The notes under the pieces: generated by a model
Databases searched by the model: none
The model's input: only the letters and a program-made list of their open reading frames with translations
What the model was told of the DNA's origin: nothing
In this document: one piece after another, positions 1-36,023 of the stretch
Layout of the letters: the number at the start of each line of letters is the position of its first letter
How positions within the stretch are numbered: position 1 is the first letter of the stretch
Origin: Candidatus Saccharimonadota bacterium
Lineage (GTDB): Bacteria > Patescibacteriota > Saccharimonadia > Saccharimonadales > UBA10212
DNA: 36,023 nt
Reading direction: 5' to 3'
Assembly (NCBI GenBank): GCA_025934715.1
Contig: JAICWR010000005.1
Span: 1-36,023, forward strand
Position numbers and translations under genes: made by a program

Positions 1-366
1 CAAGCTGCTGTAATAATTTTTTGCCGGCAGCGGCTTGGGCGGGGCTTTGAAAAAGGTTACCAAAAAATAAGAGCTGCGACTGTGTTCACTGCCTTTGTAA
101 GGATCAGCGTCCACCAGAGCCTGTAATTGTTTTTGGCTGCGCACAATCGTGATGCTGTTAAAGCCCAGCTTGGCCGGCCAGGTTTTCTCTAATTTAGCCT
201 CAATTGCAGCTTGATCTTTGGAACTAGACTCAAAAATCACATTGCCGCTGGATAGCAATGGCTGGACGTTCTTAAATCCGGCTGATTCGGCAGCCTGTTT
301 GAGCTTAGCACCGTGCATATTCGGATTTGATGGCCCAATCCCGCGAAGAAGAGCCACATATTTCAT
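1..366 (-). CDS. DUF1697 family protein (C-terminus truncated by window edge)
   Basis: Own reverse-strand translation MKYVALLRGIGPSNPNMHGAKLKQAAESAGFKNVQPLLSSGNVIFESSSKDQAAIEAKLEKTW...; typical DUF1697 N-terminus (YVALLRGIN-like, LSSGNVIF). Not in the ORF track because it is open at the window edge. Confidence 0.85.
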   Translation of the reverse strand, partial: MKYVALLRGIGPSNPNMHGAKLKQAAESAGFKNVQPLLSSGNVIFESSSKDQAAIEAKLEKTWPAKLGFNSITIVRSQKQLQALVDADPYKGSEHSRSSYFLVTFFKAPPKPLPAKNYYSSL

Positions 367-401
367 CCCCCAATTATAACCGCGCACGGTACAATTGGTT
401 T

Positions 402-1025
402 ATGAGAGTTTTAGTCTTTGGCGCCAGTACGGTGCAGGGGTTTTGGGACAGCCAGGGCGGTTGGGCCGACAGACTGAAACGTCACTACGACGAGATTCAA
501 CTCAAGGACTTATCAAAAGACATCCCGCATGTGATGAACCTGGGGATATCGGCTGATGGTTCGTCCGAGTTGTTAAAGCGGATTGGGTATGAGTGCGAGG
601 CGCGGCAAAACCAAAAAGGCCTAACCGTAGTGATTTCCATCGGCAGCAACAGCGCGGCGATAGTTAACGGCCAACCAGTCGCCTCAGTCGAGCAATTTAA
701 AACTGAGATGGCCCAAATCATCAGTGTAGCCATGCAATATACCGACAAAGTGATGCTGGTTGGATTGCCGTCGGTTGATGAATCTAAAACCACCCCACTA
801 GCGTGGGCCGATTGGCATTTTAAGAATGACCGAATAGCCGAATTCGAATCTAAGGTCGAGGAGCTGGCCGGAGAACATGGAATTCCTTTCGTGCCCATCC
901 ATAGCACGATGTTTGCGAAGGGCAATAGTTTGAATGCGGCTGACGGCTTACATCCAAATGATGCTGGACATGAGCTGATATTCAATCTTGTTCAACCCAA
1001 ACTGGACAAGTTGCTAAATACTTAA
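402..1025 (+). CDS. SGNH/GDSL-type hydrolase
   Basis: VFGASTVQGFWDSQGGWADRL (block I), GISADG, ISIGSNSA, and C-terminal DGLHPNDAGH. Start moved from 327 to ATG 402 because a TACAAT box lies 6 nt upstream and the family motif begins there. Confidence 0.85.
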   Translation: MRVLVFGASTVQGFWDSQGGWADRLKRHYDEIQLKDLSKDIPHVMNLGISADGSSELLKRIGYECEARQNQKGLTVVISIGSNSAAIVNGQPVASVEQFKTEMAQIISVAMQYTDKVMLVGLPSVDESKTTPLAWADWHFKNDRIAEFESKVEELAGEHGIPFVPIHSTMFAKGNSLNAADGLHPNDAGHELIFNLVQPKLDKLLNT

Positions 1026-1038
1026 CAAGTTAAGTATT
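1017..1038. terminator. Palindrome/terminator-like hairpin overlapping the SGNH hydrolase stop codon
   Basis: AATACTTAAC-AA-GTTAAGTATT, perfect 10-bp arms; contains the stop TAA at 1023-1025. Confidence 0.5.
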
Positions 1039-1069
1039 TATACATAAGCGGTTATCGTACAATATTCAA

Positions 1070-1822
1070 ATGACATGGCACGAATGGCTGCCGTATGTAG
1101 TATTCGCTGTGACTTTCACGGCCAGCATTCTCTCCGGGATGGCCGGAGGCGGCGGCGGTTTTATAATCACCCCGTTTTATATCGCTATCGGCTTAACTCC
1201 ACAGCAGTCAATCGCCACCGGCAAACTGGGGGCGCTGGGCCTGGACGCCGGAGCCATCGCCGCTTTTAGAGGTAAAATCAAGCAGTATCGTAACTTCACG
1301 TTTTTTTTGATGCTGATAGCGATTGGAGTGGGCTTTCTGTCAAGTTATTTCATCAGAAACATTAAAAACGAAAACTTACAGCTGGTGATGGGAACGATGA
1401 ACCTGGCCATGATCCCGTTATTATTCATCAGGCACCACCATCTGCGGAGCCGGCGTAAACACTATGTCTTGAGGCTTATGAGCGTCTTGGCGATAATGGC
1501 TATATTACTACTGCAAGGGACATTTAGCAGCGGCATTGGCTCTTTGGTAAACGTGTTTTTAATCCTGTTTTTTGGTTTTTCGGCTTTGGAAGCCAGTTTA
1601 ATCAAGCGTCAAACCTCGATAGCTCTCGATGTTGTAGTGCTTGCCGGGCTGCTGGGCGCCGGGCTCATCAACTATAAATACGGGCTCATTGGAATGGCTG
1701 GCGGTGCCACGGGCGGTTTTATCGGTTCAAGATTCGCGCTGCATGAAGGCGAGCGGTTTGCCCGCTACGCTTTGATGGTCTTTATGCTGGTATCCGGTAT
1801 CTGGCTGGTAGTTTCAGCCTGA
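1070..1822 (+). CDS. TSUP (TauE/SafE) family membrane permease
   Basis: Multi-TM protein with SGMAGGGGGFIITPFYIAIGLTPQQSIATGKLGALG and a second GLIGMAGGATGGFIGSR repeat, typical of TSUP permeases. Confidence 0.85.
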   Translation: MTWHEWLPYVVFAVTFTASILSGMAGGGGGFIITPFYIAIGLTPQQSIATGKLGALGLDAGAIAAFRGKIKQYRNFTFFLMLIAIGVGFLSSYFIRNIKNENLQLVMGTMNLAMIPLLFIRHHHLRSRRKHYVLRLMSVLAIMAILLLQGTFSSGIGSLVNVFLILFFGFSALEASLIKRQTSIALDVVVLAGLLGAGLINYKYGLIGMAGGATGGFIGSRFALHEGERFARYALMVFMLVSGIWLVVSA

Positions 1823-1923
1823 TGCCGCTGTGATAATTCCACCTGCTTCCTGTATCCCATCTTATAGAGGTATATTCATCTAAGCGTTAAGCTTGGGTTG
1901 CAATACTAATAAAGGAGGTGTGC

Positions 1924-2112
1924 ATGGCCCAGGATTACAATCCAGCTGACAATTTAACGGACGAAGATCGCGCCAAAGGTGGTAGGGATAGCCACAACGG
2001 TGGTAATAGTAACAGTTCGATGAACAGTAATGCCAGCGGCGCGGCCGGTAATACTCCAGCCGCGCGGCGCGGCGGTAAGAACAGCGGCAAGAACCGCCGA
2101 TCCAGCAGGTAG
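1924..2112 (+). CDS. Small Gly/Asn/Ser-rich hydrophilic protein, KGG-like stress-protein motif
   Basis: MAQDYNPADNLTDEDRAKGGRDSHNGGNSNSSMNSN...; very strong Shine-Dalgarno (AAAGGAGGTG) just before ATG 1924. Confidence 0.6.
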   Translation: MAQDYNPADNLTDEDRAKGGRDSHNGGNSNSSMNSNASGAAGNTPAARRGGKNSGKNRRSSR

Positions 2113-2182
2113 GTGAAAAATAGCAAAAAGCGGCGAGCGGGATAAAATCCCGCTCGTTTATTAGGTGCTACAATCTCTTTAG

Positions 2183-2761
2183 ATGTCGCGCAAAGCTAAA
2201 ATCGTCATGCTGGTAATATTGGCCCTGGTTTTTGTGGCGGCAGCCGTGGTGGCGGGGGTGGTTGTCCTACACCGGTCTAATAACCATAGCAGCGGCGCCT
2301 CAGCCACAAATAGCTCTCAAACGACTTCCCCCGCCCAGCGGGAAGCCTGTGAGATTTTCACACTGGCGGATGCCAAGCAGATCCTTAATGGCGACGTGGC
2401 TGGAGGGGATATGGAAGCCACCGGTACATCAAAAGATGTCCGGGTTAGCGGCTGCAGTTATAAACTTAGCAGCGCAGCCGCGCTGGCCGCCGATACAAAA
2501 TCCGCTTCTTTAATAGCCCATTTCCCCAGGACTTCTGTTGGGATTGCCAGCGACCAAAAGGCTTTCAAGGGCCCCTTGCCGCCTGGTTCAACCATAGTGG
2601 GCGGCTATGGCGACAAGGCGTTTTGGGACAGGCAGCTGGGGCAGTTAAACATCCTAAAAAATAATATCTGGTACGTCCTAACCTACGGCACGGCGGCGCC
2701 AGCCGACCGCAGCCTGCAGCAAACCAAGCAGCTGGCCGACATTCTGGCCCCTAAGCTTTAA
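2183..2761 (+). CDS. Hypothetical membrane-anchored/exported protein
   Basis: 192-aa ORF with N-terminal TM segment (IVMLVILALVFVAAAVVAGVVVL) and Ser/Thr-rich linker; TACAAT box 8 nt upstream of ATG. Confidence 0.75.
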   Translation: MSRKAKIVMLVILALVFVAAAVVAGVVVLHRSNNHSSGASATNSSQTTSPAQREACEIFTLADAKQILNGDVAGGDMEATGTSKDVRVSGCSYKLSSAAALAADTKSASLIAHFPRTSVGIASDQKAFKGPLPPGSTIVGGYGDKAFWDRQLGQLNILKNNIWYVLTYGTAAPADRSLQQTKQLADILAPKL

Positions 2762-2827
2762 GGCGCGCGCCTGGCTAAAAACGGCGGCTTAGCTTAATAT
2801 TTATCTGTAGCATAAGCGACTTACTTC

Positions 2828-4591
2828 ATGGATGAAGACAAAAAAACCGAAGAAAAAGCAATAGAGACACAAGCGCCTGAAGATTCCGCAGCCGGGCAGG
2901 TGGATCCGGAAAAACCGGCTGCCGGCGGTTCTAAATGGGGGCGTTTTAAAGACTGGTATGGCCTGCGCAAGAAGTGGACCATCCCACTCAGCATCCTGCT
3001 GCTTATCTTGATACTAGCCGCCATCCCTTTCACCCGTTATGGATTAGCCGGCACAGTGCGCAAGGATAACATCGAGCTGAAAGTGACTGATGCCACAGCT
3101 AATACTCCAGTGAGCGGCGCAACCGTCCATATCGGCAATTTATCCGCCGAAACAGATAGCGCAGGTGAAGCGACATTGCATGGCGTCAAGGCCGGAAGCC
3201 ATAGCGTCACGATAACTAAGAATTACTACCAGCCCAGCACCGTCAAAATACTGGCGCCGATATTCAGCCAAAAAGCCATACCGGAGTTCCAGCTGACTGC
3301 CACCGGCCGCCAGGTCAAAATAGAGGTGACTAACCTGATTGATAAAACAGCCCTATCGAATGTGAATATAAGATTCACTGATACTTCGGCCAAGACTGAC
3401 AAGACAGGTAGCGCCACGGTCGTGCTACCGGTCGGCGAAGCCACACAAGGCGCGACTTTGAGCCTGCCCGGCTACAATGACGCAAGGGTCACCGTAAAGG
3501 TCAGCAATGACAAAATCCAGGACAACCAATTCAGCCTGACGCCTGCCGGCGAAATTTATTTCCTGTCCAACCTCAGCGGCAAGATCGATGTTGCCAAAAC
3601 CAACCTTGACGGCAGCGGCCGCCAAACTGTCCTGGCAGGCACGGGCAACGAAGACGACAGGAACACGGTGCTGTTAGCTTCGCGCGACTGGAAGTATTTG
3701 GCCTTGCTATCGCGCAGGGCCGGCAACACCCCGACGCTCTACCTGATCAACACGACTAATGACGGGCTCACCGCCATCGACACCGGCAGCTCTGATTTCA
3801 ATCTGGCCGGCTGGGTGAATGGCGATTTCGTCTATACGGTGACCCGCGACAATCTACAGCCCTGGCAGCCAGGGCAGCAAATTATAAAAAGCTACGACCC
3901 CGTGGCTAAAAAGCTGACAACCCTTGACCAGACCAGCGCCTCTGGCACCAGCCCCTTTGATTACACGGCCCAGCATATCGGGAACGTTTATGGCAACGAC
4001 GGCAAGGTCTACTATACGAAAAGCTGGAACGGCACCAGCCCGGCCGGGCTGGCCGATAAGCAAGCCACCTTTAATTCAATCAACACCGACGGCAGCGGCA
4101 AAACAGCAATCAAATCCTTCTCACTTAAGCCCAACTCGACTGACACAGCCATCAACCTTAGCGCCCAGCTGGTCGGGCCGGACAAAACTGAGCTGTATTT
4201 CTTTGATAGCGCCAGCGATAACTTCTATAGCTACTCCGGCGGACAGGTGGCGGCTGACAAAACTGAAACCCCGGACAACTTCTATAACAGTTTTTACGCC
4301 ACTTACCTTTTGTCGCCGTCTGGGAACAAGACTTTCTGGAGCGAACCGCGTGACGGTAAAAACACTTTGTTCACCGGTGACCAGAACGGCCAGAATCCTA
4401 AACAGATAGCCACCCTGAGCGATTACTCGCCGTACGGCTGGTACACCGATAGTTACCTGCTGGTGTCGAAAAATTCCAGTGAACTCTATATTATGGCCAA
4501 AGATGGGTCACAGACGCCGGTTAAGATAAGCGATTACCATAAACCGGCTCAAACATTTAATGGTTATGGAGGAGGTTACGGCGGCCTATGA
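2828..4591 (+). CDS. Single-pass membrane protein with carboxypeptidase-regulatory/PEGA-like and TolB-like beta-propeller-type repeats
   Basis: 587 aa; acidic N-tail, TM segment (WTIPLSILLLILILAAIPF), 'VTDATANTPVSGATVHIGNLSAETDSAGEATLHGVKAGSHSVTI' and C-terminal DGxxxxxI repeats. Confidence 0.75.
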   Translation: MDEDKKTEEKAIETQAPEDSAAGQVDPEKPAAGGSKWGRFKDWYGLRKKWTIPLSILLLILILAAIPFTRYGLAGTVRKDNIELKVTDATANTPVSGATVHIGNLSAETDSAGEATLHGVKAGSHSVTITKNYYQPSTVKILAPIFSQKAIPEFQLTATGRQVKIEVTNLIDKTALSNVNIRFTDTSAKTDKTGSATVVLPVGEATQGATLSLPGYNDARVTVKVSNDKIQDNQFSLTPAGEIYFLSNLSGKIDVAKTNLDGSGRQTVLAGTGNEDDRNTVLLASRDWKYLALLSRRAGNTPTLYLINTTNDGLTAIDTGSSDFNLAGWVNGDFVYTVTRDNLQPWQPGQQIIKSYDPVAKKLTTLDQTSASGTSPFDYTAQHIGNVYGNDGKVYYTKSWNGTSPAGLADKQATFNSINTDGSGKTAIKSFSLKPNSTDTAINLSAQLVGPDKTELYFFDSASDNFYSYSGGQVAADKTETPDNFYNSFYATYLLSPSGNKTFWSEPRDGKNTLFTGDQNGQNPKQIATLSDYSPYGWYTDSYLLVSKNSSELYIMAKDGSQTPVKISDYHKPAQTFNGYGGGYGGL

Positions 4592-4929
4592 CATTTGACG
4601 AATACCAAAAACAGGCGATAAGCACGGACGTCTATGGCGGACAGGGCGATATCATGTCGATTGCTTTCATAAACAAAGTGCTGGGCTTGGTCGGCGAGGC
4701 CGGCGAAGTGGCCGAAAAAGTCAAAAAACTGCAGCGTAACAGTGAGGGTTCAATGACAGGCAAAGACCGGGATGAGTTGCTAAAAGAGCTCGGCGACGTG
4801 CTCTGGTATTTGAGCGCCATCGCCCATTATTTGGAAGAACCGCTGGGAAAAATCGCCGATAATAACCTTTCCAAATTGAAAGACCGTAAAGAGCGCGACG
4901 TTATCGCCAGCTCTGGCGACAACCGCTAA
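4588..4929 (+). CDS. MazG-like nucleotide pyrophosphohydrolase
   Basis: GLVGEAGEVAEKVKK...KELGDVLWYLSAIAHYL matches the MazG EExxE...ExxD architecture; ATG overlaps previous stop (ATGA). Confidence 0.88.
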   Translation: MTFDEYQKQAISTDVYGGQGDIMSIAFINKVLGLVGEAGEVAEKVKKLQRNSEGSMTGKDRDELLKELGDVLWYLSAIAHYLEEPLGKIADNNLSKLKDRKERDVIASSGDNR

Positions 4930-4942
4930 ACACCTAAGTGGT

Positions 4943-5590
4943 TTAAACGTTGTGGCGGGTTTGTTTTTGCGGGTTATTGTCCAGGCTTTGCCAGAGGTAC
5001 CAACTGGCGACCGATTCGTAGGGATGCCAGTGGTTATCGTTAGCCACGGTCACGCACATCGCCGGATCCGGCAGTTCGTTTAGGCCATATAGAACCATGA
5101 TGGCTTTTCGGATGCCCAAATCGCCCACCGGCAAAATATCCAGCCGGCCCAGCCCGAACACCATGAACATGTGGGCGCTCCATTCGCCGATGCCCTTGAC
5201 GGCTGTGAGCTGCTCGATTAGCTGTTCGTTGGGCATGGTTGCTATATGTTCCAAGTCGAGCCGTTTGTCCAGGACGTGCCGGGCCAGGTCTTTTACGCAG
5301 CGGACTTTGGCCCAGCTCAGGCCCACATCACGCAATTTTTGGTCATCCACTATTATTAATTGCTCAGGAGTGGGCATCTTGCCGTCAAAGAGCTCCAGGA
5401 CGCGCCGCCAAATAGCTCCGCCGGCTTTAGCGCTGAGCTGCTGGCCGACGATGCTGCTGACCAGCTCACCATAGCGGTCCTTATGCGGCTTTAATCGGCA
5501 TGGCCCACTGGCTTTTATAACTGGCGCTAGTTTCTTGTCTTTGCCCATCAAGTGTTTCTCGGCCCGGCGCAGCTGCTGCTGGAAACCCAT
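4943..5590 (-). CDS. DNA-3-methyladenine glycosylase II (AlkA/HhH-GPD family)
   Basis: MGFQQQLRRAEKHLMGKDKKLAPVI..., SIVGQQLSAKAG, helix-hairpin-helix LTAVKGIGEWSAHMFMVFGLGRLDILPVGDLGI. Start trimmed to 5590; upstream part of the track ORF is antisense to the next gene. Confidence 0.9.
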   Translation of the reverse strand: MGFQQQLRRAEKHLMGKDKKLAPVIKASGPCRLKPHKDRYGELVSSIVGQQLSAKAGGAIWRRVLELFDGKMPTPEQLIIVDDQKLRDVGLSWAKVRCVKDLARHVLDKRLDLEHIATMPNEQLIEQLTAVKGIGEWSAHMFMVFGLGRLDILPVGDLGIRKAIMVLYGLNELPDPAMCVTVANDNHWHPYESVASWYLWQSLDNNPQKQTRHNV

Positions 5591-5633
5591 ACGGAAAATG
5601 CTACAATGGCTGTGAAATATAAGCAAAACCAAA

Positions 5634-6164
5634 ATGACTCCTACAGCCAAAGCCCCTATCGCCCCGCAGCCAGTGATTAATGACGTCGCCGGCCCGACAT
5701 CCATGCCGGCGCCTAACCTGGTGGATAGCATCCCTGTGCATAACCCCGGGCAGGCGCCGGCGCGCCATGATGATGACGCCGAGCTGGATAAAATTATGCA
5801 GGATGTGGGGCGGGAGCTGCACAAAGATGACGGGCCCCATAAAAAACACCATTTCTGGGAAGCCGGCCGGCGCCACAAGAAAGAAGCTAACTTTTCCACC
5901 CAGATGTCCATAAAGAAAGCGCCGCAGCCCGTTGCCGCCGGGCCCCGGCCGGCGCCGGCCGCCCATCAGGCGGGTGCTGTTCCTAAGCCCCCAGTACCGA
6001 AAGCTCCCACCCAAACTGCTCATTCCAAGGTTAAACCAATCGCCCAAAAAGCCGCCAGGGCGCCCAAGGCTCCCAAGCAACACCACGCGCCGCTGATGGT
6101 GACCGTTATAACTGTCTTAGTGACAGTCGCGTTAATCGCCGTTGCTTACCGGGCTTATAACTGA
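5634..6164 (+). CDS. Hypothetical Ala/Pro-rich protein with C-terminal TM anchor
   Basis: 176 aa; low-complexity Pro/Ala/Lys region followed by PLMVTVITVLVTVALIAVAYRAYN. Confidence 0.65.
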   Translation: MTPTAKAPIAPQPVINDVAGPTSMPAPNLVDSIPVHNPGQAPARHDDDAELDKIMQDVGRELHKDDGPHKKHHFWEAGRRHKKEANFSTQMSIKKAPQPVAAGPRPAPAAHQAGAVPKPPVPKAPTQTAHSKVKPIAQKAARAPKAPKQHHAPLMVTVITVLVTVALIAVAYRAYN

Positions 6165-6165
6165 C

Positions 6166-7461
6166 TTAACTGGAGAATTGTTGTCTTAGCCACTCGTCTA
6201 AAGAGCCGGCTCCGCCGGCGCTCAAACAAAGCACCAAATCGCCGGCCACGGCGTGGTGCTCAATCATTTTTTTCAAATCGCTGTTTAACTGTGCCGCGGC
6301 CGCCTTGGCCCTAGTGGCGGCGCTGAGCAGTTTCAGTAACTTCTCTGCGGTCAGCAGTTCTAAGCTGGGGTCTTCCCGCGCCAAGTAACTCGGCACGACG
6401 TAAAGCTGTTTGACCTCCTCAAACAATCCAGCCAGTTCGTCTTTAATGAAGTGCTGCCGGGTGTTGTGCAGTCCCTCATAAACGACTACTACGTTATCAG
6501 CGGCGACTTCGTGGGCCAGCTGCAAAGCACCGATGATCTTAGGCGGCGTGTGGGCGTAATCGGTGTAGATGTTGGGGAACAGCATTTCGAACCGCCGCGA
6601 CACGCCGGGGAATTCATTAAGCTTGGCCAACAGCTCCGCCAGCGGCTTATCCAAAAGCGGCTGCAGCCCCTTGGCCACCAGCCAGGCGTCCAGCCGGTTG
6701 ACCCGACCCGGCAGCTTAAGCAGCTGGTCGATTTGCGGATCCTTATCGTCAAGGATCGCTTTGCTACCGTTGGCGTCCAGGCCTAACTTCTCGGCGTCAT
6801 CGTGCCACAAAACTGCCGACTGGCTTTGGTCGATGAATTCATTGAAAGCTTCATAGTAAGACTCGCGGGTTGGATAGATATCCGGATGGTCCCAATCGAC
6901 ACCCGTTATAAGAGCCATTTGCGGATAGAAACTTAAGAAATTACGGTCATATTCGTCGGTTTCATAAATGAAGAACCCACTTCCATCTTCATAATGCCCC
7001 ATATCGCCGAAGCTGAGCTTGGCTCCCACTGAATAACTGGCTGGTATGCCCAGCTGCTTGAACAGCCAGATGGCCATGGCTGTGGCCGTGGTCTTACCGT
7101 GGGTACCGGCTATAGAGATCAACTGGAGCTTTTTCTGCGACAAAATCTCGTTTATCAGATCGTCGCGCTTGGTGGCCTTGATATTATTGTGCCGGCAAAA
7201 CTCCAGCTCCGGATGGTTAGGGTCGGTTTTAGGTAAAGCTGAGCTGTAAACCAACCAATCAATCGGACTGAGCTGGTGGACCTTGGCTAATTGTTCGGCA
7301 GTTTGGCCGATATGAATATCACTGATGCCGCGCTCTTTGAGATAACCGATATAACCGCTTGGCCGCGCATCGCTGCCGCTGACTTCGTAACCAGCCTGCT
7401 TAGCGATCAGAGCCAGCGGGCCGATGGCGGTGCCGCCGATTCCCGAAAAAAACACGTGCAT
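6166..7461 (-). CDS. murC: Mur ligase family protein, UDP-N-acetylmuramate--L-alanine ligase (MurC/Mpl-like)
   Basis: MHVFFSGIGGTAIGPLALIAKQAGYEVSGSD, ISIAGTHGKTTATAM P-loop, FIYETDEYDRNFL, TDYAHTPPKI. MurC versus Mpl not resolvable by eye. Confidence 0.8.
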   Translation of the reverse strand: MHVFFSGIGGTAIGPLALIAKQAGYEVSGSDARPSGYIGYLKERGISDIHIGQTAEQLAKVHQLSPIDWLVYSSALPKTDPNHPELEFCRHNNIKATKRDDLINEILSQKKLQLISIAGTHGKTTATAMAIWLFKQLGIPASYSVGAKLSFGDMGHYEDGSGFFIYETDEYDRNFLSFYPQMALITGVDWDHPDIYPTRESYYEAFNEFIDQSQSAVLWHDDAEKLGLDANGSKAILDDKDPQIDQLLKLPGRVNRLDAWLVAKGLQPLLDKPLAELLAKLNEFPGVSRRFEMLFPNIYTDYAHTPPKIIGALQLAHEVAADNVVVVYEGLHNTRQHFIKDELAGLFEEVKQLYVVPSYLAREDPSLELLTAEKLLKLLSAATRAKAAAAQLNSDLKKMIEHHAVAGDLVLCLSAGGAGSLDEWLRQQFSS

Positions 7462-7562
7462 GAATATAGGATATAGGATATAGGCAATAGGGAACAGGCA
7501 ATAGGGAAAGCGGAATGCCTGATGCCTATTGCCTATTCCCTTTCGCTGTTATGATTATGCTT

Positions 7563-8156
7563 ATGAAAGAAATAGCCGCCAAGTTGGCAGAAATTTCAGT
7601 CCGGGCATGGCTGGTGTTGTTTCTTATCAGCAGCTTGGTCTGCATTGTGGCCCTCAGACACAATAACCAACAGATGGTCAAACTCCGCGACGCAGTCTAC
7701 GCCGCGGATAAGAACGGCGGAGATGTCAACGCGGCGCTCAATAACCTTAGCCACTACGTTTATGCCCACATGAACACCAACTTATCCGACGGGACCAGCG
7801 GGATCTATCCACCTATCCAGCTCCAATACACCTACCAGCGCCTGCTGCAAGCCCAGGCTGGCAAACTGCAGGAAGATAACCAGAAAGTTTATTCGGCCGC
7901 CCAAAATTATTGCCGGTCGATCGGCCAAAGCGTCTGGGGGTTGTCGACCATAACCTGCATCCAGAATTTTGTGGTGAACCACGGTGTGAAATCCACCGCC
8001 AACGTCAACATTCCCCAGGGATTATACGAATTCAACTTTGCCAGCCCGGCCTGGTCGCCCGACCTGGCCGGCTGGAGTCTGCTAGTCAGCTTTATCTCAC
8101 TGGTAGCCCTACTGGCAAAACTGGCCCACCGCAAGTATTTCACCCATAAAAAATAG
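7563..8156 (+). CDS. Hypothetical membrane protein with two TM segments
   Basis: ATG 7563 (MKEIAAKLAEISVRAWLVLFLISSLVCIVAL...) preferred over 7515; C-terminal TM (WSLLVSFISLVALLAKL). Confidence 0.7.
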   Translation: MKEIAAKLAEISVRAWLVLFLISSLVCIVALRHNNQQMVKLRDAVYAADKNGGDVNAALNNLSHYVYAHMNTNLSDGTSGIYPPIQLQYTYQRLLQAQAGKLQEDNQKVYSAAQNYCRSIGQSVWGLSTITCIQNFVVNHGVKSTANVNIPQGLYEFNFASPAWSPDLAGWSLLVSFISLVALLAKLAHRKYFTHKK

Positions 8157-8181
8157 GATCCTTTTCAAGGGACCCTATTTT
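8150..8181. terminator. Bidirectional terminator-like hairpin between convergent genes
   Basis: AAAATAGG-ATCC-loop-GGA-CCCTATTTT: 8-bp AAAATAGG/CCTATTTT stem plus inner TCC/GGA, between genes ending at 8156 (+) and 8191 (-). Confidence 0.6.
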
Positions 8182-8190
8182 CATCTCCGG

Positions 8191-8823
8191 CTAAGGCTTG
8201 GTCGTGGTGTTGGTGTTGGTCTGGTTGGTGTTAGTCGGAGTGGTGCTCTGGGTGTTCGTCGTGCTGTTAGTCGATGACGAATTGTTGGTTGAGCAGTTCG
8301 GCCCGTTCGGGTTTTGCTGCTGGAACTGCTTGATGGCCTGGACGACCTTACCGCTGTCCTGCAGGTTTTCCCAAAAAGCGACCTGGTTGCGGTTAATGAT
8401 CATCTCATCTTCCGGCGAATGCAGCTGCTGACAGCCAAGCTTAGTCAACTGCGGGTTCGCGGCCTGATTATTACCTGTCGTTGAAGTAGTCAGGTAATAG
8501 ACATCCTTAAGGATGAAGTAGCTGGGAGCCAGCTTAGTGACGTGGCCAAAGTACGTGGTGTAGGCCACCGCGCCACTGGTCGCGCCGCCATTCAAGAAGA
8601 CAGCTTGATATTCGTTAGATTTGACTTGATTAGATTCACCAGTCGTCGTCGAGCTGCTGAAAATCAGCCAGCCGATAGCGACCAGCAGAACCAGAGCTGC
8701 TAGAGCGGTGAAAATGAACCACTCGATTCTCACTGCCCGGCCATTCCAATCAAAATGTTTATGCCGGTGCGAGCCTGCTGGCTGGGGTGCAGCGGATTGT
8801 CCGCCACGAGACATGTATTCCAT
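8191..8823 (-). CDS. Hypothetical single-pass membrane protein with Asn/Thr/Ser-rich C-terminal tail
   Basis: TM segment WFIFTALAALVLLVAIGWLIF and tail NCSTNNSSSTNSTTNTQSTTPTNTNQTNTNTTTKP. Confidence 0.7.
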   Translation of the reverse strand: MEYMSRGGQSAAPQPAGSHRHKHFDWNGRAVRIEWFIFTALAALVLLVAIGWLIFSSSTTTGESNQVKSNEYQAVFLNGGATSGAVAYTTYFGHVTKLAPSYFILKDVYYLTTSTTGNNQAANPQLTKLGCQQLHSPEDEMIINRNQVAFWENLQDSGKVVQAIKQFQQQNPNGPNCSTNNSSSTNSTTNTQSTTPTNTNQTNTNTTTKP

Positions 8824-8996
8824 GCGTTATACCACCTTTGTTATTTTTTAATACCCCACTATACTAACGCACTAATGCTTTAAGAGGCAAGGCTGATTCC
8901 TGTTGTACTTATGACCGGAGTATGGCTTAAGGAGAGTTCACAGGGGTTGAGCGGACAGAAAAGCCTGAGCTGGCTGGCACAGGGATTTAACAGGGC

Positions 8997-9026
8997 TTGA
9001 CAAGGGAAAAGCCCTCAGAGTATTTT
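8997..9026 (+). promoter_or_regulatory. Sigma70-type promoter upstream of small ORF 9065
   Basis: TTGACA (8997-9002), 18-bp spacer, TATTTT (9021-9026). The -35 lies inside the inverted repeat AGGGCTT(8992-8998)...AAGCCCT(9009-9015). Confidence 0.55.
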
Positions 9027-9064
9027 AGGGGTACCATTACTAATTAACGGAGAGAGGGAAGTAA

Positions 9065-9268
9065 ATGGCCTATAAGCACACTAACAGCAAGGGTGTTACC
9101 TACTACCTAAATGCCAAAGAGGTGACATTGCGGGGCGGTAAAACCCAAACTATCTACTATTTTTCTAAGGACGAGCGTAGCGACACTGGCGTTGATTTGC
9201 CAGGCGACCGCGTGGTCAACGAAAACCCGCGCAACGGCTTCCTGACCCTGAAGCGCAAAGACAAATAA
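9065..9268 (+). CDS. Small hypothetical protein (67 aa)
   Basis: MAYKHTNSKGVTYYLNAKEVTLRGGKTQTIYYFSKDERSDTGVDLPGDRVVNENPRNGFLTLKRKDK; purine-rich SD-like leader; promoter and terminator flank it. Confidence 0.75.
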   Translation: MAYKHTNSKGVTYYLNAKEVTLRGGKTQTIYYFSKDERSDTGVDLPGDRVVNENPRNGFLTLKRKDK

Positions 9269-9291
9269 CACTGGTTCACTAAACCGGCTAA

Positions 9292-9320
9292 ACACCCGCC
9301 CAGAGGGCGGGTGTTTTTTT
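9292..9320 (+). terminator. Rho-independent terminator
   Basis: ACACCCGCC-CAGAG-GGCGGGTGT followed by TTTTTT. Confidence 0.88.
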
Positions 9321-9343
9321 GCTCATGTATAATTTGGAAGAAC

Positions 9344-10102
9344 ATGGCGGACAGTATTGTTAAGGTTGATGACCTCCATAAGAGCTACAGCGGCCGTGAG
9401 GTCGTCAAAGGCATCTCGTTCGAAGTCAAAAGGGGTGAAACTTTCGGGATATTGGGGCCCAACGGAGCCGGCAAGACCACCACGCTGGAGATGATTGAAA
9501 CTCTGCGGCCCATAGATAAAGGGACTGTCACAGTCAGCGGCGTGAATGTGTCTAAAGACCCGCAAAAAGTTAAGTACATGATCGGCGTGCAGACCCAATC
9601 CACGGCTTTCATGGACAAGGTAAGACTCACTGAACTGCTGGAGCAGCAGGCGGCGGCTTACGGGGAACGCATCGACCCGCTTGAGCTGCTAAAAGAAGTG
9701 AACCTGGAAGAGAAATCCACTAGCTATATCGAGAACCTGTCGGGCGGCCAAAAACAGCGCTTCAGTATCGCCGCCGCCCTAGTGCACAAACCGAAGGTCT
9801 TTTTTCTGGATGAGCCAACGACCGGCCTTGACCCCCAGGCCCGCCGCCGGCTGTGGGACCTTATCAAATCAGTTAAAAGGCAAGGTATGACCGTGATTCT
9901 AACCACTCATTATATGGAAGAAGCCGAAGAGCTGTGCCAGCGGGTGGCGATCATGGACGAAGGGCAGATTGTGGCGCTCGACACTCCGGAGAAACTGATC
10001 CGGCAGCTGCTCAAACGCGGTTTTAAAAAAGAACGCAAGGTCGAACAGGCCAACCTTGAAGATGTGTTTTTAGACTTAACGGGTAAGGTATTGGGCACCT
10101 AG
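9344..10102 (+). CDS. ABC transporter ATP-binding protein
   Basis: Walker A GPNGAGKTT, signature LSGGQKQR, Walker B VFFLDEPTTGLD. ATG 9344 with TATAAT at 9328-9333. Confidence 0.95.
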   Translation: MADSIVKVDDLHKSYSGREVVKGISFEVKRGETFGILGPNGAGKTTTLEMIETLRPIDKGTVTVSGVNVSKDPQKVKYMIGVQTQSTAFMDKVRLTELLEQQAAAYGERIDPLELLKEVNLEEKSTSYIENLSGGQKQRFSIAAALVHKPKVFFLDEPTTGLDPQARRRLWDLIKSVKRQGMTVILTTHYMEEAEELCQRVAIMDEGQIVALDTPEKLIRQLLKRGFKKERKVEQANLEDVFLDLTGKVLGT

Positions 10103-10104
10103 CG

Positions 10105-11334
10105 ATGGGCAAAGTACTTCTTATCGTGGTGATAGTTCTGGTGGTGTTCCGCATTCTGTCCAAGAGGACACCTCTGCTGGCCTGTCTCTTTAAGCGCCAA
10201 AAACAGGCTAAAGTGAACACTTCCGCGCCTAAACACCGCCAGCTGTTCACTGTCTTGACCTTCGCCAAAGTCAGCATCCGGCGCTACTTTCGCGACCGGG
10301 TCGCCATTTTCTTCACAATTGCTTTTCCGCTCATATTCCTGCTGGTTTTCGGGCTGACCGGCAAAAACAACGACGTCACTTTCCATATCGGTTTGATCAA
10401 CCAAAGCCACAGCCGCTTTTCCCAAAAATTCGTCGAGCAAATCAGGAGCAGCAAGACCTATAGGATAGACGATAGCGTTAAAAATCTGTCCCAGGCCAAC
10501 CTTAAGATGGGCCGCAGTGAAATCGATGCGACCCTGGTGCTGCCGCCGGGCTTCGGGCAAACCAATAAGCAGGGTCTGCCCGCCGGGAAAGCCGTTATTT
10601 ATTATGACGAGAATAGCGCCCAAGCCGCCCAGACATTGCAATCCGTCCTGCAAGGCAAGTTCGAATCCATTAATGCCGGGCTGGTTAAGACTCCGGCTCC
10701 TTTTGGCGTGGTGGCTAAATCGACTAACACCAAAGGCTTGACCCGGCTGGACTACACGGTTTCGGGGCTGATCGGCTTTTCAATCATCGGCCTGGGGATT
10801 TTTGGCCCGGTCAACTACTTTCCCCAGATGAAGAAAGAGGGCGTTCTCCGCCGTCTGCACATAACGCCGCTGCGAGTCTGGCAATTCTTCATATCGAGCG
10901 TTTTATCTAACGCGGTGATCGGACTTATATCCATCGCCATAATGATCGCCGTGGCCTCGGCTTTCATGAACTTCACGATAGTCGGCAATTACTTCGAGCT
11001 GGCCGTGCTGCTGGTGTTTGGTATCCTGACGATCTTTGGCATTGGTTTGGCGATCGGCGGCTGGGCCAAGAACGAGAACCAGGCGGCGCCGTTGGCCAAC
11101 ATTATTGTTTTCCCGATGCTGTTTTTATCCGGCACCTTCTTTCCGCGTTTTTCGATGCCGGAGTGGCTGCAATACGTCACCGCCTTTTTGCCCCTGACGC
11201 CGATCATCGACGGTATCCGGATGATAGCCACAGAAGGGAAGCACCTCACCGAAATCGGCCCCCAGCTTGGGCTTATCGCCATCTGGGCGGTGATTATTTA
11301 TGCCATAGCCTTCAGAGTTTTCAGATGGGAATAA
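10105..11334 (+). CDS. ABC-2 type transporter permease
   Basis: Directly follows the ATPase; multi-TM with the large extracytoplasmic loop and C-terminal TM bundle of ABC-2 permeases. Confidence 0.88.
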   Translation: MGKVLLIVVIVLVVFRILSKRTPLLACLFKRQKQAKVNTSAPKHRQLFTVLTFAKVSIRRYFRDRVAIFFTIAFPLIFLLVFGLTGKNNDVTFHIGLINQSHSRFSQKFVEQIRSSKTYRIDDSVKNLSQANLKMGRSEIDATLVLPPGFGQTNKQGLPAGKAVIYYDENSAQAAQTLQSVLQGKFESINAGLVKTPAPFGVVAKSTNTKGLTRLDYTVSGLIGFSIIGLGIFGPVNYFPQMKKEGVLRRLHITPLRVWQFFISSVLSNAVIGLISIAIMIAVASAFMNFTIVGNYFELAVLLVFGILTIFGIGLAIGGWAKNENQAAPLANIIVFPMLFLSGTFFPRFSMPEWLQYVTAFLPLTPIIDGIRMIATEGKHLTEIGPQLGLIAIWAVIIYAIAFRVFRWE

Positions 11335-11354
11335 TACTTAACAAGTTAAGTGTT
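11333..11354. terminator. Palindrome/terminator-like hairpin overlapping the permease stop codon
   Basis: AATACTTAAC-AA-GTTAAGTGTT followed by TTTT; second copy of the palindrome at 1017-1038. Confidence 0.6.
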
Positions 11355-11437
11355 TTTTATCTTTAACCGATAACCCCTAAGCTTTATACTAAGTTCAGCA
11401 TGACCAAAAATGCGGCTTCTATTTCTGTGCGGAGCCT

Positions 11438-13030
11438 TTGGCCGTGAAACAATGGCTGACACGGGCTAATCAAAGAGCTTCCCTTATAAACGCTGCGGCG
11501 TTACTGGTGGGCGCGTCATTGACCGGCCAGCTGCTGGGTTTCATCCGCACCCAGGTGGTTAATGGTAACTTCAACACCACCGGCCATATCACCACAGACG
11601 CTTATTTCGCCGCCTTTAAAATACCCGACTTCTTCTTTTACACGATCGCCGCCGGCGCCCTGGGCGTTGCCTTCATGCCCTTCTTAGCCGATAGGCTCCA
11701 TCAGGGTGACCGCCAATCCATTTGGAAGCTGACTTCCGGCTTGTTGAATTTTCTCGGCCTGCTGATGTTCGGCGTCGGTCTGGTCCTGCTGTTTTTTACC
11801 GAGCCGCTGCTGCGGATCGTGGTCGGCCATAACCTTAGCCCCGGCCAGACGCATGACGCCGTGGTGATAATGCGGCTGATCGCCTTCAACCCACTGCTTT
11901 TCACAATTTCGGGAGTGCTGACCAGTTTGCAGCAGACTTTCGGGCGGTTTTTCTTTTATGCCGTGGCGCCGATCGTATATAACGGCTGCATCATCGCCAG
12001 CGTCTATATCTTTAAAGATAATATCGGGCTTATCGGGTTGGGCTACGGGGCGCTGGCGGGCGCCGTGCTGCAGTTGCTGATTGTGCTGCTGGGGCTGGTG
12101 GGGATGCGCTTCCGCTACACCCCGTCAATTAATTTCAGCCCGACTTTCCGGCAAGTTTTGCGCAATTTGCCGCCACGGTCTATCGACCAGGGACTGGACT
12201 CCATCAATTCCATTGTCGAAACTAACCGTGCCAGCACGCTGACACCCGGCTCCATAACCGTTTACGAAAACGCCTACACGCTGCACTTGGCGCCGATTCT
12301 GCTGATTGGCACGGCCATTTCCACAGCGGCTTTTCCGCGGCTGAACGACCGGCTGGCCCAGGGGCGTCCAGACCTATTCAGGCGCGATTTCCTGATGGTG
12401 CTCAGAGCCATAATCTGGATTGTCGTGCCGGTGGTGGTTGTGACCTACTTTACCAGGGGTTACCTAGCGCGCCTGATCTTTAAAAATCCGCAGGCCGCCA
12501 TCGCCTCGACGTTAGGATTTTTAACGGGCGCCATCTTCTTCCGTACGATCTACGCCTTGATCAGCCGCTGGTTTTACGCCCAAAAAGACACCCGCACGCC
12601 GCTGTTCGTCTCGTTGTTCGCCATCGCGCTTAACATTTATCTGGCCTTCACTCTGGTGCGGGAATCCGGCGACGTCACCAGTCTGGCCATCGCCCAATCT
12701 ATCGTGGCCGCCGTGGAAGTGCTGATACTGGTTGGCATAATGCTTTATCGAGACCGCAAGCTGTTCGACGTGGAATTCTGGGGCGGCGTCAGCCGAATCC
12801 TTTCAGTCACCGGCTTCACCGTGCTTATCACCTACATCATGGTGCAGCTTATCCCGCTGAGCGTCACCGACCGTGGTTTTATCAAGTTGGCATCCAAGCT
12901 ACTGGCTATAATCATCCCGACTTTTGTCATGCACATCTGGCTGTCGTCGCTATTCGGCCTCGATGAGGTCCGGCCCGTTATCGACAAACTACGTAAGCTG
13001 GTGCTCAAACCGGTCCGTATAATCGACTGA
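11438..13030 (+). CDS. murJ: Lipid II flippase MurJ/MviN family
   Basis: Multi-TM 530 aa; LGFIRTQVVNG, TDAYFAAFKIPDFFFYTIAAGALGVAFMPFL typical of MurJ N-terminus. Start codon may be further in. Confidence 0.9.
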   Translation: MAVKQWLTRANQRASLINAAALLVGASLTGQLLGFIRTQVVNGNFNTTGHITTDAYFAAFKIPDFFFYTIAAGALGVAFMPFLADRLHQGDRQSIWKLTSGLLNFLGLLMFGVGLVLLFFTEPLLRIVVGHNLSPGQTHDAVVIMRLIAFNPLLFTISGVLTSLQQTFGRFFFYAVAPIVYNGCIIASVYIFKDNIGLIGLGYGALAGAVLQLLIVLLGLVGMRFRYTPSINFSPTFRQVLRNLPPRSIDQGLDSINSIVETNRASTLTPGSITVYENAYTLHLAPILLIGTAISTAAFPRLNDRLAQGRPDLFRRDFLMVLRAIIWIVVPVVVVTYFTRGYLARLIFKNPQAAIASTLGFLTGAIFFRTIYALISRWFYAQKDTRTPLFVSLFAIALNIYLAFTLVRESGDVTSLAIAQSIVAAVEVLILVGIMLYRDRKLFDVEFWGGVSRILSVTGFTVLITYIMVQLIPLSVTDRGFIKLASKLLAIIIPTFVMHIWLSSLFGLDEVRPVIDKLRKLVLKPVRIID

Positions 13031-13106
13031 ACCTCAATTGGTTCTATTGACAATCTGTGCCATTGCCTCGATAGTTAAGCTGTAGCTCCCCGTAAAACAA
13101 AAACCA

Positions 13107-14255
13107 ATGGAACCGTTAAGGGCTTTGCTAGCCTCTGCTAAACCGCACTTGTGCGCGTTCGGCTTCGTCGCCGGAGCAGGTTATAAATTGCCACTGATCA
13201 CGGCGATTATCTTATTGACTGGCTCAGTGGGAATTGGCCTGACGGTCTACCACAGACAGCCGCACTCCAGGGCGCCGGGAACATCTTCAGGGTCGATCGC
13301 CGAAGGACCGGCCGCCACTAACACAACCGGGAACGGCCAGGCGCAATCCACCAAAAATGCCACTAAACCAAAAAACGGGGCCAAAAAGACCACCAGTGGC
13401 CCTTCATCTGCCACCGGCACTTCATCAGCGCAGTCCTCATCCGGTTCAGCTTCCGGCGGCTCGTCAGGGTCCGGCAGCGCCGGGGCCTGCAGCGGGTCTA
13501 TCCCAGCTGGATATACCAGTTTGGCTTTTTGCGACGATTTTAGCGGCACGGCCGGCTCAGCGCCGGACTCCAGCAAATGGAATGTATATGGAGGAACGAC
13601 GCCCAACCGCTGGGGCGAAGAGTGTTTCGTTAATGACCGACAGCATATTTACCAAGATGGCAGCGGCCATTTGGTGGAGACGGCCACCTCGAACCCCGGC
13701 GGGGTGCCCTGTAACAACGGCAGCGGCCTTTATGAATCCGGCGGCATGGACACCGGCAACTTCCCAAACCCGCTATTTTCTTTCCACTACGGCCAGGTGG
13801 AAGCTAAGATTAAAGTTCCTTGTGAGTCGGGCGCTGGTATGTGGCCGGCCTGGTGGATGACCGGGCCGAGTTGGCCTAATGGCGGCGAGATAGACATGCT
13901 CGAGATACTGAATAATGCCAACACCGGCTTTGACGCTAAGCAATCGGTGCATGGGGCTATCTCCGGCGGCGGGGTCTGGTCCATTGGCCACCATAACGTA
14001 TCAACCACTTTATGGTGCAATGCTTACCATATATACGGTTTGAACTGGTCGCCCAACAGGCTGGATTTCACTATCGACGGCACAGTTACCGCAACAACCA
14101 CTCCGGCCGATATGAAAACAGGGTGGATTTGGCCCTTTGAGTCTAACAGCGCGAAGCTATTCATCGACCTGCAGGTCGGCGGTTCGGGCGGCACGGTCGA
14201 TAATTCAACCCTGCCCCAGAGCATGCTGGTGGACTGGATAAGAATCTATCGGTAG
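13107..14255 (+). CDS. Glycoside hydrolase family 16 (laminarinase/beta-glucanase-like), membrane-anchored or secreted
   Basis: Catalytic signature GGEIDMLEIL (E-I-D-x-x-E), FCDDFSG, QVEAKIKVPCESGAGMWPAWWM; N-terminal TM and Ser/Gly/Thr-rich linker. Confidence 0.92.
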   Translation: MEPLRALLASAKPHLCAFGFVAGAGYKLPLITAIILLTGSVGIGLTVYHRQPHSRAPGTSSGSIAEGPAATNTTGNGQAQSTKNATKPKNGAKKTTSGPSSATGTSSAQSSSGSASGGSSGSGSAGACSGSIPAGYTSLAFCDDFSGTAGSAPDSSKWNVYGGTTPNRWGEECFVNDRQHIYQDGSGHLVETATSNPGGVPCNNGSGLYESGGMDTGNFPNPLFSFHYGQVEAKIKVPCESGAGMWPAWWMTGPSWPNGGEIDMLEILNNANTGFDAKQSVHGAISGGGVWSIGHHNVSTTLWCNAYHIYGLNWSPNRLDFTIDGTVTATTTPADMKTGWIWPFESNSAKLFIDLQVGGSGGTVDNSTLPQSMLVDWIRIYR

Positions 14256-14299
14256 CCAATCGACTCACCGATGGGGTCCACTGCTATATAATTACAGGG

Positions 14300-16075
14300 A
14301 TGGACCAGGGCCATATACGGAATTTTTGCATAATAGCGCACATTGACCACGGCAAAAGCACGCTGGCCGATAGGTTGCTGGAACTGACAGGCACAGTCGA
14401 GAAGCGCCGGATGCATGAACAAGTGCTGGACAAGATGGATTTGGAACGCGAGCGCGGCATCACCATCAAGCTGGCTCCAGTACGGATGAAATATGAAGAC
14501 TACGAACTGAACTTGATAGACACCCCCGGCCATGTGGATTTCAGTTACGAAGTCAGCCGCAGCCTGGCGGCCGTGGAAGGGGCGATTCTTGTGGTCGACG
14601 CCAGCCAGGGGGTTCAAGCCCAGACACTGGCCAACGTTTATCTTGCGCTGGGCGCCGATTTAAAAATTATCCCGGTGCTTAATAAGATTGATTTGCCGGC
14701 GGCCGACACCGAGCGGGTCGGCGCTGAAATTATCAGCCTGCTGGGCTGTCAGAAAGAAGATATCCTGCGCGTCAGCGCTAAAACCGGCCAAGGCGTGAGG
14801 GAGTTGTTACAGAAAATTGTGTCCGACTTGCCACCGCCCTCCGGCGATGCCGATACGCCGGCCAGAGCCTTGATTTTCGATTCGTATTATGACGATTACC
14901 GGGGAGTGATCCTATACACCAGGGTGGTTGACGGGCAAATCACCAAGAATTCAAATATACGTATGCTAGGCACGGCCAGCCAGGGATTAGCGCTGGAAGT
15001 CGGCTCCCTTTCACCAGAAATGGAGCCGGCCGGCAGTCTTAAGGCCGGCGAAATCGGCTACATCGTCACAAACCTTAAAAGCACCCACTCCGGCCGGGTG
15101 GGCGACACTGTCACGGCCGGCGATGACGGGGTGCGGCCGCTGCCCGGCTATAAAAATGTCCAGCCATTTGTATATGCTGGTTTTTTCCCGGATAGCCATG
15201 AGAACTACCAGGCGCTCAAAGACGCTGCGGAGCGGCTGGCTTTGAGCGATTCGGCGCTAAGCTTTTCGCCGGAAAACTCGCCAGTGCTGGGCTTTGGCTT
15301 CCGTATCGGTTTTTTGGGCCTTTTGCATATGGATATCGTCCGGGAGCGGCTGGAGCGGGAGTATGGCCTGGAGCTGATAATCACCAACCCTTCCACCGAC
15401 TATCAAATCAAACTGACCTCCGGTGAAGAAATCGACATAAAATCGGCGTCCGAGCTGCCCGAAGCCAGCTTAGTCGATGAAATCCGTGAACCCTGGGTTA
15501 AGGGGGAGATAGTCTGCCCCAGCCAATACGTTGGCAGCGTGCTGCAGATGGTGGTGGCCGCCCGTGGAGCCCAGAAACACCTAAGCTATATGGATAATTT
15601 GGCGGTGATAGATTTTGAAGCGCCGTTGGCTAACTTGCTGACCGACTTTTACGACCAGCTCAAAAGCACTACCAGCGGTTACGGCTCGTTCAATTATGAG
15701 CTGGCCGATTACAGGGTAGAGGATCTAGTACGGCTCGATTTTTACGTTGCGGGCGATAAAGTGGATGCCCTATCTATAATGGTCCACCGCAGCGAGGCCG
15801 AACGGGTGGCCCGGTCGGCCGTCGCCAAACTCAAAGACGTAATTCCGCGCCAGCAGTTCAAGGTTGCCCTGCAGGCCGCCATCGGCGGTAAATTCATCGC
15901 CCGTGAGGATATTAGCGCCTATCGCAAAGATGTCACCACCGGCCTTTACGGCGGCGACGTCACCCGGAAGAAGAAAGTTTTAGCCAAGCAGAAAAAAGGC
16001 AAGGAGCGCATGAAACGCTTTGGGAAAGTGGACATACCAGCCGAAGCCTTCGCGGTCATGCTAAAGAGAGATTAG
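14300..16075 (+). CDS. lepA: Elongation factor 4 (LepA)
   Basis: IRNFCIIAHIDHGKSTLADRLLE, RERGITIKLAPV, NLIDTPGHVDFSYEVSRSLAAVEGA, NKIDLPAAD and LepA C-terminal domain. Confidence 0.97.
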   Translation: MDQGHIRNFCIIAHIDHGKSTLADRLLELTGTVEKRRMHEQVLDKMDLERERGITIKLAPVRMKYEDYELNLIDTPGHVDFSYEVSRSLAAVEGAILVVDASQGVQAQTLANVYLALGADLKIIPVLNKIDLPAADTERVGAEIISLLGCQKEDILRVSAKTGQGVRELLQKIVSDLPPPSGDADTPARALIFDSYYDDYRGVILYTRVVDGQITKNSNIRMLGTASQGLALEVGSLSPEMEPAGSLKAGEIGYIVTNLKSTHSGRVGDTVTAGDDGVRPLPGYKNVQPFVYAGFFPDSHENYQALKDAAERLALSDSALSFSPENSPVLGFGFRIGFLGLLHMDIVRERLEREYGLELIITNPSTDYQIKLTSGEEIDIKSASELPEASLVDEIREPWVKGEIVCPSQYVGSVLQMVVAARGAQKHLSYMDNLAVIDFEAPLANLLTDFYDQLKSTTSGYGSFNYELADYRVEDLVRLDFYVAGDKVDALSIMVHRSEAERVARSAVAKLKDVIPRQQFKVALQAAIGGKFIAREDISAYRKDVTTGLYGGDVTRKKKVLAKQKKGKERMKRFGKVDIPAEAFAVMLKRD

Positions 16076-16133
16076 CGCCGATACGCTATCCTCACTTGTC
16101 GCACGAATGATTATGTTAATCTGTTAAGTGAGT

Positions 16134-16829
16134 ATGACGCGCGAAGAATTCCTGACCCAATTTCCCAAGCTCGTTAAAAATTATGAGCCCTCACAGGTGG
16201 CCCTCCAGCGCATTTCTAACATAACGCTTTTTATGGTGATCGGGCCCTCGGGTGTGGGTAAAACATCTATCGTCAAAGGCATGAATATCCCCTATGTGGC
16301 AAGTGACATCACTCGGCCTAAACGGCCCGAAGAAATTGACGGCCAGGATTATTTTTTCAGGACGGATTACGACAAAGTGATATATGACATCCAGCACGGC
16401 GGCTTTGTCCAGGTGGCCGTCGGGCCGGACGGCGACTTTTACGGCACCCGGGCCAACTCCTACCCGTCATTCGGCATGGCTGTCTACGCGGTTGTCGCCG
16501 ATGTGATTCCTATCTTCCGTGAACTGGGGTTCGAAAAAACCTTCAGCCTTTATATCGTGCCCCCGAACATGGCCGAATGGATGCACCGCATGAAGGCCCA
16601 CAACTTGTCCCAGTCTGATCTCGAAAAACGGATGGCCGAAGCCCAGCGATCTCTCAAATTCGCCTTGAATGATGTGCAGACCCACTTTATCTTGAATGAT
16701 GTTATGGACGATGCTATCGGCCAGGCCAATGACTTGATCGGCGGGCGGGTGAACAGGGTGCGCGAGGAGTACGCCAAGCAAACAGCCGACCGCCTGTACA
16801 AGGAATTGACCGGCACAGCAGGTAAGTGA
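16134..16829 (+). CDS. Guanylate kinase-like P-loop protein (copy 1)
   Basis: GPSGVGKTS P-loop, SDITRPKRPEEIDGQDYFF resembling the Gmk substrate region. Start 16134 (ATG) or 16128 (GTG). Confidence 0.7.
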   Translation: MTREEFLTQFPKLVKNYEPSQVALQRISNITLFMVIGPSGVGKTSIVKGMNIPYVASDITRPKRPEEIDGQDYFFRTDYDKVIYDIQHGGFVQVAVGPDGDFYGTRANSYPSFGMAVYAVVADVIPIFRELGFEKTFSLYIVPPNMAEWMHRMKAHNLSQSDLEKRMAEAQRSLKFALNDVQTHFILNDVMDDAIGQANDLIGGRVNRVREEYAKQTADRLYKELTGTAGK

Positions 16830-16833
16830 ACCA

Positions 16834-17571
16834 ATGCCGCTCCAGTACTACTCCGAATTTAAGGACGCGCTGGAGAAGTATCAGGTGTCAGACAGGGCGC
16901 TCCGAGCGATAACAGACCTGCGCTTAGTATTGCTGGTGGCGCCAACTTCAGCTGGCAAGAACACCGTGATCCGCCATCAACTCCAGACTGGCCGTTATTA
17001 TTTCGTTGTTTCGGACACCACCCGCCAGCCACGGATTAACGATGGGGTCAAAGAAAAAAACGGCCGGGAATACTGGTTCAGGACAGAAGAAGAAATGCTA
17101 GATGATATCCGCCAAGGCGAGTTATTAGAAGCCGAAATCATCCACGAACAGCAGGTTTCAGGTATTAGCATTCGTGAACTGGAAAAGGCCAAGAATCAGC
17201 GCAAGATAGCCATCACAGACGTGGATATTCACGGCATGCATAACATCATGAAGATCAAACCGGACGCCACGGCCGTGATGCTGGTCCCTCCGAACTTTGA
17301 CGAATGGCAGCGCCGTCTGGCCGCCCGCGGCCGCATGACCCCCGAAGAACGGGCCCGCCGCTTTAAAACGGCGCTCAAGATATTTGAAGACGGCCTTGAG
17401 CAGGATTATTACCACTTTGTGATATCTGAGAATGTTGAGCAGTCCGGTGCGATTTTGGACGCCATAGTGGCCGGCAAGCCCAACCCCCACCAAGGCCGGG
17501 GCCGCAGCGCGATACAGCAATTACAATCCGCCCTTCAGGACCAGTTAAGTCCAGACCGATCAATCCTTTAG
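16834..17571 (+). CDS. Guanylate kinase-like P-loop protein (copy 2, degenerate Walker A)
   Basis: VAPTSAGKNTVI in the P-loop position, SDTTRQPRINDGVKEKNGREYWFRTEEEM like the Gmk TTRxPR...YxF region; directly downstream of copy 1. Confidence 0.65.
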   Translation: MPLQYYSEFKDALEKYQVSDRALRAITDLRLVLLVAPTSAGKNTVIRHQLQTGRYYFVVSDTTRQPRINDGVKEKNGREYWFRTEEEMLDDIRQGELLEAEIIHEQQVSGISIRELEKAKNQRKIAITDVDIHGMHNIMKIKPDATAVMLVPPNFDEWQRRLAARGRMTPEERARRFKTALKIFEDGLEQDYYHFVISENVEQSGAILDAIVAGKPNPHQGRGRSAIQQLQSALQDQLSPDRSIL

Positions 17572-17594
17572 CACTCTTGACACCTGAGTGCTAA
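17568..17594. promoter_or_regulatory. CIRCE operator (HrcA binding site), perfect
   Basis: TTAGCACTC-TTGACACCT-GAGTGCTAA, exact match to the classical CIRCE consensus TTAGCACTC-N9-GAGTGCTAA. Confidence 0.97.
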
Positions 17595-17606
17595 TTTCTC
17601 TAAAAT
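17577..17606 (+). promoter_or_regulatory. Promoter of the hrcA heat-shock operon
   Basis: TTGACA (17577-17582) inside the CIRCE spacer, 18-bp gap, TAAAAT (17601-17606). Confidence 0.85.
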
Positions 17607-17614
17607 AGAGACAC

Positions 17615-17641
17615 TTAGCAATTAAGTTTTGTGAGTGCTAA
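17615..17641. promoter_or_regulatory. Second, imperfect CIRCE operator abutting the hrcA start
   Basis: TTAGCAATT-AAGTTTTGT-GAGTGCTAA: right half perfect, left half 7/9, same 9-nt spacer. Confidence 0.8.
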
Positions 17642-17643
17642 AT

Positions 17644-18348
17644 ATGACCCCAAGACAAGAGAAAATTCTGCAGGCGGTTATCGAACAATACGCCGAAGTC
17701 GCCAGCCCGGTGGGCAGTAATCTGCTGGCACGGGTTTTTGGGGTGTCTAGCGCCACTATCCGTTCAGAGATGGCCGAACTAGAACGCCTGGGCTATATCA
17801 TGCAGCCGCATACCAGCGCCGGACGGATCCCCACAGATAAAGGCTACCGGTTTTACGTCAATACCTTAACAACGGCTGACGGAAAACCGGCAGAGCGGCG
17901 CGCCGAGCGGGCGCTGGAAGCCCGGGTAAATAGCGGCGGCCAGCCCGAGCGAACCATCCACAACGCGGTGGACACTTTGGTGGAACTGACCCACAACTTG
18001 GGGATGGCCACCATTGGCAACCAGCTATATATGAGCGGATTATCAAACCTGTTCGGCCAGCCGGAATTCATGCACCCGGGACAAGTCCAGGAGGTGGCGA
18101 GGCTTCTGGACAATCTGCAGCCGTGGCTAAATGAAGCCGCGCCTAATGAGCCGCTGAGCGTTTATATAGGACGTGAAAACCCGATTGGCCGCAGCGCCGG
18201 CGCCAGCCTGATAATCAGCCGCTTCCGCAGCCCGTTCAGCGACAGTAGTTATATCGGTGTTTTAGGCCCTACGCGCCAGAGCTACCGGGATGTCATGAGC
18301 CTGGTCGGCCGGGCCGGCCACGCCCTGGAGGAAACCTTGTATGTCTGA
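17644..18348 (+). CDS. hrcA: Heat-inducible transcription repressor HrcA (compact form)
   Basis: MTPRQEKILQAVIEQYAEVASPVGSNLLARVFGVSSATIRSEMAELERLGYIMQPHTSAGRIPTDKGYRFYVN and C-terminal IGVLGPTRQSYRDVMSLV; CIRCE upstream. Confidence 0.95.
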   Translation: MTPRQEKILQAVIEQYAEVASPVGSNLLARVFGVSSATIRSEMAELERLGYIMQPHTSAGRIPTDKGYRFYVNTLTTADGKPAERRAERALEARVNSGGQPERTIHNAVDTLVELTHNLGMATIGNQLYMSGLSNLFGQPEFMHPGQVQEVARLLDNLQPWLNEAAPNEPLSVYIGRENPIGRSAGASLIISRFRSPFSDSSYIGVLGPTRQSYRDVMSLVGRAGHALEETLYV

Positions 18349-18604
18349 ACTTAGCCCACTTATGGGCGAAACAATCTTTGGTCAGCCTACACCGCCTGAA
18401 GCCCGACAACTCATTGAAATGTGGGCCGAGTTTTTTGAAGGTAGAACAGGCGAGTCTGAATTAGAAGCAGAAATGAGAATGATGAGAACTGCAACTGCAA
18501 TTCAGCGCGAATTATGGCCGCATCAAAGTTATATGGCGCAAACTCTGAATGACATGGCTTGGATTGCGGGAGATAAATTAGTGAGAGGGGAGCTTGATGA
18601 GTAA
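18341..18604 (+). CDS. Unrecognised small protein (87 aa) between hrcA and grpE
   Basis: MSELSPLMGETIFGQPTPPEARQLIEMWAEFFEGRTGESELEAEMRMMRTATAIQRELWPHQSYMAQTLNDMAWIAGDKLVRGELDE; overlaps both neighbours by a few nt. Confidence 0.75.
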   Translation: MSELSPLMGETIFGQPTPPEARQLIEMWAEFFEGRTGESELEAEMRMMRTATAIQRELWPHQSYMAQTLNDMAWIAGDKLVRGELDE

Positions 18605-19061
18605 GAAGCCGACAATCAAGGAATTAGAGCAGAAAGTCGGCGAGCTGACTGAGGCGTTGCAACGGGAACGCGCCGATAGCCTTAACCTGCGCCGCCGGAC
18701 AGATGAAGAAAAGAAAAGGCTGGGCGAATTCTACAAGGCCATGGTAATCCAAGAACTCTTGCCGGCATTAGATAATCTAGAGCGAGCTTTTAAACATACA
18801 CCCAAGGAGTTAAAGGACGATGATTTCGTCAAGGGCTTGCGCAGTGTCATGAAGCAGTTCGAGCAAAGCTTTGCCCAGCTGGGGGTCAAACGGATTAAAA
18901 CCGTTGGAGAGGAGTTTGACCCTAAACTGCACGAAGCAGTCCATATGGAGGATGGCAACGGTACGGTTGAAGTTGTTTGCGAGGAACTTCAACCGGGCTA
19001 TACGCTGGGCGACGAAGTCATCCGCCACGCCATGGTTAAAGTAAGTATGGAGAAAAAATAA
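18597..19061 (+). CDS. grpE: Nucleotide exchange factor GrpE
   Basis: LQRERADSLNLRRRTDEEKKRL...LLPALDNLERAF...FDPKLHEAVHME...YTLGDEVIRHAMVKVS. Confidence 0.95.
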   Translation: MSKKPTIKELEQKVGELTEALQRERADSLNLRRRTDEEKKRLGEFYKAMVIQELLPALDNLERAFKHTPKELKDDDFVKGLRSVMKQFEQSFAQLGVKRIKTVGEEFDPKLHEAVHMEDGNGTVEVVCEELQPGYTLGDEVIRHAMVKVSMEKK

Positions 19062-19345
19062 TGGGTAGTATGGAGCAGCCCCTGCCAGGTATGAGTGAAG
19101 GGGAATGGAAATTCCGGGAAGGCGGTGCTTTGATTGACCATGGAGTAGAACAAGGCGATTATGAGCTTTCACGGCAGGGCTTAGAAATCTCTATCGACGC
19201 ACTCGAGGAAACCTTAAGGCCGCACCTTGAGGCTCGCTTTCAAGAGCTTTTTCCCGGAGAACACATACCAACCGAGCTACAAGAGCTGGGATATAGAGTT
19301 AAAGAAAAGGAAATTGATTTATTTATAGAAGAGGAGGAACAATAA
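19061..19345 (+). CDS. Unrecognised small acidic protein (94 aa) between grpE and dnaK
   Basis: MGSMEQPLPGMSEGEWKFREGGALIDHGVEQGDYELSRQGLEISIDALEETLRPHLEARFQELFPGEHIPTELQELGYRVKEKEIDLFIEEEEQ; TAATG overlap with grpE stop; ends at the base before dnaK ATG. Confidence 0.75.
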   Translation: MGSMEQPLPGMSEGEWKFREGGALIDHGVEQGDYELSRQGLEISIDALEETLRPHLEARFQELFPGEHIPTELQELGYRVKEKEIDLFIEEEEQ

Positions 19346-21301
19346 ATGGCGAAGATTATAGGAATCGATTTAGGAACGACTAACAGCGCGATGGCGGTGA
19401 TGCAGTCCGGCAAGCCGGAAATCATTGCCAATAGCGAAGGCAACCGCACCACGCCTAGCGTGGTGGCGATTAATAAAAACGGCGAGCGGCTGGCCGGCCA
19501 GGTGGCTAACCGCCAGCGCGTCACCAACCCGACCAACACGATTTTTGGCGTAAAGCGGCTGATTGGCCGCAAGTTCGAAGACAAAGAAGTCCAGCGAGAC
19601 ATTGAACTAATGCCGTATAAGATCGTCAAAGCCGGCAGCGGCGTGAAAGTTGAAATGGCCGGTAAAGAATACAGCCCTGAAGAGGTCAGCGCCATGATCC
19701 TTAGCAAACTTAAGGCCGACGCCGAAGCTTTTTTGGGCGAGCCGGTCACAGAGGCGGTCATAACTGTTCCGGCCTACTTTGATGATAGCCAGCGCCAGGC
19801 CACCAAAGACGCCGGCAAAATCGCCGGCCTAGAGGTGAAGCGAATTATCAATGAGCCAACGGCCGCCGCCCTGGCTTACGGCTTGGAAAAAGGCAAAGAA
19901 GAAAAGATCGCCGTGTTTGACCTTGGCGGCGGCACCTTCGACATCTCCATCCTGCAACTGGGCGAAGGCGTGTTCGAAGTGCTCAGCACCAATGGCGACA
20001 CCCACCTGGGCGGCGAAGACTTCGATATGCGCATTGTCAACCACTTTGTGGAACAGTTCAAAAAAGAGTCAGGCATTGATGTGAAAGATGACAAAGCTGC
20101 CATGCAGCGGCTCAAAGAAGAAGCCGAAAAGGCCAAAAAGGAGCTATCCACAACAGAGGTGGCCGACATCAACCTACCGTTTTTGACGGCCAATGCTGCG
20201 GGCCCCAAACACTTTGAATATAAGCTTAGCCGCGCCAAGCTGATCGAGCTGGTCCAGGACTTGATTGACCAGACTGCCGAGCCAGTCAAAAAGGCTCTAA
20301 AAGATGCCAAGCTCGAACCCAAAGATGTCAACGAAATTGTGCTGGTAGGCGGTATGACCCGCATGCCGGCCGTGGTCGAAAAGGTCAAGCAAATTTTTGG
20401 CAAGGACCCCCTGCAGGGTGTTAACCCGGACGAAGTCGTGGCTGTGGGCGCCGCTATCCAGGCCGGCGTGCTGCAGGGCGATGTCAAGGACGTTCTGCTC
20501 CTGGACGTCACTCCGTTAAGTTTGGGCATCGAGACTTTAGGTGGAGTCACCACGAAACTGATTGAGCGCAACACCACTATCCCGACAAGTAAAAGTGAAG
20601 TTTTCAGCACTGCTGCCGACAACCAGAACAGCGTGGAAATCCACGTACTGCAGGGTGAGCGCGAGATGAGTGCCGACAACAAATCGCTCGGCCGCTTTAT
20701 CCTGGACGGCATTCCGCCCGCACCGCGCGGTGTGCCGCAGATCGAAGTCACTTTCAATATTGACGCCAATGGCATTCTGAACGTCACAGCTAAAGACAAA
20801 GGCACTAGCAAAGAACAGAGCATAACCATCCAAGGCAGCGGCAATCTGGACAAAGCCGAGGTGGAAAAAGCCGCCAAGGAGGCCGAAGCCCACGCCGAGG
20901 AGGATAAGAAAAAGCGGGAGCAGATAGAGGCCAAGAACCAGTTAGAAAACGCCGTTTACCAGGCCGAGAAGATGAAGACCGATTACAAAGATAAGCTGTC
21001 CGAAGAGGATGTTAAAACCCTCGATGAAGCCATTACTGAAGCCAAAGGCCATCTGGAGGCGACCGACCAGGAAGAGCTGGAAAAAGCCGGTAAGGAACTC
21101 AGCGATAAGATAATGCCCATCGGCGCTAAGATGTACGAAGCAGCGCAGCAAGAAACTAGGACTGACGAACCAGCCGATGCTGGCGATGCAAAAAGCAAGA
21201 AGAAGTCCGACAAAGACGAACCGATCGAAGGCGAAGTCGTCGACGAACCCGATAAGAATTCTGCGAATTCTGACGGGGCAGGCAAGAAAGAGGATAAGTA
21301 A
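19346..21301 (+). CDS. dnaK: Chaperone DnaK (Hsp70)
   Basis: [67 protein letters not shown]. Confidence 0.98.
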
Positions 21302-21459
21302 TGAAGTGGCGCCGCTTAGGCTTCCTGGCGGCGATGCTGGCCGCCTTTTCAACCGGAGTGAAAACCGGTGTCAAATACGCTCAGGACCATTACGTGTCTA
21401 AGGACCGGCGGTTCATTGAAGCCGAAATCCTAAAACGGGAGAAACAGAAAAATGGCTGA
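21301..21459 (+). CDS. Small protein (52 aa), hydrophobic N-terminus, basic C-terminus
   Basis: Own translation [55 protein letters not shown] overlaps dnaK stop (TAATG). Below the ORF-track length cutoff. Confidence 0.6.
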   Translation: MKWRRLGFLAAMLAAFSTGVKTGVKYAQDHYVSKDRRFIEAEILKREKQKNG

Positions 21460-21730
21460 CGGTCAGCTTAATTTCGATGTTGAGTTTGAGAAAATTGCTG
21501 CTGTCGATGCCGCGGCAAAAGACAGAGACCTAAGATATTTTTATTGGAATCGTATATACGGAGATTTGCCAGCTAGTCGTACGTCTTATGATCTCATCGC
21601 TGATGAAGTTTCACATTTTCATAACCTTTCGGCAGAACAATACGATTCCGCGCTGGTAATGTGCCTGGCCGGCCTGGTGGAGGGGGTAAAAACGGGCAGG
21701 GAGATGTTTAGCTACGATGGCGAAGCGTGA
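21452..21730 (+). CDS. Unrecognised small acidic protein (92 aa) before dnaJ
   Basis: [92 protein letters not shown]; overlaps stop of the preceding ORF and the start of dnaJ. Confidence 0.7.
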
Positions 21731-22799
21731 TTATTACGAAGTCTTAGGCGTCGGTAAGACTGCCAGTCCCGACGAGATCAAAAAAGCTTTCCGGCGCCAA
21801 GCCGTCGAACACCACCCCGACCGTGGCGGCAATGAAGAGAAATTCAAAGAGATAAACGAAGCTTACGAGGTCTTAAAAGACCCCAGCAAGCGCCAGCGTT
21901 ACGACCAGTTCGGCCACGCCGGCGTAGGCGGCAGCGCCGCCAGTGATGGTAACCCGTTCGCCGGCTTTGGGGGGTTTGGCCAAGGCCAGGAATTTAACTT
22001 TGATTTTGGCGACCTGGGCTTGGGCGACATTTTCGGCAGTTTTTTTGGCGGCGGAACTGGCGGCGGCCGCGGCCGCAAGGCCCGCGGCCAGGACGTCGAG
22101 ACCACAGTCGAAATCAGTTTCGAACAAGCCGTCTTTGGCACCGAAGTCGACCTCAGCCTGACCATGCAGGACACCTGCAGCCACTGCAAGGGCACGACTG
22201 TCGAGCCTGGCTACGAACTCAAGCAGTGTGATAATTGCGGCGGCCGCGGCCAGATAACCAACGTCATGCGCACCGTTTTTGGAAATATCCAGCAATCGGC
22301 GCCTTGCCCTAAGTGCGAAGGCCGCGGTCAAATCCCGGAAAAAATCTGTACTGTTTGCAGCGGCAAGGGCACTGAGCGCCGCAATCAGGTCGTCAAGCTC
22401 AAAATCCCCGCCGGCGTGGACGACGGCGCCACCATCCGTCTGCGCGAGCACGGCGAAGCCATAGCCCACGGCCCCAAAGGCGATTTATACGTCAACATCA
22501 GAGTGAAGCCGCACAAAAAATTTACCCGCGAAGGCGATTTAATTCTTTCTGACGAGCATATCGGTATGGCCCGCGCCGCTTTGGGCGCCGAGATTGAGGT
22601 TGACACCGTGGACGGCCTAGTCCGGATGAAAGTCCCAGCCGGCACCCAAAGCGGCACCGACTTCAAGCTGTCCGGCCACGGCGTGCCGCACCTCAATAAA
22701 AAAAGCCGCGGCGCCCATATCGTCACCATCGCCGTTGACACCCCGACAAAACTGAATAAAGAGCAAAAGAAACTGCTCGAATCCCTGCATGACAGCTAA
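21717..22799 (+). CDS. dnaJ: Chaperone DnaJ (Hsp40)
   Basis: J domain with HPD ([25 protein letters not shown]), G/F region, four CxxCxGxG-type zinc motifs, C-terminal domain. Confidence 0.98.
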
Positions 22800-23410
22800 T
22801 CCAGCGGATTCTTTTTAGACATCACGATGGTAAAATCCTTATCAAGGTAAGAGGTGTCCAGCTTGACATGCTTGGCCAGCGTCCTGCAGTATTCATAAAT
22901 TTCGTTCGGGTCAGCGTAAGCGATCAACGGGTCAGGCGCGATCGGCTCCAAGCCGCCGGCCATATTAAAGGCCAGCACCTCATCAGTTTGGTCCCATAGG
23001 TTCTTGATCATCCGCTTGCGTTTAGCCAACCAGCCGGGCACGTTGCCATTCATTACCCCCGAGGAAATAACCACGTCAAACTTGCCGACACTTTTGTTGA
23101 ACGGATCACCAACCTCAAACCGGTGGCCTTCATAATGTTTCTTAGCCAGCTCGATAAATTCCTTATTAATATCAACTCCAAGGTATTTGAAATTCGGCGA
23201 TTTGGCATATAAAAACGGCAACAAATCGCCCAGCCCGCAGCCGGCATCCAGGATGTGTTTTTCGTTCACCGGAATATGTTTCGCCAGCATCCTAAAACGG
23301 ATGGCCATCGACCGATAATCCCACCACAGCAGGGCTTTAGGGCCGGGCCCGTATAGCTTTAAGGCTTTTTCGTAGTCTTCCTCCAGATGGGCAAAGTCTA
23401 AAAAATTCAC
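22796..23410 (-). CDS. Class I SAM-dependent methyltransferase
   Basis: [40 protein letters not shown]...[11 protein letters not shown]. Confidence 0.9.
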
Positions 23411-23453
23411 TTTACTATTTTACCCTCTTGACTAAAGGTGGATAATATAAGAG

Positions 23454-23567
23454 ATGCTTGAAAATAAAAAGCAAAACGGCTTTATTCCCATGTTGGTCAT
23501 TTTTTTGCTGCTGATAGCCGCCATAATCTACGTCGCTTTCGTAAAGGTCCTGCATAACCAAAAATGA
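23454..23567 (+). CDS. Small single-TM protein (37 aa)
   Basis: Own translation MLENKKQNGFIPMLVIFLLLIAAIIYVAFVKVLHNQK; ATGA overlap with next gene; GATAAT 7 nt before ATG. Confidence 0.6.
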   Translation: MLENKKQNGFIPMLVIFLLLIAAIIYVAFVKVLHNQK

Positions 23568-24124
23568 AAATCTTGCTAGTGAACAACCACACCCAGCACC
23601 TCGACCATTTGCTGGAATCGTTAGACGGGCACGAAGTGGAAGTGGTGATGTACGAACCAGGGGCGAAGCTCAACCATAGCGACAAGGATCTGGTCATACT
23701 ATCCGGCGGCGGCGGCGAAGGCCTGGAGATTCACGATAAATACCACCGCGGCAAATTGTGGTACAAAGAACAGATGGAATTTGTCCGCCGGTGCGACAAA
23801 CCGATGGTGGGTATCTGCATGGGTTTCGAAGTGATTGCCAGGGCGTTCGGCGCGCCGGTAAAACCATTGAAAAACGGCATGGTGCATGGTTATTTCAAGT
23901 TTTCCACAACCCCTAAAGGCTATTTGGCCCTCGATAAAGATAAGTTAATCCAATACAAAGCCCATAGCTGGCACGTCGCTAAACCCCCCAAAAACTTCGA
24001 AGTTCTGGCAGCCTCGGGCGACGGTGTTGAGATAATCAAGCACAATAAACGCCCGATCCTAGCCGTGCAGTTCCACCCCGAAAAAGGCGGCACCCTAAAC
24101 CTAGCATCTCTGCTTAAAATCTAG
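23564..24124 (+). CDS. Class I glutamine amidotransferase (GATase) domain protein
   Basis: VILSGGGGEG, nucleophile motif KPMVGICMGFEVIARAFG, and catalytic VQFHPEKGG. Confidence 0.88.
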   Translation: MKILLVNNHTQHLDHLLESLDGHEVEVVMYEPGAKLNHSDKDLVILSGGGGEGLEIHDKYHRGKLWYKEQMEFVRRCDKPMVGICMGFEVIARAFGAPVKPLKNGMVHGYFKFSTTPKGYLALDKDKLIQYKAHSWHVAKPPKNFEVLAASGDGVEIIKHNKRPILAVQFHPEKGGTLNLASLLKI

Positions 24125-24140
24125 TTTAATCAAGGGACGG

Positions 24141-25415
24141 ATGCCCGCCCCTCAATATATACTAGTCGTTAACCATATAGTAAGCAGCGTCTTTAAGTCC
24201 GTTGAAGAAATAAGACGGGAACCACGCTTCAAGAATTTAGAAATCCTGCTTATAACTAATAATCCTGACTTAGCCCCGAAGTATAAGGGCTACATCGACC
24301 CAGACAAAGTGATTAACTGCGCTTTTACCAGCCGCGAAGAAATCAAATTAGCTCTTGAACCTTATATTTGCAACATCGTCGGAGTCATATGCCGCGGCGA
24401 TAAGCACATACAGTATTTACGCAAAATCATACCTCTGCTGAAGAACGAGGTCCTAGCAGCCACGGATCGGTCACTTGAGATATCTACTGACAAGGGCCTT
24501 ATGCGGCAATCTTTCTTAGAACATTATCCTCAAATCTCGCCTAAATATCTGGAAATCACAAAAGATTCGGATGAATCGATTCAAAAAATAGAATCCGAGC
24601 TTGGTTATCCGTTAATAGTAAAGCCGGCTAACTTGTTTTCAAGTTTACTCATACAGTCCTGCTCAGACCGAAAAAGTTTGCAGACTGCACTAAAGCGGAG
24701 CCTCGATTTCATAACCAGTACCTATGAAAAGGAGAATATTAACGAAAAACCAGCAGTAATCGTCGAGCAGTTTTTAGATGGGTATTTTTACTCAACTGAT
24801 GTGTTCGTAATGGAGAAGGGTGATGTCTATTGCACGCCCTTGGTCGGGTATGTGTCAGCCAAACAAATTGGCGTAGATGACTTTTCGCTTTATAAACGGT
24901 TTACACCGACAGAATTATCAGACGATGATAAGAGCCGGGCTTTTAAAGCAGCCAAGAAAGCGATCGATGCGGTGGGTCTGACCCATTCCGCTGCCCATGT
25001 AGAGCTTGTTAAAACTTCCAGCGGCTGGAAAATCATTGAGCTTGGCCCCCGCTTAGGTCGTTTTCGCAACATTATGTACAGACTGAGTTACGGTATAGAT
25101 TTATCCTTGAATGACCTTAAAATTCATCTCGGCGTCCAACCGCAGATTAAGGATAGCCTTAAGCAATATTGCTCTGCCTACAGTATCTATCCGGCCAGAG
25201 AGGGCGCTCTTAAAAAAATCGTGGGATTGGATACGATTGAGAAAAGTCCTTTGGTAAAGAGTCTCCGTTTGCTTGCTTCTCCGGGCCAAAAGTGTTTTTT
25301 TGCCAAAAACGGCGGGCACGCCCTCGCTGAGTTTATTTTTGCTTCACCGGACGAACAGGAGTATAGAGAAATGGTGGAATATGTCGAGGAAAACATCTAT
25401 GCCGAAGTTGACTAA
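24141..25415 (+). CDS. ATP-grasp superfamily carboxylate-amine/thiol ligase
   Basis: ATDRSLEISTDKGLMRQSFLEHYPQISPKYLEI..., YPLIVKPANLFSSLLIQ..., VEQFLDGYFYSTDVFVMEKGD, HVELVKTSSGWKIIELGPRLG. Confidence 0.82.
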   Translation: MPAPQYILVVNHIVSSVFKSVEEIRREPRFKNLEILLITNNPDLAPKYKGYIDPDKVINCAFTSREEIKLALEPYICNIVGVICRGDKHIQYLRKIIPLLKNEVLAATDRSLEISTDKGLMRQSFLEHYPQISPKYLEITKDSDESIQKIESELGYPLIVKPANLFSSLLIQSCSDRKSLQTALKRSLDFITSTYEKENINEKPAVIVEQFLDGYFYSTDVFVMEKGDVYCTPLVGYVSAKQIGVDDFSLYKRFTPTELSDDDKSRAFKAAKKAIDAVGLTHSAAHVELVKTSSGWKIIELGPRLGRFRNIMYRLSYGIDLSLNDLKIHLGVQPQIKDSLKQYCSAYSIYPAREGALKKIVGLDTIEKSPLVKSLRLLASPGQKCFFAKNGGHALAEFIFASPDEQEYREMVEYVEENIYAEVD

Positions 25416-25461
25416 AATCTCTAAAAGTTTTATAATTATAAGTCTATCCTGAGGTTAGATT

Positions 25462-25953
25462 ATGAGTAGTCCAAAAACTATTATCGGCCGGGCGGAAAAG
25501 GTCAGTTTTCCCGACCTGGGACTGAAGAACGTACCGGCGAAGATAGACACCGGCGCGGACGCTTCTTCTATTTGGTGCAGCAAGATAGGAGTTGTAGATT
25601 CGCAGCTGCATTGTGTTTTTTTTGACAAGGGAAGCCCTTTTTATAGTGGTGAAACAGTTATCTTTAATAGCGGAGATGTCGATCTTACAAGGGTAGCTAA
25701 CTCTTTCGGCCACCGTGAGCTGCGATACAAAGTAAAGATACCGATGAAAATCAAGAATCGTACCATAAAAGCCACTTTTACATTGACTGACCGTTCGTCT
25801 AAACTCTACCCTGTATTAATAGGACGCAGTATGCTGAAGAACAAATTCCTTGTTGATGTCAGCCGTGGAACGCCGCTGCACGAAGAAGAGAACGAACGTC
25901 TTAAACGGCTCAGAAAAGAAATGCGCAGATTGCGAAGAGAGTTAAACATATGA
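25462..25953 (+). CDS. Retropepsin-like aspartic protease (RimB/PF05618-type, formerly 'ATP-dependent zinc protease' family)
   Basis: IIGRAEKVSFPDLGLKNVPAKIDTGADASSIWC (D-T-G-A active-site motif), LYPVLIGRSMLKNKFLVDVSRGT. Confidence 0.85.
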   Translation: MSSPKTIIGRAEKVSFPDLGLKNVPAKIDTGADASSIWCSKIGVVDSQLHCVFFDKGSPFYSGETVIFNSGDVDLTRVANSFGHRELRYKVKIPMKIKNRTIKATFTLTDRSSKLYPVLIGRSMLKNKFLVDVSRGTPLHEEENERLKRLRKEMRRLRRELNI

Positions 25954-26876
25954 ATATAGTTATTCTTTCAAAGGGGCCGGGAAATATATCGACCAAGAGG
26001 CTTGTAGAAGAGGCCAGGAAGCGCGGTCACGATGTCCGCATTATTAACTACACCAACTGTGAGGCCAGGATTGAGCAGAGCAATCCTGTTGTTATTTACG
26101 AAGGTGAAGTTATCAAGGGCGTGGATGCCATTATCCCCCGGATCGCCTCATCCTATACACGTTATGGCTCGGCCATCGTCCGCCAGTTTGAGATGCAGGG
26201 AGTGTTCACGACCGCCAGCTCCATTGCCATCGTCCGCTCCCGCGATAAACTGCGAGCCACACAGCTCCTGGCCCGGGCCGGCATCGGCATTCCTAAAACC
26301 GTATTTTCTAGAGGCCGGCTGACTACTGAGGAAATCGACCGTTTGGTAGAAGAACTTGGCGGTCCGCCCGTCGTAATCAAACTGGCCCGCGGTACTCACG
26401 GTCGGGGTGTGGTGCTGGCCGAGACCCGTAAAGCAGCCCGTTCAGTGCTCCAAGGCTTTTATCTCATGGAAGAAGAAGGCACAAACATCTTATTGCAGGA
26501 ATATATCGAAGAAGCCGCCGGCGCTGACATACGGGCTTACGTAGTCGGTAGCCAGGTAATTGCAAGTATGAAACGCCAGAGTATCAACCTAGAAGAAGAG
26601 TTCCGCTCCAATATCCACCAAGGCGGCGAGGGAGCTGCGGTAAAATTGACAGATGAAGAAGAGAAAGTGGCTATCAAAGCCGCCCGTGCGATGGGCCTTA
26701 ACATCTGCGGTGTTGATATGATGCGTTCAGAACGCGGCCCCTTGGTCCTGGAAGTCAATTCCAGCCCCGGCTCGGCTATCGAGGATGTAACCGGCCGGAA
26801 CGTAGCCGAAAAAGTCATTGAATACGTGGAGCATAACGCCAAAGCCCGGCGGCGTAAGGACAGGGTCGGTGCCTAA
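25950..26876 (+). CDS. rimK: RimK family alpha-L-glutamate ligase (ATP-grasp)
   Basis: IPRIASSYTRYGSAIVRQFEMQGVFTTASSIAIVRSRDKLRATQLLARAGIGIPKTVF, PVVIKLARGTHGRGVVLAE, ADIRAYVVGSQVIASMKR, VLEVNSSPG. Confidence 0.92.
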   Translation: MNIVILSKGPGNISTKRLVEEARKRGHDVRIINYTNCEARIEQSNPVVIYEGEVIKGVDAIIPRIASSYTRYGSAIVRQFEMQGVFTTASSIAIVRSRDKLRATQLLARAGIGIPKTVFSRGRLTTEEIDRLVEELGGPPVVIKLARGTHGRGVVLAETRKAARSVLQGFYLMEEEGTNILLQEYIEEAAGADIRAYVVGSQVIASMKRQSINLEEEFRSNIHQGGEGAAVKLTDEEEKVAIKAARAMGLNICGVDMMRSERGPLVLEVNSSPGSAIEDVTGRNVAEKVIEYVEHNAKARRRKDRVGA

Positions 26877-27411
26877 GGTACTACATTTCCTCAAGCGGTA
26901 TGCCGGCTTTGTTATCATTGCGGTTGTGCTCGTCGGCGGTGTAGCCGCGGCTATAGCCATAGGCGGCAGCGACACCCAAAAGAAAGCTCCGGCAATAGCT
27001 TCTGTTTCCGCCTGCGGCCCCTACCGGAAGGATGGCATCATATCTATCGATAACCATCAGTTTGACGTCGAGATAGCTTACAGCGCCGCCGCCAAAGCCA
27101 AGGGCTTGGGCGGCCGGCCGTGCATCCTGCCTAACGAGGGGATGCTGTTTGACTTCGGGAAGGACGGCCATTATGCCATCTGGATGAAAGACATGAATTT
27201 CCCAATCGATGTCATCTGGATAGATTCCTCCCATAGGATCGCCGCGATAGACATAGACTTTAAGCCGTCCACCTACAACAAACAGCATCCCGAAAAAAGC
27301 CAAAAGAGTGTCAATCAACTGCCTGCCAGATACGTGCTCGAGGTTAAAGCCAACACCGCCAAAGACCTACGTTTGGGCTTAGGTATTCCGGTTCATTTCC
27401 AAAAAGCTTAA
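26869..27411 (+). CDS. DUF192 family protein, membrane-anchored
   Basis: GLGGRPCILPNEGMLFDFGKDGHYAIWMKDMNFPIDVIWIDSSHRI matches the DUF192 core; N-terminal TM. GTG start at 26869 overlapping rimK end preferred over 26818. Confidence 0.88.
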   Translation: MPKVLHFLKRYAGFVIIAVVLVGGVAAAIAIGGSDTQKKAPAIASVSACGPYRKDGIISIDNHQFDVEIAYSAAAKAKGLGGRPCILPNEGMLFDFGKDGHYAIWMKDMNFPIDVIWIDSSHRIAAIDIDFKPSTYNKQHPEKSQKSVNQLPARYVLEVKANTAKDLRLGLGIPVHFQKA

Positions 27412-27438
27412 ATCCGCTCATGCTAAAATGAGCGCATA

Positions 27439-27924
27439 ATGGCTGAAGCCCTGTTGGCGACTCTTGTTTTATTGCCGGTGGTTTTAACGTTCCTTCTTAA
27501 AAGCGACGCGGCAGCCTCGTTTTTAACCCTATGCGGTGGATTCGCGGCCATTACTTTATCTGGCAGTGATATTCAGCATCTGATAGGTAAGACCAAAATC
27601 ACTTCGCTGACGTCCAACAATATCAGCCTGGTTTTGCTGATAGCTCCCTTGTTATTGACACTGCTGCTGACTTTCAAAAACGCGGCCGGTAGCAGAAGGC
27701 GATTACTGCAACTGATTCCGGCCTTGTGCGCCGGCGGCCTGCTGGCGGCGGTAGCCGCGCCGATGTTCAGCGACAGCCTGAACACCAATCTATCTGGCTC
27801 ACAAGTATGGAAAGATTTGCAAAGCATCCAGTCATATATAGTGGGCGCGGGGTTGCTGGCCAGTTTGCTTTTGATTTGGAGCAGCAGCTTCCATGCCCCC
27901 AAGCCTCACAAAAAGCATAAATAG
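27439..27924 (+). CDS. Hypothetical multi-TM membrane protein (161 aa)
   Basis: Four hydrophobic stretches; -10-like TAAAAT 9 nt upstream of ATG. Confidence 0.7.
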   Translation: MAEALLATLVLLPVVLTFLLKSDAAASFLTLCGGFAAITLSGSDIQHLIGKTKITSLTSNNISLVLLIAPLLLTLLLTFKNAAGSRRRLLQLIPALCAGGLLAAVAAPMFSDSLNTNLSGSQVWKDLQSIQSYIVGAGLLASLLLIWSSSFHAPKPHKKHK

Positions 27925-27986
27925 CCAGATTGATTTTTCAAGGTAAAAAACAGATAATATAAGGTGTTAATTTGATTGGGTTTACC

Positions 27987-28098
27987 CAATTTTGCGTATC
28001 GGGGCGCTAGCGACCGTACGCAAAATTGAGAGGAGAAGGCGAGGCCGTAAGTGAGCGAATTCAGTAGCTCACGGAAGCCGTTGCCTCGACTCCGACGA
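27987..28098 (+). ncRNA. Candidate structured tRNA leader element, copy A (upstream of tRNA-Lys)
   Basis: 12-bp perfect stem CAATTTTGCGTA/TACGCAAAATTG with 18-nt loop TCGGGGCGCTAGCGACCG, then AGAGGAG, second hairpin GTGAGC/GCTCAC, then CTCCGACGA abutting the tRNA. Homologous element at 35050..34933 (-). Confidence 0.6.
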
Positions 28099-28175
28099 GG
28101 GCCCATAGCTCAGTTGGTTAGAGCAGCGGCCTTTTAAGCCGCGTGTCGTGGGTTCGAATCCCACTGGGCCCTCCA
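28099..28175 (+). tRNA. tRNA-Lys(TTT)
   Basis: GGGCCCA acceptor, D-arm GCTC..GAGC, anticodon arm GCGGC-CTTTTAA-GCCGC, T-arm GTGGG-TTCGAAT-CCCAC, TGGGCCC, encoded CCA. Confidence 0.97.
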
Positions 28176-28187
28176 GAAATAACACAG

Positions 28188-28209
28188 CCTCGCTAAGCGC
28201 GAGGTTTTT
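28188..28209 (+). terminator. Rho-independent terminator after tRNA-Lys
   Basis: CCTCGC-TAAGC-GCGAGG-TTTTT. Confidence 0.88.
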
Positions 28210-28214
28210 GATAT

Positions 28215-28237
28215 AAAAAAACACCCGGCCTGGGTGT
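28215..28237 (-). terminator. Rho-independent terminator of the minus-strand gene at 28297-28581
   Basis: Minus strand reads ACACCC-AGGCC-GGGTGT-TTTTTT. Confidence 0.85.
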
Positions 28238-28246
28238 TGCGAGTGG

Positions 28247-28282
28247 GCCCGCGGCTCTAACTCTTGCGAGCGAGCCGCGGGC
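28247..28282 (-). other. Perfect 11-bp stem-loop in the 3' UTR of the minus-strand gene
   Basis: GCCCGCGGCTC (28247-28257) / GAGCCGCGGGC (28272-28282), 14-nt loop, no T-tract. Confidence 0.7.
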
Positions 28283-28296
28283 CTGAAGTTCGAGTC

Positions 28297-28581
28297 CTAC
28301 TGCTTGCCCGCCGGACAGACCATGATGGCCTTGTTGCCGGTGAGAGTGACAGGGCATCCGCCGAGAAAGCGGACGTGCGGGCCAACGCCAGGGCCGGAAA
28401 CGAGCGTTCCGACGCAGACGCGCGGAGTGCCGTTGTCGTTCAGTTGGCAGGTCCCGCTGTAGGTGCTGTCGGAGACAGTGAAGACCCAGCTACTGGTACC
28501 CGCGGCTGCGACACCGGTAATGATGGCAGCGATCGAGAGAACGACGAACGAAACGAGGAGCTTGGCACGCAGAGAGGACAT
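28297..28581 (-). CDS. Small secreted hypothetical protein (94 aa)
   Basis: Signal-peptide-like N-terminus (LRAKLLVSFVVLSIAAIITGVAAAG), several Cys; strong SD (AAAGGAGAGGAAATG on minus) and own promoter and terminator. Confidence 0.8.
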   Translation of the reverse strand: MSSLRAKLLVSFVVLSIAAIITGVAAAGTSSWVFTVSDSTYSGTCQLNDNGTPRVCVGTLVSGPGVGPHVRFLGGCPVTLTGNKAIMVCPAGKQ

Positions 28582-28680
28582 TTCCTCTCCTTTCTCCCCA
28601 CCAGCGTTCTACTGGCGAGGTAGTAGGAACCAGATTGTTGAACTTCATGCGTCAGTGGTTGCCCACCTCAGCCTTCAGAT

Positions 28681-28709
28681 ATATTACCATAAACATAATA
28701 AAAAAGCAA
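28681..28709 (-). promoter_or_regulatory. Promoter for the minus-strand secreted protein gene
   Basis: Minus strand TTGCTT (28709..28704), 17-bp spacer, TAATAT (28686..28681). Confidence 0.5.
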
Positions 28710-28755
28710 TAGCAGTTAACTTCTTTGGTCATCTGTGGGAATATTTGTTTAACAG

Positions 28756-30192
28756 ATGAAGAAATATCACAGAACCACCCTTATAACCCTGTTTTGCTTA
28801 TCAATTTTAGGAGGTTTAGGGCTGGCGAGGGTCATCAATTTCACGCCCCAGATTTGGCTTTTGACGCTTTCACCACTGTTATTAGCCGCCAGGAAACAGC
28901 GAATCATCGGCCTCTATCTGTTAGTCTTGATGGGTTTCGGTGTTGGATTATGGCGCGGCACTGTGTATATGCAGAAACTATCCATGCTGGACTCCTACAT
29001 TGGCCAGAAGGTGACCGTACAGGGAAAAGTGTTGGCTGATTCGGTGTATGGTAAAAATTCCCAAGTTGATTTTCAAATAGGCGGGGTATGGCTTTTAGGA
29101 CCCGATAGCCACCCTTTGACGGGCAAGATCAGGGTTAGCGGGTTTGGCATCCACATGGCCTACAAAGGGGACACTGTGCGGGCTTACGGCAAACTATACC
29201 CTGGACTTGGCTCTTACCAGGGAAGGATATCCTATGCCCAGCTGGAAACTATAGCTGCCAGCCACAACTGGCTGAACGACGGGGCGCGGCGGTTCAGCGC
29301 CGGTATGCAGAATGCCTTGCCTGAACCGCAAGCCTCCTTTGCTTTAGGGCTACTGGTGGGACAGCGCAACACTCTGCCGGCCATCATCACCAACCAGCTG
29401 ATCATGGTCGGGCTGGTGCACATCGTGGCGGTCAGCGGTTATAACCTAACTGTTCTGGTCAGGGCTGCCCAACGCCTTGGGGTAAGGTCGAAGTATCAAA
29501 GGCTGATAGTATCGCTCGGTTTAATATTGGCCTTTGTGCTGGTGACCGGTTTCAGCGCATCAATTGTCAGGGCGGCGGTGGTGTCCGTTTTGAGCCTTTT
29601 GGCGTGGTATTATGGCCTGCGCGTCCGCCCGGCGGTGTTGATAACCCTGGCCGCCGCCCTGACAGCCCTCTTCAACCCGTTTTATATTTGGGGAGACCTA
29701 GGCTGGTATCTGTCGTTTTTGGCTTTCTTTGGAATTATGGTGATTGCCCCGGCGGTATCCGCAAGGATATTTAGCCGGCCGCCCAAATTGATGACGGCTG
29801 TAGTGCTGGAAACGCTCTCGGCCGAAGTCATGACCCTGCCGCTGATAATGATGAGTTTCAGTCAGCTATCGCTAATTGCGCTGGTCGCCAATGCTCTGGT
29901 TGTCCCGCTGGTTCCATTCGCCATGTTGCTTTCAGCGGTGGCCGCCGGTGCGGGAGCGCTAATCCCCCAGTTTGCCGGCTGGCTGGCCTGGCCGGCCCGG
30001 TTGTTGCTGACCTACATGCTGGACGTGGTCCATCTGCTGGCCAACCTTCCTTCCATATTCATCCATCGCAGTATCGGTCTTGGCTACATGCTAGCCCTCT
30101 ACGCCTTGGCTTTGGCTGGGGTGGCCATATTAAGGCACAAATTGGCCCGCAGCTCTAAAAAGGTTGATGGCTTCGCCCAAATAACACCTTAA
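28756..30192 (+). CDS. comEC: ComEC/Rec2-type competence membrane channel (no C-terminal metallo-beta-lactamase domain)
   Basis: GLLVGQRNTLPAIITNQLIMVGLVHIVAVSGYNLTVLV, VTGFSASIVRAAVVSVLSL, WGDLGWYLSFLAFFGI: ComEC core; DUF4131-like N-terminal region. Confidence 0.9.
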   Translation: MKKYHRTTLITLFCLSILGGLGLARVINFTPQIWLLTLSPLLLAARKQRIIGLYLLVLMGFGVGLWRGTVYMQKLSMLDSYIGQKVTVQGKVLADSVYGKNSQVDFQIGGVWLLGPDSHPLTGKIRVSGFGIHMAYKGDTVRAYGKLYPGLGSYQGRISYAQLETIAASHNWLNDGARRFSAGMQNALPEPQASFALGLLVGQRNTLPAIITNQLIMVGLVHIVAVSGYNLTVLVRAAQRLGVRSKYQRLIVSLGLILAFVLVTGFSASIVRAAVVSVLSLLAWYYGLRVRPAVLITLAAALTALFNPFYIWGDLGWYLSFLAFFGIMVIAPAVSARIFSRPPKLMTAVVLETLSAEVMTLPLIMMSFSQLSLIALVANALVVPLVPFAMLLSAVAAGAGALIPQFAGWLAWPARLLLTYMLDVVHLLANLPSIFIHRSIGLGYMLALYALALAGVAILRHKLARSSKKVDGFAQITP

Positions 30193-30211
30193 ATGTGTTA
30201 AAATAACAGAT

Positions 30212-30940
30212 ATGAGTGGACATAGTAAATGGGCGACAATTAAGCGGCAAAAGGGCGCCAATGACGCTAAACGTGGAGCTTTATTCACGAAACTTGGCAA
30301 CCAAATAGCTATTGCTGCCAGGAACGGTATAGACCCCTCGGCCAACTCGGCCTTAGCTTTAGCGATCGAAAAAGCCAAAGCCGCCAATATGCCCAATTCC
30401 AATATTGAACGTTCTATCCAGAGGGTCAGTGACAAATCGGCGGCCGAGCTAGAAGAAGTGATGTACGAAGGTTATGGCCCAGGCGGCGTGGCGGTTTTAG
30501 TGGAGTGCGCTACCGATAACCGCAACCGGACCTTGCCGGAAGTCCGGGCGGCCTTCACTAAAAACGGCGGCAATATGGCCGACCAGGGTAGCGTGGCCTT
30601 CCAGTTTAACCGCCAAGGGGTTATCCGGGTCAAAGGGCAGGGCGAAGATCTAGAGCTGGCGGCCATCGACGCCGGCGCCGAAGATATATTTGAAGAAGAA
30701 GAGACCGGCGAAACCGTCATTCATACCGCCCAAAACGATCTGGCCAAAGTCCGTGATGCCCTCAAAAGTAGTTACGAAGTAGTCGATGCCGAGCTGACTT
30801 ACACACCTAATAACACCATAGAGATTTCCAACGCCGATACCGCCCGCAAAATCATCAAACTAATGGACGCGCTCGAAGACCTGGATGATGTGGCCGCCAC
30901 CCACACCAACTTCGAACTCGCCGAGGATATAAATGTCTAA
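30212..30940 (+). CDS. YebC/PmpR family transcriptional regulator
   Basis: MSGHSKWATIKRQKGANDAKRGALFTKLGNQIAIAAR, YEGYGPGGVAVLVECATDNRNRT. Confidence 0.97.
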   Translation: MSGHSKWATIKRQKGANDAKRGALFTKLGNQIAIAARNGIDPSANSALALAIEKAKAANMPNSNIERSIQRVSDKSAAELEEVMYEGYGPGGVAVLVECATDNRNRTLPEVRAAFTKNGGNMADQGSVAFQFNRQGVIRVKGQGEDLELAAIDAGAEDIFEEEETGETVIHTAQNDLAKVRDALKSSYEVVDAELTYTPNNTIEISNADTARKIIKLMDALEDLDDVAATHTNFELAEDINV

Positions 30941-31433
30941 AAAATCGGTGGTCGCAGTTGACCTTAATGGCAATCAAGAAGAGATTTCCGTAGATAAACT
31001 GGAATGGCGGCCATCAGCATACGCCATAGTTATTAAAAATGGGGCTTTACTTCTGTCTCCACAAACCAATGGCTATGACTTGCCCGGTGGAGGAATTGAC
31101 AAGGGAGAAAAACCCGAAGAAAGTGTCATTCGTGAAGTCAAAGAGGAAACAGGAATAGATGTCGAAAATCCTCGTCTGGTTGCGTGCGCGTCTAATTTTT
31201 TCAAGCGTACCTATAAAACCACACACTACGTCCAGTCGATACTTCTCTATTACGTTTGTGATTTTCTAGGTGGGGAACTCAGCGATGCAGGTTTTACAGA
31301 AGAGGAAAGATTAACAACTCAATTTCCTGAATGGGTAAGATTAGACAGCGGTCAGATTAAACTCGACGATAAACAGATGGGGTCAAGCTATGATTGGCGG
31401 CCTCTAGTCAAGAAAATAGCTCAAGAGAGATGA
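30933..31433 (+). CDS. NUDIX hydrolase
   Basis: Nudix box GGGIDKGEKPEESVIREVKEETGID (GxxxxxExxxxxxxREUxEExGU-like). Confidence 0.93.
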   Translation: MSKKSVVAVDLNGNQEEISVDKLEWRPSAYAIVIKNGALLLSPQTNGYDLPGGGIDKGEKPEESVIREVKEETGIDVENPRLVACASNFFKRTYKTTHYVQSILLYYVCDFLGGELSDAGFTEEERLTTQFPEWVRLDSGQIKLDDKQMGSSYDWRPLVKKIAQER

Positions 31434-31906
31434 GAATTATTGGGATTGATCCGGGGACGGGAATACTCGGGTTTGGAGTTATTGAGAGCGATGGCCATAA
31501 GCACCAGGTCGTGGATGCCGGAGTGATACGGACTCCAGTCAAGGAAGATGACGCCGTGCGCCTGCAGACGATTTTTGAGGAACTATCAGATATAGTCGCC
31601 CAGACCAAACCAACCGAAATGGCCGTTGAAAAATTATTTTTTGCCCAAAACGTCACCACCGCCATGACGGTGGCGCAAGCCAGGGGAGTGGTGCTGCTGG
31701 CCGCCAAGCAAGCTGGTCTAGGTATCCATGAATACACCCCGCTGCAAATTAAACAGTCATTAACTGGCTACGGCCGGGCCGAAAAGAAGCAAATGCAGGA
31801 GATGGTCCGGGTGTTGCTGGGGCTTAAAGACATCCCGCAGCCGGACGACTGCGCTGACGCTTTAGCGGCCGCTCTCGTGTACGCTACCACCATTAAGGTA
31901 AAATAA
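31430..31906 (+). CDS. ruvC: Holliday junction endonuclease RuvC
   Basis: MRIIGIDPGTGILGFGVIE, AVEKLFFAQNVTTAMTVAQARGVVLLA, DDCADALAAALVYA; ATGA overlap with NUDIX stop. Confidence 0.95.
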   Translation: MRIIGIDPGTGILGFGVIESDGHKHQVVDAGVIRTPVKEDDAVRLQTIFEELSDIVAQTKPTEMAVEKLFFAQNVTTAMTVAQARGVVLLAAKQAGLGIHEYTPLQIKQSLTGYGRAEKKQMQEMVRVLLGLKDIPQPDDCADALAAALVYATTIKVK

Positions 31907-31910
31907 GGCC

Positions 31911-32483
31911 ATGATTGCGACGCTCAAAGGAAAGGTGGCCGAAAAAACGCTGGACCTTGTGGTTGTTGAGTGCGGCGGTATCGGTTATGGCGTGTATGTG
32001 CCGTTTGAGGACTTCGGTGCGCTAGAAGAAAGCGGTGAAGCCAAGCTGTATATCTATGAACATATCCGCGAGAACGCCCACGATTTGTTTGGTTTCCGTG
32101 ACCCCCAGTCCAAGGCACTTTTTGAACTGCTGTTGAGCGTCAATGGCGTCGGCCCGCGCATGGCCTTATCTATACTCAGTATTGCGACTTTATCGCATGT
32201 ACGCCAGGCGATCGCTGCCGGCGACGTGAAATTCATCACCCAAGCCGTTGGAGTAGGCAAACGAGTGGCCGAACGGGTGGTGGTGGACCTGAAAGACAAG
32301 GTTGGCCTGCCAGCCGATGAATCAGCCACCGATTTTTTAGCAGCGCCCGCCAACCCCAACGACGAAGCCCTCCAAGGCTTAGTGGCTCTCGGCTTTTCCG
32401 TCCAGGACGCCGCAACCGCCCTGAAAAAAGTCGATACAAAATTGCCGCCCGAAGACCGCATAAAAGCCGCCCTCAAAAGCTAA
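31911..32483 (+). CDS. ruvA: Holliday junction branch migration protein RuvA
   Basis: MIATLKGKVAEKTLDLVVVECGGIGYGVYVP, LLSVNGVGPRMALSILS, GVGKRVAERVVVDLKDK, C-terminal ALVALGFS-like domain. Confidence 0.95.
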   Translation: MIATLKGKVAEKTLDLVVVECGGIGYGVYVPFEDFGALEESGEAKLYIYEHIRENAHDLFGFRDPQSKALFELLLSVNGVGPRMALSILSIATLSHVRQAIAAGDVKFITQAVGVGKRVAERVVVDLKDKVGLPADESATDFLAAPANPNDEALQGLVALGFSVQDAATALKKVDTKLPPEDRIKAALKS

Positions 32484-32501
32484 TTTTAGTAGAATAGAGA
32501 C

Positions 32502-33320
32502 ATGCCAGAGCCATCACAGCACGAGCCATCCATTAGTGAAAAGGCTGATGAAAGACACGGTCCGCAAGAAGAGCGCTTATTTGCTATTGTGCGGGGGGCT
32601 TACGATGAAGAAGGGCACGGCACGGTGGTACCCTGGAACGAACAACAGTCTGGCTCAACGGAGGATCGCGCGACCACACAAGATGAGCTGGATACACGCA
32701 GAAGGGAAGCCAGCCTGACTGCCATAAGAGAGTCAAGAAAACACGAATTAAGATTGGTACGAGACCGTTTTGAACGACGATATACAACCTGGATACCTTT
32801 TTCAGAGGCCGAAATGACGTTAGCCGTTACAGGACTGACAACTAAAGCAAATAAGATTTTGAGTAAAATCGGTCCTAATACTCTTTCAGTAACTGAGAAA
32901 TACTATCAAGCTGCCAAGAACTACCGCAACCAGGCGGCAGTTCACCATGCAAATCTTATGGATGCCAAAATTTTTGAGCAAGACCTTAAACCCTCACTGG
33001 ATAAAGTCCGCCAAACACCCGAGATAAGGGGAGCCTTGGCTGATTATCTATACGCCAAGCAATCTTTGGAGAGACTGAGATGGGGGCAGAAAAGGGGTAA
33101 AAGGAAAAGCCAGGGGCGGATGCCGCGCGAGCGGGAATACCAAGAGATTTTTGACAGTATGGACTTTAAAAGCGAAGAGGCCCTGATTGCCATATGGGAA
33201 ATGGCGGTCCAATGCGCCCACTCGAGGCAGGAGTACTGGCAGATAGAGATAGAAAACACTGAGAATAGCAACGAGTTAGTCAGAGCTATAAAAACTGAAG
33301 ATCAAACTCACAGAACGTGA
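32502..33320 (+). CDS. Hypothetical protein (272 aa), hydrophilic, charged/coiled-coil-like
   Basis: Long ORF between ruvA and dus; TAGAAT 6 nt before ATG; overlaps the dus GTG start. Confidence 0.7.
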   Translation: MPEPSQHEPSISEKADERHGPQEERLFAIVRGAYDEEGHGTVVPWNEQQSGSTEDRATTQDELDTRRREASLTAIRESRKHELRLVRDRFERRYTTWIPFSEAEMTLAVTGLTTKANKILSKIGPNTLSVTEKYYQAAKNYRNQAAVHHANLMDAKIFEQDLKPSLDKVRQTPEIRGALADYLYAKQSLERLRWGQKRGKRKSQGRMPREREYQEIFDSMDFKSEEALIAIWEMAVQCAHSRQEYWQIEIENTENSNELVRAIKTEDQTHRT

Positions 33321-34273
33321 ATTTATTTGAAAATTTGCCCAAGCCGTTTTTTGTGTTGGCGCCGATGGACGATGTCACGGACACTGTTTTCCGCCAGATT
33401 GTAGCTGACTGCGCCAAGCCTGATTTATCATTCACGGAATTCGTAAACGTCGATGGCTTGCAAAGCCCGGGCCGGGCGCACCTGCTGCCCAAACTGAGAA
33501 TTTCGGATAAAGAAAAGCCGGTCATAGCCCAGCTATGGGGCTTAAAACCGGAAAATTTCTATAAAACAGCCAAAGAATTAGCCAGCATGGGCTTTGCAGG
33601 GGTGGACCTGAATATGGGCTGTCCGGTGAAGACTGTGGTTAAAAATGGGGCTTGCGCGGCGCTGATAAATAACAGGGAATTAGCCACGGAAATAATTGAG
33701 GCCGCCAGGGAAGGAGCAGGGGGCTCCCTGCCCGTCTCAGTTAAAACCCGGGTAGGATTTACAACAGTCGACATGGGTTGGCTGGAGTTCCTGTTATCAA
33801 AAAAACTTAACATGTTAAGTATTCATGGCCGGACTGCCAAGCAAATGTCTAAAGTCCCGGCCGACTGGGATTTGATCGGCCGGGCCGTGGGGCTGCGCGA
33901 TTCCCTGTCCCCTGCCACGTTGATTGTTGGCAATGGCGACGTTTTGAGCCGCATACAAGGCGAAGAACTGGCTAAGAAACACGGCTTGGACGGTATCATG
34001 ATTGGCCGCGGAATTTTCCATGACCCTTTTATTTTTTCTCAAAGCAGACCGTGGGAAGGATGGGGTGAAACCAAACGCCTACAGTTATTTATCAAACATA
34101 TAGAACTATTCCTAAAGACTTATGGAGGATCCGAACGCAAATTCGAGCCGCTTAGGAAATTCTGCAAAACTTATATTAATGGTTTTGAGGGTGCCGCCGA
34201 ACTGCGGGCTGAGTTCATGCTGGCCAAAAGCGCCGCAGAGGCTCTGGAACTGCTCCGCGGCCGGCGGCGTTAA
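33317..34273 (+). CDS. tRNA-dihydrouridine synthase (Dus family)
   Basis: FVLAPMDDVTDTVFRQIVADCAKPDLSFTEFV, GVDLNMGCPVKTVVKNGACAALI, VSVKTRVGF, LSIHGRTAKQM, GIMIGRGIFHDPFIF. Confidence 0.95.
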   Translation: MNLFENLPKPFFVLAPMDDVTDTVFRQIVADCAKPDLSFTEFVNVDGLQSPGRAHLLPKLRISDKEKPVIAQLWGLKPENFYKTAKELASMGFAGVDLNMGCPVKTVVKNGACAALINNRELATEIIEAAREGAGGSLPVSVKTRVGFTTVDMGWLEFLLSKKLNMLSIHGRTAKQMSKVPADWDLIGRAVGLRDSLSPATLIVGNGDVLSRIQGEELAKKHGLDGIMIGRGIFHDPFIFSQSRPWEGWGETKRLQLFIKHIELFLKTYGGSERKFEPLRKFCKTYINGFEGAAELRAEFMLAKSAAEALELLRGRRR

Positions 34274-34372
34274 CAAGTTGTAAAGACTTTTACGTTCCGC
34301 CCGGTAAAATCTCACTGTATGGCGCGGCCCTATAGCCCATTATGGTAATAGGCACTAATCGAGGAGGTCAAC

Positions 34373-34798
34373 ATGAGAAGCACCAGAAACAGGGTGGAGG
34401 AAAGGGACGCGCGGTACGCTGACAGGCGGCCGGTCAGGCCGGAATATACGGATGCGACTGAGGCCAGGTCGCTGGCCGGTATAAATTTCATTTTGGGAAT
34501 CTGGCTGATTATTTCGCCGTGGATCCTAAATTACTTCACAACCGAGGCCAGGTGGGACCAGTTTGCGACCGGAATCGCCATAGCGGTTTTGGCGTTGATA
34601 CGTTACGCCATACCACGGGCCAGCTGGGCTAGCTGGTTGGCCGGACTGGCGGGAATTTGGATGATAATCGCGCCTTTCATTCTGAATTACACTAAAACAG
34701 CCGCTTTTTGGAACGAGATAATAGTAGGTATTGTGGTGGCTGTACTGGCCTTTGCTAATGTCCAGACCTATAGCCGTTACAACCGTACCCCTGCCTGA
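34373..34798 (+). CDS. SPW-repeat membrane protein
   Basis: Two repeats: LAGINFILGIWLIISPWILNYF and LAGLAGIWMIIAPFILNY; strong SD (GAGGAGGTCAACATG). Confidence 0.9.
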   Translation: MRSTRNRVEERDARYADRRPVRPEYTDATEARSLAGINFILGIWLIISPWILNYFTTEARWDQFATGIAIAVLALIRYAIPRASWASWLAGLAGIWMIIAPFILNYTKTAAFWNEIIVGIVVAVLAFANVQTYSRYNRTPA

Positions 34799-34856
34799 CA
34801 ATAAGAAAAGCTGGGCGCTAAAAAAATCGTCCCATTGATTACGGTGGGACGGTTTT

Positions 34857-34932
34857 TGGTGGGGAAGGCAGGATTTGAACCTGCGACCAATCGGTTATGA
34901 GCCGACTGCTCTAACCACTGAGCTACTTCCCC
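34857..34932 (-). tRNA. tRNA-Met(CAT) (elongator-like; Ile2 not excluded)
   Basis: Minus strand GGGGAAGTAGCTCAGTGGTTAGAGCAGTCGGCTCATAACCGATTGGTCGCAGGTTCAAATCCTGCCTTCCCCACCA; anticodon CAT, encoded CCA. Confidence 0.95.
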
Positions 34933-35050
34933 TCGTCGGAGCCGGGGCAATGGCCTCCATAAGCGCACTAACGTTTGCTTATTACAGCCTCGGCCCGTCT
35001 CCTCCTCTCAATTTTGCGCACGGTCGCTAGCGCCCCGATGCACAAAATTG
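34933..35050 (-). ncRNA. Candidate structured tRNA leader element, copy B (upstream of tRNA-Met)
   Basis: Minus strand CAATTTTGTGCA-TCGGGGCGCTAGCGACCG-TGCGCAAAATTG, AGAGGAG, hairpin ATAAGC/GCTTAT, GGAGGCCATTGCC, CTCCGACGA abutting the tRNA; same order as copy A. Confidence 0.6.
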
Positions 35051-35108
35051 CCAAAGCTACAGGGGTAATTATATCAGCTACAAAGATAAACTATATAATA
35101 GATATTAG

Positions 35109-35570
35109 ATGTTTGATGAAATAAAAAGTCTCCTAAACAATAAACGATCTAAGCAGCTAACCGATGTGCGCAACATCGGCTTATACATTTTTGGCATCGT
35201 GGTGCTGGCGATCGCCTGGAGCGGCGCCAAAACTGTCCAGAACAACTACGAACTGCAAAAACAGATCAACCAGCTTAAACAAGAGAACGTTGTGCTGGGC
35301 CTTAACAACGACAACACCGGCCTCCAGAACGGATTTTATAAGACCAATGAATACCTTGACCTGTCTGCCAGACAGGATTTAGGCTTGGCCGCGCCGGGCG
35401 AAAAAGTCTTGTTGGTGCCAAAATCGGTGGCGATGAAGTACGTCGATCCGGCATTAGAAACCAGCCAAAACTCCTCGGGTATATCACCGGCGGACACCCG
35501 CCCAAAATATATCAGGCACCTTGAGGATTGGCGTGATTTTTTGCTAGGCCGCAAGTTATTCAGTGACTAA
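35109..35570 (+). CDS. FtsB/DivIC-like septum formation initiator family protein
   Basis: N-terminal TM (IGLYIFGIVVLAIAWSGA) followed by coiled coil (YELQKQINQLKQENVVL) and DLSARQDLGLAAPGEKVLLVP. Confidence 0.75.
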   Translation: MFDEIKSLLNNKRSKQLTDVRNIGLYIFGIVVLAIAWSGAKTVQNNYELQKQINQLKQENVVLGLNNDNTGLQNGFYKTNEYLDLSARQDLGLAAPGEKVLLVPKSVAMKYVDPALETSQNSSGISPADTRPKYIRHLEDWRDFLLGRKLFSD

Positions 35571-35585
35571 GACTTCGTTGGCCAA

Positions 35586-35614
35586 TTGACTTTATCACGA
35601 CTTTAACCGATAAT
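35586..35614 (+). promoter_or_regulatory. Sigma70-type promoter of the 35640 gene
   Basis: TTGACT, 17-bp spacer, GATAAT. Confidence 0.6.
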
Positions 35615-35639
35615 CAGGCTTAAGTTTAAAAGGCTGAAA

Positions 35640-36023
35640 ATGGCCGTAAAAAGAAATACCAAAAGGATAGAAAGACCTATGGAAAACCAAGTGACTTCGG
35701 GCCGTGGCTGGCGGCAATCTTTTAGTAAGTTAAAGCACCCTTCCCAGTTCTCAAATGTTCAGCTGGCCCTTTTTGTCATTGCCTTTGGCCTAATTGGCTA
35801 TCTGATTTACCATTCATTTGCGGCGGCCCCTTTGGTCGCTTCAGTTGAGGCCGAGAACATGTTGCCGCAAACCACCAGCGGTTCCACCTCCTCTGTCAAC
35901 CTATCTCTGAACAAACCAGCCACCGCGTCTTCCATCCAAACACTGTCTAACGGCACTGTCTTAAAGCCTTCCAATGCCGTTGACGGTAACTCGTCCACCC
36001 GCTGGTCAAGCAATTATTCCGAC
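35640..36023 (+). CDS. Membrane-anchored protein with F5/8 type C (discoidin/CBM32-like) domain, truncated by window edge
   Basis: Own translation MAVKRNTKRIERPMENQ...LALFVIAFGLIGYLIYHSF...VNLSLNKPATASSIQTLSNGTVLKPSNAVDGNSSTRWSSNYSD; typical F5/8C N-terminal block. Confidence 0.8.
   Translation, partial: MAVKRNTKRIERPMENQVTSGRGWRQSFSKLKHPSQFSNVQLALFVIAFGLIGYLIYHSFAAAPLVASVEAENMLPQTTSGSTSSVNLSLNKPATASSIQTLSNGTVLKPSNAVDGNSSTRWSSNYSD

What the first reader, a model, noticed from the sequence alone, without database searches (positions are those of the whole stretch)
27987..28098. Conserved two-hairpin element abutting tRNA-Lys (copy A of a candidate tRNA-leader RNA)
Seen directly: a 12-bp perfect stem (27987-27998/28017-28028) with loop TCGGGGCGCTAGCGACCG containing the palindrome CGCTAGCG, then AGAGGAG, then a second hairpin (GTGAGC 28051-28056/GCTCAC 28067-28072) in a CGAGGCYGTAA...GGARGCCRTTGCC context, then CTCCGACGA directly before tRNA position 1. 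The same parts in the same order precede tRNA-Met on the other strand about 7 kb away. Differences keep pairing: in hairpin 1 a T-A pair becomes C-G and a C-G pair becomes T-G; in hairpin 2 two G-C pairs become A-T. A terminator follows the tRNA, so leader and tRNA are probably co-transcribed. Inference: a structured 5' leader affecting tRNA maturation, stability or expression. I do not recognise it as a known family; it lacks T-box landmarks and precedes tRNA genes rather than synthetase genes.
Basis: partly seen in the sequence, partly recalled or inferred. Interest (0 to 1): 0.9.

Follow-up and report, generated by a model that had tools for sequence, protein, structure and literature searches.

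The report
Mobile-looking structured element hugging tRNA ends
A folded stretch of about 115 bases, unknown to RNA databases, recurs across the ultra-small Patescibacteria with its end flush against tRNA and tmRNA genes; it comes and goes between close relatives as if it moves, and is usually transcribed as a removable leader on the tRNA.

Summary
The two hairpin elements belong to a large, unnamed family (no Rfam match). A covariance model finds 13 copies in the window's own genome and hits across the order (79/295 genomes) and other classes of the phylum. Of 163 distinct copies, 115 sit with their 3' end at position 1 of a same-strand tRNA (99 at distance exactly 0), on nearly all isotypes, and about 8 abut tmRNA. 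Every modelled pair shows two-sided compensatory change (score 0.554 vs 0.189 shuffled); AGAGGA/GACGA are almost invariant. TATAAT-like boxes 12-26 nt upstream indicate transcription as a pre-tRNA leader. It is not only a tRNA leader: 14 copies lie on the opposite strand abutting the tRNA 3' end, keeping the element's own strand polarity (G.U 26, A.C 4); others lie in mRNA leaders or gene ends. Sister species differ in which tRNAs, and whether tmRNA, carry it. Best reading: a spreading, strand-autonomous structured element specific for tRNA/tmRNA gene ends, usually transcribed as a leader that RNase P would remove. The mobilising machinery is unknown.

The parts
27987..28028 (+). Copy A, hairpin P1 (12-bp outer stem, conserved apex ATCGGGGCGCTAGCGACCGT)
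   Evidence: sequence, fold, covariation of all P1 pairs in relatives
28029..28034 (+). Copy A, near-invariant linker AGAGGA; proposed partner of GACGA in tandem sheared G.A pairs (inference)
   Evidence: column conservation in 95 copies
28035..28093 (+).
   Evidence: fold, covariation
28094..28098 (+). Copy A, near-invariant 3' terminus GACGA, flush with tRNA position 1 and with the expected RNase P site
28099..28175 (+). tRNA-Lys(ttt), gene abutted by copy A; a terminator-like hairpin with a T run follows
35009..35050 (-). Copy B, hairpin P1, with pair-preserving differences from copy A
34938..35008 (-). Copy B, AGAGGA linker (35008-35003) and stem-loop P2/P3
34933..34937 (-). Copy B, 3' terminus GACGA, flush with tRNA-Met position 1
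34857..34932 (-). tRNA-Met(cat), gene abutted by copy B
35068..35073 (-). TATAAT box 17 nt upstream of copy B's P1, followed by TACCCCTGT, as at element-free tRNA genes of this genome
   Evidence: enrichment over all copies

Best explanation
This is a family of small structured elements of Patescibacteria (model hits mostly 82-142 nt) that spreads within and between genomes with its 3' end (GACGR) flush against a tRNA or tmRNA gene end. Shown: the P1-AGAGGA-P2/P3-GACGA anatomy, the covariation, the exact junction, the presence on either strand relative to the tRNA, and fast gain and loss. Supported indirectly: in the common orientation it is transcribed from the tRNA promoter as the 5' leader. 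Inferred: RNase P cuts at the GACGA/+1 junction and releases it, so that a tRNA 5' end is a harmless harbour; AGAGGA and GACGA form tandem sheared G.A pairs that extend P2 up to the tRNA; and the fold is what the unknown mobilising or copying machinery recognises, since the polarity of the fold follows the element and not the tRNA.
For: Covariation on all 40 pairs. 115 of 163 copies at tRNA position 1 on the same strand, 14 flush with the tRNA 3' end on the opposite strand, with the element's own strand polarity kept there. Orthologous tRNAs of one genus filled in one species and not in the other; the same for tmRNA. Copies in mRNA leaders and at gene ends. Copies do not group by tRNA isotype. 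One P1 apex joined to different P2 types in the home genome, and one P1 shared by two elements pointing outward to two tRNAs. Promoter boxes at a preferred distance before P1.
Against: No transposase, target duplication or conserved 5' target was found; Y1_Tnp genes are absent from the home genome and are not flanked by the element. The flanks of most filled/unfilled orthologue pairs have diverged too far for a base-exact empty site. Val-GAC in one genus keeps an element in both species with compensated changes, which suits host function at that site. Movement itself has not been observed.
Confidence: 0.5

Rival explanations
1. A functional cis-acting 5' leader RNA: P1 caps the transcript, and P2 with the G.A-rich base sets the RNase P site or tunes maturation and supply of the tRNA or tmRNA. 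It spreads by gene conversion between tRNA genes.
For: Exact junction at position 1 in 99 copies and before tmRNA, also an RNase P substrate; promoter spacing; covariation; A at -4 of the leader is invariant, a known preference of RNase P protein (own knowledge); compensated changes in orthologous Val-GAC copies.
Against: Only about a quarter of tRNA genes have it and the set differs between sister species; most tmRNA genes lack it; opposite-strand, mRNA-leader and gene-end copies with own-strand polarity.
Confidence: 0.28
2. An independent small RNA that uses the downstream tRNA only to form its 3' end: RNase P releases a trans-acting RNA ending in GACGA.
For: Own promoter region, discrete conserved domain and conserved 3' terminus; the copies before different tRNAs share core motifs; polarity of its own on either strand.
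Against: Opposite-strand copies face an antisense tRNA, which RNase P is not expected to cut; P1 and P2 differ widely between copies of one genome, odd for one trans-acting RNA.
Confidence: 0.1
3. A miniature element moved by an IS200/IS605-type (Y1, HUH) or REP-associated transposase acting on single-stranded DNA.
For: Hairpins with short conserved motifs on both sides; the 3' GACG reads CGTC on the other strand, like the tag of CGTC REPs (PMC3733652); Y1_Tnp is commoner in carriers, 24/50 vs 9/50 genomes, p = 0.003, not corrected for kinship.
Against: The home genome has 13 copies and no Y1_Tnp; no examined Y1_Tnp gene is flanked by the element; no conserved 5' target; far larger and more complex than REPs.
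Confidence: 0.08

Closest known systems
CGTC-tagged REP repeats (Di Nocera et al. 2013, PMC3733652)
   Same: Dispersed, structured, a conserved tetranucleotide at one end only (GACG here, CGTC on the other strand), head-to-head pairs, no dedicated transposase gene
   Different: REPs are 20-40 bp single hairpins with 8-9 bp stems in four CGTC families, mostly after coding genes; this has two domains of about 115 nt, internal loops, a near-invariant AGAGGA partner motif and tRNA/tmRNA ends as its place
T-box leader RNAs
   Same: Structured transcribed leader in tRNA-related biology
   Different: T-boxes precede synthetase and amino-acid genes and bind tRNA in trans; no Rfam match to any family here
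Ordinary pre-tRNA 5' leaders (RNase P substrates)
   Same: Lies between promoter and tRNA position 1; RNase P would be expected to remove it
   Different: Long, folded and covarying, and found also on the opposite strand at tRNA 3' ends and outside tRNA operons
tRNA-targeting retrotransposons of eukaryotes (such as Ty1, Ty3, DGLT-A; own knowledge)
   Same: Insertions directed to the neighbourhood of tRNA genes as a safe harbour
   Different: Those are kilobase autonomous elements aimed at the Pol III machinery; this is a non-coding bacterial element at exactly +1 or at the 3' end

Membership tests
Any curated Rfam 15 family | Match at or above the gathering score | tested here: not met
   Window: tRNA hits only. 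Element alone: best match is a microRNA family at 12 bits, E = 9.7.
T-box riboswitch | Rfam-detectable T-box fold | tested here: not met
   No hit.
T-box riboswitch | Location upstream of synthetase or amino-acid genes | tested here: not met
   Copies abut tRNA/tmRNA genes.
REP (GTAG/CGTC) repeats | Single 20-40 bp palindrome with an unpaired tag at one end | tested here: not met
   Two-domain element of about 115 nt with internal loops; criteria from PMC3733652. The terminal GACG/CGTC does resemble the tag.
REP / RAYT system | Y1 transposase gene in the genome, flanked by the repeats (true of GTAG REPs) | tested here: not met
   None in G000; the ten Y1_Tnp loci examined carry no element.
MITE | Terminal inverted repeats and target-site duplication | tested here: inconclusive
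   No terminal inverted repeats seen in the copies; duplications could not be judged because flanks of orthologous sites have diverged.
Structured non-coding RNA | Base-pair covariation beyond shuffled and slid controls | tested here: met
   0.554 vs 0.189 shuffled and at most 0.100 slid.
Pre-tRNA leader (RNase P substrate) | Lies between promoter and tRNA position 1 and is transcribed | tested here: inconclusive
   Met in position for 115 copies, with promoter boxes enriched before P1; 14 copies are on the opposite strand; no RNA data.
Pre-tRNA leader (RNase P substrate) | Removed by RNase P at +1 | not testable with these tools
   Needs biochemistry or 5'-end mapping.

The most novel reading that the evidence does not exclude
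A new class of selfish structured RNA/DNA element whose copying uses mature tRNA or tmRNA ends, for example as a docking, priming or template-switch partner. That would explain why its 3' end abuts either the 5' end of a tRNA or its encoded CCA end, on the corresponding strand.
Probability: 0.12. Interest if true: 0.95.

Novelty: categorically new. Interest (0 to 1): 0.8.

Why it matters
If confirmed, one of the largest and least cultivated bacterial phyla carries an undescribed structured element on up to about a quarter of its tRNA genes in some lineages, and on tmRNA, at the exact processing junction. It would open the question of how a small non-coding element recognises tRNA gene ends on both strands, and whether RNase P processing offers a general safe harbour for parasitic elements or regulatory leaders in reduced genomes. 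It also affects annotation, because these leaders occur beside truncated tRNA pieces and intron-bearing tRNAs.

Tried and rejected
Chance or a two-copy coincidence: rejected. Known Rfam RNA: none. Intrinsic terminator: no U-run follows P1 or P2 in the window copies, and the tRNA lies downstream. Purely tRNA-specific leader: contradicted by tmRNA, opposite-strand, mRNA-leader and gene-end copies. Y1 transposase as flanking partner: not found. Viral carriage: two strict patterns gave 0 hits in IMG/VR; 33 viral stretches sharing a 15-mer contain no element by the model, which also serves as a negative control over 303 kb. Grouping by tRNA isotype: not seen in the tree except for Val-GAC in one genus, though the tree is poorly resolved. 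Literature searches found no description; most subscription papers are not covered. Limits: the large searches scored only 9-36 candidates per genome, so counts are lower bounds; E-values are rough.

Full report
OBSERVATION. Every coordinate in the finding checks. Copy A (27987-28098, +) abuts tRNA-Lys(ttt); copy B (35050-34933, -) abuts tRNA-Met. Each consists of a long hairpin P1, the linker AGAGGA, a compound stem-loop P2/P3, and the terminus GACGA immediately before tRNA position 1. The fold is far more stable than shuffles (z = -5.9). Alone, the six closest copies fold with z from -2.6 to -5.8.

A LARGE FAMILY. Short-word searches of the 714-kb home genome found about a dozen copies, most before tRNAs. 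A covariance model R1 from six of them found hits in 32 of 100 relatives. A broader model R2 from 70 sequences found 79 of 295 genomes in the order and 25 of 380 across the phylum, including other classes, and 13 copies in the home genome. Named records with a strict version of the pattern are Candidatus Saccharibacteria/Saccharimonadales MAGs. Rfam 15 has no match. R2 gives no hit better than E = 0.58 in 303 kb of viral DNA that shares a 15-mer with the element, and in the window only the two copies stand out.

STRUCTURE. On 95 aligned copies all 40 pairs show two-sided compensatory change; 91.6% of cells pair (69.5% when shuffled, 30-44% when slid); the covariation score is 0.554 versus 0.189 shuffled. 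That alignment was fitted to a model, but the first six-sequence alignment was made without structure and already showed 8 pairs with two-sided changes. Outside the helices AGAGGA and GACGA are almost invariant. They can be written as GAGGAG/CGACGA, G-C pairs alternating with tandem sheared G.A pairs (inference). P2 has at least three inner types: type I (GGCUGAAAGUAAGC/GCUUACGGAAGCC), type II (GCCGAAGCUUUUGCC/GGCAAAACGAGGC) and a third in another family of the order.

PLACEMENT. Of 163 distinct copies, 99 lie at distance 0 and 16 within 4 nt of position 1 of a same-strand tRNA, over nearly all isotypes. Seven more abut tmRNA by sequence, besides one that ARAGORN called as tmRNA; Rfam confirms tmRNA after several. 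Six precede a cut, intron-bearing or truncated tRNA. Fourteen lie on the opposite strand with their 3' end at the tRNA's 3' end, usually at the encoded CCA (GACG|TGG). Twenty-one are elsewhere, some of them before further cut or truncated tRNA genes. In three near-complete genomes 31 of 45 elements abut position 1, on 12/41, 7/38 and 12/43 tRNA genes. Non-tRNA cases include the leader of an Hsp20-like gene just before its Shine-Dalgarno sequence (L055), another mRNA leader (L179), and the end of a gene that reads like htrA in two genomes of the window's genus (L032, L107); the gene names rest on reading the sequence, not on a profile search.

TRANSCRIPTION. Same-strand copies have TATAAT-like boxes 12-26 nt upstream of P1 (64 versus 24.5 +/- 4.7 in shuffles). 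Element-free tRNA genes of the home genome have the same promoter directly before the tRNA (TATAAT-tACCYCTGTT-an). The hairpins therefore lie downstream of the likely start site and should be part of the precursor. No RNA data were available. Copy A's own box is weaker than copy B's.

STRAND AUTONOMY. G.U pairs outnumber A.C mismatches 193:77 overall. In the 15 model hits from loci with opposite-strand copies the same bias holds on the element's own strand (26:4), that is, antisense to the tRNA. So the functional strand follows the element and not the tRNA. Caveats: model-fitted alignments may favour G.U, and three copies supply more than half of the G.U cells.

TURNOVER. In one genus, of the orthologous tRNAs compared only Val-GAC carries the element in both species, with different but compensated P1; Arg-CCT, Ser-GGA, Glu-CTC, Lys-CTT, Arg-TCT, Phe and Pro-TGG carry it in one species only. 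For some of these pairs orthology rests on flanking matches, for others on isotype alone. Of the 30 top-scoring tmRNA loci (28 of them readable up to the gene start), five carry the element by the model and one has a P1-less version; most have a short leader. The tree of 85 copies does not group by isotype (36 changes) and only weakly by genome (48 changes), with low resolution. In the home genome the same P1 apex is joined to different P2 types. In one relative a single P1 serves two elements pointing outward to tRNA-Phe and tRNA-Leu.

READING. The exact junction, both orientations, own-strand polarity, patchiness and mosaic structure are best explained by an element that spreads and is aimed at tRNA/tmRNA gene ends. 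In the common orientation it becomes a 5' leader that RNase P would remove. A true leader function is the main rival and is compatible with domestication of some copies. The mover is unknown: Y1 transposases are only loosely associated (24/50 versus 9/50 genomes, p = 0.003, not corrected for kinship), absent from the home genome, and in the ten loci examined not flanked by the element.

NOVELTY. The nearest described repeats are CGTC-tagged REPs (PMC3733652), which share a one-sided tag and the lack of a dedicated transposase but differ in size, architecture and location. Literature searches found nothing closer. I rate it categorically new because it met no tested definition of a named family; a sceptic could call it a new variant of dispersed hairpin repeats.

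Noticed in passing
L246, L255, L259, L264 (upstream of tmRNA in G004, G012, G048, G011): A different, larger leader (about 150-170 nt...CACAAGG...GGAAGA...GACA-CAGC...UUUCG|GGGGCUGA) directly before tmRNA in genomes of different genera, with its two ends able to pair; no Rfam match outside the tmRNA itself.
   Followed up: partly
L217 about 4545-4660, minus strand (tRNA-Pro-TGG of G015): The tRNA-Pro here has, in place of the element, an unrelated leader of about 110 nt between a similar promoter and position 1.
   Followed up: no
L018, L027, L184 and L043, just after the tRNA 3' end: A second repeated piece follows several tRNAs: CCA-CGTCAC/CGCATC..AATATCAGCCCCGCTAGAAATTTC, a hairpin with loop AATCAAGTGG; possibly a terminator-like trailer family.
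   Followed up: no
L061, L067, L069, L087 (copy at 1763), L113, L122, L123: The element is followed by a 5' fragment of a tRNA (as short as about 13 nt, several ending at TAGCTC) and then, 45-210 nt on, by a complete tRNA, in several cases of the same kind.
   Followed up: partly
L079/L196, L121, L149, L166: tRNA genes behind the element that are interrupted, in L079/L196 by a group I intron according to Rfam; the others look similar by sequence.
   Followed up: partly
L180 366-555 (G005): Two elements share one P1 and point outward, one to the 3' end of tRNA-Phe and one to the 5' end of tRNA-Leu.
   Followed up: partly
L016 (G000) and L197 (G015), between tRNA-Thr(cgt) and tRNA-Gly(ccc): Both genera have an inverted element in the same tRNA spacer, but of different P2 types, which suggests a hot spot or replacement in place.
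   Followed up: partly

Follow-up and report, generated by a model that had tools for sequence, protein, structure and literature searches.

Positions 34,933–35,050 of the window, the whole 36,023-nucleotide stretch of Candidatus Saccharimonadota DNA that we analysed, hold a 118-nt element on the minus strand (copy B) directly upstream of a predicted tRNA-Met (CAU; 34,857–34,932, minus strand). Read along that strand, the element begins with a hairpin, H1 (35,009–35,050), whose two 12-nt arms (CAATTTTGTGCA/TGCGCAAAATTG) form a 12-bp stem that shows covariation (see below) around the 18-nt loop TCGGGGCGCTAGCGACCG (35,021–35,038). The core motif AGAGGA (35,003–35,008) follows, then a 65-nt hairpin domain of type 1, D2, delineated by folding and covariation (34,938–35,002), and finally GACGA (34,933–34,937), which stands against position +1 of the tRNA at 34,932. 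A TATAAT hexamer 17 nt before H1 (35,068–35,073, minus strand) matches the −10 consensus and is presumed, from this match, to mark the promoter of leader and tRNA. Covariance model R1 matched copy B with an E value of 2.4e-24, which is not an independent value, since R1 was built partly from copy B.

All the parts named in the preliminary description were found in place: the arms, the loop, AGAGGAG, ATAAGC/GCTTAT with a loop that differs from that of the other copy, GGAGGCCATTGCC and CTCCGACGA, the last of which lies directly against tRNA-Met. The ATAAGC/GCTTAT hairpin, described there as the second hairpin of the element, is present but constitutes only the inner stem of D2, the base of which closes right at the tRNA and is extended by GAGGA and GACGA. 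These two segments may pair as G·A, A·G, G-C, G·A and A·G, that is, as two G·A/A·G tandems around a central G-C, directly on the acceptor stem of the tRNA. Copy B has a folding energy of −51.7 kcal/mol (z −3.65) when its first two bases are omitted, and with tRNA-Met the energy is −89.6 kcal/mol (z −5.4); of six copies from the same genome that were folded, five had z scores between −3.4 and −5.5, and the copy before the initiator-type tRNA-Met had a z score of −2.2.

A second element, copy A (112 nt; 27,987–28,098, plus strand), lies directly upstream of a predicted tRNA-Lys (UUU; 28,099–28,175, plus strand), and its loop (27,999–28,016) is the same as that of copy B over all 18 nt. The window holds these two exact matches to the loop, where 0.06 would be expected at up to three mismatches, and two matches occurred in none of 100 shuffles of the window.

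Copies in the genome of the window

Using R1, which was built from 11 leaders, and further reading of the sequence, we located 12 copies in the genome to which the window belongs (G000, completeness 94.85%): nine at tRNA 5′ ends, one at the tmRNA, one inverted at a tRNA 3′ end and one orphan. The leader stands before 9 of the 46 tRNAs predicted by ARAGORN, and 37 are leaderless; this recurrence before further tRNAs bears out the proposal that the element acts as a tRNA leader. The tmRNA copy (L071, 430–546, minus strand) is followed on the next base of the same strand by an Rfam tmRNA match (31–429; 93.5 bits), the inverted copy (L171) stands against the 3′ end of tRNA-Thr(CGU), and the orphan (L001) adjoins an htrA-like gene at its 3′ end. 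With up to two mismatches, the 18-nt loop occurs at six places in this genome: before tRNA-Lys, the elongator and initiator types of tRNA-Met, Pro-UGG and Pro-GGG, and in one orphan. The suggestion that the loop might be limited to tRNA loci therefore holds at five of these places and fails at the orphan.

A perfect TATAAT precedes H1 by 16–19 nt in six of the nine tRNA leaders of this genome, and in leaderless tRNAs with a perfect TATAAT the hexamer lies 10–15 nt before +1, a spacing which indicates that the element comes in addition to a short native leader and separates it from the tRNA. The proline loci can be compared in the same way, with TATAATTACCCCTGTTGG running directly into the tRNA at Pro-CGG versus TATAATTACCTCTGTTGCTTTTC, then the element, then the tRNA at Pro-UGG. 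From the junction at +1 of the tRNA or tmRNA, and from the RNase P RNA encoded in the genome (Rfam match, L006), we infer that RNase P releases the leader.

Beside the leader, tRNA 3′ trailers of this genome (L005, L165, L181, L185, also L172) share a second repeat directly after CCA, a CGCATC/CGTC... hairpin with the loop CAATCAAGTGG, forming a second, 3′-trailer family.

Covariation and distribution of the leader family

The 18-nt loop is not a family invariant: a search of 40 relatives returned one match with two mismatches (in G011), which had neither a hairpin nor a tRNA. As the loop is not common to relatives, the structure was followed with covariance models, and relatives were found to have the same architecture with other H1 loops. 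The layout, over about 110–130 nt, is H1, AGAGGA, D2 and GACGN immediately before the tRNA, with D2 types that differ among copies. By a simple rule, 80 leaders were chosen from 215 distinct tRNA/tmRNA records; they cover tRNAs of 16 amino acids, and, as the loci were mostly fetched for containing a match, they carry no information on prevalence. In these leaders, H1 pairs 1–12 are formed in 74–80 of 80 and the first four D2 pairs in 66–77 of 78, and the core motif reads AGAGGA in 73, AAAGGA in six and AGAGGC in one. The leader ends in GACGA in 65 and in another GACG-type sequence in 15 (GACGAA in four, GACGC in four, others in seven), with variation in the last base and in the spacing to +1; in two of the 80, D2 is reduced to 13 and 16 nt.

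Several familiar motifs did not fit AGAGGA/GACGA: a K-turn, as there is no 3-nt bulge; a hammerhead, as there is no CUGANGA/GAAA; and, for AGAGGA, a Shine-Dalgarno sequence, as the base that follows it (G in copy B) is not constant. A bidirectional terminator was likewise set aside by eye, the U-rich arm of H1 lying usually on the 5′ side and no T run following H1.

We then consider covariation. In an alignment of 88 distinct rows, which was fitted to the structure of the model and so favours that structure, and which includes some loci twice and two opposite-strand echoes (L015 1639–1744, L055 1577–1675), 93.0% of cells were paired versus 72.6% in shuffles. Double changes occurred in 34 of 36 pairs, with 577 double-change cells versus 175 in shuffles, and the covariation score was 0.486 versus 0.177 (none of 500 shuffles as high; slid controls 0.04–0.09). 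The central G-C between GAGGA and GACGA has three A-U replacements in this alignment. In H1 pairs 9–13, which lie outside the selection rule, G-U outnumbers A-C by 41 to 8, indicating that it is the tRNA-sense strand that folds, and the matches found by the model show the same direction. The element thus has the covariation and sense-strand folding of a structured cis-acting RNA.

These data bear out the earlier proposal that selection on an RNA structure, and not recent duplication, is at work, including its remark that copies A and B adjoin differing tRNA bodies, Lys versus Met. An ordinary duplicated tRNA leader, having neither function nor mobility, would account for two identical loops within one window, but it is contradicted by the compensatory changes that genomes of the phylum show in almost all pairs, and different tRNAs and different D2 types also speak against it; we consider it barely credible.

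Copy B is almost certainly a member of a real and deeply conserved RNA family that has no Rfam match. In Rfam 15, nothing above gathering fell in the element, either in the window, scanned at gathering, or in 28 loci scanned up to E values of 10, 1 and 0.5; on the opposite strand of the L190 copy, an overlapping RF00512 match reached 30 bits versus a gathering score of 50. The family, so far uncatalogued, consists of structured RNA elements of Saccharibacteria and of other bacteria of the same phylum. The element is found in at least 15 of 16 genomes of the taxonomic family (R1, E up to 1), at least 56 of 294 of the order (R1, E 1e-4, strict filters), at least 84 of 392 of the class (R2, E 0.001, strict filters) and, sporadically, at least 29 of 379 sampled genomes from other classes of the phylum (R2, E 0.001, strict filters), both models having been built from sequences that they then recover. 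Among seven outgroup records, R2 gave no match at E 0.001 or better, and two at 0.17 and 0.62. The pattern CAAAATTGAGAGGAG..GACGA, searched over genome contigs, gave 33 stretches, of which 26 lie in Candidatus Saccharibacteria; in the other seven, which belong to other taxa, the H1 5′ arm was absent from the flank examined, and, being family-specific, this pattern does not test other phyla. Carriage by phages found no support, two patterns over viral contigs giving three and zero matches, the three being coding-like by eye and having no tRNA.

In Saccharibacteria, relatives with other loops precede tRNAs of nearly every amino acid, each genome carrying the element before a different subset. 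Sixteen order-level loci comprised 12 against an intact tRNA, two against an interrupted tRNA and two without a tRNA at the match; of 14 loci taken from the scans of class and phylum, ten of them outside the order, ten lay within 3 nt of a tRNA 5′ end and four were inverted at a 3′ end. The element also precedes tmRNA in L126 (67.2 bits), where the tmRNA begins on the next base, and in L195 (48.5 bits), where the model starts 18 nt further from the element. All tmRNA calls come from Rfam, ARAGORN having given none, and the G006 tmRNA was recognised by similarity to L126, having no Rfam match above gathering.

Such conservation raises the main rival to the mobile element proposed below, namely a pre-tRNA/tmRNA leader useful to its host, which we regard as a realistic possibility, if a somewhat doubtful one. 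In one version, the GAGGA/GACGA helix would stack on the acceptor stem and control or assist RNase P cleavage; in another, the H1 loop would sense a ligand. In both, loci would gain and lose the leader by recombination. Deep conservation and covariation, the sense orientation of most copies and the presence before tRNA and tmRNA alike are in keeping with it, tRNA and tmRNA both being RNase P substrates in known bacteria. So is the H1 loop, better kept than the upper stem among eight copies of the window's own genome (mean pairwise identity 0.84 versus 0.68), though the lower stem stands at 0.89. Against a useful leader, 37 of the 46 tRNAs of that genome manage without it, D2 can shrink to 13–16 nt (2 of 80), and H1 loops are freely replaced.

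The small invariant core beside a processing site, with about ten near-invariant bases between three helices, could alternatively be that of a self-cleaving ribozyme freeing the tRNA 5′ end. This seems very unlikely, given that both the final base and the distance to +1 differ among leaders (GACGA in only 65 of 80), that the leader has no Rfam ribozyme match and that the genome encodes RNase P RNA.

Inverted copies, orphans and presence at orthologous loci

The matches listed for three well-covered genomes (G000, G004 and G006), a few G004 and G006 rows with E values of 1e-4 to 0.005 among them, amount to 45 copies. Thirty-five of these stand in sense at tRNA 5′ ends, two at tmRNA, two before a tRNA 5′ fragment and one inverted at a 3′ end, and five are orphans; opposite-strand H1 echoes were removed from all counts. 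Another 29 less clear matches comprised five at a tRNA 5′ end, one before an interrupted tRNA, six inverted at a tRNA 3′ end, seven at protein-gene ends and ten without assignment.

In all, 12 copies were found inverted at tRNA 3′ ends, a figure that includes the six less clear ones. The GACG end is kept in seven (Thr-CGU in G000, G015 and G007; Ser-UGA in G009; Thr in G351; Glu in G382; Gly in G383) and altered in five (Phe in G005 and G007, Gly in G012, Ser in G001 and Arg in G009). Among the copies examined, none was seen with the GACG end pointing away from the adjoining tRNA end; the copies of L090 and L190 are oriented divergently to a nearby tRNA that they do not adjoin. A variant inverted element, with a GCTTAA-like start after CCA or a stop codon and a changed GACG end, was observed in L106, L036, L230, L202, L225 and L269.

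Orphans also occur between convergent protein genes. In G001 and G008, one lies between convergent prmC-like and htrA-like genes (named from reading of the translations); with its counterpart beside htrA in G000, it looks like a case of vertical retention. Orphans that adjoin an htrA-like gene at its 3′ end occupy L001 1414–1530, L193 390–505 and L194 363–479, from three genomes, and the stop codon of the gene comes from the element in L193 and L194. The orphans of L190, L203 and L229 have GCGGYCAGTCA in common shortly after GACGA, perhaps another RNA; the L190 orphan with this sequence had no Rfam match above gathering.

From the copies at tmRNA, inverted at tRNA 3′ ends and between protein genes, it follows that the element is not solely a tRNA leader. 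That copies with an intact core, inverted or orphan, have no tRNA to serve weighs against a host-useful leader. A dispersed repeat, the case named in the preliminary description as one that would refute it, has gained ground insofar as a mobile, dispersed character is now likelier, but the repeat is a structured RNA and not a featureless one.

Similarly, presence of the element varies between orthologous sites, as expected of a mobile element and at odds with a leader that its tRNA needs. Between G008 and G013, of one genus, three of five compared tRNA loci differ: at Gly the element is in G008 only, and at Trp and Met in G013 only. It is present in both at Val and Ala, although in G008 a tRNA 5′ fragment stands between the Ala copy and the full tRNA. 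At Gly, G013 retains CCGACGC before +1, so that losses could account for part of these differences. An element or GACG end, a tRNA 5′ fragment and then a nearby complete tRNA were also observed in L274 239–523, L272 400–539 and L081 99–214.

For 65 leaders from 14 genomes, the closest relative stood before another tRNA of the same genome in 17 (5.8 by shuffling), before the same tRNA in another genome in seven (2.9 by shuffling) and elsewhere in 41, showing that leader sequences group neither by the tRNA they precede nor, for the most part, by genome. Neither target-site duplications nor terminal repeats were recognised by eye at the loci inspected.

A possible mobile element and its mover

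We propose, at a little under even chances, that the family is a non-autonomous mobile RNA element that resides in pre-tRNAs as their leader and is probably released by RNase P. Counting for mobility are the restriction to 9 of 46 tRNAs in the window's own genome, the differences between G008 and G013, the 12 inverted copies, the seven orphans at protein-gene ends and the same-genome nearest neighbours, although these last could also come from gene conversion. Against it, the sense bias at tRNA 5′ ends (35 of the 45 copies listed) exceeds that of random insertion; the orphan kept beside htrA in three genomes and the lack of a mobilising enzyme in G000, described below, also speak against it. 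The tRNA promoter would drive transcription of the element within the pre-tRNA, and the leader, folding on its own, would allow tRNA maturation to proceed. RNase P would cut it off at the boundary between GACGN and +1, so that tRNA promoter and RNase P would serve its expression and release. It would spread between tRNA ends and gene ends and may be lost again by deletion, leaving the tRNA unharmed.

As for the mover, neither a reverse transcriptase nor a Y1 transposase is supported, both being absent from the window's own genome: despite its 12 copies, it has no RVT_1, found in 3 of 16 family genomes, and no Y1_Tnp, found in 8 of 16.

A DNA-level element of the REP or MITE kind, in which a folded single DNA strand is moved in trans by an HUH or other transposase and transcription is incidental, is in our view unlikely. 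REP/BIME elements with RAYT (Y1) transposases are short, folded, multi-copy and extragenic, and often lie between convergent genes, as do some of the orphans here; inverted copies, the Y1_Tnp genes of half the family genomes and the stability of tandem G·A pairs in DNA as well would suit this origin. It sits badly with the lack of Y1_Tnp in G000, with G011, which has seven Y1_Tnp matches and few copies among the matches listed, and, in a further difference from REP/BIME elements, with the sense bias at tRNA 5′ ends and the precise junction with mature RNA ends.

Within the mobile reading, a bacterial SINE-like retro-RNA is an improbable but specific variant. tRNA-derived SINEs are small non-autonomous elements tied to tRNA transcription, a likeness to the element here, which differs in standing before the tRNA and in not being tRNA-derived itself; moreover, G000 lacks the reverse transcriptase that such a retroelement would use. 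RNase P cleavage of the pre-tRNA would free a leader with a 3′-OH at GACGN, onto whose 3′ end an occasionally resident reverse transcriptase might jump. A jump after copying of a mature tRNA would yield the element in sense before that tRNA, and priming by a tRNA or mRNA 3′ end would yield an inverted element after tRNA-CCA or a gene 3′ end. Such a step would by itself account for the orientation of the GACG end towards the tRNA or gene end, for the targeting of tmRNA and for the succession of a leader, a tRNA 5′ fragment and a full tRNA.

No such tRNA leader was found described among the open-access papers searched; a study that reportedly presents 224 candidate RNAs lies outside that scope. 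The LOOT RNA motif, reported from Latescibacteria, OD1, OP3 and TM7, resembles the leader in being a structured RNA from overlapping bacterial groups. LOOT is given about 43 pairs in six helices (PMC7657543). By that description, its six helices would set it apart from the leader, which has no Rfam match, though the Rfam release scanned may lack LOOT. TRE5-A of Dictyostelium is a tRNA-targeting retroelement that inserts near tRNA genes as a safe site (PMC5006619, PMC5391098). The likeness lies in insertion at tRNA genes; TRE5-A is an autonomous retrotransposon at a distance from the tRNA, whereas the element here is bacterial, about 120 nt long and joined directly to the mature end of the tRNA. 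T-box riboswitches are similar as structured leaders with tRNA involvement, but they stand before protein genes, such as those of aminoacyl-tRNA synthetases, and the tRNA is bound in trans; here the downstream gene is itself a tRNA, and the leader has no Rfam match to the T-box.

A folded RNA fused to the 5′ ends of many tRNAs and of tmRNA, in several classes of one phylum, is unusual under both main readings. If mobile, it would be a bacterial element that depends on tRNA transcription and possibly RNase P, with a life-style comparable to that of elements in yeast and Dictyostelium that seek out tRNA genes. A use to the host would mean that these bacteria control tRNA maturation through a leader, which to our knowledge is known in no other bacteria.

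In two loci, L019 and L021, the tRNA-Met behind the leader contains predicted introns of 604 and 208 nt, respectively, probably group I.
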